DNA of 64,000 nt from contig NZ_CANKUD010000007.1 in NCBI RefSeq assembly GCF_947486615.1, positions 177,769 through 241,768 of the forward strand. The letters are read 5' to 3'. Positions 1-64,000 of the stretch are shown here, one piece after another. This DNA is from an uncultured Modestobacter sp. Lineage in GTDB: Bacteria > Actinomycetota > Actinomycetes > Mycobacteriales > Geodermatophilaceae. The translations under genes and the position numbers were made by a program. The notes below the pieces were generated by a model. That model searched no databases. It saw only the letters and a program-made list of their open reading frames with translations, and was not told the DNA's origin. Position 1 is the first letter of the stretch, and each line of letters starts with the position of its first letter.

Positions 1-867
1 GGTCCGACCGCGCCGCGCTCGCTGTGGGCGGTGCCGCTGGACGGCGCGGGTGCGGCGGTGCAGCTGCCGTCCACACCTCGGCCGCCGGACCCGCACCTGC
101 TGGTCACGCCGGTCTGCCTCCGCTACCCGGCCGCCGACGGCACCGAGCTGGACGGGTGGCTGTACACCCCGCCGGGCGTGCGCGGCCCCAACCGCACGGT
201 GGTGACCTTCCACGGCGGGCCGGAGGGGCAGGAGCGGCCGGCGTTCAACCCGGTCGCCCAGTCGCTGGTCGCGGCCGGGCTGACCGTCTTCGCGCCCAAC
301 GTGCGCGGGTCCGGCGGGCACGGCCGGGCGTTCATGGCCGCCGACGACCTGGCCGCGCGGGAGTCCTCCTTCGACGACGTGGTGGCCACCGTCGACCACC
401 TGGTGGCCGAGGGGATCGCGCTGCCCGGGCAGGTCGGGGCGCACGGCTGGTCCTACGGCGGCTACCTGACCCTCGTCGCGCTCACCCGGTGGCCGGACCT
501 GTTCGCCGCCGGCGCGACGCTGGCCGGGATGAGCGACCTGCGCACCTTCTTCGCCGGCACCGAGCCGTGGATGGCCGCCGCCTCGGTGACCGAGTACGGC
601 GACCCGGTGGCCGACCGGGAGATGCTGGCCGCGATCTCGCCGATGACGGCGCTGGACCGGCTCACCTCGCCGGTGTTGCTGACCCACGGCGACCGGGACA
701 CCAACGTGCCGGTGCTGGAGTCGGTGCAGGCGCACCAGGAGCTGACCGCGCTCGGCGCGCCGGTCGACCTGCTGCTGCTGCGCGGCGAGGGACACACGAT
801 CGTGGGACGGGAGAACCTCCTGCACCTGTCCGAGCGGGTGGCGGAGTGGTTCGATCGCTGGCTGTGA
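1..867 (+). CDS. S9 prolyl-oligopeptidase-type serine hydrolase, 5' end cut off by window
   Basis: The frame is open from base 1, so the start codon and the beta-propeller domain usual in this family lie upstream of the window. The visible 288 residues are the alpha/beta-hydrolase catalytic domain: an oxyanion-type HGGPEGQ, the nucleophile elbow GWSYGG (Ser about 151 of the visible part), the acid in HGDRDTNVP (Asp about 233) and the base in GEGHTI (His about 265). The family cleaves short peptides after Pro or acylated residues, usually in the cytoplasm; the substrate here cannot be told. The next gene starts 7 bases after the stop, so the two may be co-transcribed. Confidence 0.85.
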   Translation, partial: GPTAPRSLWAVPLDGAGAAVQLPSTPRPPDPHLLVTPVCLRYPAADGTELDGWLYTPPGVRGPNRTVVTFHGGPEGQERPAFNPVAQSLVAAGLTVFAPNVRGSGGHGRAFMAADDLAARESSFDDVVATVDHLVAEGIALPGQVGAHGWSYGGYLTLVALTRWPDLFAAGATLAGMSDLRTFFAGTEPWMAAASVTEYGDPVADREMLAAISPMTALDRLTSPVLLTHGDRDTNVPVLESVQAHQELTALGAPVDLLLLRGEGHTIVGRENLLHLSERVAEWFDRWL

Positions 868-874
868 CCCCGCG

Positions 875-2346
875 ATGACCAGTGTGTTCGCCGGCTACCC
901 CGGCACCGGCCGGGACGAGGCGGTGGGCCCGGACGGCGCGGTGCGGCCGGCGTACCGGCCGGTCGCGCAGGTGCTCGAGGCGCTGGGCGGTGCCGGCATC
1001 GCCACGGTCGTCGGCGCCGTGGACCGGGAACGCCGCCGGCGCGGGGTCGTGGTCGGCGACCACGTGGACGGCCGGCTCCGGGAGCGACCGCTCCCGCTCT
1101 GCCCGGTGCCGCGGGTGCTCGGTGCCGAGGACTGGGCGCACCTGGCCGCCGGTGCCGAGCAGCGCACCCGGGCGCTCAACGCCTTCCTCGCCGACGTCTA
1201 CCGGCCGGCCGGGCGGCGCCGCGGCGACCCCGACCGGCACGCGGAGGTGGTGCGGGCCGGGGTGGTGCCCGCGGCGCTGATCAGCGCCAGCCCCGGCCAC
1301 CGTCCCGCCGCCGTCGGCCTGGCCGGGCCGGGCCAGCAGCGGGCCACCGTGGCCGGCCTGGGGGTGCTGCGCGGCCCCGACGGCTGGCTGGCGGTCAGCG
1401 ACGACCTGTGCGCCCCGGCCGGTCTGGGCCACGCGCTCAGCAACCGGGACAGCAGCCGGGCCGCACTGCCCGGACTGCACGCGGCGGCCGAGGACGACGG
1501 GCTGGTCGACCCGGCGACGGCGGTGCCGCTGCTGCGGGCCGCGCTCGCCGATGCGGCGCCGCGGGAGTGCACCGGCGAGCCGCGGATCGCGCTGCTCAGC
1601 GGCGGGCCGGGGGAGCCCAGCTGGTTCGAGCAGGGCCTGCTGGCCGAGGCGCTCGGCGTCCCCCTCGTCACCCCGGGGCAGCTCTGGCCCGCCGCCGACG
1701 GTGGCGTGACCGCGCAGCTGGACGGCGAGCGGCAGCGGGTGCACGTGCTGTACCGCCGGCTCGACGAGGCCGAGCTCGCCGCGCACCTGACCGCCACCGG
1801 CACCCCGCTGGACGTGCTGGTCGCCGAGGCGGTGCGCGCCGGCCGGCTGACCGTGGCCAACGTGCCGGGCAACGGCGTCGCCGACGACCCCGCGCTGTAC
1901 CGCTGCGTGCCGGAGATGATCCGCTTCTACCTGGGGGAGGAGCCGGTGCTGGCCACGGTGCCCACCTGGGTGCTCGCCGACGATGCCGACCTCGCCCAGG
2001 TGCGCGACCGGCTGCACGAGCTGGTCCTCCGCCCGGTCGACGGGTACGGCGGCCGCGGACTGGTCTCCGGCCCGCTGTGCTCGGCGGCCGAGCTCGCCGA
2101 GCTGCAGGCCGAGGTGCTCGCCGCCCCGCACCGGTTCGTCGCCGCCGAACCGGTGGACTGCTCGACGGTGCCCGCGGTCGTGGACGGGGTGCTCGTGCCC
2201 CGGCGGGTGGACCTGCGGCTGTTCACCGTGGCCGGCCGGCAGACCCGGGCGCTGCCCGCGCCGCTGACCCGGGTGGCGCCGGCGGACGGCGCCCAGCTGG
2301 TCGGGTCCGGCCCGGGCAGCGCCACCAAGGACACCTGGCTCCTGAG

Positions 2347-2350
<4 letters not shown>
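875..2350 (+). CDS. Circularly permuted ATP-grasp protein (DUF404/DUF407 type)
   Basis: The 491-residue protein shows the order of this ligase-like family: a middle motif NVPGNGVADDPALY followed by VPEMIRFYLGEEPVL, then VDGYGGRGLVSGP, then VDLRLF near the end and a KDTWLL tail. Members usually sit beside an alpha-E protein and a transglutaminase in a presumed peptide-ligation system; neither partner is visible here, only the peptidase 7 bases upstream. Two oddities: the family's NGVADDK lysine is Pro in this protein, and the Gly/Ser-rich segment before KDTW is shortened (GSGPGSATKDTW), so ATP handling may be altered. ATG start with no clear ribosome site. The substrate is unknown. Confidence 0.8.
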
Positions 2351-3574
<1,224 letters not shown>

Positions 3575-4675
3575 CTACTGGATGGTGTCCCAGCCCTCGA
3601 CGTCCTGGGGCTTGCGGGGGGCGGGGCCGACGTAGCGGGCCGAGGGGCGCACCAGCCGGCCGGTCTGCTTCTGCTCCAGGATGTGCGCGCACCAGCCGGC
3701 GGTGCGCGCGCAGCTGAACATCGAGGTGAACATGTGGCTGGGCACCTCGGCGAAGTCCAGGACGATGGCCGCCCAGAACTCCACGTTGGTCTCGATCGGC
3801 CGGTCGGGACGGCGCTCGCGCAGCTCGGTCAGCGCGGCCTGCTCCAGGGCCAGGGCGGCCTCGAAGCGGGGGGCGCCCAGCTCCTCGGCGGCGCGGCGGA
3901 GCACCCGGGCGCGGGGGTCCTCGGCGCGGTAGACGCGGTGGCCGAAGCCCATCAGCCGGTCGCCGGAGTCCAGCAGGTCCTTGACGTACTTCTCCGCGTT
4001 CCCGGAGGCCTCGACGCCGTCGAGCATGTGCAGCACCCGGGACGGGGCGCCGCCGTGCAGCGGGCCGGACATCGCCCCGATCGCGCCGGACAGCGACGCG
4101 GCGACGTCGGCGCCGGTGGAGGCGATCACCCGGGCGGTGAAGGTGGAGGCGTTCATGCCGTGCTCGGCGGCGGAGGTCCAGTAGGCGTCGACGGCGGCGA
4201 CGTGCCGCGGGTCGGGCTCGCCGCGCCAGCGCACCATGAAGCGCTCGACGATGGTGGCGGCCTCGTCGATCCGCTTCTGCGGCACGGCCGGGACGCCGAT
4301 GCCGCGGGCGGACTGCGCGACGTAGGACAGCGCCATCACCGCGGCGCGGGCCAGCTCGTCCCGGGCCTCGGAGTCGGAGATGTCCAGCAGCGGGCGGTAG
4401 CCCCAGATCGGGGTCAGCATCGCCAGCGCGGCCTGCACGTCGACCCGGACGTCGCCGGTGTGCACCGGGATGGGGAACGGCTCGGCCGGGGGCAGGCCCG
4501 GACCGAACTTGCCGTCGACCAGCAGCGCCCAGACGTTGCCGAAGGTGACCGTGCCGACCAGGTCCTCGATGTCGACGCCGCGGTAGCGCAGCGCCCCACC
4601 GTCCTTGTCCGGCTCCGCGATGGTGGTCTCGAAGGCGATGACGCCCTCGAGGCCCGGTACGAAGTCGTCGGCCAT
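3575..4675 (-). CDS. citA: Citrate synthase 2 (CitA-type)
   Basis: Condenses oxaloacetate and acetyl-CoA to citrate. The 366-residue protein carries the family histidines in AEHGMNAS (His172), GPLHGGAP (His207) and GFGHRVYR (His246). The usual catalytic Asp of the NVDF motif is Glu here (NVEFWAAI, Glu299), which I recall as a trait of the CitA-like second citrate synthase of actinobacteria, so this is probably an accessory enzyme and not the main GltA. ATG start with AGAGGAG 8 bases upstream. It is divergent from pdxH, with 143 bases between the starts, and lies upstream of serC. Confidence 0.92.
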   Translation of the reverse strand: MADDFVPGLEGVIAFETTIAEPDKDGGALRYRGVDIEDLVGTVTFGNVWALLVDGKFGPGLPPAEPFPIPVHTGDVRVDVQAALAMLTPIWGYRPLLDISDSEARDELARAAVMALSYVAQSARGIGVPAVPQKRIDEAATIVERFMVRWRGEPDPRHVAAVDAYWTSAAEHGMNASTFTARVIASTGADVAASLSGAIGAMSGPLHGGAPSRVLHMLDGVEASGNAEKYVKDLLDSGDRLMGFGHRVYRAEDPRARVLRRAAEELGAPRFEAALALEQAALTELRERRPDRPIETNVEFWAAIVLDFAEVPSHMFTSMFSCARTAGWCAHILEQKQTGRLVRPSARYVGPAPRKPQDVEGWDTIQ

Positions 4676-4818
4676 CTCGCATGCTCCTCTGCGCGCGGGT
4701 GGTGACGGACGCCGGTCAGCGCACGACGAGCCACAACCTAGGGGGTCGCGGGCTCCGGAGCGCAGCCGGGCGGGCGGTCACCCGGCGGTGCACGGCGCAA
4801 CGGTGACAGCATGAGGGT

Positions 4819-5466
4819 GTGCCCGACCTGATCCGCATGCGCAGGGACTACGACGACGGCGGCTTCGGGGAGGACGGCCTCGCCAGGACCTGGGTCGAGC
4901 AGTTCGACCACTGGTTCGCCGACGCCGTCGCCGCCGAGCTGCCCGAGCCCAACGCCATGGTGGTGGCCACCGCCGACGCCGACGGCGCCCCCGACGCCCG
5001 GGTGGTGCTGATGAAGGGCTACGACGCCGGCGGGTTCGTCTTCGGCACCAACTACGCCTCCGCCAAGGGTGCCCAGCTGGCGGTGAACCCGCGCGCGGCG
5101 CTGGTGTTCCCGTGGCACGCCCAGCAGCGGCAGGTGCGGGTCACCGGCAGTGTCGAGCGGGTCGGGCCGACCGCCTCCGACCTGCTCTGGGACCCGCGGC
5201 CGCGCGGCTCGCAGCTGGCCGCGGCCGCCTCGATCCAGTCGACGGTGGTGGAGTCCCGGCAGCTGCTGCGCACCCGGGTCACCGAGCTGGACGAGCAGAC
5301 GCCGGCCGGGCAGCTGCCGCGACCGGAGAACTGGGGCGGCTACCGGGTCGTGCCCGAGCGGGTGGAGTTCTGGCAGGGCGGCCATGACCGCCTGCACGAC
5401 CGGTTGGTCTTCGTGCGCGATGACGAGGAAGGCGGCGGCTGGGTCGTGCAGCGACTCGCCCCATGA
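4819..5466 (+). CDS. pdxH: Pyridoxamine 5'-phosphate oxidase PdxH
   Basis: FMN-dependent oxidation of pyridoxamine or pyridoxine phosphate to PLP. The 215 residues are full length: N-terminal RMRRDYDDGG, the FMN-binding stretch PDARVVLMKGYD and FGTNYASAKG, the FPWHAQQRQVRVTGSVER core, and the C-terminal WGGYRVVPERVEFWQGG followed by HDR and VVQRLAP, all family-typical. PLP is the cofactor of SerC encoded nearby. No ribosome site: the GTG at 4819 is preceded by CAGCAT plus 6 bases, which fits leaderless transcription. The gene ends 4 bases before a pair of dispersed repeats. Confidence 0.93.
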   Translation: MPDLIRMRRDYDDGGFGEDGLARTWVEQFDHWFADAVAAELPEPNAMVVATADADGAPDARVVLMKGYDAGGFVFGTNYASAKGAQLAVNPRAALVFPWHAQQRQVRVTGSVERVGPTASDLLWDPRPRGSQLAAAASIQSTVVESRQLLRTRVTELDEQTPAGQLPRPENWGGYRVVPERVEFWQGGHDRLHDRLVFVRDDEEGGGWVVQRLAP

Positions 5467-5470
5467 AGGG

Positions 5471-5577
5471 TGAAGGACCCCGCCGCCCCCCACACCTCGC
5501 CAGCTCGGCGCGGGCCCCTGCGCCGGGGCCTGAGCCCCACGCCTCGCAAGCTCGGCGCGGGCCCCTGCAGCGGGGCC
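5471..5577 (+). repeat. Dispersed intergenic repeat, tandem copies B and C
   Basis: Copy B (5471-5530) begins TGAAGGACCCCGCCG and ends GCGCCGGGGCC; copy C (5531-5577) lacks the first part but repeats GCCTCGC-n-AGCTCGGCGC and GGGCCCCTGCAGCGGGGCC. The two share a near-identical core (CTCGC, AGCTCGGCGCGGGCCCCTGC). They lie right after the pdxH stop and before the MFS gene. Confidence 0.75.
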
Positions 5578-5621
5578 GAGGTCAAGAGCCGCCGACGCCG
5601 GTCGATCCGGTGGAGGGTGGG

Positions 5622-6935
5622 TTGGGGGTCGAGCAGCCGCAGCCGGTGACCCGGGGGCGTGGCTGGGCGCTGGACACGACGCCGCTGCGCAACCGGGCCT
5701 TCCGGCGCATCTTCGGCGGCGTCGCGGTGACCATGCTCGGCCAGCAGATGACGCTGGTCGCCGTCCCGTACCAGGTGTTCCAGCTGACCGGCTCGTCCCT
5801 GATGGTGGGGCTCACCTCGCTGGTCTCGCTGGTGCCGCTCGTCGTCTTCGGCCTGCTGGGCGGGGCGATCGCCGACGCGATGGACCGCCGTCGGCTGATG
5901 CTGATCAGCTCGGTCGGCGCCGCCGTGACCAGCGCGCTGCTCGCGGTGCAGGCCCTGCTGCCCGGCGACGGGCACCTGTCGGTGCTGTGGCTGCTGGCCG
6001 CGGCCGTCTCGGCCTTCGCCGCGGTGAACCAGCCGGCCCGCAGCGCGGTGATCCCGGCGATCGTCGGCACGGACGCCGTCGCGGCGGCGAACGCGCTGGC
6101 CTCGACGGTGCGCCAGGCCGGCGTGATCGTCGGGCCGCTGCTGGCCGGGCTGCTGATCGGTCTGGGCGACCTGTCGATCCTCTACACCGTCGACGCGATC
6201 GGGTTCGTCGCCGCGGTGCTGCTGCTGCGTGGGCTGCCGTCGCTGCCGCCCGAGGGGGTCTCCGGGCCGGTGCGGCTGCGGTCGGCCGTGCGCGGGGTGG
6301 GGGAGGGCTTCACCTTCCTGCGCACCCAGCCGCTGCTGCTGATGACCTTCGTCGTCGACGTGATCGCGATGCTGTTCGCCTGGCCGCAGGCGGTCTTCCC
6401 GGAGCTGTCGCAGACCACCTACGACTCGCACGCCAACAGCCTCGGCTGGTTGTTCGCCGGGGTGTCGATCGGCTCGCTGCTGATGGGCCTGACCTCGGGC
6501 TGGGTGACCCGGGTCGACCGGCAGGGCGCCGTGGTGCTGGGCGCCATCGCGGTCTGGGGCGTGGCGATCATCGGGTTCGGGCTGGCCTCCACCCTGTGGC
6601 TGGCGGTGCTCTGCCTGGCCGTCGCCGGGGCGGGGGACATGGTCAGCTCGGTGCTGCGCTCGGCGATGCTGCAGACCGCGGCGCCGGACGAGATGCGCGG
6701 CCGGATGCAGGGCGTGTTCATCGTGGTCGTCGCCGGTGGCCCGCGGCTGGGCGACGTGCGGGCCGGGCTGCTGGCCAGCAGCGTCGGGGTGAGCGCGGCG
6801 ATGGTCTCCGGCGGCGTCGTCATCGTGCTGGCGATGGTGGTGGTGGCGGTCGCCGTCCCGTCGTTCTGGCTGTACCGGGCGTCGCAGGCCGACGAGGTGG
6901 CCCGGGCCGCCCGCCGCCGGCTGGCCGCGGACTGA
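5622..6935 (+). CDS. MFS transporter of the EntS-like (MFS_3) group
   Basis: A 437-residue integral membrane protein with about 12 helices, opening LRNRAFRRIFGGVAVTMLGQQM. The loop motif GGAIADAMDRRRLM after helix 2 and the late signature GRMQGVFIVVVAGGPRLGD are typical of drug/siderophore exporters of this group. The substrate is not predictable. The start is uncertain: the frame is open to an ATG at 5463 that overlaps pdxH and would be translated through the repeat. TTG at 5622, with GGAGGG about 5 bases upstream, is my choice; GTG at 5610 or 5646 are alternatives. A long hairpin follows the stop. Confidence 0.82.
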   Translation: MGVEQPQPVTRGRGWALDTTPLRNRAFRRIFGGVAVTMLGQQMTLVAVPYQVFQLTGSSLMVGLTSLVSLVPLVVFGLLGGAIADAMDRRRLMLISSVGAAVTSALLAVQALLPGDGHLSVLWLLAAAVSAFAAVNQPARSAVIPAIVGTDAVAAANALASTVRQAGVIVGPLLAGLLIGLGDLSILYTVDAIGFVAAVLLLRGLPSLPPEGVSGPVRLRSAVRGVGEGFTFLRTQPLLLMTFVVDVIAMLFAWPQAVFPELSQTTYDSHANSLGWLFAGVSIGSLLMGLTSGWVTRVDRQGAVVLGAIAVWGVAIIGFGLASTLWLAVLCLAVAGAGDMVSSVLRSAMLQTAAPDEMRGRMQGVFIVVVAGGPRLGDVRAGLLASSVGVSAAMVSGGVVIVLAMVVVAVAVPSFWLYRASQADEVARAARRRLAAD

Positions 6936-6941
6936 CCTCCG

Positions 6942-7000
6942 CCGTCGGTCACGAGGTGCTGCTCCGCGGCCCGGCCGAGGCAGCAGCTCGTGACCGACGG
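6942..7000. terminator. Long hairpin between the MFS gene and the GlgC-like gene
   Basis: Left arm 6942-6962 and right arm 6980-7000 pair over 21 bases with one mismatch (core CGTCGGTCACGAG against CTCGTGACCGACG), loop 17 bases. It begins 7 bases after the MFS stop. No T-run. Probably ends the MFS transcript; part of a recurrent class of long perfect dyads in this window. Confidence 0.55.
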
Positions 7001-7033
7001 GTGCGGCGGGCCCGGAACGGGTAGTCGCGGCGG

Positions 7034-8215
7034 ATGGCGCTCCCGCGGGTCCTCGTCCTCGTCCTCGCCGGTGGCAAGGGCAGCCGCCTCGAACTGCTGA
7101 CCGAGACCCGGGCCAAGCCCGCCGTCCCGTTCGCCGGGGTGTACCGGCTCATCGACTTCCCGCTGTCCAACTGCGAGCACTCGCAGATCCCCGACGTCTG
7201 GGTGTCCGAGCAGTACCAGCCGCAGTCGGTGAACGAGCACCTGGCCGGCGGTCGACCCTGGGACCTGGACCGCACCGCCGGCGGGCTGATGATGCTGCCG
7301 CCGTTCCAGGGCAGCGAGCGCGGCGGCTTCACCGAGGGCACCGCCGACGGGTTGTGGCGGCAGGCCGAGCTGATCCGGCAGTTCGGCGCCGACGCGCTCG
7401 TGGTGGTCAGCTCCGACGCCGTCTACAAGCTCGACTACCGCGCCGTGGTCGACGCCCACCTGGGCTCGGGCGCCGAGGTCACCATGGTGACCACCGAGGT
7501 CGACCCGGACGACGCCGCCCGCTACGGCATCGTCCAGGCCGGGGCCGACGGGAAGGTCACCGACTACGCCTACAAGCCCGACGAGCCGGCGACGACGACG
7601 GCCACCAACGAGGTCTTCGTCTTCTCCCCGGAGGAGACCCTCGACCGGCTCGAGGCGATCCAGGACCAGGTCGGCGAGGAGGGCCTGGAGGACCTGGGGA
7701 CCCACCTGCTGCCGGCGCAGACCAAGGACGGCCTGGCCCGGGCCTACCCGCTGGAGGGCTACTGGCGGGACGTGGGCACGGTGGAGTCCTACTGGGAGGC
7801 GCACCGGGAGTTCCGCTGCGAAGAGCCGCCGATCGACCTGGACGAGGCCGGCTGGCCCATCCACACCCGCGGCGGCCGGCACAGCGCAGCGCGGCTGCTG
7901 CGCGGCTCGGTGGTCGAGGACACCCTGGTCTCCGGGGGCACCCGGGTCGCCGGGGAGGTGCGCGGCTCGGTGCTGTCGCCGGGGGTGATCGTCGAGCCGG
8001 GGGCCACCGTCATCGACTCGGTGCTGCTGCCCGGTGCCCGGGTCCGCGCCGGGGCCACCGTCACCCGCACCGTCCTGGACGACGGGGTGGTGGTGGGCGA
8101 GCGGGCCACCGTCGGCGGCGACGGGGAGATCACCCTGGTCGGCCGGCGGGCCGAGGTGCCGGCCGGCACCGAGCTGCGGGCGGGTGCGCGCTTCCCCGAG
8201 CCCGAGGAGGACTGA
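7034..8215 (+). CDS. Glucose-1-phosphate adenylyltransferase-like protein (GlgC family)
   Basis: The nucleotidyltransferase domain (residues about 1-250) has LAGGKGSRLELLTETRAKPAVPFAG, RLIDFPLSNC, EGTADGLWRQAEL and the substrate-end motif YWRDVGTVESYWEAH; the C-terminal third has the repeated V/G hexapeptides of a left-handed beta-helix (SVVEDTLVSGG, SVLSPGVIVEPGA). GlgC makes ADP-glucose for glycogen or trehalose-type glucans. At 393 residues it is slightly shorter than a standard GlgC, and the N-terminal LVLVLAGGKG start is compact, so a related NDP-sugar activity is possible. No other glycogen gene is nearby. ATG start with only a weak upstream purine stretch; converges on udgX. Confidence 0.85.
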   Translation: MALPRVLVLVLAGGKGSRLELLTETRAKPAVPFAGVYRLIDFPLSNCEHSQIPDVWVSEQYQPQSVNEHLAGGRPWDLDRTAGGLMMLPPFQGSERGGFTEGTADGLWRQAELIRQFGADALVVVSSDAVYKLDYRAVVDAHLGSGAEVTMVTTEVDPDDAARYGIVQAGADGKVTDYAYKPDEPATTTATNEVFVFSPEETLDRLEAIQDQVGEEGLEDLGTHLLPAQTKDGLARAYPLEGYWRDVGTVESYWEAHREFRCEEPPIDLDEAGWPIHTRGGRHSAARLLRGSVVEDTLVSGGTRVAGEVRGSVLSPGVIVEPGATVIDSVLLPGARVRAGATVTRTVLDDGVVVGERATVGGDGEITLVGRRAEVPAGTELRAGARFPEPEED

Positions 8216-8243
8216 CGCGCCCGGGTCTGAGGTCGCGAGGCGG

Positions 8244-8927
8244 TCAGGCGAGGACGTGGGCGACGACCCGGAGGTCGGCGACGAGGGCGTCGTAGGCGGC
8301 GGCGCGGGCGTCGTCCGGCGTGCGCAGCACGGCGGAGGGGTGCGCGGTGGCGAGCACCCAGGTCTGGTGCGGGGCGTCCTCGTCCTGGTCGGCCTCGGGC
8401 AGCCCGGCCTCCGCGGCCCGCACGCCCGTCGGCGTCCAGGGCATCAGCTGGCCGCGCTCCCGGGTGATCCGGAACGACGGCGCGATGAGCGCCTTGGCGG
8501 CCACAGCGCCCAGGCAGACCACCACCTCCGGCTGCAGGACGGCGAACTCCGCCTCCAGCCAGGGCCGGCAGGCCTGCAGGTGCTCCGCGCCCGGTGACTG
8601 GTGGATGCGCCGCTTGGGCGTCGGGGTGAACCGGAAGTGCTTGACCGAGTTGGTCACGTAGGCGTCGCCGCGGTCGATGCCGGCGTCGGTGAGCGCCTTG
8701 TCCAGCAGCCGCCCGGCCGGACCGACGAACGGCTCGCCCTTCCGGTCCTCCTGGTCGCCGGGCTGCTCGCCGACGAACACCACTCGCGCGGTCTCCGGGC
8801 CCTCGCCGAACACCGTCTGGGTGGCCGGCTCCCACAGCTCGCAGGCCCGGCAGCCGGCCGCGGCCTCGCGCAGCCCGGCCAGGCCGACGCCGGTGGGCAC
8901 CTGCGCCGGCTGGTCCGCATCGCTCAT
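8244..8927 (-). CDS. udgX: UdgX-type uracil-DNA glycosylase
   Basis: The 227-residue protein has the family-4 features: Cys26 and Cys29 (CRAC) and Cys120 as iron-sulfur ligands, motif A GEQPGDQED (residues 53-61), the GEPFVGPAGRLLD loop and the late HPSAVLR. It carries the insertion KRRIH at 105-109, the hallmark of UdgX, whose histidine (His109 in M. smegmatis) traps uracil DNA covalently; here the His falls at the same number. UdgX is known for tight, non-turnover complexes with uracil-containing DNA. I start at the ATG at 8927; a frame open to 8993 adds 22 unfamily-like residues. Converges on the GlgC-like gene with 28 bases between. Confidence 0.93.
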   Translation of the reverse strand: MSDADQPAQVPTGVGLAGLREAAAGCRACELWEPATQTVFGEGPETARVVFVGEQPGDQEDRKGEPFVGPAGRLLDKALTDAGIDRGDAYVTNSVKHFRFTPTPKRRIHQSPGAEHLQACRPWLEAEFAVLQPEVVVCLGAVAAKALIAPSFRITRERGQLMPWTPTGVRAAEAGLPEADQDEDAPHQTWVLATAHPSAVLRTPDDARAAAYDALVADLRVVAHVLA

Positions 8928-8993
8928 GCCCTGATCCCACCCGAGGGACGGCGCATCCGCAGCGCGAGCGGGGGGACACACCGCGCCGTTCAC

Positions 8994-9034
8994 TTGACGA
9001 GTTGGAAAGTCATCAGACAGTCTCGCCGCGAGAC
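8994..9034 (+). promoter_or_regulatory. Candidate promoter with perfect operator dyad for the ABC operon
   Basis: TTGACG (8994-8999) is followed, 17-18 bases on, by CAGTCT/ACAGTC, and immediately by the perfect dyad GTCTCGC-C-GCGAGAC (9020-9034), which would overlap the -10 and transcription start. This layout is typical of repression by a dimeric TetR- or PadR-type regulator; no such regulator gene is adjacent. It lies 45 bases before the ATPase start codon. Confidence 0.5.
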
Positions 9035-9078
9035 AACCTCACGACACCGCACGCACACACCGAACCCCCGGAGGGGCA

Positions 9079-9987
9079 GTGCTCGAGTTCGACGGCCTGG
9101 TCAAGGCCTACGGCGACAACCAGGTGCTGAAGGGGGTGAGCTTCTCCGTCGCGCCGGGGCAGATGTTCGGCTTCTGCGGTTCCAACGGCGCGGGGAAGAC
9201 CACCACCATGCGGATCGCGATGGGCCTGGCCCGGGCCGACGCGGGGGAGGTGCGCTGGTCGGGCCGGCCGGTCGACGAGGCCGTCCGCCGCCGGATCGGC
9301 TACATGCCCGAGGAGCGGGGGCTGTACCCGAAGATGAAGGTCGGCGAGCAGCTGACCTACTTCGCCCGGCTGCACGGCATGGACGCCGCACCCGCGGCCC
9401 GCGCCGCCGAGGCGTGGGCCGAGCGCCTCGGGCTGGGGGAGCGGCAGGGCGACAAGGTGGAGAAGCTGTCGCTGGGCAACCAGCAGCGCGTGCAGCTGGC
9501 CGCCGCGCTGGTCAGCGAGCCCGAGGTGCTGATCCTGGACGAGCCGTTCTCCGGCCTCGACCCGGTGGGCGTCGACTCCCTCGCCGAGGCGCTGCTCGAG
9601 CAGGCCCGTCGCGGCGTCCCCGTCGTCTTCTCCAGCCACCAACTGGACCTGGTGGAGCGGCTCTGCGACGCCGTGGGCATCCTGGCCCGCGGCTCGATCG
9701 TGGCCAGCGGCACCGTCCCCGAGCTGCGGTCCACGACCGCGGGCCGGCAGCTGCGAGTGGTCGCCCCCGACGCGCCGGCCGGCTGGGCCGGCGCCGTGCC
9801 GGGCGTCCGGGTCGTCTCCGAGCAGCGCGGGGACACCGTGCTCGAGCTCGCGCCCGGCACCGACGACCAGCAGGTGCTCGCCGCGGCCCTGGCCACCGGC
9901 CGGGTCACCCACTTCGCCTGGCGCGAGCCCACCCTCGTCGAGCTCTTCCGCGACGCCGTCACGACGCCTGAGGAGGTGGCGGCGTGA
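9079..9987 (+). CDS. ABC transporter ATPase, NatA-like
   Basis: A 302-residue nucleotide-binding subunit: Walker A GSNGAGKTTT (residues about 34-43), Q-loop region MPEERGLYPKMK, signature LSLGNQQRV (in place of LSGGQ), Walker B LILDEPFSGLDPVG, and switch His in FSSHQLD. The final 80 residues form the extra domain common in NatA/DUF4162-type exporters. The GTG start has GGAGGGG 4 bases away. It overlaps the permease gene by 4 bases (GTGA), so the two are co-translated. The role is probably export (drug, lipid or ion); the substrate is unknown. Confidence 0.92.
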   Translation: MLEFDGLVKAYGDNQVLKGVSFSVAPGQMFGFCGSNGAGKTTTMRIAMGLARADAGEVRWSGRPVDEAVRRRIGYMPEERGLYPKMKVGEQLTYFARLHGMDAAPAARAAEAWAERLGLGERQGDKVEKLSLGNQQRVQLAAALVSEPEVLILDEPFSGLDPVGVDSLAEALLEQARRGVPVVFSSHQLDLVERLCDAVGILARGSIVASGTVPELRSTTAGRQLRVVAPDAPAGWAGAVPGVRVVSEQRGDTVLELAPGTDDQQVLAAALATGRVTHFAWREPTLVELFRDAVTTPEEVAA

Positions 9988-11213
9988 CCGCGACCGCACA
10001 CCGCGACGCACAGACCCTTGCACCGGCGCACCCCGACGTGACGCCGCACAGCCCGGCGCAGCTGGTCCGCCTGGTGGCCGGCCGGGAGGTCGGCACCCGG
10101 ATCCGCGACAAGGGGTTCCTCGCCGGTTCCGCGTTCCTGATCCTGCTGATCGTGGGCATGCTGGTCTTCCAGGTGCTCATCAACAGCGGGGAGGACACCA
10201 CCCGGCTCGGGGTGGTCGGTGGGGACACCACCGTCAGCGATGCGCTGCGCAGCCAGGGTGAGGCGCTGGGCACCGAGGTGGAGGTCGTCGAGTTCGACGA
10301 CGAGGGCGCGGCCCGCACCGCCGTCGAGGACGGCGACGTGGAGGGCGCGCTGCTCAGCCCGTCCGGCGTCCAGCCCGAGCTGCTCGTGGAGAGCGACGGC
10401 GGGCAGGTCGAGACCCTCGTGCAGGGCGCGGTGCAGGGGCTGTCGCTGAGCCAGCAGCTGGCCGATGCCGACGTCACGCTGCAGGAGCCGCCGGAGGTCG
10501 AGGTGGTGGCGCTGGACCCGGACGCCGACGCCGACTTCGAGGCGATCATCGTCGCGCTCATGGGCGTCGCCGTGCTGTACGGCCTGTTGCTGCTGTTCGG
10601 CCAGTTCGTCGCCCAGGGCGTGGTCGAGGAGAAGTCGAGCCGGGTCGTGGAGCTGCTGCTGGCCACCATGCGCCCGTGGCAGCTGCTCGCCGGCAAGATC
10701 ATCGGCCTGGGCGTGCTGGCGCTGGGGCAGATGCTGGTGATCGCCGTCATCGGGGTGGCGGGGGCGCTGGCCTTCGACCTGGTCGCACTGCCCGGCGACC
10801 TGATCGGCACGGTGCTCACCGTGCTGGCCTGGTTCGTGCTCGGCTACGCCTTCTACGCGTCGCTGTTCGCTGCCGCCGCGTCCCTGGTCAGCCGGCAGGA
10901 GGACCTGGGCAGCGTGATCACCCCGGCGACCCTGCTGCCCGTCGTCGGGATCGTCATCGCCATCCAGGCCGCGCAGGACCCGACCGGCACGCTGGCCGTC
11001 ATCACGTCCTACGTCCCCGGGATCTCACCGATGGTCATGCCGTTGCGTCAGGCGGCCGGTGCCGCCGCGTGGTGGGAGGTCGCCCTCGCCGTCGTCCTCA
11101 TGCTGGTCGCGATCGCCGCCATCGTGCGGATCGGCGGGCGGGTCTACGCCGGGGCGCTGCTGCGCACCGGCGGCCGGGTCAAGCTGCGCGAGGCCCTGGC
11201 CTCCGAGAAGTAG
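9984..11213 (+). CDS. ABC-2 type permease, NatB-like
   Basis: A 409-residue membrane partner of the upstream ATPase. One helix near residues 45-67 is followed by an extracytoplasmic domain of about 120 residues rich in acidic residues, then five or six helices (from FEAIIVALMGVAVLYGLLLL onward) with the ABC-2 coupling segment VVEEKSSRVVELLLATMRPWQLLAGKIIG between them. The arrangement matches NatB-type sodium or drug exporters. The stop is directly followed by a degenerate copy of the dispersed repeat and a strong hairpin. Confidence 0.9.
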   Translation: MTATAHRDAQTLAPAHPDVTPHSPAQLVRLVAGREVGTRIRDKGFLAGSAFLILLIVGMLVFQVLINSGEDTTRLGVVGGDTTVSDALRSQGEALGTEVEVVEFDDEGAARTAVEDGDVEGALLSPSGVQPELLVESDGGQVETLVQGAVQGLSLSQQLADADVTLQEPPEVEVVALDPDADADFEAIIVALMGVAVLYGLLLLFGQFVAQGVVEEKSSRVVELLLATMRPWQLLAGKIIGLGVLALGQMLVIAVIGVAGALAFDLVALPGDLIGTVLTVLAWFVLGYAFYASLFAAAASLVSRQEDLGSVITPATLLPVVGIVIAIQAAQDPTGTLAVITSYVPGISPMVMPLRQAAGAAAWWEVALAVVLMLVAIAAIVRIGGRVYAGALLRTGGRVKLREALASEK

Positions 11214-11262
11214 GAGGACCCCCACGCTTCACGAGCTCGGCGCGGGCCCCTGAAGGGCGGCC
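11211..11262 (+). repeat. Dispersed intergenic repeat, degenerate copy D
   Basis: Begins at the natB-like stop codon (TAGGAGGACCCC) and keeps the core ACGAGCTCGGCGCGGGCCCC followed by a diverged end TGAAGGGCGGCC. Closest to copies B and C, but the outer inverted arms are degraded. Confidence 0.6.
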
Positions 11263-11281
11263 GTACCAGCACGATCGGCCT

Positions 11282-11313
11282 CGGCGCTCTCCGCCTACTG
11301 GCGGAGGGCGCCG
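11282..11313. terminator. Hairpin terminator at the convergent permease/SMP-30 junction
   Basis: The arms CGGCGCTCTCCGCC (11282-11295) and GGCGGAGGGCGCCG (11300-11313) pair over 14 bases with one G-T wobble around a TACT tetraloop. It overlaps the last codons of the SMP-30 gene, whose stop is at 11295-11297. No T-run. Confidence 0.6.
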
Positions 11314-12206
11314 AGCGGGCCGCGGTAGGGGTGCGCGGGGGAGCCGGTCACCCCGGTGCGCACGGTGAACAGCCGGCCGGCATCGGGCTGGGCGGCGGCC
11401 TGCTCCTCGCTCAGCCCGTGCACCGAGGTGCTGATCACCAGCAGGTCGCCGACGAGCGCGCAGCTGGTGGTGTTCTCCACACCCGGGACGTCGACCACCG
11501 CGAGCAGCTCGCCGCTGGGCGACCAGCGGCGGACCTGGCCGCCGCCCCACAGCGCCGTCCAGAGGCAGCCCTCGTCGTCCACGGTGAGGCCGTCGGCGAC
11601 GCCGTCCGGGTCGTCGGAGAAGTCCAGCAGCACCCGCCGCTCACCGAAGGTGCCGGCGTACAGGTCGTAGTCGAAGGCCCAGACCGTCTTCGCGCCGGAG
11701 TCGGACAGGTACACGGTGCGGTCGTCGGGCGAGAAGCCCAGGCCGTTGGAGATGGTCAGCCCGTCGAGCACCGTGCTGACCGTGCCGTCGAGGTCGAGCC
11801 GGTAGAGACTCCCGGCGCCGGGGCGCTCGTCGAAGGCCATGGTGCCGCCGAAGAAGCGGCCGGCCCGGTCGCACCCGCCGTCGTTCATCCGGGTGCCGCC
11901 CGCCTCGCCGCCCTCGCCGGTGAGCTGGATCAGCGCGTGCGCCTCGCCCTCGGCGGTCAGCCGGGTCACGCCGGCGTCCGCGCCCAGCAACCACCCGCCG
12001 GCGGCGGCCGGGACGGCGAACCCGACCGTCTCCCCGCCGCGGTGCTCGCCCACGTCGACCACGTCGTCGCCCTCCACCCGGCCGCGGCGCACCAGCCCGG
12101 CGGTGATGTCCACCCAGACCAGCTCGCTGGCGGCGGCGTCCCAGATCGGGCCCTCACCGTGCTCGGCGGCGGAGGCGCTGGCGGGCTGTGCCTGCAGTCG
12201 GATCAC
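11295..12206 (-). CDS. SMP-30/gluconolactonase family protein
   Basis: A 303-residue six-bladed beta-propeller hydrolase of the regucalcin/gluconolactonase type, which opens sugar lactones using one divalent metal. Visible family motifs: GEGPIWD with the metal-binding Glu, [19 protein letters not shown] (Asn and Asp ligands), [20 protein letters not shown] and [24 protein letters not shown]. The frame runs open to 12866, but the part beyond 12206 is the shadow of ppc; the GTG at 12206 is preceded by GAGGAT plus 6 bases, readable either as a GGAGG-type ribosome site or as a leaderless -10. Divergent from ppc with 55 bases between. Confidence 0.88.
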
Positions 12207-12249
12207 CGGGCCATCCTCCCCGGTACACGAGGCCGTCACACCGACCACC

Positions 12250-12261
12250 GATACTCGCCCC
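12250..12261 (+). promoter_or_regulatory. Candidate -10 for leaderless ppc
   Basis: GATACT at 12250-12255 ends 6 bases before the GTG of ppc at 12262, with GTCACA about 17 bases upstream. No ribosome site is present. The spacing matches the leaderless pattern of other genes in this window. Confidence 0.4.
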
Positions 12262-15051
12262 GTGTCCGAAGCCACTGTCGACGTCGCCGACCTGCGTCCG
12301 GCCGGGGGTCCACCCGAGCCCGACGACCGCACCGCCGAGGCCCCGCTGCGCGAGGACATCCGCCTGCTGGGCCGCGTCCTGGGCGAGGTGATCGCCGAGC
12401 AGGCCGGGCCCGAGGTGCTGGAACTGGTCGAGTCCACCCGGGTCGAGGCCTTCCGGATCCGGCGGTCGGAGGCCGAGCGCGGCGACCTCGCGCAGCGGCT
12501 GGCCGCCCTCGACCCGCGCAGCGCCAACCACGTCGTCCGGGCGTTCAGCCACTTCTCGCTGCTGGCCAACATCGCCGAGGACGTGCACCACGAGCGCCGC
12601 CGCCGGCACCACCGCCGGGAGGGCTCGCCGCCGCAGAAGGGCAGCCTCGCGGCCACCCTCGACCTGCTGGACGGCGCCGGGCTGGACGGCGACACGGTGG
12701 CCCGCGAGCTGTCCGGCGCCCTCGTCGTCCCGGTGGTCACCGCGCACCCGACCGAGACCCGCCGGCGCACCGTCTCCCAGGTGCAGCGCCAGGTCAGCGA
12801 GCTCATCCGCAACCGGGACGCCGACGACCCGGCCTGGTCGGCCCGGCTGTGGCGCGAGGTGCTCACCCTCTGGCAGACCGCGCTGCTGCGGCTGAGCCGG
12901 CTGCGGCTGGCCGACGAGATCGACGAGGCGCTGCGCTACTACGACCTCTCGCTGTTCCAGGTCGTCCCGGCGATCAACACCGAGCTGCGGCAGGCGCTGC
13001 AGGAGCGGTGGCCCGAGGCCGACCTGCTGGCCACCCCGCTGCTCCAGCCGGGCTCGTGGATCGGCGGCGACCGGGACGGCAACCCGTTCGTCACCGCCGA
13101 CGCCGTCCGCCGGGCCACCACCCGGCAGGCGGAGACCGCGCTGGGCCACCACCTGGCCGAGCTGGTCTGCCTGGCCGACGAGCTGTCCATGTCCGACCGG
13201 CTGGTCACCCCGACGCCGGAGCTCTACGCGCTGGCCCAGGCCGCGCAGGACGACTCGGTGTTCCGCGCCGACGAGCCCTACCGGCAGGCACTGCGCGGGA
13301 TGTACCGGCGGTTGGCCGCCACCGCCCAGCAGGTGCTCGGCTCGGTCCCCGGTGAGCAGCCCGACGCCGCCCTCCCGCCGTACACCGCACCCGAGGAGCT
13401 GATCGCCGACCTCGGCACGGTCGACGTGTCGCTGCGCAGCCACGGCGCGGGCGCGCTCGCCGACGACCGGCTGGCCCGGCTGCGCGACGCCGTGGAGGTG
13501 TTCGGCTTCCACCTCTGCGGGCTGGACATGCGGCAGAACTCCGCGGTGCACGAGGAGGTGCTGGCCGAGCTGCTGGCCTGGGCCGGCGTGTGCGACGACT
13601 ACGCGGGCCTGGACGAGGCCGGCCGGGTCGAGCTGCTCACCGGCGAGCTACGGCTGCGCCGGCCGCTGGTGCGCGCCGACGCCGAGCTCTCCGAGCTCGC
13701 CCGCGGCGAGCTCGACCTGCTGGTCGCCGCCGCCGAGCAGGTGCGGCTGCTGGGCCCGCGGGCGATCCCGAACTACGTGATCAGCATGTGCGAGTCGGTC
13801 AGCGACGTGCTCGAGGTCGCCGTGCTGCTCAAGGAGGTCGGCCTGCTCGACCCGGACGGCGCCGACGGGCCGCGCTGCACGATCAACATCTCACCGCTGT
13901 TCGAGACGATCGACGACCTGCAGGCCGCCGGCGCGACGCTGCAGGCGATGCTGGCCCAGCCGCTGTACCGGGCGCTGGTGACCAACAAGGGCGACCTCCA
14001 GGAGGTCATGCTCGGCTACTCCGACAGCAACAAGGACGGCGGCTACCTGGCCGCCAACTGGGCGCTGTACCGGGCCGAGCTGGCGCTGGTCGAGGTCGCC
14101 CGGGCGCACGGCATCCGGCTGCGGCTGTTCCACGGCCGGGGCGGCACGGTCGGCCGGGGCGGTGGCCCCAGCTACGAGGCGATCAAGGCCCAGCCGCCCG
14201 GCTCGGTCGCCGGGGCGCTGCGGATCACCGAGCAGGGCGAGGTGATCGCGGCCAAGTACTCCACCCCCGACCTCGCCCGCCGGAACCTGGAGGCGCTGGT
14301 CGCCGCGACCCTGGAGTCGACGCTGATCGACACCGAGGGCCTGGCCGACGACGCCGAGCAGACCTACGCGCTCTTCGACGACCTGGCCGCCCGGGCCCGC
14401 TCGGCCTACAGCGCGCTGGTGCACGAGACGCCCGGCTTCGTCGAGTGGTTCCGCGCCGCGACGCCGGTGCGCGAGCTGGCCGAGCTGAACATCGGCAGCC
14501 GACCGCCGTCCCGCAAGGCCGGCGACAAGATCAGCGACCTGCGGGCGATCCCGTGGGTGTTCAGCTGGTCGCAGGCCCGGATCATGCTGCCCGGCTGGTA
14601 CGGCACCGGCACCGCGCTGGAGTCCTGGGTCGGTGGCGACGCCGGACGGCTGGCGCAGCTGCAGGACCTGCACCGGCGGTGGCCGTTCTTCCGCTCGGTG
14701 CTGTCCAACATGGGCATGGTGCTGGCCAAGACCGACCTGGAGCTGGGCGCCCGCTACGCCGAGCTGGTGTCCGACCCGGAGCTGCGCGAGCGGGTGTTCG
14801 GCCAGATCACCGCCGAGCACGAGCGGTCGGTGCGGATGCTGCTGGCGGTCACCGGAGACGACCACCTGCTGGCCGACAACCCCTCGCTGGCCCGGTCGAT
14901 CCGCAACCGGTTCCCCTACCTGGAGCCGCTGCACCACCTGCAGGTCGAGATGTTGCGCCGCCGCCGCGGCGGGGACGACGACGAGCTGGTCCGCCGCTGC
15001 ATCCAGCTGTCGGTCAACGGCGTCGCCACCGCCCTGCGCAACTCCGGCTGA
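12262..15051 (+). CDS. ppc: Phosphoenolpyruvate carboxylase
   Basis: Carboxylates PEP to oxaloacetate to replenish the TCA cycle, feeding citrate synthase such as the CitA-type enzyme in this window. At 929 residues it is full length. Signatures in order: [12 protein letters not shown] with the catalytic His, [58 protein letters not shown] and [19 protein letters not shown], ending [11 protein letters not shown] like other actinobacterial PEPCs. The frame is open upstream to 11839 as the shadow of the SMP-30 gene; GTG at 12262 is the first start clear of that gene. Two hairpins follow the stop. Confidence 0.95.
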
Positions 15052-15109
15052 GGGAGGCCCCGGGTCACCCGGCCCCTCGGGGTCCGGGTCCGGGGTGCTG
15101 CGGCCCGAC

Positions 15110-15142
15110 CGTCCCGCAGGACCCCGGACGTACTGCGGGACG
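15110..15142. terminator. Hairpin downstream of ppc
   Basis: CGTCCCGCAG (15110-15119) and CTGCGGGACG (15133-15142) pair perfectly over 10 bases with a 13-base loop, 58 bases after the ppc stop. Confidence 0.5.
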
Positions 15143-15172
15143 TGCAGGGCTGGGCGTTCGTGCGGGGGGTCG

Positions 15173-15217
15173 GACGCTGGTGCTCTGCGTCGTCCGTGCA
15201 CGCAGAGCACCAGCGTC
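15173..15217. terminator. Perfect 18-bp hairpin between ppc and the aminotransferase gene
   Basis: Left arm GACGCTGGTGCTCTGCGT (15173-15190) and right arm ACGCAGAGCACCAGCGTC (15200-15217) pair without mismatch around a 9-base loop. It lies 9 bases from the aminotransferase stop on the other strand, so it can end transcription from both sides. No T-run. Confidence 0.6.
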
Positions 15218-15226
15218 GCGGAACCG

Positions 15227-16357
15227 TTATGGGCGGGCGGCGTCGATGGCGGCGGCGAGCCGGCGGACGCCCTCGTCCACGTCGCCGGGCTGCACCGCGG
15301 AGTAGGCCAGGCGGAAGCTGTTGTTCCCGCCCTCGAGCAGGAAGTCGGTGCCCGGCACGATCGCCACCCCCCGGGCGGCGGCCTCAGCGGTGATCCGGGC
15401 GACGTCGTGGCCCTCGTCCTCGGGCAGCGAGACCCACAGGAAGTAGCCGCCCTCGGGACGGCGGAACGTGGCCTGGGGCAGGTGCTCGCGCAGCGCGTCG
15501 TCCAGCAGCCCGACCCGCTCGGCCAGCGCCGACTTCACCCGCTCCAGCGCCGCGGGGAACCGGTCACCGAGCAGGTACTGGTGCACGGTGCCCTGGGCGA
15601 CCATGTTCGGCGCGATGTAGGTGTTGGTCGCCCGCACCCGGATCTTGTCGATGATCGCCGGCGGCCCGACCAGGTAGCCGACCCGGATGCCCGGGCAGAC
15701 GGTCTTGGAGAACGACGAGGCGTAGACGACGTGCTCGCTCAGCGGCCCGCCGTCCAGCTCCAGCATCCGCGGCAGCGGCTCGCCGCTGAACCGGATGTCG
15801 ACGTAGGGGTCGTCCTCGAAGATCACGAAGCCGTGCTCGCGGGCCAGCTCCAGCAGCCGCTGCCGCTTGGCCAGCGACAGGGTGTAGCCCGCCGGGTTCT
15901 GGAAGTTCGGGATGACGTGCGCCAGCGTCGGCTTCAGCCCGCCGTCCAGCAGGGCGGCGACCTCGTCGACGGCGATGCCGTCCTCATCCAGCGTCACCAG
16001 GTGCACGTCGGCGCCGCGCGAGCGCAGCCCGAGCAGCGTGCGGTCGTAGGTGGGCCGCTCGGTGATCACCGCCGAGCCCGCGGTGGCCAGCTCGTCGAAG
16101 AGGAAGGCGTCGGCCTGCATCGAGCCGTTGGTGACCAGCACGTGGTCGACCGGGACGCCGTGCTTCTCGGCGATCCACGCGCGCAGCGGCACGTAGCCGA
16201 CCGCCGTCCCGTAGCCGGTCAGCCCGGCCGGGTCGGCGTCGAACGCGGCGACGGCGGCCTGCTTGAGGCCCTCGACGTCGACGATGTCGGTGGACGGGGC
16301 GCCGCGGGCGAAGGAGATCATCGTGCTGGCGGGCGAGGTCTGCGCTGAGCCGGTCAC
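15227..16357 (-). CDS. PLP-dependent aminotransferase (class I/II, 2-aminoadipate-aminotransferase-like)
   Basis: A 376-residue fold-type-I aminotransferase: GYGTAVGYVPLR, VTNGSMQADAFLF, RPTYDR, PNFQNPAGYTLS, the FEDDPYVDIRFSG aspartate and the PLP lysine in ASSFSKTVCPGIRVGYLVG. The FEDDPY and NPAG motifs place it near LysN/ARO8-like and MocR C-domain enzymes that use aromatic or 2-aminoadipate substrates; no DNA-binding domain is present. The GTG at 16357 overlaps the stop of the upstream membrane-protein gene by 4 bases (GTGA), which supports this start over the ATG at 16321. It is the last gene of a three-gene minus-strand operon. Confidence 0.9.
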   Translation of the reverse strand: MTGSAQTSPASTMISFARGAPSTDIVDVEGLKQAAVAAFDADPAGLTGYGTAVGYVPLRAWIAEKHGVPVDHVLVTNGSMQADAFLFDELATAGSAVITERPTYDRTLLGLRSRGADVHLVTLDEDGIAVDEVAALLDGGLKPTLAHVIPNFQNPAGYTLSLAKRQRLLELAREHGFVIFEDDPYVDIRFSGEPLPRMLELDGGPLSEHVVYASSFSKTVCPGIRVGYLVGPPAIIDKIRVRATNTYIAPNMVAQGTVHQYLLGDRFPAALERVKSALAERVGLLDDALREHLPQATFRRPEGGYFLWVSLPEDEGHDVARITAEAAARGVAIVPGTDFLLEGGNNSFRLAYSAVQPGDVDEGVRRLAAAIDAARP

Positions 16358-16917
16358 GCGATCGAGTCTGCCGTACGGACGGCGTCGCGGCGGTAGCGGC
16401 GGGGGACCACCCAGGCTGCCCACACCACCAGGTACGCCAGGTAGGCGATGAGGATGACGACCGCCGTCGTCGGCAGGTGGGAGCCGGTCGCCCCTGCCGC
16501 GGCGCGGGAAGCAGTCAGCGCCGCCTCGCGCGAGGGGTACGACGGGGTGTCCTGGCCTGTCCACGATGCGGCCTCCGAGCCGCCGAGCGGCCCGTACACG
16601 ACCGCCAGCTCGGCGGTCAGGAACAGCAGGGTGACCGCACCCAGGTGCGCCAGGTCGGCGGAGACCATCCGGCGCAGCACCGTCTGCCGCGCGGTCGCCG
16701 TCGGGGCGTACCTCAGCACCAGGGCGGCGGCGCCGCCGGTCACCGCCGCCACTGCCGTCCCGGCTCCCGCGGCCAGCAGCACCAGGTGGTCCCGGCGCGC
16801 CAGGTGGGTGACGAGCAGGTCGGCGTCCCAGCCCAGCGGTACTAACTCCGGCAGTGCCGTGCCCAGCATCAGGCAGAGCAGTGCGTAGAGCGCGCCCGCC
16901 GCGACCAGTGGCAGCAC
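16354..16917 (-). CDS. Four-helix membrane protein of unknown function
   Basis: I do not recognise a family. The 187-residue protein has four hydrophobic stretches: residues about 2-30 (LVAAGALYALLCLMLGTALP), a second with LVLLAAGAGTAVAAVTGGAAALVL, a third with LGAVTLLFLTAELAVVYG and a C-terminal one with AVVILIAYLAYLVVWAAW, then a basic tail. The loop before the last helix is Ser/Thr/Ala rich. The start GTG at 16917 is 1 base from the stop of the FprA-type gene and the end overlaps the aminotransferase start, so it is tightly coupled to both. A larger open frame upstream is the shadow of the reductase gene. Confidence 0.75.
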   Translation of the reverse strand: MLPLVAAGALYALLCLMLGTALPELVPLGWDADLLVTHLARRDHLVLLAAGAGTAVAAVTGGAAALVLRYAPTATARQTVLRRMVSADLAHLGAVTLLFLTAELAVVYGPLGGSEAASWTGQDTPSYPSREAALTASRAAAGATGSHLPTTAVVILIAYLAYLVVWAAWVVPRRYRRDAVRTADSIA

Positions 16918-16918
16918 C

Positions 16919-18301
16919 TCAGCCCTCGACCGCCGCTGCGGCGGCCCGGACGGCGTCCAGCAGCTGCTGCCGGTCGTGGATGGTGGTGCGGGCCCGGCCG
17001 TGCACCGCGCCCAGCGCGATCTCGGCGGCGTCGATGGCCCGCCAGTCGGCCAGCAGCACCGGGTGCCCGCCGCGGGCCAGCAGGGTGTCGACCCAGTCGT
17101 CGTCCCCGCCCGGCCGCAGCGCCCCGGACGCCACGTCGGCCAGCAACGAGGCGACGGTCTCCCGGGCGTCGTGCTTGTTGGTGCCCACCACGCCGGTCGG
17201 GCCGCGCTTGATCCAGCCGGCCACGTACTCGCCGCGGCTGACCTCGCCGTCGCGGAGCACCCGGCCGGCGTCGTGCGGCACGGTGCCGCCGTCCAGCGGC
17301 AGCCCGGGGAGCGCGTGTCCGCGGTAGCCGACCGAGCGCACCACCAGGTCGGCCGGGACGACGTCGAGCTCACCGGTGCCCACCGCCCGGCCCTCGGCGT
17401 CCACCGTGGTCCGCTCCAGCTCGACCCCGGTCACCCGGTCGGTGCCCAGCAGCCGCACCGGGCGGGCGTGGAAGCGCAGCCGCACGCTCACCGTGCCCGG
17501 CGCGGCCTCGTGGCCGGCGTAGTCGGCGAGCGCGGCGAGGTTGCGGGCGACGTGCCGGTCCTCGGCGGCCAGCGCGGCGTCCCCGGCGTCGGTGAGGTCG
17601 GCCGGGTCGACGAGGACGGTGGCCGCGGCCAGGTGGCCGAGCTCACGCAGCTCCTGGGTGGTGAAGCTGGCCTGCGCCGGGCCGCGGCGGCCGAGCACGG
17701 TGATCCGCTCGACCGGGGCGGCGGCCAGGGTGTCGAGCACGTGGTGCGGCATGTCGGTGGGGTGCAGCTCGGCGGGGGATCGGGCCAGCACCCGGGCCAC
17801 GTCGAGGGCCACGTTGCCCACGCCGACCACCACGACGTCCCGGGCCCGGGTCACCAGCTCCTCGACCCGCGCCCGGTCGGCGTCGGGGTGCCCGCAGTAC
17901 CAGGCGACGACGTCGGTGGCGGCCAGGCTGCCGGGCAGCTCCTCGCCGGGGATGCCCAGCGCGCGGTCACCGGCCGCGCCGTAGGTGTAGACGACGGCGT
18001 CGACGTGGGCGCGCAGGTCGGCCAGCGACAGGTCGGTGCCGATCTCCACGTTGCCGACGAAGCGCACCCGCTCGTGGTCCAGCGTGTGGTGCAGCGTCTC
18101 GCGCAGCGCCCGCATCTTCAGGTGGTCGGGGGCGATGCCGTGCCGCACCAGGCCGAACGGGGTGGGCAGCCGGTCGATCAGGTCGACCGCGACCGGGACG
18201 TCGTCCTGCCCGGCGAGCGCGTCGGCGGCGTAGATGCCCGCCGGGCCGGCGCCGACGACGGCCACGCGCAACGGTCGACCGGGCACTGTCGGTTGGGCCA
18301 C
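16919..18301 (-). CDS. fprA: FprA-type NADPH-ferredoxin reductase (adrenodoxin reductase family)
   Basis: A 460-residue flavoprotein passing electrons from NADPH to ferredoxins, for instance for cytochromes P450. The FAD Rossmann motif VAVVGAGPAGIYAA lies at residues about 13-26; then PTPFGLVRHGIAPDHLKMR, the NADP site VVVGVGNVALDVARVLA, LGRRGPAQASFT, and the C-terminal YVAGWIKRGPTGVVGTNKHDA, all characteristic of FprA/adrenodoxin reductase. Length agrees with M. tuberculosis FprA. The start GTG at 18301 lacks a clear ribosome site; GTG at 18286 is an alternative. It is first in the operon with the membrane protein and the aminotransferase and divergent from the small monooxygenase. Confidence 0.93.
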   Translation of the reverse strand: MAQPTVPGRPLRVAVVGAGPAGIYAADALAGQDDVPVAVDLIDRLPTPFGLVRHGIAPDHLKMRALRETLHHTLDHERVRFVGNVEIGTDLSLADLRAHVDAVVYTYGAAGDRALGIPGEELPGSLAATDVVAWYCGHPDADRARVEELVTRARDVVVVGVGNVALDVARVLARSPAELHPTDMPHHVLDTLAAAPVERITVLGRRGPAQASFTTQELRELGHLAAATVLVDPADLTDAGDAALAAEDRHVARNLAALADYAGHEAAPGTVSVRLRFHARPVRLLGTDRVTGVELERTTVDAEGRAVGTGELDVVPADLVVRSVGYRGHALPGLPLDGGTVPHDAGRVLRDGEVSRGEYVAGWIKRGPTGVVGTNKHDARETVASLLADVASGALRPGGDDDWVDTLLARGGHPVLLADWRAIDAAEIALGAVHGRARTTIHDRQQLLDAVRAAAAAVEG

Positions 18302-18382
18302 GCCCGCATCGTCGTCCCGATGAGGGGTAGGCGCCAGGGTGAACCCGGGCAGCCGTGCCCGACCACCGCTGAGGAGTCCTGC

Positions 18383-18691
18383 GTGTCCATCACGATCGTC
18401 GCCACCATCTCGCCCAAGCCCGGCCGCGCGGACGCCGTCCGGGAGGCGTTCACTGCCGCCATCCCGAAGGTGCACGAGGAGCCCGGCTGCGAGCTCTACG
18501 CGCTGCACGAGGACGGCTACGGCTTCGTGATGATCGAGCGCTGGGCGACCCAGGACGACGTCAAGGCGCACGGCGCCGGCGAGACGTTCAACCAGCTGTC
18601 CGAGAGCGTCAAGGACGACCTGACCGAGCCGATCGGCGTCCGGCTGCTGCAGGCCGTGCCCGCCGGAGACGAGGCCAAGGGCGCCCTCTGA
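18383..18691 (+). CDS. Antibiotic biosynthesis monooxygenase (ABM) domain protein, YgiN-like
   Basis: A 102-residue single-domain protein of the dimeric ferredoxin-like ABM fold: N-terminal strand ITIVATISPKPGRADAVREAF, central GCELYALHED and FVMIERWATQDDVKAH, as in quinol monooxygenases such as YgiN. The exact substrate is unknown; members often protect against quinone stress. GTG start with GAGGAG 7 bases upstream. Directly after the stop comes an inverted pair of dispersed repeats, and then nei on the opposite strand. Confidence 0.87.
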   Translation: MSITIVATISPKPGRADAVREAFTAAIPKVHEEPGCELYALHEDGYGFVMIERWATQDDVKAHGAGETFNQLSESVKDDLTEPIGVRLLQAVPAGDEAKGAL

Positions 18692-18692
18692 C

Positions 18693-18803
18693 GAAGGACC
18701 CCCGTGCCCCCCCGACCCTCGCGAGCTCGGGCCGGCACCCGGTCAGGCCCCGTCCCGAGGCTCGCCCCGAGCTCGCGAGGGGTGAGGAGGACGGGGTCCT
18801 TCC
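18693..18803. repeat. Dispersed intergenic repeat, inverted pair E1/E2
   Basis: E1 (18693-18749, plus strand) begins GAAGGACCCCC and keeps CCTCGCGAGCTCGG; E2 (18746-18802, minus strand) begins GGAAGGACCCCGTCC, keeps CCTCGCGAGCTCGGGGC and ends GGGACGGGGCC. The head-to-head arrangement gives a large imperfect hairpin that exactly spans the convergent junction between the monooxygenase gene and nei, and could stop transcription from both sides. Confidence 0.75.
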
Positions 18804-19613
18804 TCAGACGGCCTGGCAGGTGGGGCACCAGAAGAGGTTGCGGCCGACCATGACCTCGGTGCGCACCTCGGTGCCGCAGATCCGGCAGGGCAGCCCGGCG
18901 CGCCGGTAGACGTAGTGGGCGTCCTCCCGGAGCGCCGGGCCGCGCCGGCGCTCCCGGTCGGTGCGCTCGGTGGTGACGATCCGCCCCGCCTTGACCCCGG
19001 CGCGCATCAGCACGACCAGGTCGGCCCACATCGCGGCCCACTCCTCGGCGGTGACGGCCCGCCCCGGCCGGAACGGGCTCATCCGCTGCCGGAACAGGAC
19101 CTCCGCGCGGTAGACGTTGCCGACGCCGGCGAGCACCGCCTGGTCCATCAGCAGCGCGCCGATCGCCACCCGGCTGCGGGAGATCCGGGCGAACGCCTTG
19201 GCCGGGTCCGACCGCCGGCGCAGCGGGTCGGGGCCCAGCCGGTCGAGGATCAGCTGCACCTCGCCGTCGGTGATCAGGTCGCAGGCGGTGGCCCCGCGCA
19301 GGTCGGTCCACACCCCCGCGCCGTCCTCGCCCGGGCCCTCCCAGCGCATCCGCAGCGCGCCCCGCGGCTCCGGCGGCAGCCCGGTCCCGGCGGTGAACTT
19401 GCCGTAGAGGCCCAGGTGCACGTGGACGACGTCCGGGCCGAAGTAGGCGAACAGGTGCTTGCCGTAGGAGGTGACCTCGTCGAGCACCCGGCCGTCGAGC
19501 AGCTCCGCCTGCGGTGCGAAACGGCCCTGCGGGCTGGTCACGTGCACCTCGCGGCCGGCGAACGCGGCCTGCTGCTCCCGGGCCAGCCGGAACAGGGTGT
19601 GGCCCTCAGGCAC
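18804..19613 (-). CDS. nei: Endonuclease VIII-like DNA glycosylase Nei
   Basis: A base-excision glycosylase/AP lyase for oxidised pyrimidines. It begins (M)PEGHTLFRLA, giving the catalytic Pro2 and Glu3 after Met removal, then the YGKHLF lysine and HVHLGLYGKF, the helix-turn-helix region IGALLMDQAVLAGVGNVYRAEVLF, and ends in a zinc finger CRICGTEVRTEVMVGRNLFWCPTC whose ligands are four cysteines. At 269 residues it resembles M. tuberculosis Nei closely. GTG start. It sits next to the photolyase gene on the same strand, making a small DNA-repair neighbourhood. Confidence 0.94.
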   Translation of the reverse strand: MPEGHTLFRLAREQQAAFAGREVHVTSPQGRFAPQAELLDGRVLDEVTSYGKHLFAYFGPDVVHVHLGLYGKFTAGTGLPPEPRGALRMRWEGPGEDGAGVWTDLRGATACDLITDGEVQLILDRLGPDPLRRRSDPAKAFARISRSRVAIGALLMDQAVLAGVGNVYRAEVLFRQRMSPFRPGRAVTAEEWAAMWADLVVLMRAGVKAGRIVTTERTDRERRRGPALREDAHYVYRRAGLPCRICGTEVRTEVMVGRNLFWCPTCQAV

Positions 19614-19703
19614 CGACGATCACGCCGTCCAGCTTCACCCGCACCGGCGCCGTCCGCCACGACGGGACCGGTGACCCAGCCGACACCCCGCGCGGCCGGG
19701 ACC

Positions 19704-19725
19704 GGCCATGTTGGCCAACATGGCC
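19704..19725. repeat. Perfect 22-base palindrome upstream of nei
   Basis: The half-site GGCCATGTTGG is followed at once by its exact reverse complement, with no spacer. It lies between phr and nei, 91 bases before the nei start and 34 bases after the photolyase stop. It could be a terminator for phr, an operator, or a protein-binding chromosomal site. Confidence 0.6.
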
Positions 19726-19758
19726 GCTCCCTCCGACACCGCCCGTCCGGGTCCTGCC

Positions 19759-21126
19759 TCAGCGGGCGCGGACGGCGGCGTAGCGGTCCAGGGAGACCTG
19801 GCGCTCGTGGGCGTGGTCGACGACCGGCTCGGGGTAGCCGGCCGGGACGCCGCCGGGCGCGGTCCACGGTTCGTGCACGTGCTTCGGGTCGAGGTCGCGC
19901 AGCTCGGGCACCCAGCGCTTCACGTAGGCGCCGTCGGGGTCGAACTTCTTGCCCTGGGTGACCGGGTTGAACACCCGGTAGTACGGCGAGGCGTCGGTGC
20001 CGGTGCCGGCCACCCACTGCCAGCCGTGGTTGTTGCTGGCCAGGTCGCCGTCGACGAGGTGCTCCATGAAGTACTTCGCGCCCAGCGTCCACTCCTGGTG
20101 CAGGTCCTTGACCAGGAAGGAGGCGACGATCATCCGCACCCGGTTGTGCACGTAGGCCTCGCCGAGCAGCTGGCGCATCCCGGCGTCCACGATCGGGAAG
20201 CCGGTGGTGCCGGTCTGCCAGGCGTGCACCAGCTCCTCGGCGTCCGGGCCGGAGTCGTAGCCCATGCCCTGCAGCTCCGGCTTCAGGTACTCCCGGGCCG
20301 AGTCCGGCCGGTGCCAGAGCACGTCGGCGTAGAAGTCGCGCCAGGCCAGCTCGTCGGTGTAGCGGCGCACCGACTCCGAGCCCTGCTCGGCGGCCAGGTC
20401 GGCCAGCAGCGTGCGTGGGTGGATGCAGCCGTACTTCAGGTAGGCCGAGAGCCGGCTCGTCCCGTTCGTGCCCGGGGTGTTGCGGCCCTCGTCGTAGCCG
20501 AGCAGCCGCTCGTCCCGGAACCGGTGCCAGGCCGCCAGCGCCGCCGCCTCACCGGCCGGGGGCAGCTGCACGCCGTCCAGGTCCGGCCGGGGTAGGCGGT
20601 CGTCGGAACGCACGCCGTCCAGCCACGGGACGACGTCCGGGCGGACGGCGGGGGAGTGCCAGCCGTGCTCCCGCCAGGCCCGGGCGAAGGGGGTGAACAC
20701 CTGGAACGGCGTGCCGTCGCGCTTGACCACCCGGCCCGGCGCCACGGCGTACGGCGAGCCGGTGCGCACCAGCGGGACGTCGCCCAGTGCCCGCGCCACC
20801 GCCTGGTCGCGGCGCCGCCCGTACGGGCCGGCGTCCGCGGTGACGTGCACGCTCACCGCGCCCAGCTCGGCGGCCAGCGCGGGGACGACCGTGGCGGGGT
20901 CGCCGGTGCGGGTGACCAGGGCGCCGCCGCTCGAGGTGTCGAGCTCGGCCAGGCAGTCGAGCAGGAACCGGCGCCGCGGCTCACCCGACGGGCCGTAGAG
21001 CCGCTCGTCGAAGACGAAGACCGGGACGACGCTGCCGTCGGGCCCCGCGGCGTCGACGGCGGCGAGCAGAGCGGGGTGGTCGTCCAGGCGCAGATCGCGG
21101 CGGAACCAGAGCAGCGCGGTGGGCAC
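19759..21126 (-). CDS. phr: Deoxyribodipyrimidine photolyase
   Basis: Light-driven repair of cyclobutane pyrimidine dimers. The N-terminal alpha/beta domain (LLWFRRDLRLDDHPAL) binds an antenna chromophore; the C-terminal FAD domain shows NGTSRLSAYLKYGCIHPRTLL, ELAWRDFYADVLWHRP, GFPIVDAGMRQL, YVHNRVRMIVASFLVKDL and DGDLASNNHGWQWVAGTGTDA, the class I CPD photolyase set. It is 455 residues. The GTG start at 21126 has no ribosome site but is preceded by TAGGCT plus 7 bases, consistent with a leaderless transcript. It lies beside nei and near a predicted pyrimidine-dimer protein further on, in keeping with a radiation-tolerant lifestyle. Confidence 0.95.
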   Translation of the reverse strand: MPTALLWFRRDLRLDDHPALLAAVDAAGPDGSVVPVFVFDERLYGPSGEPRRRFLLDCLAELDTSSGGALVTRTGDPATVVPALAAELGAVSVHVTADAGPYGRRRDQAVARALGDVPLVRTGSPYAVAPGRVVKRDGTPFQVFTPFARAWREHGWHSPAVRPDVVPWLDGVRSDDRLPRPDLDGVQLPPAGEAAALAAWHRFRDERLLGYDEGRNTPGTNGTSRLSAYLKYGCIHPRTLLADLAAEQGSESVRRYTDELAWRDFYADVLWHRPDSAREYLKPELQGMGYDSGPDAEELVHAWQTGTTGFPIVDAGMRQLLGEAYVHNRVRMIVASFLVKDLHQEWTLGAKYFMEHLVDGDLASNNHGWQWVAGTGTDASPYYRVFNPVTQGKKFDPDGAYVKRWVPELRDLDPKHVHEPWTAPGGVPAGYPEPVVDHAHERQVSLDRYAAVRAR

Positions 21127-21168
21127 CCGGCCGAGCCTAGGAAGCGCCGGCTCCTGCCGCTGGGTGGA

Positions 21169-21489
21169 TCAGCTGTGCGCTGGTGCCAGGCCGAACGTGG
21201 GCCGGTCGGCCTCGGCGACGAGGTCCAGCTGCTCGGGGTGGTCGAGGAGGTACTTGCGGATGAAGGAGCAGTAGGGAAGCACGTGCAGCTGCCGCTCCCG
21301 GGCGGCGGTGAGCACGCCGGCGACCAGCTGGGTGCCCAGGCCGCGGCCGCCCATCGACGGGTCGACCTCGGTGTGCGGCAGCGTCATCGCGTCGCCGTCC
21401 ACGTGGTAGCTGGCCAGGCCGACGACACGGTCGCCGTCCCGGATCTCGAAGCGCCCGCGCTCGGGGACGTCGACCACCGTGATGTCCAT
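21169..21489 (-). CDS. Small GNAT-type N-acetyltransferase (YjdJ/NATD1-like)
   Basis: A 106-residue compact GNAT protein: RFEIRDGDRVVGLASYHVDGDAMTLPHTEVDP, the acetyl-CoA loop GGRGLGTQLV, and YCSFIRKYLLDHPE at the end. This matches the small YjdJ/NATD1 subgroup, which lacks the outer strands of larger GNATs; the acceptor is unknown. ATG start with GGAGGTGGAG upstream. It is upstream of phr on the same strand with 42 bases between, so the two may be linked. Confidence 0.85.
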   Translation of the reverse strand: MDITVVDVPERGRFEIRDGDRVVGLASYHVDGDAMTLPHTEVDPSMGGRGLGTQLVAGVLTAARERQLHVLPYCSFIRKYLLDHPEQLDLVAEADRPTFGLAPAHS

Positions 21490-22132
21490 CTGTGCTCTCC
21501 ACCTCCCGCGCTCCGGCGCCGTTGCCGGGGCTCGTACGTGCTTCGACAAGGTAACGGTTGCGACACGTCGTCGCCCGCATCCACACCGACGAGCGGCAGG
21601 GCGAGGACGTTCCCGCAGGGGCCCGCTGAACGGCTCGACCAACCCCGAGAAATTGTCCCACAGTGCGCACGTGGTGACTCGTTGATTCCTTCTGTTGAGA
21701 TCTCGTGAAGATGTCGTGGCGCATTCTTCATGTGTTTCGCGCCGCCGGATCGCCGGTCCAGGGCGTTGACGCCGGGCGGTGAAAGGCCAGCTCAGCCGGG
21801 TCATGATGGGTTCGCAGCAGGCTCGTCGACCATCGCCGTCGTGTTCTTCGACACCATCGGCAGAGATCACGACCGAATAACGGAATGGCTCGGTCGGAGA
21901 ACTTTCGCATTTCCATCGGGACATCGCTGTTAGCGTTCTCAGTCAGATGTGGGAGTGGGTCAGACCCGCCCCCGCCCGGCTGGCCCCGGCGCACGCAGGA
22001 GGGGTGCCCACCCCCTCCGCGCCCCGGCCGAGCTCCGTGGCCCCGTGCTGACACCCGCGGTGCAACGCATGTGCCCCCGCCGCACGCGCTGCCCGGCCGC
22101 GGGTCCGACTGTTGAGAACGAGAGGTGGTCCC
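21490..22132. other. 643-base non-coding, AT-richer region upstream of proVWX
   Basis: No frame here looks like a gene. From about 21640 to 21960 the sequence is visibly richer in A and T than anything else in the window (for example ATTCCTTCTGTTGAGATCTC, ACCGAATAACGGAATGG and ATCGCTGTTAGCGTTCTCAG), then it returns to high G+C. It probably holds the promoter region of the osmoprotectant operon on the right and of the acetyltransferase gene on the left. I see no riboswitch or tRNA. Confidence 0.5.
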
Positions 22133-23407
22133 GTGCCCGCTGTGCATGCCGAGGGCCTGTTCAAGGTGTTCGGCCGGCGCCCCGCAGACGCGGTGCGCCG
22201 GCTCCAGGACGGCGCCTCCGTCGCCGACGTCCGGGAGTCCGGTGCGACCCCGGCCGTCATCGACGCCGGCTTCAGCGTCGAGCCCGGCGAGATCTTCGTG
22301 GTGATGGGCCTGTCGGGCTCCGGCAAGTCGACCCTGCTCCGGATGCTCAACGGCCTGCTGGAGACGACGGCCGGCACCGTGCGGGTCGGCGACGCCGAGC
22401 TCACCGCGCTGGACGCTCCGGCGCTGCGCCGGCTGCGGCAGGAGCGGATGAGCATGGTGTTCCAGCACTTCGCGCTCTTCCCGCACCGCAGCGTGCTGGA
22501 CAACGCCGCCTACGCCCTCGAGGTGCGCGGCGTCGACCGCGCCACCCGCCGGGCCAAGGCCCGGGAGGCGCTCGCGCTCGTCGGCCTGGACCAGTGGGCC
22601 GACCAGAAGCCCGGGCAGCTCTCCGGCGGCATGAAGCAGCGGGTGGGCCTGGCCCGCGCGCTGGCCGCCGACACCGACCTGCTGCTGATGGACGAGGCGT
22701 TCAGCGCGCTGGACCCGCTGATCCGCCGGGAGATGCAGGACCAGCTGCTGGAGCTGCAGGCGTCGCTGGGCAAGACCATCGTCTTCATCACCCACGACCT
22801 CAACGAGGCCATGCGGCTGGGTGACCGGATCGCGATCATGCGCGACGGCCGGATCGTGCAGATCGGCACGCCCGACCAGATCCTCGAGACCCCCGCCGAC
22901 GACTACGTGCGGCAGTTCCTCGCCGACGTCGACCGCGGGCGGGTCTTCACCGCCGGGCACGTGATGGTCCCGGCGCCGGCGCTCGTCGCCCCCACGGCCG
23001 CACCCGCGCAGGTGCTGCAGACCATGCGCGACACCCGCGCCGGCTCGGTCCTGGTCGGGGACGGCGACGGTCGGGTGGTCGGCGTCGCCACCGAGGACGT
23101 CGTCCGGACGGCGGTGGCCGCCGGGGCGTCCTCGCTCGCCGGGCTCCCGCTGCTGCCGGCGGTCGACGTCCGGGCCACGACCCCGCTCAACGACCTGCTC
23201 GCCGCGGCCGCCCAGGACGAGGTCCCGGTGACGGTGGTGGACGACGACGGCCGGTTGGCCGGCGTGGTCCCGCGGGGGGCGGTGCTGGCCGCGCTGGGTG
23301 GCGTCCCGCGCCCGGCGGCCCAGCCGCCGGTCGCCCTCGCCGAGGCCGAGGCCGTACCGCCGGCGGACGAGACCGCCCTGATCACCTCGGGAGGCATCCG
23401 TGGCTGA
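22133..23407 (+). CDS. proV: Glycine betaine/proline-type ABC transporter ATPase
   Basis: A 424-residue ATPase of the ProV/OpuAA group: Walker A GLSGSGKST, Q-loop MVFQHFALFPHRSVLDN, signature LSGGMKQRVGLARAL, Walker B LLLMDEAFSALDPL, switch His in FITHDLNEAM, then two CBS repeats (residues about 285-400) that in OpuA sense ionic strength. The N-terminal FKVFGRR and the extension RRLQDGASVADVRESG before Walker A are typical of ProV. GTG start at 22133 with AGAGGTGG upstream. It overlaps the permease gene by 8 bases; with proW and proX it forms a compatible-solute uptake operon. Confidence 0.93.
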   Translation: MPAVHAEGLFKVFGRRPADAVRRLQDGASVADVRESGATPAVIDAGFSVEPGEIFVVMGLSGSGKSTLLRMLNGLLETTAGTVRVGDAELTALDAPALRRLRQERMSMVFQHFALFPHRSVLDNAAYALEVRGVDRATRRAKAREALALVGLDQWADQKPGQLSGGMKQRVGLARALAADTDLLLMDEAFSALDPLIRREMQDQLLELQASLGKTIVFITHDLNEAMRLGDRIAIMRDGRIVQIGTPDQILETPADDYVRQFLADVDRGRVFTAGHVMVPAPALVAPTAAPAQVLQTMRDTRAGSVLVGDGDGRVVGVATEDVVRTAVAAGASSLAGLPLLPAVDVRATTPLNDLLAAAAQDEVPVTVVDDDGRLAGVVPRGAVLAALGGVPRPAAQPPVALAEAEAVPPADETALITSGGIRG

Positions 23408-24377
23408 ATCGTCCGACGACAGCGGCCTGCTGCCCCGCATCCCGGTCGGCGAGTGGGTCGACACGGCCTTCGACTGGGTGACCGAGAACTTCGAGCCGGT
23501 GCTCGATGCGATCAGCACCGCCAGTGGTGCCGGCGTGGACGGTCTCACCGACGCGCTGCTGCTGCCGCCGGCGATCCTGCTCGCGGCGCTGCTGGCGCTG
23601 CTCGGGGGTGTGCTGCGCTCGGTGCGCTTCGGCATCGCATCGCTGGTCGGTCTGCTGCTGCTGATCAGCATGGAGATGTGGGAGCCGGCGATGCAGACGC
23701 TGGCGCTGATCCTGGTGGCCACGGTGATCGCCGTCGCGATCGGAATACCGGTCGGCATCGCGGCCGCCAAGAGCAGTCGGGTCAGCGCCGTCGTCCGGCC
23801 GGTGCTGGACTTCATGCAGACCATGCCGGCGCTGGTCTACCTGATCCCGGCGGTGACCTTCTTCGGCATCGGCGTGGTCTCCGGCGTGGTGATGACGATC
23901 ATCTTCGCGCTGCCGCCGGGGGTGCGGCTGACCGAGCTGGGCATCCGGCAGGTCGACGGGGAGCTGGTCGAGGCCGGGCACGCCTTCGGCAGCCCGCCCG
24001 GCAAGATCCTGCGCGGCGTGCAGCTGCCGCTAGCGCTGCCGACGATCATGGCCGGCGTCAACCAGGTGATCATGCTGGCGCTGTCCATGGCGGTCATCGC
24101 GGGCTTCGTCGGCGCCGGTGGGCTGGGTGGCCTGGTGGTGACCAGCCTCTCCCGGCTGGATCTCGGCCTGGGCGTGGAAGCCGGCCTCGCCGTGGTCATC
24201 CTGGCGATCTACCTCGACCGGCTGACCTCGGCCTTCGGCCAGCAGCGGCGCGGGTTCCCGTCCTTCCTGAGCCGCGGCGGGACCGTCACCACCACCGCCG
24301 CCGCCTCCAGCCGGTCCGTCGACGCCCCCGTGACCGGGGCGACCGACCAGAACGCACGACCAGAACCTGCCCGGTAA
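23400..24377 (+). CDS. proW: Glycine betaine/proline-type ABC permease
   Basis: A 325-residue membrane permease of the ProW type. After an N-terminal amphipathic part (IPVGEWVDTAFDWVTENFEPVLDAI) come about six helices; the coupling region ELGIRQVDGELVEAGHAFGSPPGKILRGVQLPLALPTIMAGVNQ is the family signature facing ProV. The C-terminal 40 residues are Ser/Thr/Ala rich and probably disordered. The GTG start at 23400 lies inside the proV end, so translation is coupled. Confidence 0.93.
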   Translation: MAESSDDSGLLPRIPVGEWVDTAFDWVTENFEPVLDAISTASGAGVDGLTDALLLPPAILLAALLALLGGVLRSVRFGIASLVGLLLLISMEMWEPAMQTLALILVATVIAVAIGIPVGIAAAKSSRVSAVVRPVLDFMQTMPALVYLIPAVTFFGIGVVSGVVMTIIFALPPGVRLTELGIRQVDGELVEAGHAFGSPPGKILRGVQLPLALPTIMAGVNQVIMLALSMAVIAGFVGAGGLGGLVVTSLSRLDLGLGVEAGLAVVILAIYLDRLTSAFGQQRRGFPSFLSRGGTVTTTAAASSRSVDAPVTGATDQNARPEPAR

Positions 24378-24477
24378 CCGATCGGCGACGGCCCACCCGG
24401 GCCGTGGCCGCGGAGCCGGAGCGACAACGGCGCGCGGGGCAGTCGACCGCCGCCAGATGCACGGAGAGGAAGCAGAG

Positions 24478-25407
24478 ATGATGCACAAGAGCCTGACCAC
24501 CCGGGGCGCGAAGCTGGCCACCGGCCTGGCCGCCGTCGCCCTCACCGCCACCGCCTGCGGGGGGAGCAGCGACGAGGAGACCTCCGCCGCCGGCGGGACG
24601 TCGTCCGGCGGCTCCTGCGAGAGCGTCAACCTGGGTTTCATCCCGTCCTGGACCGACGGACTCAGCCTGGCCCACCTGTGGGACAACCTGCTCGGCGAGC
24701 AGGGCATCGACGTGGAGATGACCGAGATCGCCGACGCCGCGCCGCTGTACGCCGGTCTGGCCGGCGGCGACGTCGACGTCTACCCCTCCGCCTGGTCGGA
24801 GGTGACGCACGCCGACTACATGGACGAGTACGGCGACCAGATCGAGGACTACGGCGCCTACTACGAGGGTGCGCGGCTGACCTTCGCGGTGCCGGAGTAC
24901 ACCGACATCTCCTCGATCTCCGACCTGACCGGCAACGCCGAGCAGTTCGACGGCCGGATCGTCGGCATCGAGCCCGGCGCAGGCCTCACCCGGACCACGC
25001 GGGAGAGCGTCATGCCGGCCTACGAGCTGGAGGACGACTACACGCTGGTCGAGTCCTCCACCACGGCGATGCTGGCCGAGCTGCAGGCGGCCACCGACGC
25101 CAACGAGGACATCGTCGTCACGCTGTGGCGCCCCTTCTGGGCCAACAGCGAGTTCCCGGTCAAGGACCTGGAGGACCCGGAGGGCGCGCTGGGTGAGGCC
25201 GAGGGCCTGCACACCCTGGCCACCGAGGGCTTCTCCGACCGGTGTGCCGACGTCGCGTCGATGATGGAGAACATCCAGCTGAGCGACGAGCAGTACGGCT
25301 CGCTGGAGAACATGGTCGTCAACGAGTACGGCGAGGGCCAGTACGCCGAGGCCGTCGACGCCTGGCTCGAGGAGAACCCGGACTTCATGGAGTCCCTGCA
25401 GAGCTGA
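24478..25407 (+). CDS. proX: Glycine betaine-type substrate-binding lipoprotein
   Basis: A 309-residue periplasmic-type binding protein anchored by lipid: a basic start KSLTTRGAKL, a hydrophobic stretch GLAAVALTATAC with the lipobox cysteine about residue 24, then a Ser/Gly linker. The mature part has VNLGFIPSWTDGLSLAHLW, LAGGDVDVYPSAWSEVTHADYM and VTLWRPFWANSEF, resembling OpuAC/ProX domains that bind quaternary amines. ATG 24478 is preceded by GGAGAGGAAG; a second ATG follows directly. Exactly 100 bases separate it from proW, and a hairpin follows the stop, so it closes the operon. Confidence 0.9.
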   Translation: MMHKSLTTRGAKLATGLAAVALTATACGGSSDEETSAAGGTSSGGSCESVNLGFIPSWTDGLSLAHLWDNLLGEQGIDVEMTEIADAAPLYAGLAGGDVDVYPSAWSEVTHADYMDEYGDQIEDYGAYYEGARLTFAVPEYTDISSISDLTGNAEQFDGRIVGIEPGAGLTRTTRESVMPAYELEDDYTLVESSTTAMLAELQAATDANEDIVVTLWRPFWANSEFPVKDLEDPEGALGEAEGLHTLATEGFSDRCADVASMMENIQLSDEQYGSLENMVVNEYGEGQYAEAVDAWLEENPDFMESLQS

Positions 25408-25422
25408 TCTCCGGCTCTGCAT

Positions 25423-25468
25423 CACCCCGAGGGGCTCGGCGGCGCGTGCCGTCGGGCCCCTCTGGGTG
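25423..25468 (+). terminator. Hairpin terminator after proX
   Basis: Arms CACCCCGAGGGGC (25423-25435) and GCCCCTCTGGGTG (25456-25468) pair with one mismatch; the loop itself can form a small GC-rich hairpin. It starts 16 bases after the proX stop and precedes tRNA-Arg. Confidence 0.6.
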
Positions 25469-25539
25469 TCCGATACCCTCTCGACGGCAACCGGGCCGGC
25501 GCGCAGCGGTCCGGTGGCGGTGCGACCAGCACCGCCGCA

Positions 25540-25615
25540 GCCCCCGTAGCTCAGGGGATAGAGCATCGGTTTCCTAAACCGTGTGCCGCAGGTTCGAATC
25601 CTGCCGGGGGCACCA
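25540..25615 (+). tRNA. tRNA-Arg(CCT)
   Basis: A 76-base cloverleaf: acceptor arm GCCCCCG (25540-25546) pairs with CGGGGGC (25605-25611), the anticodon loop TTCCTAA has the anticodon CCT at 25573-25575 (reads AGG), the T-loop is GGTTCGAATCC, discriminator A, and CCA (25613-25615) is encoded. AGG is a rare codon in such a G+C-rich genome. Single tRNA genes like this are common phage integration sites; no integrase is seen nearby. Confidence 0.95.
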
Positions 25616-25901
25616 CCGGCTCGCATGGTCAGCGGCCGTTGCACGTCGTGGAGCCGGTCGACGACCACCGCGGACGGCAGGTCAGCGGGTGCCGCCGCCT
25701 CGCCGGAGGCCGCGAGGCGCCTCCTGCACCATCGACGGCCCACCGCTGCGGTGGCGGCTGAGCCCCTGCCCGCGGCATAGTCACCCCACCGCTGGACCAG
25801 CACGGTCGGGACTGCCCGCACTGCTCAGTCGGCACGGCACGCGCATCGCGTCGCGCTCAGCAGCGTGGCGTCACCGCGGAAGGCGCAGATCGGAGACGCT
25901 C

Positions 25902-27269
25902 GTGGAGGTCGTGCACTCCGCGATCGCGATCCTGGGCGCGATCGTGCTGATCATCCGGTTCAAGGTCGACCCCGTCATCTCCCTGCTGCTGGCCTGCATC
26001 TACCTCGGGCTCGCCGCCGGGCTGGGCGCCGAGGGCACCGTCGCGCAGATCACCGGGGGGTTCGGCGAGATCATGGCCGAGGTCGGCCTGCTCATCGGCT
26101 TCGGCGTGCTGATCGGGGCACTGCTGCACGCGATGAGCACCTTCAGCGACCTGGTGGACGTCCTCGCGCGCCGGGTGGGGCGCCGCCTGCCGTATGCGAT
26201 GGCCGGCACGCTCGCCACGATCTTCCCCTCCATCTACGTCGACGTGCAGGTGGTCCTGGCAGCCCCCATGGCCAAGGAGTCGGCGCCGGCCGTCGACCGT
26301 CGCCACGGCCTGCCGTGGCTCGCCGGGGCCATGGCCGTCGGCATCTTCGCCGGCTACGTGTTCGTCGTCCCAGGGCTCGCCGCTGTCGCCATCGCCGGGC
26401 TCATGGACGTGCCGCTGGGCATCTACCTGCTGTACGGACTTCCGATCGGGCTGACCACCGCACTGGTCACGACGTTCCTGTTCCGGCGGCTGCTGGGGCG
26501 CGGACTGTGGAACGACGAGACGGACCTCGACCCGGATGCGGTCGTCGTGGAGGGCGGCCCGCACGACGAGGACGAGGACGTGCCGCTGGCCGAGGGCGCC
26601 GCGCGGTTGCCGCTGTGGGTGCGCCTGCTGCCGATCCTGGTGCCGCTGGTGTTGATCGCCAGCGGGGCGATCGCCGGCGTGGCCGGGCTCTCGAACCCGG
26701 TCCTCGCCTTTCTCGGCGACGCCAACATCGCGCTGTTCGTCGGGCTGTTGATCGCCTTCGGCATGGTCCGCCCCTCGCTCGGTGCGGGCGGGGTCGGCAC
26801 GGTCCTCACCGGCGGCTTCCACACGACCGGCGAGATCCTGCTGGTCACCGGCGTCGGCGGGTCGCTCGGCGCCGTCATCGCCGAGAGCGGCATGACCGAG
26901 AGGCTCGAAGCCCTCTTTTCGGCCGAGGAGAACGCGCCGGTCGTCCTCAGCATCCTGCTCGCCTGGTCGATCGCCGCGGTGCTGCACTTCGCGATCGGGT
27001 CGGTGTCCGTCGGGGCGATCACCGCCGCCGGCATCATCTCGCCCGTCGTCGGATCGCTCGGGGTCGACCCCGTCGTCATCGCGCTGGCGATCGCGTCGGG
27101 CGCGATGTTCGCGCTCCACGTCAACAGCAACTTCTTCTGGATGTTCAGCACGCTGCTCGACATCTCGACCAAGGGCAGCTTGAAGACCCTGACGCTGGCG
27201 ACCTCGCTCGGGTCCGTCGTCTCCCTGCCGCTGGTCCTGGTGGCCAGTCTGGTGGCCGCGGCGCTCTGA
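25902..27269 (+). CDS. GntP-family gluconate/organic acid permease
   Basis: A 455-residue transporter with about 12 hydrophobic segments: the first with IAILGAIVLIIRFKVDPVISLLL, then TGGFGEIMAEVGLLIGFGVLIGAL, the glycine-rich GGFHTTGEILLVTGVGGSLGAVIAESGM and LHVNSNFFWMFSTLLDISTKGSLKT at the end, all GntP signatures. A central hydrophilic loop is acidic (HDEDEDVPLAEG). Likely takes up gluconate or a related hydroxy acid by proton symport. The frame is open upstream across the tRNA, but the GTG at 25902 has GGAGA 7 bases before it. The 286 bases between tRNA-Arg and this gene hold nothing I recognise. Confidence 0.9.
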   Translation: MEVVHSAIAILGAIVLIIRFKVDPVISLLLACIYLGLAAGLGAEGTVAQITGGFGEIMAEVGLLIGFGVLIGALLHAMSTFSDLVDVLARRVGRRLPYAMAGTLATIFPSIYVDVQVVLAAPMAKESAPAVDRRHGLPWLAGAMAVGIFAGYVFVVPGLAAVAIAGLMDVPLGIYLLYGLPIGLTTALVTTFLFRRLLGRGLWNDETDLDPDAVVVEGGPHDEDEDVPLAEGAARLPLWVRLLPILVPLVLIASGAIAGVAGLSNPVLAFLGDANIALFVGLLIAFGMVRPSLGAGGVGTVLTGGFHTTGEILLVTGVGGSLGAVIAESGMTERLEALFSAEENAPVVLSILLAWSIAAVLHFAIGSVSVGAITAAGIISPVVGSLGVDPVVIALAIASGAMFALHVNSNFFWMFSTLLDISTKGSLKTLTLATSLGSVVSLPLVLVASLVAAAL

Positions 27270-27309
27270 GCGGGGTCGAGGTCGGTGGGAGCCCGCGCAC
27301 GCCGCGGGC

Positions 27310-27321
27310 GACACTGGGGGC
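27310..27321 (+). promoter_or_regulatory. Candidate leaderless -10 (GACACT)
   Basis: GACACT (27310-27315) then GGGGGC and the ATG at 27322. The same string with CACACT occurs before the gene at 58602, which makes chance less likely. Confidence 0.45.
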
Positions 27322-27756
27322 ATGACCGCTGCTGATGCCGGGCCGCGCGCCGACCGGGACCCCAGGCCGCTGACCGACGACGCGCGCGCCCTGCTCGACG
27401 CGCTCCTCGCCCACGACTTCCTCGGCGTCGCCGAGCTGCGCGCCCAGGTGCCCCGGGCCACTTCGACCCCGGGCTGCCGCTGCGGGTGCGGGACGCTCGA
27501 CCTGCACGTCCCCGACGACGTGCCGGCCGCCCCGGCCAGCGGCCCGGCGCCGGTGGAGGGGACCGTCGTCGCCGCCGACGGCTCGCCGGTGGGCGGCGTC
27601 CTGCTCTTCGTGGAGGACGGCCGGCTGAGCCGGCTGGACATCACCTCCCACGGCGACCCGCTGCCACTGCCCTCTCCGGACCGGGTCACCTGGGGCCCCA
27701 CCCGGTGGGCGGGCGCGGACACCGTGCGCCGGCCAGCCCGGTTCCGTCGCGGCTGA
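27322..27756 (+). CDS. Hypothetical protein with CRCGCG motif
   Basis: I do not recognise a named family. The 144-residue protein opens with a Pro/Asp-rich stretch, then a helical part LTDDARALLDALLAHDFLGVAELRAQVP, the cysteine cluster GCRCGCGTLDLHV (residues about 52-64), a short beta-rich part with GVLLFVEDGRLSRLDI and a C-terminal arginine-rich tail. The FLGV-ELRAQ and CxCGC order recalls small actinobacterial proteins seen in other genomes. No ribosome site; ATG preceded by a leaderless-type -10. Confidence 0.75.
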   Translation: MTAADAGPRADRDPRPLTDDARALLDALLAHDFLGVAELRAQVPRATSTPGCRCGCGTLDLHVPDDVPAAPASGPAPVEGTVVAADGSPVGGVLLFVEDGRLSRLDITSHGDPLPLPSPDRVTWGPTRWAGADTVRRPARFRRG

Positions 27757-27797
27757 GCCCCGCGTGGCAGCCCGGCCCGGCGGGTAGCCGGCGGGGC

Positions 27798-28094
27798 ATG
27801 GCAGTGCGCAGCGCGGCGGTCGCGGCCGCCGACCAGTGGGTCGACCCGGATGACGGCATCCGCTACCCGGCCGGTGAGGTGCACGCCTGGGAGCGCGGTC
27901 GGAACGAGACGGTCTGCGGGCTCTCGCTGTACCGCTCCCGCCTGGCCCGGTTCCCGCACGTCGGCTGGGCCGACGTGCAGCCGGAGTCCGGCCGGCACGC
28001 GGAGGGCGTGGTCGACGTCTGCCGCCGCTGCCGGGCGGGGACCGGCGCCCGCCGGGACGAGCGCGGCTGGACCCGGACGAACCCGCGTCCCTGA
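27798..28094 (+). CDS. Small conserved-looking protein with a CxxC pair
   Basis: Unrecognised. 98 residues with DDGIRYPAGEVHAWERGRNETVCGLSLYRSRLARFPHVGWADV and a C-terminal VVDVCRRCRAGTG. The spacing of Cys with CxxC suggests a small metal-binding or nucleic-acid-associated domain, but that is inference. ATG 27798 preceded by TAGCCG plus 7 bases, no ribosome site. Base composition and third-position G/C are like the neighbours, so I think it is translated. Confidence 0.65.
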   Translation: MAVRSAAVAAADQWVDPDDGIRYPAGEVHAWERGRNETVCGLSLYRSRLARFPHVGWADVQPESGRHAEGVVDVCRRCRAGTGARRDERGWTRTNPRP

Positions 28095-28134
28095 GCAGGC
28101 CCCACGGTGGAGGTGCCGGTGACAGGGTGGGCGG

Positions 28135-28794
28135 GTGGCCGGTTGCTGTGACCCCCGTGGCTGTGACCAGGTCTTCGACGCACGGTTCGCCCGGCGGCGG
28201 GCCGACCGGTACCGGCGGCGTGGGCTGGACCGCACCGCTCAGGCGATGGTGGAGCTGCTCGCCGAGCGCGGCCTCCAGGGGGCGACGGTGCTGGAGATCG
28301 GCGGCGGGGTGGGGGAGATCCAGCTCGAGCTGCTGGCCCGCGGCGCGGCGTCGGCGACGAACCTGGAGCTCTCGCCGTCCTACGAGGCCGAGGCGACCGC
28401 ACTGGTCGCCGAGGCCGGCCTGACCGGGCGGGTGCACCGCCGGCTGGTCGACGTCGCCGCCGACCCCGACGCGGTCGAGCCGGCCGACGTCGTGGTGCTG
28501 CACCGGGTGGTCTGCTGCTACCCGGACGTCGAGGCGCTGCTCGGCGCGGCCGCCGACCATGCGCGTCAGCAGCTGGTGTTCAGCCACCCGCCGCGCACCC
28601 TGCTGTCCCGCGCGGCCACGGGGGCGGAGAACCTCGCCGCTCGGGTGTCCGGCCGGGACTACCGCGCCTTCGCCCACCCGCCGGCGGAGATGCTCGCGGT
28701 GCTCGCGGAGCACGGCCTGGAGCTGACCGGCAGTCACCGCGGCCCGATCTGGCGGGTCGCCGCGCTCCGACGTCTTGACCGGCCAGCTCAGTAA
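28135..28794 (+). CDS. SAM-dependent methyltransferase
   Basis: A 219-residue class I methyltransferase. The start is unusual: CCDPRGCDQVFDARFARRRADRYRRRGLD, with a Cys-rich motif seen in a subgroup of actinobacterial methyltransferases related to Mg-protoporphyrin O-methyltransferase. The SAM site is VLEIGGGVGEIQLELL (residues about 47-62) with NLELS as motif II, and ADVVVLHRVVCCYPD as motif IV. The substrate is unknown. The GTG start at 28135 follows CAGGGT plus 6 bases and no ribosome site, so it may be leaderless. It ends 16 bases before the start of the arsR-type gene. Confidence 0.85.
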   Translation: MAGCCDPRGCDQVFDARFARRRADRYRRRGLDRTAQAMVELLAERGLQGATVLEIGGGVGEIQLELLARGAASATNLELSPSYEAEATALVAEAGLTGRVHRRLVDVAADPDAVEPADVVVLHRVVCCYPDVEALLGAAADHARQQLVFSHPPRTLLSRAATGAENLAARVSGRDYRAFAHPPAEMLAVLAEHGLELTGSHRGPIWRVAALRRLDRPAQ

Positions 28795-28806
28795 GTCATA
28801 GCTTAC
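28775..28806 (+). promoter_or_regulatory. Promoter with self-operator dyad for the ArsR/SRPBCC pair
   Basis: TTGACC (28775-28780), 18-base spacer, TAGCTT (28799-28804), then 6 bases to the GTG at 28811: a complete leaderless promoter. The dyad GTAAG-N6-CTTAC (28791-28806) covers the -10, as expected for autoregulation by an ArsR-type dimer. The -35 lies in the end of the methyltransferase gene. Confidence 0.6.
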
Positions 28807-28810
28807 GTTC

Positions 28811-29134
28811 GTGACGACTTACCGATCAGGGGACGGCTGGGAGGCCCTCGGGGACCCGACCCGGCGGGCCATCGTGACGTCCCTGGCCGAGCGGCCGCAG
28901 GCCGTCGGCGAGCTCGCCGACGAGCTGCCGATCAGCCGGCCGGCGGTGTCCCAGCACCTGAGGGTGCTCAAGGACGCCGGCCTCGTCACCGACCGCGCGG
29001 TCGGCACCCGCCGGGTCTACCGGCTCAGCCCGGAGGGTCTGGGTGCGCTGCGGGACCAGCTCGACACCTTCTGGCAGCGAGCCCTGCACGGCTACCAGGA
29101 GATCGCCGAACGACCGACCGAGGAGAACCCATGA
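28811..29134 (+). CDS. ArsR-family transcriptional regulator
   Basis: A 107-residue winged-helix repressor: DPTRRAIVTSLAERPQAVGELADELPISRPAVSQHLRVLKDAGLV is the HTH and the following RAVGTRRVYRLS the wing. There are no clustered cysteines for metal sensing, so it belongs to the metal-independent subgroup that is usually paired with SRPBCC (AHSA1) proteins. It overlaps such a gene by 4 bases (ATGA). Start GTG at 28811 with a leaderless promoter and a dyad operator just upstream. Confidence 0.92.
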   Translation: MTTYRSGDGWEALGDPTRRAIVTSLAERPQAVGELADELPISRPAVSQHLRVLKDAGLVTDRAVGTRRVYRLSPEGLGALRDQLDTFWQRALHGYQEIAERPTEENP

Positions 29135-29613
29135 CCCAGACAGCTGCCGTGGTGGTCCGCCGCGAGATCGTCGTGCACGCGACGGTCGAGCAGGCGTTCA
29201 CCGTGTTCACCACCCGGTTCGGCGACTTCAAGCCACCGGAGCACAACCTGCTCGGCGCCCCGATCGTCGAGACCGTGTTCGAGCCGCGGGTCGGCGGCGC
29301 GATCATCGACCGGGCCGCCGACGGCAGCGAGTGCCGCTGGGCCCGCGTCCTGGTCCACGAGCCGCCGCACCGCGTGGTCTTCAGCTGGGACATCAGCCCG
29401 CAGTGGCAGGTGGAGACCGACCCCGAGCGCACCAGCGAGGTCGAGGTGCGGTTCGTCCCGGAGGGGTCGGACGCCACCCGGGTCACCGTGGAGCACCGGC
29501 ACCTCGACCGGCACGGCGAGGGCTGGCCGGCCGTCAGCAACGGCGTCGCCGACGACGCCGGCTGGCCGCTGTACCTGGCCCGGTTCGCCGCCCTGCTGGC
29601 TGCGGACAGCTGA
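29131..29613 (+). CDS. SRPBCC (AHSA1-like) domain protein
   Basis: A 160-residue START/AHSA1-type ligand-binding protein: VRREIVVHATVEQAFTVFTTRFGDF at the start, VGGAIIDRAADGSECRWARVLVHEPPHRVVFSW in the centre and the WPLYLARFAALLA helix at the end that closes the cavity. The ligand is unknown. Coupled by ATGA overlap to the ArsR-type gene, a very common pairing, so the regulator probably responds to the same stress or ligand. A hairpin follows the stop. Confidence 0.9.
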   Translation: MTQTAAVVVRREIVVHATVEQAFTVFTTRFGDFKPPEHNLLGAPIVETVFEPRVGGAIIDRAADGSECRWARVLVHEPPHRVVFSWDISPQWQVETDPERTSEVEVRFVPEGSDATRVTVEHRHLDRHGEGWPAVSNGVADDAGWPLYLARFAALLAADS

Positions 29614-29634
29614 CCGCACGGCGGTCTCCCGTCG

Positions 29635-29673
29635 GGGGCCGGCGCACGCTGAGCGACGCAGCGCGCCGGCCCC
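29635..29673 (+). terminator. Hairpin after the SRPBCC gene
   Basis: GGGGCCGGCGC (29635-29645) pairs perfectly with GCGCCGGCCCC (29663-29673); loop 17 bases. Begins 22 bases after the stop. No T-run. Confidence 0.6.
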
Positions 29674-29789
29674 TGAGGGCAGGTCCCCGGCGAACGTGCA
29701 GGTCGCGCACAGAAAGTCCTCAAGGACTCCGTTCACCCGGTCGATCTACTGGTTGTCAGCCGATGACCCACAGTGAGCGGAGACCGAAC

Positions 29790-30500
29790 GTGTCCACCCC
29801 GATGGCCAGCACCCCCCGCGGCGTCACCCGCGTCCTGATCCTCGCCGACGCCCCGGTCCTGCGCCGTGGGCTGATCGGCATGATCAACGAGACCGCCGGC
29901 ATGCAGGCGGTGGGCACCCCCGGGGAGCCGCGCCGCGCGCTGACCCTGGCCGAGTCCGCCCGCCCCGACGCCGTCGTGGTCGAGCTGGGCACCGGCCGGG
30001 CCGCCACGCTGAACGCCTGCCGCGACCTGCGCCGCCGCTTCCCGCAGCTGGCGATCGTCGCCCTGGCCACCTCCGAGGACCCGGCCGTGGTCAACGAGGC
30101 GCTGGCCGCCGGCGTCCGCGGCTACCTGCTGATGAACACCTCCCCGACCCTGCTGGGCTGGGCGGTGCTCGCGGCCCGCGCCGGGCGCACCGTGGTCGAC
30201 CCGCAGATCCGCCGCGGTGAGGGCTCCGAGGTGCCGGTCTCCCGCGAGCTGACCCCCGAGGTGCCGCTGACCCGCCGCGAGTCCGACGTCCTCGACGAGC
30301 TCATCCAGGGCCAGTCGAACCGGGCGATCGGCAAGAACCTGTTCATCTCCGAGGACACCGTCAAGTCCCACGTCAAGGCGATCCTGCGCAAGCTGGGTGC
30401 CCGCGACCGGGCGCACGCGGTGTCCCTGGTGCTCTCGGCCCGCAACCCGGGCTGCAGCTGCGGCGCCCACCGGCTCACCGAGGCCCCGGCCGACGTCTGA
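29790..30500 (+). CDS. LuxR-type orphan regulator with degenerate receiver domain
   Basis: A 236-residue NarL/FixJ-like protein. The receiver part (12-130) keeps the fold pattern (VLILADAPVLRRGLIGMI, GVRGYLL) but lacks key residues: the acidic pair is A19-D20, the phosphorylatable Asp position is Glu65 (VVVELG) and the conserved Lys is Met115 (LLMNTSP). The C-terminal HTH (LTRRESDVLDELIQGQSNRAIGKNLFISEDTVKSHVKAILRKLG, 160-203) is intact. So it likely acts without phosphorylation. A Cys-containing tail (NPGCSCGAH) follows. GTG 29790 has GGAGA 7 bases before it; ATG 29763 in frame is the alternative. No sensor kinase is adjacent. Confidence 0.88.
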   Translation: MSTPMASTPRGVTRVLILADAPVLRRGLIGMINETAGMQAVGTPGEPRRALTLAESARPDAVVVELGTGRAATLNACRDLRRRFPQLAIVALATSEDPAVVNEALAAGVRGYLLMNTSPTLLGWAVLAARAGRTVVDPQIRRGEGSEVPVSRELTPEVPLTRRESDVLDELIQGQSNRAIGKNLFISEDTVKSHVKAILRKLGARDRAHAVSLVLSARNPGCSCGAHRLTEAPADV

Positions 30501-30508
30501 CCGCTCGG

Positions 30509-30537
30509 CACCCGCCGCCCGGGCCGGGCGGCGGGTG
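30509..30537 (+). terminator. Hairpin after the LuxR-type gene
   Basis: CACCCGCCGCCC (30509-30520) pairs perfectly with GGGCGGCGGGTG (30526-30537), loop GGGCC. It begins 9 bases after the stop codon. No T-run. Confidence 0.6.
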
Positions 30538-30551
30538 GGCGGAGCCGGGGT

Positions 30552-30563
30552 TAGGTTGCCCCG
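30552..30563 (+). promoter_or_regulatory. Candidate leaderless -10 (TAGGTT)
   Basis: TAGGTT (30552-30557) then 6 bases to the GTG at 30564; no ribosome site. The -35 would fall in the preceding terminator hairpin. Confidence 0.5.
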
Positions 30564-31409
30564 GTGCCTCCGACGACGACCGTTGTCAGCAGTGACCCGG
30601 CGCAGGTGCAGCGGCTGTTCGTCGTCGGCTGCCCGCGCTCGGGCACCACGCTCCTGCAGTCCTTCCTCGCCGCGCACCCCGCCGTCCACTCGTTCCCGGA
30701 GACGCACTTCTTCTACCGGCTGCGGGCCGGCGGTGAGCGGGCCGGGCAGGGGCTGATCAGCCCGGAGCTGGCCGCGGACCTGCCGCAGGTCGCCGGCTTC
30801 CTGGGCAGACCCGGCACGACCTGGCCGTCGCCGCCGACGGTGCCCGCCACGGCGGAGACGTTCGTGGCGACCGCCGACGCGGTGGCCCTCGCCGAGGGCG
30901 CCACCGGCTGGGTGGAGAAGACCCCGGCCAACCTCTACGCGATCGACCTGATCGAGCAGCTGGTGCCCGGCGCCCGGTTCCTGCACATCCTCCGGGACGG
31001 CGCCGACGTGGTCACCAGCCTCTGCGCCGTCGCCGGCGGGTGGGGGAGCAGCTACTCGGTGGACCAGGCGCTGGACCTGTGGACCGAGTGCGTCGAGATC
31101 ACCGCCGCCCACCGCGACCGGCCGGGCCACCACGTCGTCTCCTACGCCGACCTGGCACAGCGCCCCGAGCCCACCCTGCGGTCGGCCTGCGACGCCGTCG
31201 GGCTGGAGTACCGCCCGGCGATGGTCGAGGGCCGGGCCACCGCCGCCCGCGGCCTGATCAAGGACTTCGAGCACTGGAAGGGCGACAACGTCGGCCCGCT
31301 CGCGTACCGCCCGCGCGAGCGGTTCGCCCAGGCCTTCGACCCCGGGACCCGCCGCCGGATCGAGGAGCGGGTCGCCGCCGTGCAGCTGCCGGAGACCGTG
31401 CCCGGCTGA
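30564..31409 (+). CDS. PAPS-dependent sulfotransferase family protein
   Basis: A 281-residue protein with the 5'-phosphosulfate loop CPRSGTTLLQSFLAAHP (residues about 23-39), FPETHFFYRL, WVEKTPANLYAIDLIEQLVPGARFLHILRDGADVVTS with the 3'-phosphate-binding Arg and Ser, and a C-terminal WKGDNVGPL and RPRERF. Such enzymes move sulfate from PAPS to carbohydrates, lipids or small molecules; the acceptor is unknown. Leaderless-type GTG start. Confidence 0.88.
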   Translation: MPPTTTVVSSDPAQVQRLFVVGCPRSGTTLLQSFLAAHPAVHSFPETHFFYRLRAGGERAGQGLISPELAADLPQVAGFLGRPGTTWPSPPTVPATAETFVATADAVALAEGATGWVEKTPANLYAIDLIEQLVPGARFLHILRDGADVVTSLCAVAGGWGSSYSVDQALDLWTECVEITAAHRDRPGHHVVSYADLAQRPEPTLRSACDAVGLEYRPAMVEGRATAARGLIKDFEHWKGDNVGPLAYRPRERFAQAFDPGTRRRIEERVAAVQLPETVPG

Positions 31410-31434
31410 GCCGCACGGGGTTACCGTGCTGGGC

Positions 31435-31794
31435 ATGGTCGGCATCCTGGCGGCTGCGCTGCTGCTCCTGCTGCTGGCCGGGATCGTCGCCTGGGCGGTC
31501 TCGGAGCCTCGGCCCGCGGCCGGCCGGGCACTGCCGCCGCGCGAACGGGCCTGGCAGCAGCAGGCCGTCGCCGCCGCCCGCTGGGGCGCCGCGCACGACG
31601 AGGTCGACGGGGAGACGCGGGTGCTGCTGCGGCGCAGCTGCCCCGGCCTCGACGGGCGCCCGGAGGTGCTCGAGGAGCGGGTCTTCGACAGCTTCCCGGC
31701 GGACGACCCGATGTGGGAGGCGCGCTTCACCGAGGCGATGGCCGGCGCCCGGTTCCGCTGCTCGTACCTCAACACCGAGGAGGGGCACGGCTGA
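31435..31794 (+). CDS. Small protein with one N-terminal membrane helix
   Basis: Unrecognised, 119 residues. Residues 1-22 (GILAAALLLLLLAGIVAWAV) form a single anchor; the rest is soluble, with ERAWQQQAVAAARWGAAHDEVDGETRVLLRRSCPG and a conserved-looking end ERVFDSFPADDPMWEARFTEAMAGARFRCSYLN. ATG 31435 is preceded by TACCGT plus 7 bases, so it is likely leaderless; GTG at 31426 is a possible longer start. It lies 25 bases after the sulfotransferase stop. Confidence 0.75.
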   Translation: MVGILAAALLLLLLAGIVAWAVSEPRPAAGRALPPRERAWQQQAVAAARWGAAHDEVDGETRVLLRRSCPGLDGRPEVLEERVFDSFPADDPMWEARFTEAMAGARFRCSYLNTEEGHG

Positions 31795-31817
31795 GCCGGT
31801 CGGGCAGGATGGGCGGC

Positions 31818-32264
31818 ATGGGTCAGGTCGTCGCCACCACCGAACGGGTCGTGCGGGCACCGGCGGACGTCGTCCGCGCGGCACTCGCCGACTACACCAC
31901 CACCCGCCCCGCGGTGCTGCCCGAGCAGTACAGCGAGTACCGGGTGGACGCCGGCGGGCAGGGGGCCGGCACGAAGGTCCACTGGCGGCTGCAGGCGACG
32001 TCCAAGCGGGTGCGCGAGCAGGACGTCGTCGTCACCGAGACCCCGGACGGCGCGCTGGTGGAGACCGACACCAACTCGACCATGGTGACCACCTGGACCG
32101 TGTCGGCCGCCGACGCCGGGGTCAGCACCGTGCGGGCGCGCACCACCTGGACCGGTGCGACCGGCATCGGCGGGTTCTTCGAGCGCACCTTCGCGCCCAA
32201 GGGCCTGTCCCGCATCCAGGACGCGATGCTGACCCGGCTCGAACAGGCGGTCACCGCCGGCTGA
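31818..32264 (+). CDS. SRPBCC-family protein (polyketide-cyclase/dehydrase-like)
   Basis: 148 residues of a START-like fold: VVATTERVVRAPADVVRAALADYTTTRPAVLPEQYSEYRV, a beta-rich centre GTKVHWRLQATSKRVREQDVVVTETPDG and the closing helix FFERTFAPKGLSRIQDAMLTRLEQAV. It is distantly like the SRPBCC protein at 29131 but not a close copy. The function is unknown. ATG 31818 is preceded by CAGGAT plus 7 bases (leaderless type); ATG 31809 in frame is the alternative. Confidence 0.83.
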   Translation: MGQVVATTERVVRAPADVVRAALADYTTTRPAVLPEQYSEYRVDAGGQGAGTKVHWRLQATSKRVREQDVVVTETPDGALVETDTNSTMVTTWTVSAADAGVSTVRARTTWTGATGIGGFFERTFAPKGLSRIQDAMLTRLEQAVTAG

Positions 32265-32292
32265 GTTGCGGGCGCGGTCGCCGTCCGGCAGG

Positions 32293-32304
32293 GACGATGG
32301 GGGA
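32293..32304 (+). promoter_or_regulatory. Candidate leaderless -10 (GACGAT)
   Basis: GACGAT (32293-32298) then GGGGGA and GTG at 32305. The same hexamer precedes the genes at 36250 (7-base gap) and at 63451 on the minus strand (6-base gap). Confidence 0.5.
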
Positions 32305-33150
32305 GTGACCGCAGCGACACCCACCGTCGAGGGGCTCTCCGAGCTCGCCGGCCTGCTCGCCGACGGCGGGGCCCTCGTGCTCTCCGGCGCCGGGCTCTCC
32401 ACCGACTCCGGCATCCCCGACTACCGCGGTGCGACCGGCTCGCTGCGCCGGCACACACCGATGACCTACCAGACCTTCACCCGCGACCCGCGGGGCCGGC
32501 ACCGCTACTGGGCGCGCAGCTACGTCGGCTGGCGGCAGATCGCCGACGCCCGGCCCAACGCCGGCCACCGGGCCGTCGCCGTGCTGCAGCAGGCCGGCGC
32601 GGTGGGGGAGGTGATCACCCAGAACGTCGACGGGCTGCACCAGGCCGGCGGGGCCCGCGACGTGCTGGAGCTGCACGGCGGCCTGGACCGGACCGTCTGC
32701 CTGGCCTGCGACGACGTCGCCTCCCGGGTGGAGCTGGACCGGCGGCTGCGCACGGTGAACCCAGGCTTCCGCCCCGAGGTCACCGACGAGGTCAACCCGG
32801 ACGGCGACGTGGAGCTGCCCGAGGAGGCGCTCGACGGGTTCGTGATGGTCGACTGCCTGGCCTGCGGCGGTGGTCCGCTCAAGCCCGACGTCGTCTTCTT
32901 CGGCGAGACCGTGCCGCGGGACCGGGTCGACCGCTGCTTCGCCCTCGTCGAGCAGGCCCGGTCGCTGCTGGTGCTGGGCTCGTCGTTGACCGTGATGAGC
33001 GGCTACCGGTTCGTCATCGCCGCCGCCAAGCGCGGCATCCCGGTCGCCGTCGTGAACTCCGGACCCACCCGCGGCGACGCCAAGGCCACGCTCAAGGTCG
33101 ACGCCCCGCTGGGCGCAGTGCTGCCCGGGCTGGCCCGCCGGCTGGCATGA
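32305..33150 (+). CDS. Sirtuin, NAD-dependent protein deacylase
   Basis: A 281-residue Sir2 protein: GAGLSTDSGIPDYRG (NAD site), TQNVDGLHQAGG, catalytic His in ELHGGL, a zinc site formed by CLAC (about residues 132-135) and CLAC (about 185-188), then KPDVVFFGETVP and LGSSLTVMSGY. This is the full class II-like set for a lysine deacylase acting on cytoplasmic proteins. An insertion between the two CxxC pairs (NPGFRPEVTDEVNPDGDVELPEE) is long. Nothing suggests a defence-type SIR2 effector. It overlaps the next small gene by 4 bases (ATGA). Confidence 0.92.
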   Translation: MTAATPTVEGLSELAGLLADGGALVLSGAGLSTDSGIPDYRGATGSLRRHTPMTYQTFTRDPRGRHRYWARSYVGWRQIADARPNAGHRAVAVLQQAGAVGEVITQNVDGLHQAGGARDVLELHGGLDRTVCLACDDVASRVELDRRLRTVNPGFRPEVTDEVNPDGDVELPEEALDGFVMVDCLACGGGPLKPDVVFFGETVPRDRVDRCFALVEQARSLLVLGSSLTVMSGYRFVIAAAKRGIPVAVVNSGPTRGDAKATLKVDAPLGAVLPGLARRLA

Positions 33151-33446
33151 CCCGCGAGGTCGAGCACACCGACGACGGTCGCTGGATCGTCGTGGACGGC
33201 CGCCGCTGGCGGACCGCCGACCCGGCCCTGCCCGACGACGTCCGGGCCCGGCTGTTGCACCACCTCGGGGTGGCCCGGTCGGCGGTGCGCACCTCGCGCG
33301 GGGACGACGACGCGGTGGCCGCCGCCCGTGCCCGGGTGCAGCTGGCCAAGACCGGCCTCGGTGAGCGCGGCCCGGCCTGGTGGGACCAGGACGATGACGA
33401 GCGCCGCACCCGCTGGGAGTCCGCCCTCCGCGACCTGGAGCCCTGA
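33147..33446 (+). CDS. Small protein often labelled biopolymer transporter Tol
   Basis: 99 residues, no membrane segment: DDGRWIVVDGRRWRTADPALPDDVRARLLHHLGVARSAVRTS, then a helical stretch AVAAARARVQLAKTGLGERG and PAWWDQDDDERRTRWESALRDL. I recall the W-IV-GRRWR-DP pattern from many actinobacterial and proteobacterial short proteins that carry the label Tol without evidence; the true role is unknown. Coupled to the sirtuin gene by a 4-base overlap. Confidence 0.8.
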   Translation: MTREVEHTDDGRWIVVDGRRWRTADPALPDDVRARLLHHLGVARSAVRTSRGDDDAVAAARARVQLAKTGLGERGPAWWDQDDDERRTRWESALRDLEP

Positions 33447-33507
33447 GGGGCTGCGGCCCCTGGGGTCGGGGATTGGTCGTTCGTCGCCGCGGGCAGGAAG
33501 GCCGGCG

Positions 33508-34464
33508 ATGCAGACCTTCCTGCCGGTCGCCGACTTCACCGAGTCCGCCCGGCTCCTGGACAACCCCCGCCTCGGCAAGCAGCGGGTCGAGTGCCTGCAG
33601 GTGCTGCGCGCCCTAGAGCTCCCCGACTACGGCTGGGCCAACCACCCGGTGGTCACCATGTGGCGCGGGCACACCGCCGGCCTGGTCGTCTACTCACTGG
33701 CGATGGTGCGGGTCTGGCGTGAGCGCGGCTTCGCCGACACCACCGAGACGCTGATCGCCGAGTTCGCCCCGGACGCCGCCGCGCTGACCCAGGCCGAAGC
33801 CGCGGACGCCGGGCTGCTGCCCAGCTGGGTCGGCGACGAAGCGCTGCACCTGTCGCACCGGTCGAACCTGCTGGCCAAGGACCCGGGCTTCTACCGCTCC
33901 CGGTTTCCCGCCGACCCCGACGACCTGCCCTACGTCTGGCCCGGCCCGGACGACGTGCCGCCGGCGCCCGCACCGGAGGGCGTGCCGGTCTGGGTGGTGC
34001 GGCCGCGGGCGCACAACGAGCTGGGCGCCGCACTGGCCACCGGGGTGGTGGGGCTGGGCACCCAGTCCGGCATCGACGTCGACGCGACCGGCCAGTCACC
34101 GGCCGAGCTGCGCGCGCTGTCCAAGGAGCTCTCCGGGCGCCGTCCGGCCAAGGACCTCCGCCAGCTGTCCGCCTTCCTGGACGACGTGGCGCCGGGCGAC
34201 CTGGTCGGCCTGCCGATCGAGCACGGTGGTGGCCTGCTGCTGGGTGAGGTGGTGGGCGACTATGCCTTCGCCGGCCGCGAGCTGCTGCCGCACCGCCGTC
34301 CGACCCGGTTCGAGTCGGTCGTGCCGCGCTCGGCGGCCCGGCCACCGGCGACCCTGCAGGACCCGCGGGCGCTGTTCCAGGTGGTCCTCGACCCCGACGC
34401 CGTCCCGGCGGCCCTGGCGGCCCGGACCCCGTCCCGGGTTGTGGCCGGCCGCCGGCCGGGTTGA
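33508..34464 (+). CDS. Fusion: pyrimidine-dimer-glycosylase-like (MSMEG_6728) domain plus Mrr-N-like reader domain
   Basis: 318 residues. Residues 1-145 begin QTFLPVADFTESARLLDNPRLGKQRVE, a MSMEG_6728/T4 endonuclease V-like (Pyr_excise) pattern with GWANHPVVTMWRGH. Residues 160-292 (VWVVRPRAHNELGAALATG, PGDLVGLP, LLLGEVVGDYAF, HRRPTRFESVVPRS) resemble the N-terminal domain of Mrr-type restriction proteins, which I take as a sensor of DNA or modified bases. The linker 146-159 is Pro-rich. So the protein may detect or process a DNA lesion or modification. ATG 33508; ribosome site weak (GGAAGG, 9 bases upstream). It follows the sirtuin pair by 61 bases. A 17-bp hairpin starts 8 bases after the stop. 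Confidence 0.8.
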   Translation: MQTFLPVADFTESARLLDNPRLGKQRVECLQVLRALELPDYGWANHPVVTMWRGHTAGLVVYSLAMVRVWRERGFADTTETLIAEFAPDAAALTQAEAADAGLLPSWVGDEALHLSHRSNLLAKDPGFYRSRFPADPDDLPYVWPGPDDVPPAPAPEGVPVWVVRPRAHNELGAALATGVVGLGTQSGIDVDATGQSPAELRALSKELSGRRPAKDLRQLSAFLDDVAPGDLVGLPIEHGGGLLLGEVVGDYAFAGRELLPHRRPTRFESVVPRSAARPPATLQDPRALFQVVLDPDAVPAALAARTPSRVVAGRRPG

Positions 34465-34471
34465 CCCGGTC

Positions 34472-34515
34472 GACCTGACGTTGAGCCGCGCCACGGCACG
34501 GCTCAACGTCAGGTC
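34472..34515. terminator. Perfect 17-bp hairpin at a convergent junction
   Basis: Left arm GACCTGACGTTGAGCCG (34472-34488) and right arm CGGCTCAACGTCAGGTC (34499-34515), loop 10 bases. The right arm touches the stop (34514-34516) of the phosphotransferase gene on the other strand. No T-run. Confidence 0.6.
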
Positions 34516-35395
34516 AGCCGGCTCTACCCAGACGGGCACCGACCTCCTCGACGGCGGCGGTCAGCCGGGCGCGGGCTTCGGGGAGGTCGGCCGGTTCCCG
34601 CGCCGCGTGCACGAACCACCAGGCGCCGGAGTAGAGCCGCCGGAACCAGACGAACGGTGCGATTTCGTCGTCGGTGACCGGGTCGGGCATCGCGTCCAGC
34701 GCGGCTCGGCCGTCGAGCCGGGCGGTGGCGCGCAGGCTGGCCAGGTCCCAGCCCCGTGGGCCCCGGGAGGTGTCCTCGAGGTCGGTCCAGCGCAGTCCCT
34801 CGCTCGTGACCAGCAGGTTGCCGGAGTGGGTGTCGCCGTGCAGCGTCATCTCGGGGCCGGTGAGGCGTGGCCGCAGTGCGGTGACCAGTTCGCCGACCTC
34901 GGGGAGCAGTGCGGGGTCGGCGCCCAGCTCGGCGCCGGTGGCCAGGAAGGTCGCCAGGTCGTCCAGCGGCCGGTCCAGCGGCGAGCCGGTCCACAGCGGC
35001 GGCAGCGTGCCGAGCACCTCGTGCAGCTCGGCCAGCGACCGGCCGGCCTGCTCCGCCGTCGGCCGTGCTGGCGACACGTCGACATGTCGCCAGAACGACA
35101 CGGTGAGCCCGTCGTGCTCGTGCGGACCGGGTGGCAGCAGGTCCGACGGCGGTACGACCGCCGCCCCGGCCGCGGTCAGTGCCGCGGCGAGCGCGACCTC
35201 CCGGGTGAACGGCTCGCGGATCTGTGGCCGGAGCAGTGGGGTGTAGACCGCCACCCGCGCCACCACCGGTGCCGGGCGCAGGTGCACCACGGCGTTGACG
35301 CCCCAGGACAGCAGCGCCGGGTCGTCGACGCCGAGGCCGTGCTGCCGCGCGAGGGCCACCGCGGCGGCGACCGCCCGCCCGGCGGTGGCCGTCAC
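34514..35395 (-). CDS. APH-family small-molecule phosphotransferase
   Basis: A 293-residue kinase-like protein: catalytic loop LHGDTHSGNLL (HGDxHxxN), metal Asp region WTDLEDTSRGPRGWDLASL, and an N-terminal lobe VVHLRPAPVVARVAVYTP. The family includes aminoglycoside and choline kinases; the substrate here is unknown and resistance should not be assumed. Inside the gene, around 35068-35093, CTGGCGACA and TGTCGCCAG form a 9-bp dyad encoding part of SFWRHVDVSPARP. The GTG start at 35395 overlaps the thioesterase stop by 4 bases. Last gene of a coupled three-gene set. Confidence 0.85.
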   Translation of the reverse strand: MTATAGRAVAAAVALARQHGLGVDDPALLSWGVNAVVHLRPAPVVARVAVYTPLLRPQIREPFTREVALAAALTAAGAAVVPPSDLLPPGPHEHDGLTVSFWRHVDVSPARPTAEQAGRSLAELHEVLGTLPPLWTGSPLDRPLDDLATFLATGAELGADPALLPEVGELVTALRPRLTGPEMTLHGDTHSGNLLVTSEGLRWTDLEDTSRGPRGWDLASLRATARLDGRAALDAMPDPVTDDEIAPFVWFRRLYSGAWWFVHAAREPADLPEARARLTAAVEEVGARLGRAG

Positions 35396-35787
35396 TCCCG
35401 GGAGACGTTCTGCAGCCGCACCTGCCCGCGGGCGACGGTCTTGCCGTCCTCGCGGGTGAGGGTGACCAGCCACAGCTGCAGGGTCTTGCCCTGCTGCACC
35501 GGCTCGGCGACGACGTCCAGCCGGCCGGCGGTGACGGGCCGCAGGAAGTCGGTCTGGTTCGCGACGCCGACGCTGAACTGCCCCCGGTCGGCCACCGCGG
35601 TGCTGGCGCCCACGCTGGCCGCGGACTCGACGATCGAGCAGTAGACGCCCCCGTGCACCACGCCCCACGGGGTGTGGTGCTGCGGGCCCAGCTCGGCGTG
35701 CCCGGTCACCCGGGTGCCGGTCACCTCGGTCAGCTCCAGGCCGGTGGCCGCGACGAACGCGCTGGCCGCAGTCAGGTCCGGGGTCAC
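35392..35787 (-). CDS. PaaI-type hotdog-fold thioesterase
   Basis: 131 residues with the hotdog signature HTPWGVVHGGVYCSIVESAASVGASTA and VANQTDFLRPVTAGRLDVVAEPVQQGKTLQLWLVTLTRED. It hydrolyses acyl-CoA thioesters, often aryl-acetyl-CoA; the exact substrate is unknown. Both ends overlap neighbours by 4 bases (GTGA), placing it in a translationally coupled set between the VOC protein and the phosphotransferase. Confidence 0.9.
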   Translation of the reverse strand: MTPDLTAASAFVAATGLELTEVTGTRVTGHAELGPQHHTPWGVVHGGVYCSIVESAASVGASTAVADRGQFSVGVANQTDFLRPVTAGRLDVVAEPVQQGKTLQLWLVTLTREDGKTVARGQVRLQNVSRE

Positions 35788-36143
35788 GCGGCGTCCCAGA
35801 CCAGGCAGAACGGGTGCCCGACCGGGTCGGCGTACACCCGGAAGTCCCCGCCGCCACCGGGCAGCCGGCGGGCGCCGAGCTCCAGCACCTGCGGCTCGGC
35901 GACGTCCACGTCGGCGACCCGGATGTCGAGGTGGAACTGCTGCGGCCGGCTCGGGTCCGGCCAGTCCGGGGGCTGGAGGTCGGGGGCCTGCTGGAAGGCG
36001 ATCCGGTAGCCGGCGCCGGTGACCACCACCCAGTCGTCGCCGGGCTCGCCGTGGACCTCCATGCCGAGCAGTCCGGCGTAGAAGGTCGCCAGCGCGTGCG
36101 CGTCGGGGGCGTCGATGACCACGGAGTGCAGCTGACCGATCAT
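35784..36143 (-). CDS. VOC-family (glyoxalase-like) protein
   Basis: 119 residues forming paired beta-alpha-beta-beta-beta units: GQLHSVVIDAPDAHALATFYAGLLGMEV, WVVVTGAGYRIAFQQAPD, then QQFHLDIRVADVDVAEPQVLELGARRL and RVYADPVGHPFCLVW. The metal-site pattern His/Glu is partly kept (H in QLHSV, H in QFHLD). Function unknown; such proteins range from glyoxalases to antibiotic-binding proteins. I start at the ATG at 36143, which has GAGAGG 9 bases upstream; ATG 36152 would sit on top of that site. Divergent from the YbaK-type gene. Confidence 0.86.
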   Translation of the reverse strand: MIGQLHSVVIDAPDAHALATFYAGLLGMEVHGEPGDDWVVVTGAGYRIAFQQAPDLQPPDWPDPSRPQQFHLDIRVADVDVAEPQVLELGARRLPGGGGDFRVYADPVGHPFCLVWDAA

Positions 36144-36236
36144 GACGGCCATCCTCTCCCGCTGCCGTACCGCTCACCAGCAGGGGCCGGAGGCCGACCC
36201 GGGTCACCCCGCCCGGCGGGCACCCCGGCCGTGTCG

Positions 36237-36249
36237 GACGATCAACGGC
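36237..36249 (+). promoter_or_regulatory. Candidate leaderless -10 (GACGAT)
   Basis: GACGAT (36237-36242), 7 bases, then ATG 36250. No ribosome site. Identical hexamer to that before the sirtuin gene. Confidence 0.45.
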
Positions 36250-36807
36250 ATGGCCGCACCCGACCCCGCCCCCCAGCTCGGCACGCTCACCTGGCTCCCG
36301 GCCGCCGACCGGCTGGACCTGCTCGGTGCGCCGGTGGCCGGCGCCGTGCCCACGCTGTCCGCACCCGTCTGGGTCGCCGAGATCGCCGACGACGCCGCCG
36401 ACACCGCCGCGTTCACCGAGGCCTACCAGGTGCCGCTGGCCGCCTCCGCCAACTGCGTGGTCGTGGCCGCCCGGCGGTCGGGGGAGACGACGATGGCCGC
36501 CTGCCTGGTGCTGGCCACCACCCGGGCCGACGTCAACGGCCTGGTCCGGCGGCACCTGGGAGCTCGCAAGGCCTCCTTCGCCCCGCAGGACGTCGCCGTC
36601 GCCGAGAGCGGCATGGCCTACGGCGGGATCACCCCGATCGGGCTGCCGGCGTCCTGGCCGGTGCTGGTCGACGCCGCGGTGGCCGCCAGCGAGCTCCTCG
36701 TCATCGGCTCGGGCACCCGGGGCAGCAAGCTCGCGGTGCCCGGGTCGGTGCTGGCGGCGCTGCCCGGTGCGCAGGTGCTGGAGGGCCTCGGCCAGCCGGT
36801 CGACTGA
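36250..36807 (+). CDS. YbaK/ProX-type aminoacyl-tRNA deacylase
   Basis: 185 residues of the prolyl-tRNA-synthetase-associated editing fold: ANCVVVAARRSGETTMAACLVLATTRADVNGLVRRHLGARKASFAP and the active-site-type loop SGMAYGGITPIGLPASWPVLVD followed by LVIGSGTRGSKLAVPGSVL. The conserved Lys of the family falls in GARKASF. Such proteins remove wrong amino acids from tRNA in trans. Leaderless-type ATG start. A small acidic gene follows 19 bases later. Confidence 0.88.
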   Translation: MAAPDPAPQLGTLTWLPAADRLDLLGAPVAGAVPTLSAPVWVAEIADDAADTAAFTEAYQVPLAASANCVVVAARRSGETTMAACLVLATTRADVNGLVRRHLGARKASFAPQDVAVAESGMAYGGITPIGLPASWPVLVDAAVAASELLVIGSGTRGSKLAVPGSVLAALPGAQVLEGLGQPVD

Positions 36808-36814
36808 GCCTGCC

Positions 36815-36826
36815 TACGCTCGGGGC
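36815..36826 (+). promoter_or_regulatory. Candidate leaderless -10 (TACGCT)
   Basis: TACGCT (36815-36820), 6 bases, then GTG 36827. No ribosome site is present. It supports the reality of the very short gene that follows. Confidence 0.45.
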
Positions 36827-36985
36827 GTGTCAGAGCGCGAGCAGCCACCCGCGGAGCCCGCCCCCCGGCGCCCCGAGCGGGCGCCCGACGACAGCGACGT
36901 CGGCTGGGGCGAGCGGCTGAGCGACCCGGACGACGACGACCGCCGCTACCTGGAGGACCGCCCGCCGCACTGGGGCAGCGACTGA
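36827..36985 (+). CDS. Small acidic protein, 52 residues
   Basis: Sequence has an N-terminal Pro/Arg/Glu-rich half (SEREQPPAEPAPRRPERAPD) and a patterned end DVGWGERLSDPDDDDRRYLEDRPPHW. I recall similar short proteins ending DRPPHW in other actinobacteria, annotated only as hypothetical. The -10-like TACGCT 6 bases before the GTG, and the end just 8 bases before a dispersed repeat, support it as a gene. Function unknown; probably disordered. Confidence 0.7.
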   Translation: MSEREQPPAEPAPRRPERAPDDSDVGWGERLSDPDDDDRRYLEDRPPHWGSD

Positions 36986-36993
36986 CGGCCGGC

Positions 36994-37044
36994 CTCGTCC
37001 TCCTCGCCCCTCGCGAACTCGGGGCGAGCCGCTGGAGGAGGTCG
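36994..37044 (+). repeat. Dispersed intergenic repeat, short copy F
   Basis: Reads CTCGTCCTCCTCGCCCCTCG, then CGAACTCGGGGCGAGCC, then GGAGGAGGTCG. It is closest to copy E2 but lacks the GAAGGACCCC start. It spans the convergent junction between the 52-residue gene and mscL and can fold (TCGCCCC against GGGGCGA). Confidence 0.6.
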
Positions 37045-37056
37045 TCACCTCGCGGG

Positions 37057-37479
37057 TCAGGCGCGGTGACGGGCCTCCGTGTCGGTCGTCGGCTGCTCCG
37101 GGGCGTGCTGGGCGCGGAGCAGGTCGCGGATCTCGATGAGCAGCTCGGTCTGGGTGGGCAGCACCGGACCGGCCTCCTCGCCCCGCTCCCGGCGCTCGAA
37201 CAGCGCCTTCATCGGCAAGACCACCACGAAGTAGATGACCGCCGCGGTGAGCACGAACGTGATCACCTGGTTGACGAAGGCGCCCCAGGTGAACACCTGC
37301 TGGTCGACCTCGAACGTGCCGCCCTCGACCCCGCCGCCGCCGACCAGCCCGATGAGCGGGCGCAGGAACGACTCGGTGAACGAGGTGACCACGGCGGTGA
37401 ACGCGGCGCCGATGACGACCGCCACCGCCAGGTCGATGACGTTCCCGCGCAGCAGGAAGTCCTTGAAGCCCTTGAGCAC
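37057..37479 (-). CDS. mscL: Large-conductance mechanosensitive channel MscL
   Basis: 140 residues: the N-terminal helix and TM1 (LKGFKDFLLRGNVIDLAVAVVIGAAFTAVVTSF), a periplasmic loop GGGGVEGGTFEVD, TM2 (GAFVNQVITFVLTAAVIYFVVVLPMKAL) and the cytoplasmic helix TELLIEIRDLLRAQ. Releases solutes on hypo-osmotic shock, the counterpart of the proVWX uptake system in this window. GTG start with GAGGGG about 8 bases upstream. Same strand as the SAF and FmdB genes. Confidence 0.95.
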   Translation of the reverse strand: MLKGFKDFLLRGNVIDLAVAVVIGAAFTAVVTSFTESFLRPLIGLVGGGGVEGGTFEVDQQVFTWGAFVNQVITFVLTAAVIYFVVVLPMKALFERRERGEEAGPVLPTQTELLIEIRDLLRAQHAPEQPTTDTEARHRA

Positions 37480-37525
37480 GTCCGCACCCCTCGACTCGTG
37501 CGGCCGCCCTCCGGCGGCCCGGTGA

Positions 37526-38170
37526 TCACGGCCGGCCGAGGGTAACGGTGAGACTGCCGCTCGCCGCGGCAGCAGCCAGCGCGGCGGCCGTTTCCGGCGG
37601 CACGGCCAGCACCAGCAGCCCCGCGTCACTCGCTGCCGCCCCGGCCTCGCCGTCCGGTGCCGGGGCGGTCAGCACGAGGGCGCCGGAGGCGACCACCTCC
37701 ACCGACGGCTGGGCGGCCTCGCCCGCGGCGGCGAGCACGTCGACCCGGTCACCGGCGCGCAGCAGCGTGGCCACCGCGAGGTCGGCGAGCCGGACGGGTG
37801 CCGCGACCTGCCCCTCGGGCACCGCGGCCCACAGCCCGGGCCCGACCAGCCGGACGTCGGTGATCGGCTCCCCGGCCCGCAACGGCGCGGCCAGCACCCG
37901 CCCGGTCAGCTCGGCAGGGTCGGGGCTGATCCCGGCGGGCGCCCGGTCGGCGGGCAGCTGCGCCGCCAGCACGTCGTCGGCGGTGAGCACCCGACCGGCC
38001 GGCAGGTCGGCGGCCGCGACGGCCACGGGGACCGCCGGGCTGCCGATCGGGGTGCCGGTGGCCGGTGCCGGAGGGTGCAGGGCGAGCACCAGGGCGAGGC
38101 AGGCGAGACCGGCCGCGGCCACCTGCCGCAGCAGCCGCACCGGAGCACGGGGACGACGCAGTCGGGACAT
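37526..38170 (-). CDS. SAF-domain protein (CpaB/FlgA-like)
   Basis: 214 residues. One membrane segment (VAAAGLACLALVLALHPPAP, about 18-37), then the SAF fold VPVAVAAADLPAGRVLTADDVLAAQLPADR with LAAPLRAGEPITDVRLVGPG, and a C-terminal domain VRLADLAVATLLRAGDRVDVLAAAGEA like RcpC/CpaB. CpaB proteins help assemble Flp pili, but no pilus genes are near, so the role is open. The ATG start is at 38170. The mscL-SAF-fmdB order is, as far as I recall, frequent in high-G+C actinobacteria. Confidence 0.85.
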   Translation of the reverse strand: MSRLRRPRAPVRLLRQVAAAGLACLALVLALHPPAPATGTPIGSPAVPVAVAAADLPAGRVLTADDVLAAQLPADRAPAGISPDPAELTGRVLAAPLRAGEPITDVRLVGPGLWAAVPEGQVAAPVRLADLAVATLLRAGDRVDVLAAAGEAAQPSVEVVASGALVLTAPAPDGEAGAAASDAGLLVLAVPPETAAALAAAAASGSLTVTLGRP

Positions 38171-38278
38171 GCCCCCACGGTCGCGGCAGCCGGCCCTCAG
38201 CGGCCGGTCGCCGGCCAGGTGGTGGACAGCGGGGAAGGGTGTGGACGGGCAGCAGCGCGGTGCCGCCCGCCCGTGCCG

Positions 38279-38608
38279 TCAGTCGGCGGACTTGCTGCTG
38301 CTGCTCGACGAGGTGGTCGAGGACGAGGAGCTGGTGGTCGACGAGCCGCTGGAGGAGGACTCCTTGGTGCCGGAGCCGGTGGACTCCTTCTTCGCGGCGG
38401 CCGGGGCGGTGGTCGAGCTCTCGGACTTGCGGCTGTCGGTGCGGTAGAAGCCCGACCCCTTGAACACCACGCCGACCGACCCGTAGACCTTGCGCACCGG
38501 TTCGCCGCACTCCGGGCAGGTGGCCACCGCGGGGTCGGTGAACGACTGCACGACCTCGAACTCGTGCTTGCCCTCGGGGTTGCTGCAGACGTACTGGTAC
38601 GTGGGCAC
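38279..38608 (-). CDS. FmdB-family zinc-ribbon protein with Ser-rich tail
   Basis: 109 residues. Residues 1-55 are the FmdB zinc ribbon: PTYQYVCSNPEGKHEFEVVQSF, CPECGEPVRKVYGSVGVVFKGSGFYRTD, with Cys7 and the CPEC pair as likely ligands. The rest is a low-complexity tail made almost only of Ser, Thr, Lys and Gly. FmdB proteins are named after formamidase operon regulators; the true role is unknown. GTG start with GAGGAG 11 bases before. Confidence 0.88.
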   Translation of the reverse strand: MPTYQYVCSNPEGKHEFEVVQSFTDPAVATCPECGEPVRKVYGSVGVVFKGSGFYRTDSRKSESSTTAPAAAKKESTGSGTKESSSSGSSTTSSSSSTTSSSSSSKSAD

Positions 38609-38777
38609 GGTGCTGGAGACTCCTCGTCACGGTCCGAGCCGGGCTGGCACTCGGCCCCGGCGACTGCCAATGATGCGCCGTCCGCCCACCGGTCGTCCAC
38701 GCCGGGCACCCGGTGCGGGTGGGTGCCGCCGGTCACACCGACGCCGACCCGCTGCCCGGCCGGTACCGTTGCCCGCC

Positions 38778-39260
38778 GTGTCCTCCCCGTGGCTCGACGA
38801 GCAGCAGCAGCGCACCTGGCGCGCCTGGCTCGCGGTCTCCGAGCTGCTGCCCCGCACGCTGGACGCCCAGCTCCAGCGGGACGCCGGACTGACCCACGCC
38901 GCCTACGTCGTGCTGGCGATGCTGTCGGAGGCACCGGACCGCAGCCGCCGGATGAGCGACCTGGCCCGCACCGCGAACCAGTCGCAGAGCCGGCTCTCGC
39001 ACACCGTCGCCCGGCTGGAGGAGCGTGGCTGGGTGCGCCGGGAGAAGGCCGCCGAGGACCGGCGCGGCAACCTCGCCGTGCTCACCGACGCCGGCTGGGA
39101 CGTCGTCACGCGGGTCGCGCCGGGGCACGCCGCCGCGGTCAAGGAGGGGTTGTTCGCGGCGCTGACCGCCGACCAGACCGCGGCGCTGGGGGACGCGCTC
39201 ACCGCCGTCCTCGACCGGCTCGACCCCGACCACACGCTGCGGGTGCCCGCGGTCGGCTGA
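38778..39260 (+). CDS. MarR-family transcriptional regulator
   Basis: 160 residues: the wHTH AGLTHAAYVVLAMLSEAPDRSRRMSDLARTANQSQSRLSHTVARLEERGWVRREKAAEDRRGNLAVLTDAGW with the DxR wing, and a C-terminal dimer helix. It likely represses its own gene or a nearby exporter; the target cannot be told. GTG start; TACCGT lies 8 bases upstream, without a ribosome site. It converges on the AAA ATPase gene with only 5 bases between the stops. Confidence 0.92.
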   Translation: MSSPWLDEQQQRTWRAWLAVSELLPRTLDAQLQRDAGLTHAAYVVLAMLSEAPDRSRRMSDLARTANQSQSRLSHTVARLEERGWVRREKAAEDRRGNLAVLTDAGWDVVTRVAPGHAAAVKEGLFAALTADQTAALGDALTAVLDRLDPDHTLRVPAVG

Positions 39261-39265
39261 TCGGG

Positions 39266-39988
39266 TCAGCGCAGGTGGCGCAGGAACGCCTCCGGTGAGT
39301 CGAGGAACTGCCGCCAGCTGGTGGTGAGCTCCAGCTCCGACCAGACCGCCGGCCGCATGCCCCACCCTCCGACCTCCAGCAGCGTCGCGCCCGGGAGGGC
39401 GGCGACGACGGGGGAGTGGGTGGCGACGACGACCTGCGCGCCGCGGTCGAGCAGGGCGAGGAGGTGGGAGACCAGCGCCAGGCTGCCGCCGAAGGAGAGC
39501 GCGGCGTCCGGCTCGTCGAGCAGGTAGACGCCCCGCCCGGCCGCTCGGCTGGTGAGCACCTCGAGGAACGCCTCCCCGTGCGACAGCTCGTGGAAGAGGG
39601 GCTCCGGTCGGTCCGACGGGTTCGCCTCCAGGTAGCTGTACAGGCCGTGCAGCGTCTCGTCCCGGAGGAAGTAGCCCCAGCGGGACGCCCCAGGGCTGCG
39701 CTCGACGACGAGCCCCAGCGACTCGGGCTCGCTGGCCCGCGTGCGGTGCCGGGCGTTGACCGAGCCGCCCTCCGGGTTCAGGCCGAGGGTGACCGCGAGC
39801 AGCTCCATCACCGTCGACTTGCCCGACCCGTTCTCCCCGACGAGCACCAGCGCCCCGGCGGGCAGCTCGAGCCCCTCGTCGACCAGCTGCGCGACGGCGG
39901 GCACGGTCAACGGCCAGCACGCCCGCTGCTCGGCGGACGGTGGAGCGGCGGGGTCGGGTCTGATGCGGCGGATCGGTCGCTGGTCCAC
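39266..39988 (-). CDS. AAA-type (RecF/ABC-like) ATPase
   Basis: 240 residues: Walker A GENGSGKST (51-59), an ABC-like signature ELSHGEAFLEVL, Walker B GVYLLDEPDAAL and switch His VVATHSPV. There is no coiled-coil or DNA-binding extension, and no partner gene, so it is a solo ATPase of the type annotated AAA family ATPase (DUF2813-like). Such proteins occur alone in many actinobacteria; function unknown. The start at 39988 is an ATG. It is divergent from nothing close; the carboxyltransferase operon converges from the same strand side. Confidence 0.83.
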   Translation of the reverse strand: MDQRPIRRIRPDPAAPPSAEQRACWPLTVPAVAQLVDEGLELPAGALVLVGENGSGKSTVMELLAVTLGLNPEGGSVNARHRTRASEPESLGLVVERSPGASRWGYFLRDETLHGLYSYLEANPSDRPEPLFHELSHGEAFLEVLTSRAAGRGVYLLDEPDAALSFGGSLALVSHLLALLDRGAQVVVATHSPVVAALPGATLLEVGGWGMRPAVWSELELTTSWRQFLDSPEAFLRHLR

Positions 39989-40098
39989 CCGGCCATCCTC
40001 ACCCGCCGGTACGACACCCCGGCCGTCGTCCCCGCGCTGGACGTCGTCTCTGTGGCGACGTCAGGAGCCCGGGCCGGGGCCGTCCCCCCGCACCAACG

Positions 40099-40136
40099 GC
40101 TGTCCTCCCGGACCAACGCTGGTGCGGGAGGACAGC
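40099..40136. terminator. Hairpin after the carboxyltransferase operon
   Basis: GCTGTCCTCCCG (40099-40110) pairs perfectly with CGGGAGGACAGC (40125-40136), loop 14 bases; outer CACCAA/TGGTG can extend it with bulges. It lies 30 bases beyond the stop of the minus-strand carboxyltransferase gene. Confidence 0.55.
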
Positions 40137-40165
40137 TGGTGATCAGGTGACCCGGTGTCAGGGGG

Positions 40166-41686
40166 TCAGCGGCCGAGGTGGCGCCAGCGGCGGGTGCGGG
40201 CGCGCATCCGCTCGACGTCGTCCCGGCCGAGCAGCCCGGCGAGCTCCTGGGCGAGCACCCGGCCCAGCCGCTGGCAGAACTCCACCGGCTCGTCGGCGGC
40301 GTCGGGCCGTTCGGGCACCACCCGGTCGACGATGCCGTCCCGCCACAGGTCGGTGGCCCGCACGCCCTGGCTGGCGGCCAGCTCGTCGGCCCGGTCGACG
40401 GTGCGGTGCACGATCGCCGAGGCGCCCTCCGGGGGCAGCGGGCCCAGCCAGCCGTTGGCCGCGGCCAGCACCCGGTCGGCGGGCACCAGGGCCAGCGCGC
40501 CGCCTCCGGTGCCCTGCCCGAGCAGCACGGCCAGCGTCGGCGCCTGCAGCATCACCAGGTCCTGCAGGCAGCGGGCGATCTCCCCGGCCAGCCCGCCCTC
40601 CTCGGCGGCCACCGACAGCGCGGCACCCGGGGTGTCGATCAGGGTGAGCAGCGGCAGCCGCAGCTCCGCGGCCAGCCGCATCCCGCGCCGGGCCTCGCGC
40701 AGTGCGCCGGGGCCGAGCGGCGCCGACAGCGACTGCCCGCGCCGGTCCTGCCCCAGCACCACGCAGGGCGCGCCGCCGAACCGGGCCAGCGCGATCAGCA
40801 GCCCGGGGTCGGACTCGCCGGCGCCGGTGCCGTTGAGCGTGACGACGTCGGTGGCCGCGGTGCGCAGCAGCTGCCGCACCCCCGGCCGGTCCGGACGGCG
40901 CGAGGCGGTGACGACGTCCCAGGCGGTGCGGCCGTCCTCCGGGTCGTCGGCGTCGGTGCCGTCACCGGCGACCGGACCCTCGACCTCGGCCTGCCGGTGC
41001 CAGGTGGAGCGGGCGGCCAGCACCCGCAGCGCCCGGTCGGCGACGTCGGCGATCTCCTCGTGCGGGACGACGCCGTCGATCAGCCCGTGCGCGGCCAGGT
41101 TCTCCGCGGTCTGCACCCCCTCGGGGAACGGCTCCCCGTACAGCGCTTCGTAGACCCGCGGGCCGAGGAAGCCGACCGCGGCGCCGGGCTCGGCGATGGT
41201 CACGTGCCCCAGCGAGCCCCAGGAGGCGAGCACGCCGCCGAACGTCGGCCCGCGCAGGTAGACCAGGTAGGGCAGCCCCGCCTCCTTGTGCCGGGCGATC
41301 GCCGCGGTGATGCCGATCATCTGCAGGAAGGCGACCGTGCCCTCCTGCATCCGGGTGCCGCCGGAGACCGGTGCGGCCAGCAGCGGCAGGCCCTCGTCGG
41401 TGGCCCGCTCGACCGCGGCCATCAGCCGTTCGGCGGTGGCCACCCCGATCGACCCGGCCAGGAAGCTGAACTCCCCGGCGACGACGGCCACCCGGCGCCC
41501 GCGCAGCCGGCCCTCGCCGGTGACGACCGCCTCGTCCTGCGAGCTCTTCTCCGTCGCCCGGGCGAGCTCGGCGGCGTAGTCGTCGTCCACCGCGCGGGGC
41601 GGCACCGGGGTGTCCCAGGAGGTCCAGGACCCCGGGTCGAGCACCAGGTCGCGCAGCGAGCGGGCGTCCAGCCGGCGGGCGCTCAC
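40166..41686 (-). CDS. Fused AccD-AccA-like carboxyltransferase
   Basis: 506 residues with two crotonase-fold halves. N-half (about 60-240): FSFLAGSIGVATAERLMAAVERA, APVSGGTRMQEGTVAFLQM and GGVLASWGSLGHVTIAEPGAAVGFLGPRV, as in AccD/MdcD but without the zinc finger of AccD. C-half (about 290-490): CVVLGQDRRGQ, LLTLIDTPGAALSVAAEEGGLAGEIA and LLGQGTGGGALAL, as in AccA/MdcE. No biotin carboxylase or carrier gene is near. In context it may decarboxylate or transfer the carboxyl group of a malonyl-type thioester. GTG start overlaps the CoA-transferase stop by 4 bases. Confidence 0.88.
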   Translation of the reverse strand: MSARRLDARSLRDLVLDPGSWTSWDTPVPPRAVDDDYAAELARATEKSSQDEAVVTGEGRLRGRRVAVVAGEFSFLAGSIGVATAERLMAAVERATDEGLPLLAAPVSGGTRMQEGTVAFLQMIGITAAIARHKEAGLPYLVYLRGPTFGGVLASWGSLGHVTIAEPGAAVGFLGPRVYEALYGEPFPEGVQTAENLAAHGLIDGVVPHEEIADVADRALRVLAARSTWHRQAEVEGPVAGDGTDADDPEDGRTAWDVVTASRRPDRPGVRQLLRTAATDVVTLNGTGAGESDPGLLIALARFGGAPCVVLGQDRRGQSLSAPLGPGALREARRGMRLAAELRLPLLTLIDTPGAALSVAAEEGGLAGEIARCLQDLVMLQAPTLAVLLGQGTGGGALALVPADRVLAAANGWLGPLPPEGASAIVHRTVDRADELAASQGVRATDLWRDGIVDRVVPERPDAADEPVEFCQRLGRVLAQELAGLLGRDDVERMRARTRRWRHLGR

Positions 41687-42921
41687 GTCGCGTGCCCGTC
41701 CTCGACGTCGCCGCCCTCGCCCTCGGGCTGCGGTACGCCGTCGGCCCCGGACAGCCAGGCGCGGATCGCCGCACCGTCGGCCCCGAGCACCGGCGGCGGG
41801 GTGTGGTCGCGGCGGGTGGTCTCCACCTCGCCGTCCGAGCCGGGGGCGAAGAAGCGCAGCGGGGGACCGGGCAGCGTCAGTGGCCCGGCGGTCGGGTGGT
41901 CGACCGAGATCGCCAGCCCCTGGGACAGGGTCTGCTCCCAGGCGTACACCTCGTCGAGGGTGCGGACCTTGCCCGCCGGGACGCCGGCCGCCGCCAGCCG
42001 GGCCAGCAGCTCCTCGGCGGGGATGTCGGCGAACGCGGTCTCCAGCAGCTCGATCACCTGCTGCCGGTTGCCCACCCGCTCGCCGTTGGTGGCCAGGCCG
42101 GGCGCCTCGGGGTCGAAGCCGAACTCGGTGCACAGCCGGCGCCACAGCCCCTCGCTGCCGCAGGACAGCTGCACGCTGCCGCCCCCGGCGCAGCGGAACA
42201 GGCCGTAGGGCGCGATCGAGGGGTGGTGGTTGCCCTGCCCGCGGTTGACCTTGCCGCCCACGGTGTAGGCCGTGCCCTGGAAGGCGTGCACGCCGACGAC
42301 GGCGGCCAGCAGCGAGGTGCGCACCACCTGGCCGCGGCCGGTCTGCTCCCGCTCCAGCAGCGCCGCGAGCACGCCGTAGGCGCCGTACATGCCGGCCAGC
42401 AGGTCACCGATCGGGACGCCGACCTTCTGCGGGTCGTCCGGACCCGAACCGGTCAGCGACATCAGCCCGGCCTCGCCCTGGGCGATCTGGTCGTAGCCGG
42501 CCCGCTGCCCCTCCGGGCCGTCGTGGCCGAACCCGCTGATCGACAGCTGCACCAGCCGCGGGTTCAGCTCGGCCAGCACGTCGGTGCCGAAGCCGAGCCG
42601 GGCCAGCGTGCCGGGGCGGAAGTTCTCCATCAGCACGTCGGCGCGGCGCACCAGCTCGGTCAGCAGCGCCTTGTCGCCGTCGTCCTTGAGGTCGAGGGTG
42701 ATCGACTCCTTGTTCCGGTTCGCGGAGAAGAAGTAGGTGGACTCCCGGCCCTCGGGGGTGTCGACGAACGGTGGCCCCCAGCCGCGGCTGTCGTCGCCGC
42801 TGCCGGGGCTCTCCACCTTGATCACCCGGGCGCCGAGGTCGCCCAGCATCATCCCGGCGTGCGGCCCGGCGAGTGCGCGGGTCAGGTCGACGACGAGCAC
42901 GCCGTCCAGGGGTCCGGTCAT
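41683..42921 (-). CDS. CaiB/BaiF-family (type III) CoA-transferase
   Basis: 412 residues: GVLVVDLTRALAGPHAGMMLGDLGARVIKVESPGSGDDSRGWGPPF, YFFSANRNKESITLDLK, ENFRPGTLARLGFG and IGDLLAGMYGAYGVLAALL, whose Asp173 is the expected acyl-anhydride nucleophile. Moves CoA between an acyl-CoA and a carboxylic acid; here probably activates the acid imported by the neighbouring permease. ATG start with GAGGAA and AGGAACC close upstream. Coupled to the carboxyltransferase downstream and 13 bases after the permease stop. Confidence 0.92.
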   Translation of the reverse strand: MTGPLDGVLVVDLTRALAGPHAGMMLGDLGARVIKVESPGSGDDSRGWGPPFVDTPEGRESTYFFSANRNKESITLDLKDDGDKALLTELVRRADVLMENFRPGTLARLGFGTDVLAELNPRLVQLSISGFGHDGPEGQRAGYDQIAQGEAGLMSLTGSGPDDPQKVGVPIGDLLAGMYGAYGVLAALLEREQTGRGQVVRTSLLAAVVGVHAFQGTAYTVGGKVNRGQGNHHPSIAPYGLFRCAGGGSVQLSCGSEGLWRRLCTEFGFDPEAPGLATNGERVGNRQQVIELLETAFADIPAEELLARLAAAGVPAGKVRTLDEVYAWEQTLSQGLAISVDHPTAGPLTLPGPPLRFFAPGSDGEVETTRRDHTPPPVLGADGAAIRAWLSGADGVPQPEGEGGDVEDGHAT

Positions 42922-42934
42922 GGTTCCTCTTCCT

Positions 42935-44269
42935 CTACATCCAGCCGGGCACGACGAACACCAGCCAGGCCACCAGCGGCCCGACAGCGACGACGATCCC
43001 GGAGTAACCGAGCATCTGCTTGTAGAACCGGTCGCGGTCGATGTCCTGGGCGTTGGCCAGCACGAGCGCGCCGTTGGTGGAGAACGGGCTGACGTCGACG
43101 ATCGTCGAGGCCACGGCGAGGGCGGCGACCACACCGACCGCGCCGATCTCGCCGGCCATCAGGAACGGGACGGCGAGGGAGATCGCCACGCCGATGATCG
43201 CCGTCGAGGAGGCGAACGCCGACACCACGGCGCCGATGTAGGCCAGCAGCAGGGCGACCAGCAGCGGGCTGCCCAGGCCGGTGACGCCCTCGCCGACGTA
43301 GCTGATCGTGCCGGCCTCCTGGAGCACGAAGACGAACGTCAGCACCCCGGCGATCAGCAGCACCGTGGACCAGCTGATCTGCATGACCGCACCCTTGTGC
43401 CGGGCCGCGGAGAACAGCGCCAGCACGGTGGCGATGGTGATCGAGACGAAGCCGATGTCCAGGTCGAACGCCAGGGCCAGCACGGCGAGGGTGGCCAGCC
43501 CGACCAGGGTGAGGACCTGCTCGGCGGTCACCCCGGTCGCCGGCTCGCTGCTGCCACCGGTGTCGGTCGACGCGGCGGCGCCGTGCCCGCGCACCACGCT
43601 GCTGCGGTCGCCGCTGCCGACCAGCTCCCGCTCCTCGGCCTCGATCTCGTCGCCCACCCGGCGGCCGAGCAGCTGGCGCCCGCCGAAGACCAGGAAGAGC
43701 ACGACGGCGATGGCCAGGTTGAAGAGGAGGCTGGCCAGGAAGATCGTCAGCGGGCTGCCGGGCAGGCCGTTGTCGTCGACGATCCCGTTCACGGTGACGC
43801 CGTAGACGCTGATCGGGGAGAACCCGCCGCCCTGGGCGCCGTGCACGACCATCATGCCCATCAGCAGCGGGTTGATCCGGTGCTTGGCGGCGAAGCCCAG
43901 GGCGATCGGCGCGATGATCGCCACCGCGGCGGGGGAGAGCGCGCCGATCGCGGTCAGTGCGGCCGTGACGGCGAACATCACCCACGGGATGAACGCCACC
44001 CGGCCGGCGACCAGCCGCACGGCGCCGCGCACCAGCAGGTCGACGGTGCCGTTGTTCTGCGCGATGGCGAACAGGTAGGTGACGCCGATCAGCGTCAGCA
44101 CCAGCCCACCGGGGAAGCCGGCGATGATGTCGTCGGTGGACAGCCCCACCGCCAGGGTGCCGACCAGGAACGCGGCGACGAAGGCCAGCGCGCCCATGTT
44201 GATCGGCAACGCGGTGGCGACGGCGAAGATCGCCACCAGCGCGATGATCGAGATGACCTCGGGTGACAC
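42935..44269 (-). CDS. MatC/SLC13-like dicarboxylate permease
   Basis: 444 residues, about 11-12 helices. The N-terminus ISIIALVAIFAVATALPINMGALAFVAAFLVG matches what I know of the MatC N-terminal domain (malonate carrier) and the later SAFASSTAIIGVAISLAVPF and STIVDVSPFSTNGALVLANA the SLC13/ArsB fold. A hydrophilic loop (about 215-270) is acidic and Ser/Thr rich. Probable substrate: malonate or another short dicarboxylate. GTG 44269 has AGGAG 8 bases before. First gene of the operon, divergent from the FadR-type regulator gene. Confidence 0.88.
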   Translation of the reverse strand: MSPEVISIIALVAIFAVATALPINMGALAFVAAFLVGTLAVGLSTDDIIAGFPGGLVLTLIGVTYLFAIAQNNGTVDLLVRGAVRLVAGRVAFIPWVMFAVTAALTAIGALSPAAVAIIAPIALGFAAKHRINPLLMGMMVVHGAQGGGFSPISVYGVTVNGIVDDNGLPGSPLTIFLASLLFNLAIAVVLFLVFGGRQLLGRRVGDEIEAEERELVGSGDRSSVVRGHGAAASTDTGGSSEPATGVTAEQVLTLVGLATLAVLALAFDLDIGFVSITIATVLALFSAARHKGAVMQISWSTVLLIAGVLTFVFVLQEAGTISYVGEGVTGLGSPLLVALLLAYIGAVVSAFASSTAIIGVAISLAVPFLMAGEIGAVGVVAALAVASTIVDVSPFSTNGALVLANAQDIDRDRFYKQMLGYSGIVVAVGPLVAWLVFVVPGWM

Positions 44270-44330
44270 GTCTGTGCTCCTGCTTCTCGGGTTGAGGTCG
44301 CGGCCAGCTGCCAGTGACCCGGAGCACTGT

Positions 44331-44365
44331 CTCAGTGGCTGAGCCTCTGCGCCAGTCGGTACTGT
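44331..44365 (+). promoter_or_regulatory. Candidate operator and -10 between permease and regulator genes
   Basis: CTCAG-TGG-CTGAG (44331-44343) is a perfect dyad; CCAGTG (44311) and CACTG (44325) form a second, looser pair just before. TACTGT (44360-44365) is a good -10 for the regulator, with the dyad at its -35. A GntR/FadR dimer could silence both divergent genes from here. Confidence 0.35.
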
Positions 44366-44394
44366 GTGCCCGGTCACGCGGGCGAGGAGGTGCG

Positions 44395-45102
44395 GTGAGC
44401 AGGACTGCTGGGCCGGCACCGCTGCGCCGCAACCGGCTCTACGAGCAGGTCGTGCAGCAACTGGTGACGTGGGCCGCCGAGGCAGGGCTGGGCCCCGGTG
44501 ACCGGTTGCCACCCGAGCGTGACCTGGCCGCCCGGCTGGGGGTCAGCCGGGCGACCGTCGCCCAGGCGCTGGTCGCCCTCGAGGTCACCGGAGTTGTGTC
44601 GGTCCGGCACGGCGACGGGACGGTGCTGCTGCAGGCACCCCGCACCGATGCGGTGCTGGCCGCGCTGCGCACCCGCCGCGACGACCTGGGCGACGTGATC
44701 GAGGCGCGCGCCGCGCTGGAGGTGCGGCTGGCGGCGCTGGCCGCGCGGCGGCGCACCGACGCCGACCTCGCCGAGATCGACGCCGCGTTGCAGGCGATGG
44801 CCGACGACGTCGCCACCGGTGGCCGCGGGCTCGACGGCGACGAGCGCTTCCACGCCGCGGTCACCGCCGCCGGGCACTCCCCGCTGCTCTCCCGGTTGAT
44901 GGCCGAGATCGGCGACCTGGTGCGGGAGAGCCGGATCGAGTCGCTCGCCCAGGCGGGCCGGCCGCAGCGGTCGCTGGCGGGCCACCAGCAGATCGCCGAC
45001 GCCGTCCGGGCCGGTGACCCGCGGGCGGCCGCGGCGGCGATGACCGCGCACATCGAGCTGGTGTCCGACGTCCCGCTGCTCGGCGGCGGGGCCTCAGGCT
45101 GA
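44395..45102 (+). CDS. FadR-subfamily GntR transcriptional regulator
   Basis: 235 residues. N-terminal winged helix: NRLYEQVVQQLVTWAAEAGLGPGDRLPPERDLAARLGVSRATVAQALVALEVTGVVSVRHGDGTVL. C-terminal FCD-type all-helical ligand domain: DVIEARAALEVRLAALAARRR, DERFHAAVTAAGHSPLLSRLMAEI and HQQIADAVRAGDPRAAAAAMTAHI, with the Asp/His/His metal pattern. It is divergent from the permease operon, like MatR beside matABC, and so probably senses the imported acid or its CoA ester. GTG start with GAGGAGG. The last 9 bases overlap the end of the cyclo-ligase gene on the other strand. Confidence 0.92.
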   Translation: MSRTAGPAPLRRNRLYEQVVQQLVTWAAEAGLGPGDRLPPERDLAARLGVSRATVAQALVALEVTGVVSVRHGDGTVLLQAPRTDAVLAALRTRRDDLGDVIEARAALEVRLAALAARRRTDADLAEIDAALQAMADDVATGGRGLDGDERFHAAVTAAGHSPLLSRLMAEIGDLVRESRIESLAQAGRPQRSLAGHQQIADAVRAGDPRAAAAAMTAHIELVSDVPLLGGGASG

Positions 45103-45687
45103 GCCCAGCCGGCGCCACCCGCCGGACGGGGTCACGACCGCGCTCACCCGCCGGTCGTGCTCGCCGGCCGGCAGGTGCCCGACGACCTCCTCGTCGAACA
45201 CCACCGCCACCAGCACTGCGTCCGGCCGGGCGTGCGGCAGTGCCCGGTCGTACCAGCCACCGCCCCGGCCCAGCCGGGTGCCGTCGGCCGCCACGGCCAG
45301 CGCCGGCACAAGGACGACGTCCGCGGCGGCCAGCGTCGCGGGCGGCAGCGGCTCACCCGGCGGCTCCAGCAGACCGAAGCGGCCGGTGGTCAGCACCCCC
45401 GACCACCACGCCCAGCCCAGCTGCCGGCCCCGGGCGGGCACCACCGGCAGCAGCACCCGGCCGGGCAGCGCGGCGGGCAGCCGGCCGTGCCCGGGCTCCT
45501 CGGCCAGCGGCGCGGTGGCCGCGACGACGCCGTCCGCCGGCAGGTGCTCGGCCAGGGCCGTGGCGAGGGCGTCGGCGAGGGCGTCGGCGGCGGCCGCCCG
45601 GGACTGCGCCGTCCGCGCGGCCCGTGCCGCGAGCAGCGGTGTGCGCAGCGTCGCCTTGGCTCTCACCAGCTGGGGGGAGTCGGGCAC
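45094..45687 (-). CDS. 5-formyltetrahydrofolate cyclo-ligase
   Basis: 197 residues. Converts 5-formyl-THF to 5,10-methenyl-THF with ATP. Motifs: an N-terminal basic helical part, LPVVPARGRQLGWAWW, the LVPALAVAADGTRLGRGGGWYDRALPH signature and VVFDEEVVGHLPAGEHDRRVSAVVTP. The GTG start at 45687 has TAGCCT 6 bases upstream and no ribosome site. Divergent from galU with just 26 bases between start codons; its 3' end overlaps the regulator gene by 9 bases. Confidence 0.93.
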   Translation of the reverse strand: MPDSPQLVRAKATLRTPLLAARAARTAQSRAAAADALADALATALAEHLPADGVVAATAPLAEEPGHGRLPAALPGRVLLPVVPARGRQLGWAWWSGVLTTGRFGLLEPPGEPLPPATLAAADVVLVPALAVAADGTRLGRGGGWYDRALPHARPDAVLVAVVFDEEVVGHLPAGEHDRRVSAVVTPSGGWRRLGSA

Positions 45688-45693
45688 CTGGCC

Positions 45694-45707
45694 AGGCTAG
45701 TTAGGCT
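45694..45707. promoter_or_regulatory. Back-to-back leaderless -10 boxes for the cyclo-ligase gene and galU
   Basis: AGGCTA (45694-45699, read TAGCCT on the minus strand) and TAGGCT (45702-45707) are separated by 2 bases, each exactly 6 bases from its own GTG or ATG. The -35 elements must then lie inside the opposite gene. The two promoters cannot be occupied at once. Confidence 0.6.
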
Positions 45708-45713
45708 CCCGGC

Positions 45714-46655
45714 ATGTCGAGCCCGTCCGCCGATCGCCAGCCCATCACCAAGGCCGTCATCCCGGTCGCCGGGATGGGGACCCGTTTCCTGCCGGCCACC
45801 AAGGCCGTCCCGAAGGAGCTGCTGCCGGTCGTCGACCGGCCGGCGCTGCAGTACATCGTCGAGGAGGCCGCCCGCGCCGGCCTCGGCGAGGTGCTCATGG
45901 TGACCGGGCGCAACAAGGGCAGCATCGAGGACTACTTCGACCGCACCCCCGAGCTGGAGACGGCGCTGGAGGCGAAGGGCGACCAGTCCCGGCTGGACGC
46001 CGTGCACGAGTCCACCGAGGTCGCCCAGGTCTTCTTCGTCCGGCAGGGCGAGGCCAAGGGTCTGGGCCACGCGGTGCTGCAGGCCGCCGCGTTCGTCGGC
46101 GACGAGCCGTTCGCGGTGCTCCTCGGCGACGACATCATCGACGCCCGCGACCTGCTGCTGGAGCAGATGCTCGCCGTCCAGGCCGAGCACGGCGGCGCGG
46201 TCATCGCGCTGCTGGACGTCGGCGCGGACAACATCTCCAAGTACGGCGCGGTAGCCGTCGAGGACGCCCACGTCTCCGGCGACGCCGCCGGTGACCAGGT
46301 GTTCCGGGTCACCGGTCTGGTGGAGAAGCCCCCGGCCGACGAGGCGCCGAGCACGCTGGCGATCATCGGCCGCTACGTCCTGCCGCCGGAGGTCTTCGAG
46401 GCCATCCGTGTGACCCCGCCCGGCCGCGGCGGGGAGATCCAGCTGACCGACGCGCTGCTCAAGCTGGTCGAGGACGGCGTCCCGGTGCACGGGGTCGTGT
46501 TCTCCGGCCGCCGGTACGACACCGGGGACAAGCTGGACTACCTCAAGGCGGTCGTCCGGCTGGCCGTCGAGCGCGCGGACCTCGGCCCGGACTTCGGCCC
46601 GTGGCTCAAGGACTTCGTCGCCGACCTGCCCGCCGAGGGCGCGTCGCCCGCCTGA
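45714..46655 (+). CDS. galU: UTP-glucose-1-phosphate uridylyltransferase GalU
   Basis: 313 residues. Makes UDP-glucose for cell-wall and exopolysaccharide synthesis. Motifs: AVIPVAGMGTRFLPATKAVPKELLPVVDRPALQYIVEEA, FVRQGEAKGLGHAVLQA, FAVLLGDDIID, VTGLVEKPPADEAPS, GGEIQLTDALL and GRRYDTGDKLDYLKA. Full length. Leaderless-type ATG. It begins the conserved galU-glp-rimJ-glpR gene order. Confidence 0.95.
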   Translation: MSSPSADRQPITKAVIPVAGMGTRFLPATKAVPKELLPVVDRPALQYIVEEAARAGLGEVLMVTGRNKGSIEDYFDRTPELETALEAKGDQSRLDAVHESTEVAQVFFVRQGEAKGLGHAVLQAAAFVGDEPFAVLLGDDIIDARDLLLEQMLAVQAEHGGAVIALLDVGADNISKYGAVAVEDAHVSGDAAGDQVFRVTGLVEKPPADEAPSTLAIIGRYVLPPEVFEAIRVTPPGRGGEIQLTDALLKLVEDGVPVHGVVFSGRRYDTGDKLDYLKAVVRLAVERADLGPDFGPWLKDFVADLPAEGASPA

Positions 46656-46764
46656 CCGGCGCCCCCAGGGGGCACCATCGGGGTCAGGTCCGTCCACCGG
46701 CGGCCGCACCCGGCACCTGCCGGGAGCGGTGGGCCCGGTGACGGTGGTGACGACGGTGGTGGGG

Positions 46765-48336
46765 ATGAGCGACGACAGCACACGCGGGTGGTTCGCGAGC
46801 GGTGGCCGGGACACGACCCAGCTCGACCTCGGGCAGGGCTCGCTGGTGCCCCCACCGCGGGACAACCAGCTGATGTCCGGGCCGACGCCGCAGGTCTCCC
46901 ACGACCCGGCGCACGTCTCCCACGACAGGGCGCACGTCGTCCGCGACGGGGCGCACGTCGTCCGCGACGGGGCGCAGGTCTCCCACGACACGGTGCAGGT
47001 CGACCGGGCCGTGTTCGCCTCCGACCGGGTGCCCTCCCCGGCCATCGCCACCGGCGACCGGTCGCCGGACCCGATGGCCGACACCGGCTCGGTCGACGTC
47101 TCCGGGGTGCGGCTGCGCACCGTGGAGCACCACCTGGACGAGATCCTCGGGGTCGTGCCGCAGCCGGCCCCCATCGAGCTCGCCGTGCTGGACGCCCAGG
47201 GGCTGCTCTGCGCCGAGCTGGTCACCAGCCAGCGGTCGCTGCCCGCGTTCGACCAGGCCGGCCTGGACGGGTACGCCGTCCGGTCGGCCGACATCGCCAC
47301 CGCCACCGTGGAGACCCCGGTCGACCTGGCGGTCGTGGGGGAGAGCATCGCCGGTTCCGGTGAGGCCACCTCGATCAGCGACGGCCTGGCCCACCGGGTC
47401 GCGGTCGGCGCGATGCTGCCGGTCGGCGCCGACGTCGTCGTCCCCGCGGCGTGGACCGACCAGGGCGCCGCGCGGGTGCAGGTCTACGCCGCGCTGGCGC
47501 CGGGCAGCTACGTGCGCCGGATCGGCGACGACGTGGCCAACGGCGACACCGCGGTGCAGATCGGCACCCCGATCGGCCCGGCCCAGATCAGCCTGCTGGC
47601 CGCCGTCGGGCGGGAGCGGGTGGCGGTGCGCCCGCGCCCGCGGATCGCCGTGCTGTGCGCCGGCGACGAGCTGGTCGACGTCGGTGCGACCGTCGGCCCG
47701 GGTCAGCAGGTCGACGTGAACAGCTATGCGCTGGCCGCCGCGGCCCGCGACGCCGGGGCCGAGGCCTACCGCGCCGGCATCATGCCCAACGACCGGCGGC
47801 GGATGGTCGAGCTGCTCGAGGGCCAGATGCTGCGCAGCGACGTGGTGCTGATCGCCGGCACGTTCGCCAACGGCGGGCCGGATCTGCTGCAGGAGGCGCT
47901 CGCCGAGCTGGGTGGGCTGGAGTTCACCCAGGTGGCCATGCACCCGGGTCCGGTGCACGCGTTCGGCCGGCTCGGTTCCGACGGTGTCCCGGTGATCTGC
48001 GTGCCCGGTGAGCCGGTCGCCGCGCTGGTGGCCTTCGAGGTGTTCGTCCGGCCGGCGATCCGGCTGATGCTGGGCAAGCGGCAGCTGTTCCGCCGCACCG
48101 TGCAGGCGGTCTCGGCGCAACAGCTGCTCTCGCCGCTGGGGTACCGGCAGTACCTGCACGGGCAGGTGATGCGACACCCCGACGGCGGCTACGTGGTCGA
48201 GCCGATCGGCGACGGGGACCAGGCGATGCTCGCCCGGATGGCGCGGGCCAACTGCCTGATCGTGGTGGACGAGGACGTCACCGAGGTCTCGGCCGGCGGG
48301 CTGGTCACCGTCATGCCGATGCTGCTCGGGGGCTGA
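46765..48336 (+). CDS. glp: Gephyrin/MoeA-like protein (Glp-type) with heptad-repeat N-terminal extension
   Basis: 523 residues. From about 115 on it is a MoeA/gephyrin-like protein: LPAFDQAGLDGYAVRSADI, GAMLPVGADVVVPAAWTD, IAVLCAGDELVD, PGQQVDVNSYAL, and VPGEPVAALVAFEVFVRPAI. The MoeA-type [ST]GG-S-G motif is replaced by AGTFANGGPD, so molybdenum insertion is doubtful. In Corynebacterium a MoeA-like protein, Glp, binds FtsZ and a membrane receptor; the receptor-like gene follows two genes on here. Residues 43-77 are five heptads (such as HVVRDGA). The ATG at 46765 is a guess; GTG 46729/46738 are in frame. Confidence 0.85.
   Translation: MSDDSTRGWFASGGRDTTQLDLGQGSLVPPPRDNQLMSGPTPQVSHDPAHVSHDRAHVVRDGAHVVRDGAQVSHDTVQVDRAVFASDRVPSPAIATGDRSPDPMADTGSVDVSGVRLRTVEHHLDEILGVVPQPAPIELAVLDAQGLLCAELVTSQRSLPAFDQAGLDGYAVRSADIATATVETPVDLAVVGESIAGSGEATSISDGLAHRVAVGAMLPVGADVVVPAAWTDQGAARVQVYAALAPGSYVRRIGDDVANGDTAVQIGTPIGPAQISLLAAVGRERVAVRPRPRIAVLCAGDELVDVGATVGPGQQVDVNSYALAAAARDAGAEAYRAGIMPNDRRRMVELLEGQMLRSDVVLIAGTFANGGPDLLQEALAELGGLEFTQVAMHPGPVHAFGRLGSDGVPVICVPGEPVAALVAFEVFVRPAIRLMLGKRQLFRRTVQAVSAQQLLSPLGYRQYLHGQVMRHPDGGYVVEPIGDGDQAMLARMARANCLIVVDEDVTEVSAGGLVTVMPMLLGG
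46891..46995 (+). repeat. 21-bp tandem repeat, five units, inside glp
   Basis: Units start at 46891, 46912, 46933, 46954 and 46975; the third and fourth are identical and a partial sixth starts at 46996. Each encodes seven residues of the type [QH]V[SV][HR]D-x-A. Units differ by whole codon changes, suggesting expansion of a minisatellite. Confidence 0.85.
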
Positions 48337-48337
48337 G

Positions 48338-48955
48338 CTGGAACCGGCCCCGCACCCCGGGTGGCCGGCCCAGCTGAGCTGGGGACCGGTCGAGCTGCAG
48401 CCGCTGCGCCGCGGGGACGCCGCCCAGTGGGCCCGGCTGCGGCTGGAGAACGAGAGCTGGCTGGCGCCCTGGGAGCCCTCGGTCGGGGTCTCCTGGTCGG
48501 CCCGGCACACCCCGGCGGCCTACCGGGCCATGCGCCGGGCGTCGTCCCGCCGGGCGCGGCTGGGGATGTCGCTGCCCTTCGCGCTCCGCTACGAGGGCCG
48601 GCTGGCCGGTCAGGTCACGGTGGACAACATCGTCCGGGGCGCGATGCGCTCGGGGCACCTGGGCTACTGGGTCGACCGGGGGGTCGCCGGCCGGGGCGTG
48701 GCGTCGCTGGCCGTGGCGCTCGTCTGCGACCACGCGTTCGGACCGGTCGGGCTGCACCGGCTGCAGGCCGACATCCGGCCGGAGAACCGGCCCAGCCGCC
48801 GGCTGGTGGAGCGGCTGGGGTTCCGTCAGGAGGGGTTGTTCCGCGACTACCTCGACATCGACGGGGCGTGGCGCGACCACCTCGGCTACGCCCTGCTGGC
48901 CGGCGAGCAGCCGGGCGGGGCGCTCGCCCGGTGGCGGTCCCGCACCCCGTCCTGA
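48338..48955 (+). CDS. rimJ: RimJ-type GNAT acetyltransferase, probable non-standard start
   Basis: 205 residues if started just after glp: HPGWPAQLSWGPVELQPLRRGDAAQWARLRLENESWLAPWEPS is the RimJ-like beginning, then VTVDNIVRGAMRSGHLGYWVDRGVAGRGVASLAVALVCDHAF (acetyl-CoA loop) and LQADIRPENRPSRRLVERLGFRQEGLFRDYLDIDGAWRDH. The first ATG in frame (48530) would remove 64 residues, including this conserved part; no ATG, GTG or TTG lies before it in frame. CTG 48338, 1 base after the glp stop, is the best start I see. RimJ acetylates ribosomal protein S5; the actual substrate here is unknown. Confidence 0.8.
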   Translation: MEPAPHPGWPAQLSWGPVELQPLRRGDAAQWARLRLENESWLAPWEPSVGVSWSARHTPAAYRAMRRASSRRARLGMSLPFALRYEGRLAGQVTVDNIVRGAMRSGHLGYWVDRGVAGRGVASLAVALVCDHAFGPVGLHRLQADIRPENRPSRRLVERLGFRQEGLFRDYLDIDGAWRDHLGYALLAGEQPGGALARWRSRTPS

Positions 48956-49185
48956 CCGGCCGGTGGTACGCACCGCACCCAGGCGCTGACCAGGCGTTAC
49001 CGGTCCGAGACCTGCGGTGGACGTCGACACGCCGAAGTGTCGCGCGGACGCGCCGACACACCGGTGGACGTCCCGGTCATCGGCAGTCCGCGCACTTACC
49101 TTGACTCCCGAGTGACTGATGTGACTCGTGGTGCCCCAGGGAACGGGGCCCTTCCGTTGTGCCAGGGATGGATCGAGGTGTTGTG

Positions 49186-49890
49186 ATGGGTTCGGGTGTG
49201 CTGCTGGCCGCTCTCGTCGTGCTGTGGTTCGTGGTCCTGGTGCCGATGGTGGTCACCCGGGGCGACGGGCACGTGCGGACGGGTGCGGCGGACTCGGGGC
49301 GGACCCTGCAGCGCCGCCGCCCCGTGGACCCCGTCGTCCACGCGGAGACCGAGCGGGTGACCATCGACCGCGCCGAGCTCCGCAACCGCGGTGAGCTGCG
49401 GGTCGACGTGCACGCGGTGCGCCGCCGCACCCTGGCCGGCCTGGTCGCCCTCGCCGTCCTGGCGCTGGTCGGCGCGCTGGCCTACCGGTCCTGGCTGTGG
49501 GCGCCGCAGGTGCTGCTGGACCTCGCCGTCGTCGGCTACCTGATGGTGACCAAGGCCGCCGCCGACCGGGAGCGCCGGGCTGCCGCCCGGCGCGCCGCCC
49601 GGGCCGCGCAGCGTCCGCCGCGGGCCCGTCCGGTGCCGCACCACGCGCCGGCCGAGCGCCCGGCCGCACCGTCCGTCGGCGTGGAGCCCGTCGTGGCCAC
49701 CGAGACCGGGCCGGTGCACCCGAGCCTGCCGCTGGCGCCGGTGCACCCGCTGCGGCCCGGCCGCGTCGTCGCCGCCCGCACCCCGGCCCCGGCCGGCTGG
49801 CAGCACAGCGCGGTCGTCGGGCTGGACGACGACGACATCGGCTTCGCCGACATCGACGTCTACTCCCCGGCTCGCGTCGTCAACGGCTGA
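49186..49890 (+). CDS. Glp-receptor/SepX-like division membrane protein
   Basis: 234 residues. Three hydrophobic segments: 3-23 (GVLLAALVVLWFVVLVPMVV), 83-99 and 104-121, the last two short and adjacent; between the first and second a basic loop (RTLQRRRPVDP, RVTIDRAELRNR). The C-terminal 110 residues are Pro/Ala/Arg rich and end GLDDDDIGFADIDVYSPARVVNG. The layout and position after glp and rimJ match what I recall as GlpR in Corynebacterium and SepX in Streptomyces, which help organise septum and pole growth. The start is uncertain between ATG 49186 and GTG 49183; GAGGTG lies 5 bases before the ATG. Confidence 0.75.
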   Translation: MGSGVLLAALVVLWFVVLVPMVVTRGDGHVRTGAADSGRTLQRRRPVDPVVHAETERVTIDRAELRNRGELRVDVHAVRRRTLAGLVALAVLALVGALAYRSWLWAPQVLLDLAVVGYLMVTKAAADRERRAAARRAARAAQRPPRARPVPHHAPAERPAAPSVGVEPVVATETGPVHPSLPLAPVHPLRPGRVVAARTPAPAGWQHSAVVGLDDDDIGFADIDVYSPARVVNG

Positions 49891-49904
49891 TCCCACCGGC
49901 CGAC

Positions 49905-49937
49905 CCTCCGGCGCTGCCCCCGTGGCAGCGCCGGAGG
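49905..49937 (+). terminator. Hairpin after the SepX/GlpR-like gene
   Basis: CCTCCGGCGCTGCC (49905-49918) pairs with GGCAGCGCCGGAGG (49924-49937) perfectly over 14 bases; loop CCCGT. It begins 14 bases after the stop. No T-run. Confidence 0.7.
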
Positions 49938-49964
49938 AGCCGGGCGGTAAGCTGCTCGTCGCAA

Positions 49965-50038
49965 GGGGCTGTGGCGCAGTCCGGTAGCGCACCTCGTTCG
50001 CATCGAGGGGGTCAGGGGTTCAATTCCCCTCAGCTCCA
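49965..50038 (+). tRNA. tRNA-Ala(CGC)
   Basis: Acceptor GGGGCTG (49965-49971) pairs with CAGCTCC (50031-50037, one G-T pair). The anticodon stem-loop CCTCG-TTCGCAT-CGAGG has the anticodon CGC at 49999-50001 (reads GCG). T-arm GGGGTTCAATTCCCC. Discriminator A, followed by CCC, so CCA is not encoded and must be added after transcription, unlike the other two tRNAs here. Confidence 0.93.
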
Positions 50039-50043
50039 CCCTT

Positions 50044-50073
50044 GTCAGGCCGGGCCCTCGGGCCCGGCCTGAC
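50044..50073 (+). terminator. Terminator after tRNA-Ala
   Basis: GTCAGGCCGGGCC (50044-50056) and GGCCCGGCCTGAC (50061-50073) form a perfect 13-bp stem with a CTCG tetraloop, followed by GCATTTC. Only a weak T-run. It begins 6 bases after the tRNA. Confidence 0.8.
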
Positions 50074-50263
50074 GCATTTCCCGGGTGGTCCGGCCGGCGG
50101 GGCCGCCTCCGGTCCGTGCCCGCGGGTGGATCCGGGGCGCCGTTCCCGACCGACCACCGGCCACGACGTGGGCAGCTCCCCGCGGTCTCCACCGGGCCGG
50201 GCGGTGACTCCCCGGGGGACGGAGGTCCGGCGGCGGCAGCTCCCGGGCCCGGAGCGGTGGCGG

Positions 50264-51787
50264 TCAGAACCAGGAGGGGAACCACATCCGCTGCAGCCAC
50301 TCCGGCTGCGACAGCGGCTGCCCGGCGAGCACCGGGTAGAAGAAGACGAAGGTCATCGCCACGATCGCGATGTACAGGCAGACCACAGCGAGCCCCACGT
50401 TGCGGCGCAGGGGCGAGGCGGTCGCCGGCCCCAGCGCGTCCTGCAGCACCAGCACGACCGCCAGCACGAAGAACGGCACGGCCGGGGCCATGTAGAAGAT
50501 GAACATCGTCCGGTCGAGGTTGACGAACCAGGTGAGCCAGCCCGCGGCGATGCCGGCGGCGGCGACCACGGCGGCCTGGTCGCGGCGGGCGACGATCCGC
50601 CAGAGCAACCACAGCATCGCCGGGGCGAAGGCGAACCACAGGGTCGGCGTCCCGACCATCAGGATGTAGCGCACCACCTGGTCGCCCGCGGCGTCGGTGA
50701 GCCCCTGCGGGTTCCACAGCAGGATCGGCCGGCCGTCGACCAGCCACGACCACGGGTTGGACTCCCACGGGTGCGGTGAGGACAGCCCGCTGTGGAAGTC
50801 CAGCCACTCGCCGTGCATGTGCCACAGCGAGCGCAGCGCGTCGGGGACGAAGCCGAAGGCGGTGTCGGGGTGCTGGTCGGCCCAGTGCCGGCCCTGCGCG
50901 TTCTCACCCCGGAACCAGCCGGTGAAGGTGGCCAGGTAGGTCAGCACCGGGACGGCGGCCAGCGCCCACGTCGCCCCCGGCAGCCCGCGGCGCAGCGCGA
51001 CCGCCGCGGGCCGGGACACCCCGGCCTCCCGCCAGGCCGCGCGGTCCCACCACAGCGAGAGCACGGCGAACGCGGCGAGGAAGTAGACGCCGCTCCACTT
51101 CACCCCGCCGGCGCAGCCGAACAGCACGCCGGCGGCGATCCGCCAGCCCCGCGGGCCGAGCCGGAAGCCGGTGGCGGTGACCCGGTCCGCGCCGTCCCGG
51201 ACCCGCTGGCGCACCTGGTCCCGGTCGACCACCAGGCAGGCCACCGCCGAGATGACGAAGACCTGCAGGAAGACGTCGAGCAGCCCGACCCGGCCGAGGG
51301 TGAAGGAGAAGCCGTCCAGCGCGAGCAGCAGGCCGGCGACCAGGCCCAGCAGCGTCGAGCCGGTCAGCCGCCGGGCCAGCCGGACCAGGACGACGACGGC
51401 GATCGTGCCGGCCACCGCGCTCGGCACCCGCCAGCCGAGGGAGTCGTAGCCGAACAGCTGCTGGCCCACCGCGATCAGCCACTTGCCCAGCGGCGGGTGG
51501 ACGATGAACGTGTAGCCGCGGTTGTACTCGTAGCCGAGCTCCCGCAGCTCGGCGCCCTCCGGCGGGTAGTACGCCTCGTCGAAGACCAGGTCGGTCGGGT
51601 AGCTGATGTCCCACAGCCGGGTCACCAGCGTGGCCAGGCCCAGCACGGCGGTGAGCACCGCAGCGAGCGTCCGGTCGGTGGGCAGCCGCGGCGCGGGCTG
51701 GCGGCGGGGCCGGGGCAGCGGCGGGAAGCGGCGGTGCGGGGTCTCCTCCGGGGCCGACTCCGTGCGTTCCGGGACCAGCACCGCCAT
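50264..51787 (-). CDS. pmt: Protein O-mannosyltransferase Pmt (GT39)
   Basis: 507 residues, about 10-11 helices. The catalytic acidic motif is in the first loop: DISYPTDLVFDEAYY; then GYTFIVHPPLGKWLIA, and later HSGLSSPHPWESNPWSWLVDGRPILLW, GTPTLWF and a C-terminal RMWFPSWF, all typical of actinobacterial Pmt. Transfers mannose from polyprenyl phosphate to Ser/Thr of exported proteins at the membrane. The ATG at 51787 has TACCCT exactly 6 bases upstream, so the mRNA is likely leaderless. It faces rsmI, a divergent pair often neighbouring in actinobacteria; repeat copy G lies between. Confidence 0.93.
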   Translation of the reverse strand: MAVLVPERTESAPEETPHRRFPPLPRPRRQPAPRLPTDRTLAAVLTAVLGLATLVTRLWDISYPTDLVFDEAYYPPEGAELRELGYEYNRGYTFIVHPPLGKWLIAVGQQLFGYDSLGWRVPSAVAGTIAVVVLVRLARRLTGSTLLGLVAGLLLALDGFSFTLGRVGLLDVFLQVFVISAVACLVVDRDQVRQRVRDGADRVTATGFRLGPRGWRIAAGVLFGCAGGVKWSGVYFLAAFAVLSLWWDRAAWREAGVSRPAAVALRRGLPGATWALAAVPVLTYLATFTGWFRGENAQGRHWADQHPDTAFGFVPDALRSLWHMHGEWLDFHSGLSSPHPWESNPWSWLVDGRPILLWNPQGLTDAAGDQVVRYILMVGTPTLWFAFAPAMLWLLWRIVARRDQAAVVAAAGIAAGWLTWFVNLDRTMFIFYMAPAVPFFVLAVVLVLQDALGPATASPLRRNVGLAVVCLYIAIVAMTFVFFYPVLAGQPLSQPEWLQRMWFPSWF

Positions 51788-51799
51788 GCCGCCAGGGTA
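51788..51799 (-). promoter_or_regulatory. Leaderless -10 for pmt (TACCCT)
   Basis: On the minus strand TACCCT (51799-51794), GGCGGC, then the ATG at 51787. The -35 would fall inside repeat copy G. Confidence 0.5.
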
Positions 51800-51803
51800 G
51801 TCA

Positions 51804-51861
51804 GAGGACCCCCTTGCCCCCCGCCACTCGCACGCTCCCGGCGGGCCCCTGCACGGGGGTC
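51804..51861 (+). repeat. Dispersed intergenic repeat, copy G
   Basis: Begins GAGGACCCCCTTGCCCCCC, then CACTCGCACGCTCCCGGC and ends GGGCCCCTGCACGGGGGTC. It keeps the outer inverted arms (GACCCCC and GGGGGTC). It lies between the divergent pmt and rsmI genes and covers the expected pmt -35. Confidence 0.65.
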
Positions 51862-51891
51862 AGGGGGACCGGGCGTGACAGGCTCGATGCC

Positions 51892-52731
51892 ATGACCGGA
51901 CGACTCGTGCTCGGTGGTGCACCGCTCGGGCAGCCGGGGGACGTCGGCCCGCGGCTGCGGCAGGCGATGGCCGACGCCGACGTCCTGGCGGTGGAGGACA
52001 CCCGCCGCCTGCACCGGCTGGCCAACGACCTGGAGGTCACCCTCACCGGAAAGGTGGTCACCTTCCACGAGACGGTGGAGCGTTCCCGGCTCCCGGGGCT
52101 GGTGGCCGCGATGACCGAGGGCCGCACGGTCCTGCTGATCACCGACGCCGGGATGCCCTCCGTGTCCGACCCCGGCTACACCCTGGTGCGGGCCGCCATC
52201 GAGGCCGGCATCGAGGTCACGTCGGTGCCCGGGCCCTCCGCGGTGGTGACGGCGCTGGCGGTGTCCGGGCTGCCCTGCGACCGGTTCACCTTCGAGGGGT
52301 TCCTGCCCCGCAAGGGCGGGGAGCGGCGCTCCGCGCTGACCGCGCTGGCCGACGAGCCGCGGACGATGGTGTTCTACGAGTCGCCGCACCGGCTGGCCGA
52401 TGCACTCACCGACGCGGTGGGGGCGCTGGGTGCCGACCGGCCCGCTGCCGTCTGCCGGGAGCTGACCAAGACCCACGAGGAGGTCCGCCGCGGGTCGCTG
52501 GCCGAGCTCGCCACCTGGGCCGCCGAGGGCGTGCGGGGCGAGATCACCCTGGTCGTCGCCGGCGCGGTCGCCGGTCCTGCGGCCCTGACCCCGGCCGAGC
52601 TGGCCGCCGAGGTCGCCGCCGAGGAGGCCGCCGGCGCCGACCGCAAGGAGGCCATCCGCACCGTCATGGCCCGCACCGGCCAACCCCGCCGAGTGGTCTA
52701 CGACGCCGTCCTCGCCGCCAAGACCCCCTGA
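51892..52731 (+). CDS. rsmI: 16S rRNA (cytidine-2'-O)-methyltransferase RsmI
   Basis: 279 residues of the tetrapyrrole-methylase fold: LGGAPLGQPGDVGPRLRQAMADADVLAVEDTRRLHRLAN, VVTFHE, LLITDAGMPSVSDPGYTLVRAAIEAGIEVTSVPGPSAVVTALAVSGLP and FEGFLPRKGGERRSAL, then FYESPHRL. Methylates C1402 of 16S rRNA. ATG 51892 preceded by CAGGCT plus 7 bases (leaderless type). Confidence 0.93.
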   Translation: MTGRLVLGGAPLGQPGDVGPRLRQAMADADVLAVEDTRRLHRLANDLEVTLTGKVVTFHETVERSRLPGLVAAMTEGRTVLLITDAGMPSVSDPGYTLVRAAIEAGIEVTSVPGPSAVVTALAVSGLPCDRFTFEGFLPRKGGERRSALTALADEPRTMVFYESPHRLADALTDAVGALGADRPAAVCRELTKTHEEVRRGSLAELATWAAEGVRGEITLVVAGAVAGPAALTPAELAAEVAAEEAAGADRKEAIRTVMARTGQPRRVVYDAVLAAKTP

Positions 52732-52745
52732 CCCGCCGTCGCCGG

Positions 52746-52794
52746 TGTGCGCCCAGCGGGCTGTCCGCCGTTCTGACACCCCGGTGGGCGCACA
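52746..52794. repeat. Inverted repeat upstream of the DUF559 gene
   Basis: TGTGCGCCCA (52746-52755) pairs with TGGGCGCACA (52785-52794), spacer 29 bases. Its outer sequence is related to the 24-bp hairpin on the other side of the DUF559 gene: both have TGTGC near the left end, CGGGCTGTCC in the middle and GCACAACGG at the right end. Confidence 0.55.
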
Positions 52795-52853
52795 ACGGGC
52801 GAGCCTGTGGATGAGCGCAGCGACCGACGGCGGTCGTGGGGCAGCGTTCTCGC

Positions 52854-53729
52854 GTGCCCCCAGCGCCGCAGGTGCCCGTCGATCTGCGGCACGAGCCGTT
52901 CCGCGGGTCGGTCGTCGTGCAGCGCGGTCTGCTGACCGCGGACCAGCTGCGCGCCCGGGTCTGGCGCCGCCTGTTCCCCGACGTGTACGTGTATGCCGCC
53001 GTCCCGGTGACCCACCAGCTGCGGTGTCGGGCAGCCGCGGGGGTGCTGCTGCCGGGAGCGGTCGTCACCGGACGCAGTGCCGCCGTCCTGTGGGGGATCG
53101 ACCCGGTGAACGACGCGGACGACGTCGAGCTGACGGTGCGCCCGGGATCCCATCCGGTCCGGGTCCCCGGGCTGCGGGTCCGGCGGGCCGCGGTCGACGC
53201 CAGGGAGGTGTGCCGACGGCGTGGCGTGCGGGTGACGACACCAGAGGCCACCGCCGTGGCGTTGGCGCGAGCACTCCCGCTGGAGGATGCCGTCATCGCG
53301 ATCGACCAGCTCACGAGCAGTGGGCTCGCTTCGCTCCAGCGGGTGCAGGCCCTCGCGGGCGCGGCCTCAGGAGCCGGTTGCCGTCGGGCGCGCGAGGCCT
53401 GCGCACTGGCCGATGGGCTGGCCGAGTCGCCGCAGGAGACCCGGGTCCGGCTGGTCCTTGGTCGTAGCGGGCTCCCCGCTCCTGTCGCGCAGCTGCCGGT
53501 GCACCACGACGGCCGGTTCGTGGCCCGGGTCGACTTCGGCTGGCCGGAGCAGCGGGTCGCGCTGGAGTACGACGGGCTGTGGCACGCCGAGCCCGGTCAG
53601 TTCGCGCGGGACCGGGAGCGGCTCAACCGCCTGCAGGCTGCCGGATGGCGAGTCGTCTTCGTGACCGCCGGGGACCTGCGCCGGCCGGATCTCGTGATCG
53701 CCCGGATCGCCGATGCACTGGCTCGCTGA
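52854..53729 (+). CDS. DUF559 (Vsr-like endonuclease fold) protein
   Basis: 291 residues. The N-terminal two thirds resemble AbiEi-like winged-helix proteins: SVVVQRGLLTADQLRARVWRRLFPDVYVYAA and AAAGVLLPGAVVTGRSAAVLWG. The last 85 residues (VARVDFGWPEQRVALEYDGLWHAEPGQFARDRERLNRLQAAGWRVVFVTAGDL) are a DUF559 domain with the Asp/Glu pattern of the restriction-endonuclease fold. No antitoxin is adjacent. Its natural role is unknown; many actinobacteria carry several. GTG 52854 has CAGCGT 6 bases upstream; GTG 52836 is an alternative. Flanked by related inverted repeats. Confidence 0.85.
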   Translation: MPPAPQVPVDLRHEPFRGSVVVQRGLLTADQLRARVWRRLFPDVYVYAAVPVTHQLRCRAAAGVLLPGAVVTGRSAAVLWGIDPVNDADDVELTVRPGSHPVRVPGLRVRRAAVDAREVCRRRGVRVTTPEATAVALARALPLEDAVIAIDQLTSSGLASLQRVQALAGAASGAGCRRAREACALADGLAESPQETRVRLVLGRSGLPAPVAQLPVHHDGRFVARVDFGWPEQRVALEYDGLWHAEPGQFARDRERLNRLQAAGWRVVFVTAGDLRRPDLVIARIADALAR

Positions 53730-53733
53730 GCAC

Positions 53734-53790
53734 CCGTTGTGCACTGGCCGGGCTGTCCGGGTCGCCGACAGCCCGGCCAGTGCACAACGG
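53734..53790. terminator. Perfect 24-bp hairpin after the DUF559 gene
   Basis: The arms 53734-53757 and 53767-53790 are exact reverse complements (core TTGTGCACTGGCCGGGC) around a 9-base loop CGGGTCGCC. It begins 4 bases after the DUF559 stop and ends 17 bases before the corA stop on the other strand. No T-run. It is the longest perfect dyad I found in the window. Confidence 0.65.
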
Positions 53791-53807
53791 TGGGGGGCAG
53801 GCTGGGG

Positions 53808-54908
53808 TCAGAGCCAGCCGGTGCGCTTGAAGCCGCGGTACAGGGCCAGGCAGGAGCCCAGCATCACCAGGAGGGCGGCGGGGTAGCCCCAGGGCTCGTC
53901 GAGCTCGGGCATGTTGTCGAAGTTCATCCCGTAGATGCCGGCGATCGCGGTGGGCAGCGCGATGATGCCGGCCCAGGCGCTGATCTTGCGCATGTCCTCG
54001 TTGTCGGCCAGCGAGGTGCGGGCCAGCGAGGCCTGCAGGATCGAGGTGAGCAGCTCGTCGAGGCCGGTGACCTGGTCGCGCACCCGCAGGGCGTGGTCCT
54101 GCACGTCCCGGAAGTAGGAGCGCATCGCCTCGGGCACCAGGTCGTTCGGCCGGTCGACCAGCGTGGACAGCGGCAGTTCCAGTGGCAGCACCGCCCGGCG
54201 CAGCTGCATCAGCTCCCGCTTGAGCTGGTAGATGCGGCCGCTGTCATCGGTGCGGGCCGGGCTGAACACCGAGGTCTCCACCTCCTCGACGTCCTCCTCG
54301 ACCGCGTTGGCGACCTCCAGGAAGTCGTCGACGACGTGGTCGGCGATCGCGTAGAGGACGGCGGACGGGCCGTTGCAGAGCAGGTCCGGCTGCCCCTCCA
54401 GCTGGGTGCGGAGGCGCCCGAGCTCCCCGTGCGTGCCGTGCCGCACCGTGATCACGTGGTCGGCGCCGACGAACACCATGATCTCGCCGGTGATCACCAC
54501 CTCGCTGGTGGCGGTCAGCTGCTCGTGCTCCACGTACTGCGCGGTCTTGAGCACCATGAACATCGCCTCGTCGTACCGCTCCAGCTTCGGCCGCTGGTGG
54601 GCGTAGACGGCGTCCTCGACGGCCAGCGGGTGCAGGCCGTAGTGCTCGCCGATCGCGGTCAGCTCCGCCTCGGAGGGCTCGAACAGGCCGAGCCAGACGA
54701 AACCGCCCTGCTCGCGGGCCACTCGCAGTGCGTCGGGCGGGGCGACGTCCAGCCGCTCGCCGCGCACGTAGACGGCGCAGTCGACCACCGGGTCGCCGCC
54801 GTCCCTCGGCGCGGTCACCTCGCGCGGCACGTTCGCCGGCCGGGGACGCAGGGTCTGCGGGAGGGCCGCGGGGGTGGTCGTGCTGGTGGTGCGGCGGGTG
54901 TAGGTCAC
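53808..54908 (-). CDS. corA: CorA-type magnesium/cobalt channel
   Basis: 366 residues: a large cytoplasmic N-terminal domain (FVWLGLFEPSEAELTAIGEHYGLHPLAVEDAVYAHQRPKLERYDE is typical), long helices, then two C-terminal helices with the pore motif YGMNF between them. Passive Mg2+ uptake. GTG start with GAGGAGG. A short Thr/Arg-rich extension precedes the domain. Confidence 0.94.
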   Translation of the reverse strand: MTYTRRTTSTTTPAALPQTLRPRPANVPREVTAPRDGGDPVVDCAVYVRGERLDVAPPDALRVAREQGGFVWLGLFEPSEAELTAIGEHYGLHPLAVEDAVYAHQRPKLERYDEAMFMVLKTAQYVEHEQLTATSEVVITGEIMVFVGADHVITVRHGTHGELGRLRTQLEGQPDLLCNGPSAVLYAIADHVVDDFLEVANAVEEDVEEVETSVFSPARTDDSGRIYQLKRELMQLRRAVLPLELPLSTLVDRPNDLVPEAMRSYFRDVQDHALRVRDQVTGLDELLTSILQASLARTSLADNEDMRKISAWAGIIALPTAIAGIYGMNFDNMPELDEPWGYPAALLVMLGSCLALYRGFKRTGWL

Positions 54909-55045
54909 CGGTCCTCCTCAGGTCTGTCGGGGTCCAGCATCCCCGTCGTCCGGGAGCCCGTTCACGGCACGCGCCCGCCGGGTGGCGAACGTCGCTGCCC
55001 GATCCAGATGATCACCAGTCGGACGGCGTCCCGCACCTCGGCTGC

Positions 55046-55067
55046 GTCTCACCCCGGGGGGTGAGAC
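55046..55067. promoter_or_regulatory. Near-perfect 22-base dyad between corA and the next gene
   Basis: GTCTCACCCC and GGGGTGAGAC are separated by two G. It lies 138 bases upstream of the corA start and 78 bases before the membrane-protein gene. Either an operator or a stem-loop; nothing in the gene products suggests which. Confidence 0.35.
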
Positions 55068-55145
55068 CCGGCCGCTCACCCCTCCGGGGGAGCGCCTGAG
55101 GACCCGACCTGATCGGTGACACCCGTCATCGGTCAGGAGAACCCC

Positions 55146-55805
55146 GTGCCCACCGCCGTCCTCGACGACGTCCGCACCGCCCCCGTCGCGCCGCTGCCCG
55201 CGGCCGCGCGTCCCCGGCGGATGCCGGTGACGGTCGCGGCGGCCGGGCTGCTCGCCGTCTGCGAGTCGCTCGGGCTGCTGGCGATCGGGCTGACCAGCCT
55301 GGACGGCGTCTTCGGGGTGGGCGTCCGCCCGTCCGGGGCGCTGGTGGCCGGCACCCTGCTGCTGCTCGCCGGCTGGGTCGTGCTGGCCGCCGGCGGTGGC
55401 GCGAGCCTGGTCGACGGGGCCGGCCGGCACCTGCTGGTCGCGCTCGCCTGCGGGGAGATCGTCGTGCTCGTCGTCCTGGTGGTCGCCGGGCTGCTCGGCG
55501 CGGACGGCGTCTGGCTGGTCGCGGTCGGCCCGCTCGGGGCGCTGCCGGTGCCGGCGCTGGCGCTGCTCGCCCTCGCCGTCCCGACCGGGAAGCTGCTGCT
55601 GGCCGGCGCGCCGTCGGCGGGGGAGTGGGTGCGCGCCGGTGGCCGGCCGCGCACCGTGCGCACCGCCCCGGTGGTGCGGCACCGCGCGCTCCGCGGCGTC
55701 ACGGTGGCCTGCATCGGGCTCGCGCTCACCGGCACCGCGCTGCTCGGGGCGCCGGCCGACCCGGCGACCTCGCCGAGCACCGTCGCGGTCACCGAGGCGC
55801 CCTGA
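55146..55805 (+). CDS. Membrane protein of unknown function
   Basis: Unrecognised, 219 residues with four hydrophobic segments (residues about 26-45, 57-78, 93-113 and 119-142) and a further one near 180-195. A basic segment [16 protein letters not shown] separates the last. The C-terminal tail is Thr/Pro/Ala rich. The GTG at 55146 has AGGAGA 6 bases upstream. Ends 47 bases before metG. Confidence 0.72.
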
Positions 55806-55840
55806 CCGGTACGGCGGCGAACGGGCTGGACGCAGGTCAC

Positions 55841-55852
55841 TACCCTCAGGCC
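55841..55852 (+). promoter_or_regulatory. Leaderless -10 for metG (TACCCT)
   Basis: TACCCT (55841-55846), CAGGCC, GTG 55853. Same hexamer and spacing as for pmt. No ribosome site. Confidence 0.5.
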
Positions 55853-57673
55853 GTGACAGATCGGCACATCCTCACCGCCGTCGCCTGGCCCTACGCCAAC
55901 GGCCCGCGGCACATCGGGCACGTCTCCGGGTTCGGCGTCCCCTCCGACGTCTTCAGCCGGTTCCACCGGATGTCCGGCGACCAGGTGCTGATGGTGAGCG
56001 GCACCGACGAGCACGGGACGCCGATCACGGTCGCCGCCGACGCCGAGGGGATCACCCCGCGGCAGATCGCCGACCGCAACAACCGGGTCATCGTGGACGA
56101 CCTGGCCAGCCTGGGGCTGAGCTACGACCTCTTCACCCGGACGACGACGGTCAACCACCGCAACGTCAGCCAGGAGATCTTCCTGGGGCTGCTGAAGAAC
56201 GGCTACGTCTTCCCGCAGACCACCCTGGGCGCGATCAGCCCGTCGACCGGCCGCACGCTGCCCGACCGCTACATCGAGGGCACCTGCCCGATCTGCGGCT
56301 ACGACGGCGCGCGCGGCGACCAGTGCGACAACTGCGGCAACCAGCTCGACCCGACCGACCTGATCAACCCGGTCAGCCGGATCAACGGCGAGACGCCGAA
56401 GTTCGTGGAGAGCGAGCACTACTTCCTCGACCTGCCGGCGTTCACCCGGGCGCTGGGCGACTGGCTGGCCACCCGCGGGAGCTGGCGGCCCAACGTCCTG
56501 AACTTCAGCGTCAACCTGCTCGAGGACCTGAAGCCGCGCAGCTACACCCGGGACATCGACTGGGGCGTGCCGGTGCCGCTGGACGGCTGGCGCGACCGCA
56601 ACGACAAGCGGATCTACGTGTGGTTCGACGCCGTGGTGGGCTACCTGTCGGCCTCGATCGAGTGGGCCCGCCGCTCCGGTGACCCGGAGGCGTGGCGGCA
56701 GTGGTGGCAGTCGCCGGACGCCGACGCCTACTACTTCATGGGCAAGGACAACATCGTCTTCCACTCCGAGATCTGGCCGGCCCAGCTGCTCGGCTACAAC
56801 GGGGCGGGCGACAAGGGCGGGACGCCGGGCTCCTACGGGGCGCTGAACCTGCCCACCGAGGTCGTCTCCAGCGAGTTCCTGACCATGGAGGGGCGCAAGT
56901 TCTCCTCCTCGCGCAACGTGGTCATCTACGTGCGCGACTTCCTGGCCCGCTACGACCCCGACGCGCTGCGGTACTTCATCGCCGTGGCCGGGCCGGAGAA
57001 CCAGGACACCGACTTCACCTGGGCGGAGTTCCTGCGCCGCAACAACGACGAGCTGGTCGCCGGCTGGGGCAACCTGGTCAACCGCACCGTGTCGATGGCG
57101 GCGAAGAACGTCGGCGCCGTCCCGACCCCGGGCGACCTGACCGACGCCGACCGCGCGCTGCTGGCCACCACCTCCGGTGCCTTCGCCCCGATCGGTGACC
57201 TGCTGGGGCGCAACCGGCAGAAGGCCGCGGCCACCGAGGCGATGCGGGTGGTCGGCGAGGCCAACAAGTACCTGTCGGACCAGGCGCCGTGGAAGCTCAA
57301 GGAGGACCCGGCCCGCCGGGACACCGTGCTGCACACCGCGCTGCAGGCGATCAAGGACTGCAACGCCCTGCTGACGCCGTTCCTGCCGCACTCCTCGCAG
57401 CAGGTGCACGAGCTGCTCGGTGGCACCGGCGTCTGGTCGGTCGCCCCCCAGGTGGTCGAGACCGAGGACCTGGACGACGGCTCGCCGTTCCCGATCATCA
57501 CCGGCGACTACGCGAGCGGTCAGGCGGTCTGGGCGTCCACGCCGCTGCCGCCGTCCGGTACGCCGCTGGCCGCGCCGAAGCCGGTGTTCACCAAGCTGGA
57601 CGACTCGATCGTCGCCGAGGAGCTCGCGCGGCTGGAGGAGAAGGGCACCAGCGGCACGGACGGCGAGGCGTGA
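55853..57673 (+). CDS. metG: Methionyl-tRNA synthetase
   Basis: 606 residues. Class I synthetase: HIGH-type site PRHIGHVSG, zinc knuckle [43 protein letters not shown] and the second signature KFSSSRN in place of KMSKS. The C-terminal part is the anticodon-binding helical domain ([19 protein letters not shown]). No EMAP/tRBD domain. Leaderless-type GTG start. Overlaps tatD by 4 bases. Confidence 0.96.
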
Positions 57674-58554
57674 GCCGGTCGGCGTCCTCGCGGGCCAACC
57701 GGCGTGGCGAGCCGCCGCCGTCACCGGAGCCGCTGCCGGCGCCGGCGGTGGACAGCCACACACACTTCGACATCGCCGTGGGCGGGGAGGACCGCACCCC
57801 GACCGAGGACGAGGTCGACGAGGCGATCGCCGCGGCCGTCGCGGTCGGGGTGCCGCGCCTGGTGCAGGTGGGGGTGGACGTCGCCTCCTCCCGCTGGTCG
57901 GCCGCGCTCGCCGCCCGGCACCCGAACGTCCTGGCCGCGGTGGCCCTGCACCCCAACGAGGCCGGCGCCGGGGCGGCGACCGAGCAGGCGCTGGCGGAGA
58001 TCGACCGGCTCGCCGGGCAGCCCCGGGTGCGGGCGGTGGGGGAGACGGGGCTGGACCGGTACCGCACCGGAGAGGACGGCTGGGCCGCGCAGGAGGCCTC
58101 CTTCCGGGCGCACATCGACATCGCGAAGAGGCACCGGATCGCGCTGGTCATCCACGACCGGGACGCCCACGAGCACGTGCTGCGGGTGCTGGAGGAGGAG
58201 GGCGCGCCCGAGCACACGGTGCTGCACTGCTTCTCCGGGGACGCCGGGTTCGCCCGGGCCTGCGTCGAGCGGGGGTACGTGCTGTCCTTCGCCGGCACGC
58301 TGACCTTCGGCAACGCCGGGTACCTGCGCGAGGCGGCGGCGCTGACCCCGCTGGACCAGCTGCTGGTGGAGACCGACGCGCCCTTCCTCACGCCGGCGCC
58401 GTTGCGCGGCCGGCCGAACTCGGCCCGGCTGGTGCCGCACACGGTGCGGGCGCTCGCCGAGGTCACCGGCGTCCCGCTGGAGCAGTTGTGCGACGCTCTG
58501 ACCGGCACCGCGGAGCGGGTGTTCGGGCCCTGGGAGCAGGACAGCCCGCAGTAG
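57670..58554 (+). CDS. tatD: TatD-family metal-dependent hydrolase
   Basis: 294 residues: metal-binding DSHTHFD at the start, [67 protein letters not shown] and [11 protein letters not shown]. Probably a 3'-5' DNA/RNA exonuclease. The first 27 residues are a Pro/Arg/Ser-rich extension. GTG overlaps the metG stop (GTGA); the metG-tatD-(rpfB)-ksgA-ispE order is classical for actinobacteria. Confidence 0.94.
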
Positions 58555-58589
58555 CAGCGGGAGGACGCCACCTCCGGCTCGATCCGGGG

Positions 58590-58601
58590 CACACTGGGGG
58601 C
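58590..58601 (+). promoter_or_regulatory. Leaderless -10 (CACACT)
   Basis: CACACT (58590-58595), GGGGGC, GTG 58602. Matches 11 of 12 bases with the element before the gene at 27322. Confidence 0.45.
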
Positions 58602-59435
58602 GTGGGCCGCCTCATCGCCGTCGTGCTCTTCATCGCCCTCATGGCCCCGGCCGGGTTGCTGGCCCAGGGCTGGTCGCACGCCTCCGCACGCCGGGGCGCC
58701 GCGGCCGCCGGGGTCGAGTTCGTGCCGGTCAGCCCGTCGGCGACCGCACACCTGGACCGTCAGGCCGTGCACGGACGCCGGCTCCGCCGCCTCGGTCTGC
58801 TGGCCGGGGTGGCCGCCGTCATCACCACGGTGGTGCTCTTCGCCGAGGCCTCGGTGTTCCTGTGGGTCCCGGCCCTCGGCACGGGTCTGCTCGCCGGCGT
58901 GCTGCTGGCCGAGGTCACCCGGCCCCGGGCGCGCTGGGCGCTGTCGAGTCCGGCCCGCCGGCCGCGGCGGGGTGAGCAGATCTCGCTGTGGTTGCTGTGG
59001 ACGATGCGCGGAGCCGTCGCCGGCGTCGTGCTGAGCACGGTGTGGCTGGCCGACGAGCTGGGCCGGGCGCTCACCGTCACCGCGCTCGCCGTGCCGCTGG
59101 GGGGCTGGCTGCTGGCCGAGCTCGCGCTGGCCCGGGTGCTGCTGCGCCCGCTGCCGGCCGACGGGGCGGACGTGCCGGTCGACGAGGCGCAGCGCACCTG
59201 GACCGCCCACCTCGTGGTGGGGGCCGCGAGCGTGCTGGCGCTGCTGCCGCTGGGTGCCCTCCTGCTGCGGGCGGCGATCGACCTCGACGACCGGGTCACC
59301 TCCGACGGCGCGGGCCTGCTGCCGGTGGCCCTGGTGGCCGGCGGGTTCTCCGCGCTCATCGCCGGTGTGCTGGTCGCCGGTTTCCTGCTCACCTGGCTCC
59401 GTCCGGTGCGGCAGACCTCTCCCGCACTGGCCTGA
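58602..59435 (+). CDS. Multi-pass membrane protein of unknown function
   Basis: Unrecognised, 277 residues. About seven hydrophobic segments, starting directly with GRLIAVVLFIALMAPAGLLAQG. The loop after the first is basic (SHASARRG) and the segment DLDDRVTSDGAG is acidic. Small clusters such as ADELGRAL do not resemble a transporter motif I know. Leaderless-type GTG start. Lies between tatD and rpfB, where other actinobacteria have no such gene as far as I recall. Confidence 0.75.
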   Translation: MGRLIAVVLFIALMAPAGLLAQGWSHASARRGAAAAGVEFVPVSPSATAHLDRQAVHGRRLRRLGLLAGVAAVITTVVLFAEASVFLWVPALGTGLLAGVLLAEVTRPRARWALSSPARRPRRGEQISLWLLWTMRGAVAGVVLSTVWLADELGRALTVTALAVPLGGWLLAELALARVLLRPLPADGADVPVDEAQRTWTAHLVVGAASVLALLPLGALLLRAAIDLDDRVTSDGAGLLPVALVAGGFSALIAGVLVAGFLLTWLRPVRQTSPALA

Positions 59436-59793
59436 GGAAGGCCCGCGGCGCCCGCACGGTCGGCGCAGGCATGTGCGTTTGTTCACGGTGGACGATCACC
59501 CTCTGGAGCGTCCAACCGGCGTGTGGGTGACTGAACGTGTCGGCGCGCCTGCGGACAGCTGAGTCGACATGTTGGTTTCCTGGCGGAGCACCATTCTCTT
59601 CCGTTGGGCGTTCGTTATCGTGTCGTGACCGACCAGCCGGGGTGGGGAACACCCAGGCGACCATCCACCGACCGGGGCCACCCCCGGCCGGCGGCACCGT
59701 CGGGCGACACGAGACCGGGCGCCTCCCTCGGGTGGGGTCCGCCGGCTGCTGCCTGCGTTCCCCTGCCCGGGTCCAGTGACCCGTGGATGTGTT
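59436..59793 (+). other. 358-base non-coding region and probable long leader of rpfB
   Basis: No gene. TATCGT (59616-59621) is a plausible -10, which would give rpfB a 5' leader of about 165 bases. The leader is rich in complementary G and C runs (GGGGCCACCCCCGGCC). I looked for a ydaO-type c-di-AMP riboswitch, known before rpf genes, and did not see its conserved GACAGCTAACC end. Confidence 0.4.
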
Positions 59794-60891
59794 GTGCGCC
59801 GATCGTTGAAGTTGAGTCTCTTCGCCCTGGTCCTGCTCGGCCTGGTGGGGAGTGCTGCGGCCTACCACCTGGCCCAGAAGTCGTTGACCCTCACCATCGA
59901 CGGCCAGGCCCGCGAGGTGAGCACCTACGCCGGGACCGCCGGTGAGGTGCTCGCCGACGAGGGGCTGACGCCGACCGCGCAGGACGTCGTCCTGCCGGCG
60001 CTGGACACCCGGGTCGGTGACGGCGACACGATCGTGGTCAACCGTGCCCGCCCGCTGTCGCTCACCGTGGACGGTGTGCGGACCGAGCTCTACACGACCG
60101 CACTGTCGGTGGACGGCGCGCTGGCCGAGCTCGGCTACCGGGCCGAGGAGCTGGTGCTCTCCACCAGCCGCAGCGAGCGCCTCCCGCTGGACGGCATGGA
60201 GCTGGCGGTCACCACCAACAAGGACGTCACGCTGATCGCCGACGGTCAGCAGCGGGTGGTGACCACCGCCGCGGCCACCGCCGGCGACCTGCTCGCCGAG
60301 CAGGGCATCGCACTGTCGCCGACCGACCGCACCTCGCTGTACCCCCAGCAGCCGCTGCTGGACGCGATGGTCCTGCGGGTCACCCGCGTCCAGGTCAGCG
60401 ACGTGACCGAGGTGCAGACGGTCGACTACGAGACGGTGGAGACCCCGGACCCCGCGGCGTTCGAGGGTGACCGCACGGTCACCGCGAAGGGCGCCGAGGG
60501 TCAGCGGACCGTCACCTGGCGGGTCACCGTCACCGACGGGGTGGAAACGGGCCGCGAGCAGCTGAGCAGCGTGGTGTCGCAGGAGCCGGTGGCCGAGCAG
60601 GTCACGGTCGGCACCAAGGAGAAGCCCGCCGCGGCGGCCGTGGTCACCGCCGACGGGCTGAACTGGGCCGCGCTGGCCAACTGCGAGTCCGGCGGCCGGC
60701 CGGACGCGGTCAGCGGCACCGGCAAGTACCGCGGCATGTACCAGTTCTCCACCGGCACCTGGGCCGGGGTCGGCGGCTCCGGCGACCCGGCGGCCGCCTC
60801 GGCCGAGGAGCAGACGATGCGGGCCCAGATGCTCTACGCGCGATCCGGTGCCGGTCAGTGGCCGCACTGCGGGTCCCGCCTGTTCGGCTGA
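59794..60891 (+). CDS. rpfB: Resuscitation-promoting factor RpfB
   Basis: 365 residues. N-terminal signal/anchor ([18 protein letters not shown], 9-26), three DUF348 ubiquitin-like repeats ([85 protein letters not shown]), a G5 domain (about 200-285) and the lysozyme-like Rpf domain with catalytic Glu298 in LANCESGG, plus [12 protein letters not shown] and [15 protein letters not shown]. Cleaves peptidoglycan outside the cell during regrowth. Start GTG 59794; GTG 59776 adds six residues. Confidence 0.95.
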
Positions 60892-61754
60892 GTCGGACAC
60901 TGAGCACCGTCCCGGAGCAGTCCGACGGGCTGCTGGGCCCCGCGGCCATCCGCGAGCTGGCCCAGCAGCTCGACCTGCGCCCGACCAAGACCCTCGGCCA
61001 GAACTTCTTGCACGACGCCAACACCATCCGGCGGATCGTGCGCACCGCCGACCTGGCCGAGGACGACGTCGTCCTGGAGGTCGGCCCCGGGCTGGGCTCG
61101 CTCACCCTGGGCCTGCTCGGGGCGTGCGCGCACGTCACCGCGGTCGAGATCGACCCCCGGCTGGCCGACCAGCTGCCGCACACCGTGGCCGCCCGGGCGC
61201 CCCAGCTCGCCGGGCGGCTGACCGTGGTCACCGCCGACGCGCTGCGGGTGACCGAGCTGCCCGGGCGGGCGCCCACCGCCCTGGTGGCCAACCTGCCGTA
61301 CAACATCGCCGTGCCGGTGCTGCTGCACCTGCTGGAGCTGCTGCCCTCCCTGCGCACCGCACTGGTGCTGGTGCAGGCCGAGGTCGCCGATCGGCTGGCC
61401 GCCGCCCCGGGCTCCGCGGCGTACGGCGTGCCGAGTGTGAAGGCGGCCTGGTACGCCGACGTCCGGCGGGCGGGGAACGTCCCGCGACCGGTGTTCTGGC
61501 CGGTGCCCAACGTCGACTCGGGGCTGGTCGCGCTGCACCGCCGGCCCGCGCCGGAGGGCGACCGGGCGGCGACCTTCGCGGTCATCGACGCCGCCTTCGC
61601 CACCCGGCGCAAGGGGCTGCGCGCCGCCCTGGCCGGGTGGGCGGGCAGCCCGGCCGCGGCCGAGGCCCGGCTGCGGGCCGCCGGCATCGACCCCACCACC
61701 CGCGGCGAGCGGCTGTCGGTCACCGAGTTCGCCCGCCTGGCGGCCACCCCGTAG
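60858..61754 (+). CDS. ksgA: 16S rRNA dimethyladenosine transferase KsgA
   Basis: 298 residues. SAM site and RNA-methylase set: [70 protein letters not shown] and NVDSGLVAL. Methylates two adenines of helix 45. The start is doubtful: GTG 60858 overlaps rpfB by 34 bases and is the only ATG/GTG/TTG upstream of the conserved core; CTG 60900, 9 bases after the rpfB stop, would give the usual length N-terminus. Confidence 0.93.
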
Positions 61755-61816
61755 GTCGGCTGCCCACCCGCCGAGCCTGGGGACGGCGCGACGGCGGGCC
61801 GTGGCAGGGTGAGTGG

Positions 61817-62785
61817 ATGAACCACGCGACCTCCGGGGGGCCGGGCCGGCTGGCCGGCAACGGCGCCGTCGTGGCCCGGGCGCCGGCGAAGGTCAACGTG
61901 CACCTGGGCGTCGGTCCGCTCCGTCCGGACGGCTTCCACGAGCTGCAGACGGTCTTCCTCGCCGTGTCGCTGTTCGACACCGTCACCGTGCGCCCGGCCG
62001 AGGGCCTCTCGCTGACCGTCCGGGGCGAGGGGTCGGCCGCGGGGGACGGCCCGGCCAGCGTGCCCGCCGACCGGCGGAACCTGGTGTGGCAGGCCGCCGA
62101 GCTGCTGGCCCGGCACGCCGGGGTGACCGCCGACGCGCACCTGGAGGTGGACAAGTCGATCCCGGCCGCCGCCGGGCTGGCCGGGGGCAGCGCGGACGCC
62201 GCCGCGACCCTGGTGGCCCTGGACGCGCTCTGGGGGACCCGGGCCACCCGCGGCGACCTCGCCCGGCTGGCGGCGCAGCTGGGCAGCGACGTCCCGTTCA
62301 GCCTGCTGGGCGGTGTGGCGCTGGGCACCGGGCGCGGTGAGCAGCTGTCCCCGGTGCTGGCCCGCCGGCGCTGGGACTGGGTGCTGGGCATCGCGGGGGA
62401 GGGACTGTCGACCCCCACGGTCTACGCCGAGCTCGACGCCCTGCGGGCCGACGGCAGCCTCCCGGACGGCGCTGACCTGATCTCGCCCGAGCCGGTCATC
62501 GCGGCGCTGCGCAGTGGCCCGGCCGAGGCGCTGGCGGCCGCGCTGGACAACGACCTGCAGGCGCCGGCCCTGCGGCTGCGTCCCGAGCTGCGCCACGCGC
62601 TGGCGGCAGCGACCGGGGCGGGTGCACCGGCGGCGCTGGTCAGTGGGTCCGGGCCGACGGTGGCCGCGCTGGCCGCCGACGAGGACGACGCCGTCCGGCT
62701 GGCGGCGGAGCTGGCCGGCGCCGGGGTCTTCCGGGACGTGCGCGCGGTGCACGGCCCGGTGCCCGGCGCCCGCCTGGTGGGCTGA
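61817..62785 (+). CDS. ispE: 4-diphosphocytidyl-2-C-methyl-D-erythritol kinase IspE
   Basis: 322 residues of the GHMP kinase family in the MEP isoprenoid pathway: APAKVNVHLGVGPLRPDGFHELQTVF, KSIPAAAGLAGGSADAAATL (ATP loop), LGSDVPFSLLGGVALGTGRG and VSGSGPTVAAL. ATG 61817 preceded by CAGGGT plus 6 bases (leaderless type). A hairpin overlaps its stop. Confidence 0.95.
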   Translation: MNHATSGGPGRLAGNGAVVARAPAKVNVHLGVGPLRPDGFHELQTVFLAVSLFDTVTVRPAEGLSLTVRGEGSAAGDGPASVPADRRNLVWQAAELLARHAGVTADAHLEVDKSIPAAAGLAGGSADAAATLVALDALWGTRATRGDLARLAAQLGSDVPFSLLGGVALGTGRGEQLSPVLARRRWDWVLGIAGEGLSTPTVYAELDALRADGSLPDGADLISPEPVIAALRSGPAEALAAALDNDLQAPALRLRPELRHALAAATGAGAPAALVSGSGPTVAALAADEDDAVRLAAELAGAGVFRDVRAVHGPVPGARLVG

Positions 62786-62810
62786 GCGGCCGACCGTCGC
62801 GTCGGCTCAG
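62782..62810. terminator. Hairpin over the ispE/tetR convergent stops
   Basis: CTGAG and CCGAC (62782-62794, with a 3-base bulge between) pair with GTCGGCTCAG (62801-62810). The two stop codons lie in the two arms, as at 2347-2375. Confidence 0.5.
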
Positions 62811-63451
62811 GGGCGGCCGGCGAGGCCCGGGGACGGCTCGAGGTGGGAGAGCCCGTGGTAGGCCAGGTTCACCAGGTGGGCGGCGACCTCCTGCTTGCCC
62901 GGTGACCGGGTGTCCAGCCACCACTGCCCGACCAGCGCCACCATGCCGACCAGGGCCTGGCTGTACAGCTCGGCCAGTGCCGGGTCGTAGCCGCGCAGCC
63001 GGAACTGGTCGCCCAGCACGTGCTCGACCTTGCTGGCCACCTCGCTGATCAGCGAGGAGAACCCGCCGTCGGTGCCGGCGACGGGGGAGTCGCGCACGAG
63101 CACCCGGAAGCCGTCGGCCTCCTCCTCGATGTAGTCCAGCAGCACCAGCGCCGCGCGCTCCAGCAGCTCCCGGGGATGGCCCCTGGTCGACAGCGCGGAG
63201 CTGAACCGGTCCAGCAGTCGCTGCATCTCCCGGTCCACGACGACGGCGTAGAGCCCCTCCTTCCCCCCGAAGTGCTCGTAGACCACCGGCTTGGAGACGT
63301 CGGCGCGGGCCGCGATCTCCTCGATCGAGGTGGCCTCGTAGCCGCGCTGGGCGAACAGCTCGCGGCCGACGTCCACCAGCTGCCGGCGGCGCTGCGCGCC
63401 GGTCATCCGCACCCGCGGCCGGCCGGCACCGGGGTCGGCAGGGGAGCTCAT
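62807..63451 (-). CDS. TetR-family transcriptional regulator
   Basis: 214 residues. [55 protein letters not shown]. The C-terminal ligand domain resembles the TetR protein beside ispE/glmU in mycobacteria (Rv1019 region, from memory). The target is unknown. ATG 63451 has GACGAT 6 bases upstream on its strand, and no ribosome site. Confidence 0.93.
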
Positions 63452-63463
63452 GCGGCCATCGTC
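63452..63463 (-). promoter_or_regulatory. Leaderless -10 for the tetR-type gene (GACGAT)
   Basis: Minus strand GACGAT (63463-63458), GGCCGC, ATG 63451. Identical in hexamer and gap to the sirtuin gene element. Confidence 0.45.
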
Positions 63464-63638
63464 CTCTGCCGGTGCACCCGGCTGCCCGGGTCCCTCCGCC
63501 GGGTGGTGCCGGACGGGCCCGCCGCCCGTGCTGGGTGCCCGGCAGGGCGCACGGCCCTAGGCTCTGGGGGTCCGCCGGTCCGCCGGCGGCGCCGCCGCGA
63601 CCGCACCGCCCGGGGACGTCCCGGAGGGGCAGCGGCGA

Positions 63639-63714
63639 TGGGGGATGGGGTAATCGGCAGCCCGCCGGCCTTTGGAGCCGTGCAGTCTCGGTTCGAGTCC
63701 GAGTCCCCCAGCCA
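63639..63714 (+). tRNA. tRNA-Gln(TTG)
   Basis: Acceptor TGGGGGA (63639-63645) pairs with TCCCCCA (63704-63710); anticodon loop CTTTGGA gives the anticodon TTG at 63672-63674 (reads CAA); T-arm TCGGTTCGAGTCCGA; discriminator G; CCA encoded (63712-63714). It precedes glmU by 51 bases. Confidence 0.94.
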
Positions 63715-63765
63715 GTCCGGCCCGCCCGTTCCGGTGGACCGCCGCACGTCGTCCCGAGGAGATCC

Positions 63766-64000
63766 GTGAGCCCGCAGGACACCCCCACCACCGTCGGCGC
63801 CGTCGTCGTCCTCGCGGCCGGCCAGGGCACCCGGATGCGCTCGCGCACCCCCAAGGTGCTGCACGAGATCGGCGGGCGCAGCCTCCTCGGCCACGTGCTC
63901 GCCGCGGCCGAGCCACTCGGGGCCGCGCAGACCGTGGTCGTGGTCGGGTCCGGCCGGGACGCCGTGGAGGAGCACCTGACCCGGATCGCGCCCGGCGCCC
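63766..64000 (+). CDS. glmU: GlmU bifunctional N-acetylglucosamine-1-phosphate uridylyltransferase, 3' end cut off
   Basis: Only the first 78 residues are in the window. They hold the nucleotidyltransferase signature [32 protein letters not shown] and [15 protein letters not shown]. GlmU makes UDP-GlcNAc for peptidoglycan. Start GTG 63766 with GAGGAG 6 bases upstream. The frame is open to the last base of the window. Confidence 0.93.

What the first reader, a model, noticed from the sequence alone, without database searches (positions are those of the whole stretch)
40166..45102. Possible undescribed malonate/dicarboxylate catabolic unit: MatC-like permease, type III CoA-transferase, fused AccD-AccA-like carboxyltransferase, divergent FadR-type regulator
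Seen: three genes on the minus strand, the last two overlapping by 4 bases and the first two 13 bases apart, face a GntR/FadR gene across 125 bases with a perfect CTCAG-TGG-CTGAG dyad. Known: in rhizobial matRABC, MatR (GntR) controls MatC (carrier), MatB (malonyl-CoA synthetase) and MatA (malonyl-CoA decarboxylase). Inference: here MatB would be replaced by a CoA-transferase and MatA by a zinc-free fused carboxyltransferase resembling MdcD-MdcE, giving import, CoA loading and decarboxylation by unrelated enzymes. No biotin protein is near, which favours decarboxylation over classic carboxylation.
Basis: partly seen in the sequence, partly recalled or inferred. Interest (0 to 1): 0.75.

Follow-up and report, generated by a model that had tools for sequence, protein, structure and literature searches.

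The report
Likely biotin-free malonate breakdown operon
A four-gene unit in an actinobacterium probably imports malonate, attaches it to coenzyme A and splits off carbon dioxide with an unusual relative of fatty-acid carboxylases; in several relatives the same enzyme pair sits with genes that break down uracil-type bases, and it suggests a job for a mycobacterial protein of unknown function.

Summary
In detail: genes, spacing, overlap and dyad are as described. The unit is a MatC/CitMHS permease, a class III CoA-transferase, a fused AccD-AccA-like carboxyltransferase (CT) without zinc ribbon, and a divergent GntR/FCD regulator, in a Modestobacter-type genome. The transferase directly precedes CT in 70 of 80 named relatives; permease and regulator vary (39 and 12 of 80). 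No biotin carboxylase or carrier gene was found in 116 stretches of this clade; two biotin-linked AccDA loci used as controls have both. By descent CT lies with AccA/AccD, not MdcD/E. New: the pair and its kin cluster with barbiturase, oxamate-carbamoyltransferase-like, amidase and Mo-hydroxylase genes, a route ending in malonate, and the window's own genome has a barbiturase. A conserved operator-like site precedes the unit in several families. Best reading: malonate CoA-transferase plus biotin-free malonyl-CoA decarboxylase, a CoA-based counterpart of Mdc and of oxalate Frc/Oxc. Mycobacterial AccD3-type proteins fall inside this clade. Activity is untested. A new variant of a known kind.

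The parts
40166..41686 (-). Fused AccD-AccA-like carboxyltransferase without zinc ribbon (506 aa, GTG start); proposed biotin-free malonyl-CoA decarboxylase; same clade as mycobacterial AccD3-type proteins
   Evidence: (Carboxyl_trans, ACCA; NCBIfam hits shown are below cut-off), tree, motifs, AlphaFold model pLDDT 79.8
41683..42921 (-). Class III (CaiB/BaiF-type) CoA-transferase, 412 aa; proposed malonate CoA-transferase; catalytic Asp173
   Evidence: Asp aligned with residue 169 of E. coli Frc in 84 of 84 rows, the window's included; that residue 169 is catalytic is recalled
42935..44269 (-). MatC_N/CitMHS permease, 444 aa; proposed malonate or dicarboxylate importer
44333..44349 (.).
44395..45102 (+). 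GntR/FCD (FadR-type) regulator, 235 aa, divergent

Best explanation
The unit degrades malonate. The MatC-type permease brings malonate in. The class III CoA-transferase moves CoA from acetyl-CoA or succinyl-CoA onto malonate. The fused AccDA-like protein then decarboxylates malonyl-CoA to acetyl-CoA and CO2 without biotin. If acetyl-CoA is the donor, CoA cycles and the net reaction is malonate to acetate plus CO2, the logic of oxalate Frc/Oxc and, with free CoA instead of an acyl carrier protein, of Mdc. Malonate also arises inside the cell: barbiturase opens barbiturate from uracil, and ureidomalonate is split to malonate. Methylmalonate from thymine is a possible second substrate. The regulator binds the conserved dyad and responds to malonate or a related acid. 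Shown: gene content, conservation, phylogeny, a barbiturase-type gene in the own genome. Inferred: every reaction step, the substrate, the CoA donor, the effector.
For: Transferase directly upstream of CT in 70 of 80 named loci and 11 of 36 phylum loci. An 11-base operator core, TGGCTAGGCCA, has 9 exact hits in 8 of 214 loci (2.67 Mb), each 36-97 bases before a permease or transferase gene of this unit. CT adjoins AA_kinase and AtzD/barbiturase-family genes in L091, L106 and L137. Amidase-HyuA-HyuB-transferase-CT beside a Mo-hydroxylase gene in L151; the same blocks in L152 and L154. Seven of 15 phylum genomes with both a CT match (E<=1e-60) and PF09663 have them 19-60 kb apart on one contig. 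The own genome has a PF09663 protein with the barbiturase signature N-H-K-V-A beside a kinase, with AllF/AllG-like genes about 7 kb off. No BC/BCCP gene found in 116 clade stretches; both found in 2 of 2 biotin-linked AccDA controls. Other transporter neighbours are of acid-carrier families: TctA/TctC, GntP. Malonyl-CoA decarboxylase PF05292 is in 4 of 396 phylum genomes, not in the own one. MdcD-MdcE, a CT-like biotin-free pair, decarboxylates malonyl-CoA in vitro (PMC5534430, passages). AccD3 bound no partner used in a mycobacterial carboxylase study (PMC4347857, passages).
Against: By descent CT is closest to biotin-dependent AccDA and keeps its N-domain oxyanion motifs, so carboxylation with a distant biotin partner is not excluded; the own genome has nine Biotin_lipoyl hits. 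Lack of a zinc ribbon is no proof of biotin independence: L158, with BC and BCCP beside it, also shows none in its called protein, whose start may be cut. 9 of 80 named and 23 of 36 phylum loci have no transferase found in the fetched stretch. Eight mycobacterial genomes in which I saw only the AccD3-type gene have no transferase over 45% identity. In Brevibacterium the pair sits in a histidine operon without a permease. The own barbiturase is on another contig. G004 has CT but no PF09663 hit. Co-occurrence statistics (p=4e-5) are not corrected for phylogeny. CT lacks the MdcE Gln/Tyr/Ser thought to touch the malonyl group.
Confidence: 0.62

Rival explanations
1. [quoted passage not shown] the CoA-transferase supplies its acyl-CoA.
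For: CT groups with AccA/AccD; nearest solved folds are AccA/AccD and PccB-type; N-domain motifs are intact; biotin or lipoyl carriers exist in the genome; L158 shows that a biotin-linked AccDA can lack a detected zinc ribbon.
Against: No biotin gene found in 116 clade stretches against 2 of 2 biotin-linked AccDA controls; the second P-G of AccA's PGAYPG is lost in 41 of 41 clade rows but kept in E. coli AccA and both controls; AccD3 bound no partner used (PMC4347857, passages) and is not needed for fatty or mycolic acid synthesis in M. smegmatis (PMC5311964, passages).
Confidence: 0.17
2. Same chemistry on another substrate: methylmalonate (from thymine through 5-methylbarbiturate, recalled), or another dicarboxylate taken up by the MatC-type carrier.
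For: The transferase's best NCBIfam hit is the succinate-glutarate CoA-transferase family, below cut-off; GntP, TctA and MatC families carry varied acids (general knowledge).
Against: Barbiturase context points to malonate as the main product; glutaryl-CoA or succinyl-CoA are not beta-dicarboxylic esters that a CT-type site would be expected to decarboxylate (general knowledge).
Confidence: 0.15
3. The adjacency is incidental: CT and transferase are separate house enzymes of unrelated function that became neighbours.
For: CT stands without a transferase found nearby in many loci, and in G024 a 62% transferase lies far from CT; the pair sits in a his operon in Brevibacterium.
Against: The pair is kept in families as distant as Geodermatophilaceae, Brevibacteriaceae, Streptosporangiaceae and unnamed families at 45-52% CT identity, with a 4-base overlap in the window, and both genes appear together in different contexts.
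Confidence: 0.06

Closest known systems
Mdc malonate decarboxylase (MdcA, MdcC, MdcD-MdcE)
   Same: CT-like decarboxylase without biotin plus a thioester exchange enzyme; MdcD-MdcE accepts malonyl-CoA in vitro (PMC5534430, passages)
   Different: No acyl carrier protein or MdcA among the four genes; CT is a separate clade nearer AccDA; it lacks the MdcE Gln100/Tyr102/Ser142 equivalents (read by eye)
Rhizobial MatRABC (features recalled and from the finding)
   Same: MatC-type carrier and GntR regulator; malonyl-CoA as intermediate
   Different: CoA-transferase instead of MatB ligase; CT-like protein instead of MatA; no PF05292 in the genome
Oxalate Frc/Oxc and YfdE of E. coli
   Same: Class III CoA-transferase beside an acyl-CoA decarboxylase gene; Asp shared; CoA can cycle
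   Different: Transferase 33% identical to Frc and 37% to YfdE; the decarboxylase there is thiamine-dependent (recalled)
Mycobacterial AccD3 (Rv0904c, MSMEG_5642)
   Same: AccD3-type rows (CT divergent from a 244-aa enoyl-CoA hydratase and a 372-aa metallo-beta-lactamase-fold protein, the recalled accD3-echA6-Rv0906 order) lie inside the window's clade
   Different: No CoA-transferase or permease found beside it; that these rows are AccD3 rests on recalled gene order, not on the H37Rv sequence
Biotin-linked fused AccDA acetyl-CoA carboxylase (L156, same genus)
   Same: Fused beta-alpha CT, 39-40% identical
   Different: Has a zinc ribbon and adjoining BCCP and BC genes, GAHPG motif

Membership tests
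Biotin-dependent AccDA acetyl-CoA carboxylase | Common ancestry of the CT with AccA/AccD | tested here: met
   Tree; Pfam/NCBIfam
Biotin-dependent AccDA acetyl-CoA carboxylase | Zinc ribbon in the beta part | tested here: not met
   No PF17848 in P0001 nor in 26 of 26 members of A1 (most of these start at residue 1-7 of the match); present in L156 but not found in biotin-linked L158, so a weak criterion
Biotin-dependent AccDA acetyl-CoA carboxylase | Biotin carboxylase and carrier partners | tested here: inconclusive
   None found in 116 of 116 neighbourhoods, but Biotin_lipoyl proteins exist elsewhere in the genome
Biotin-dependent AccDA acetyl-CoA carboxylase | AccA motifs PGAYPG and GEGGSGGALA | tested here: not met
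   PGAALS and GQGTGGGALA in the window; the second P-G absent in 41 of 41 clade rows
Mdc malonate decarboxylase | Common ancestry with MdcD/MdcE | tested here: not met
   MDC rows form their own clade 100/99, apart from the window clade, with long branches; malonate_beta 51.5 bits against cut-off 278
Mdc malonate decarboxylase | MdcA and MdcC acyl carrier genes in the unit | tested here: not met
   Not among the four genes; no malonate_beta hit over cut-off in the own genome; MdcA and MdcC were not sought genome-wide
MatABC malonate pathway | Malonyl-CoA decarboxylase MatA (PF05292) | tested here: not met
   0 in own genome; the search rang in 4 of 396 phylum genomes
MatABC malonate pathway | MatC-type carrier and GntR regulator | tested here: met
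   PF07158 1.2e-58; PF00392+PF07729
Class III CoA-transferase | CoA_transf_3 domain and the Asp | tested here: met
   9.2e-115; Asp in 84 of 84 rows
Class III CoA-transferase | CoA transfer to malonate | not testable with these tools
   Needs an enzyme assay
Barbiturase (own-genome partner, L186:9525-10628) | Bar signature Asn/His/Lys/Val/Ser-or-Ala (PMC3758960) | tested here: met
   N194 H324 K328 V348 A349; best PDB hit 5hwe 'Barbiturase', 634 bits

The most novel reading that the evidence does not exclude
This clade of fused CTs, AccD3-type proteins of mycobacteria included, is a biotin-free malonyl-CoA decarboxylase unrelated to MCD and only distantly to MdcDE. With its CoA-transferase it forms an additional route of malonate breakdown, and in several actinobacterial lineages it is the last step of an uncharted uracil-to-acetate pathway: Mo-hydroxylase, barbiturase, an AllF/AllG-like ureidomalonate transcarbamylase with carbamate kinase that saves ATP, amidase, transferase, CT.
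Probability: 0.38. Interest if true: 0.8.

Novelty: new variant of a known kind. Interest (0 to 1): 0.62.

Why it matters
It would add a compact, CoA-based route to the known Mdc, Mad and MatABC ways of using malonate. It would give the oxidative pyrimidine pathway, reported to yield malonate and urea, a plausible genetic end. It offers a testable function for AccD3, which two mycobacterial studies left unexplained (PMC4347857, PMC5311964; passages seen). A carboxyltransferase fold working as a stand-alone decarboxylase a second time, apart from MdcDE, would also inform how such enzymes lose biotin.

Tried and rejected
Kinship with MdcD-MdcE: rejected by the tree and motifs, though PccB-like and MDC rows have long branches and their exact place is unsure. 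Zinc ribbon as the mark of biotin dependence: given up after L158. Sigma-70 and terminator scans: 0 promoters, 0 terminators, uninformative here. The first MCD search of the own genome rang in no control, so it was repeated over the phylum. Ten literature searches (CC0, CC BY and CC BY-SA papers only) showed no prior description in their listings; that is not absence from print. Seffernick 2012 was not held. CT making malonyl-CoA for export was considered and set aside. In the VIA-align listing MdcDE did not appear among the 50 entries shown; that excludes nothing. The first naive gene caller failed at high GC and was replaced; gene borders in relatives are approximate. In one search at most 3 candidates were scored in the genomes listed, so second copies may be missed. 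The first signature read-out was off by one at the His and was redone. Mo-hydroxylase genes in the own genome were not searched.
Full report
What is there. Pfam names them Carboxyl_trans/ACCA, CoA_transf_3, MatC_N/CitMHS and GntR/FCD. The genome is of Modestobacter type: same-genus G005 contig 20 and a named Modestobacter sp. VKM Ac-2984 contig share the length 265335 and the place of CT. CT is common in the genus: full length in 17 of 22 same-genus genomes, fragments in 3, none of this kind in 2 incomplete ones.

What is conserved. In these the CoA-transferase lies directly upstream on the same strand in 70, downstream in 1, and was not found in the stretch in 9; MatC is in 39 (one, L094, a 63-residue match), the divergent regulator in 12, the four together in 12. 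In an even draw of the phylum 64 of 396 genomes have a CT match at E<=1e-60. I fetched the places at 45% identity or more outside the own genome, 31, plus 5 (36 loci, L119-L154): transferase directly upstream in 11, near but not adjacent in 2, not found in 23; MatC 2; regulator 2. The core is thus transferase plus CT. Transporter neighbours change: MatC, TctA/TctC in L147, GntP in L119, or none. Of 21 genus genomes, 6 have a close MatC (81% or more); the others have only homologues of about 39-54%.

Regulator site. In ten divergent gaps (window and nine Geodermatophilaceae loci) GGC and CCACTG are invariant within a dyad of majority form CAGTGGC-TAG-GCCACTG. Its core TGGCTAGGCCA has 9 exact hits in 8 of 214 loci (2.67 Mb), each 36-97 bases before a permease or transferase gene of this unit, including two in L128 (one before each gene), one in L096 and one in L097, outside Geodermatophilaceae. 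The loci were fetched around CT, so the sample is enriched for such places. The window itself has a variant (GGC-TCA-GCCACTG). L092 and L099 have neither.

The barbiturate link. In L106 (Pseudonocardia bannensis) and L091 (Kineosporiaceae MAG) the pair is followed by an AA_kinase and an AtzD/barbiturase-family gene; L106 also has AllG-type, CoA-ligase (AllF/FdrA-type) and PucR genes. L137 (G034) has CT, kinase and AtzD family in line, with the transferase upstream and two genes between. L151 has MoCoBD, amidase, HyuA, HyuB, transferase and CT; L152 and L154 have the same blocks, L144 the same without MoCoBD in the stretch. These are a minority: most of the 116 clade stretches show none of the pyrimidine-type genes sought. 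Of 396 phylum genomes 27 have PF09663; 15 of these also have a CT match at E<=1e-60, and in 7 of the 15 both are on one contig 19-60 kb apart (G344, G155, G062, G047, G262, G112, G088; five of these CTs are of the 38-42% kind, of which two, L155 and L157, were in the tree). For the stricter group (31 genomes at 45% or more), 9 have a PF09663 gene not of the cyanuric type, against 17 PF09663 genomes among the 365 others, one-sided Fisher p=4e-5, without correction for phylogeny; the signature of one of the nine (G406) was not examined.

Are these barbiturases? Peat et al. (PMC3758960, passages) give signatures for barbiturase (Asn, His, Lys, Val, Ser/Ala) and cyanuric acid hydrolase (Arg, Thr, Arg, Gly, Gly). 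Of 22 proteins from the fetched loci, 12 have the full barbiturase signature, 9 have N-H-K-V followed by Gly, which departs from it at the last residue, and one (L205, G087) has R-T-R-G-G. The own-genome protein (L186:9525-10628) has N-H-K-V-A and matches PDB 'Barbiturase' 5hwe at 634 bits. 20 of 21 genus genomes have a PF09663 gene. I fetched 19 of the 27 PF09663 genomes; in 12 of the 18 with N-H-K-V both AllF- and AllG-like genes lie in the fetched stretches (my count from its listing).

Mechanism. PMC3758960 states that pyrimidines oxidised to barbituric acid are hydrolysed by barbiturase and ureidomalonase to malonic acid and urea. AllFGH is the oxamate transcarbamylase of E. coli (PMC11326118, passages), acting on oxalurate, the shorter analogue of ureidomalonate. 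So a phosphorolytic split of ureidomalonate to carbamoyl phosphate and malonamate, then kinase and amidase, is my inference for the clusters with AllF/G. Malonate then needs activation and decarboxylation, which transferase and CT would supply. The transferase keeps the class III Asp in 84 of 84 rows. If the product acetyl-CoA serves as CoA donor, the couple works like Frc/Oxc on oxalate.

AccD3. The rows called mycobacterial (for example L122) show CT divergent from a 244-aa enoyl-CoA hydratase and a 372-aa metallo-beta-lactamase-fold protein, the recalled order of accD3, echA6 and Rv0906. PMC4347857 reports that AccD3 interacted with no partner used and doubts that it is a carboxylase subunit (passages). 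PMC5311964 finds AccD3 dispensable for fatty and mycolic acid synthesis in M. smegmatis, states that its function awaits study, and mentions a second AccD3-like gene, MSMEG_2169 (passages); I did not examine that gene. One unnamed Mycobacteriaceae genome, G111, has the four-gene operon, an AccD3-type gene and a fused MdcDE. Eight mycobacterial genomes in which one search listed only one CT have no transferase over 45% identity, so its role there may differ.

Verdict. Malonate catabolism by an unusual enzyme pair is the best reading; the chemistry is untested. It is a new variant of a known kind, with a link to pyrimidine catabolism and to AccD3 that I did not find in the listings of the ten literature searches.

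Noticed in passing
L186:3-2857 and 9525-11590 (own genome, contig 12); L106, L188-L192, L194, L197, L198, L200, L203, L204: AllF/AllG-like (oxamate carbamoyltransferase) genes, and in most of these loci an AA_kinase, accompany barbiturase, suggesting a phosphorolytic, ATP-saving split of ureidomalonate in place of ureidomalonase.
   Followed up: partly
L101, L102, L104, L105, L107-L110 (Brevibacterium); L138: The transferase-CT pair sits between hisG and hisA homologues in Brevibacterium (Pfam run on L109 only), and next to homologues of the hisE- and hisG-like genes in L138, an unrelated-looking setting without a permease.
   Followed up: partly
L212:1369-3093 (unnamed Mycobacteriaceae genome G111): A fused MdcD-MdcE protein (574 aa) in a genome that also holds the four-gene operon and an AccD3-type gene.
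   Followed up: no
G017:C1:1058-2267 (same genus): A second, broken MatC-like stretch with in-frame stops besides the intact one.
   Followed up: no
L155, L157: A more distant CT kind (about 41%) beside GntR, CoxE-like and nucleoside-phosphorylase genes (L155 also a CoA-transferase and HyuA/HyuB), 28-59 kb from a barbiturase-family gene.
   Followed up: partly
L158:8883-10472: A biotin-linked fused AccDA in which no zinc ribbon was found; its called start may be cut.
   Followed up: partly
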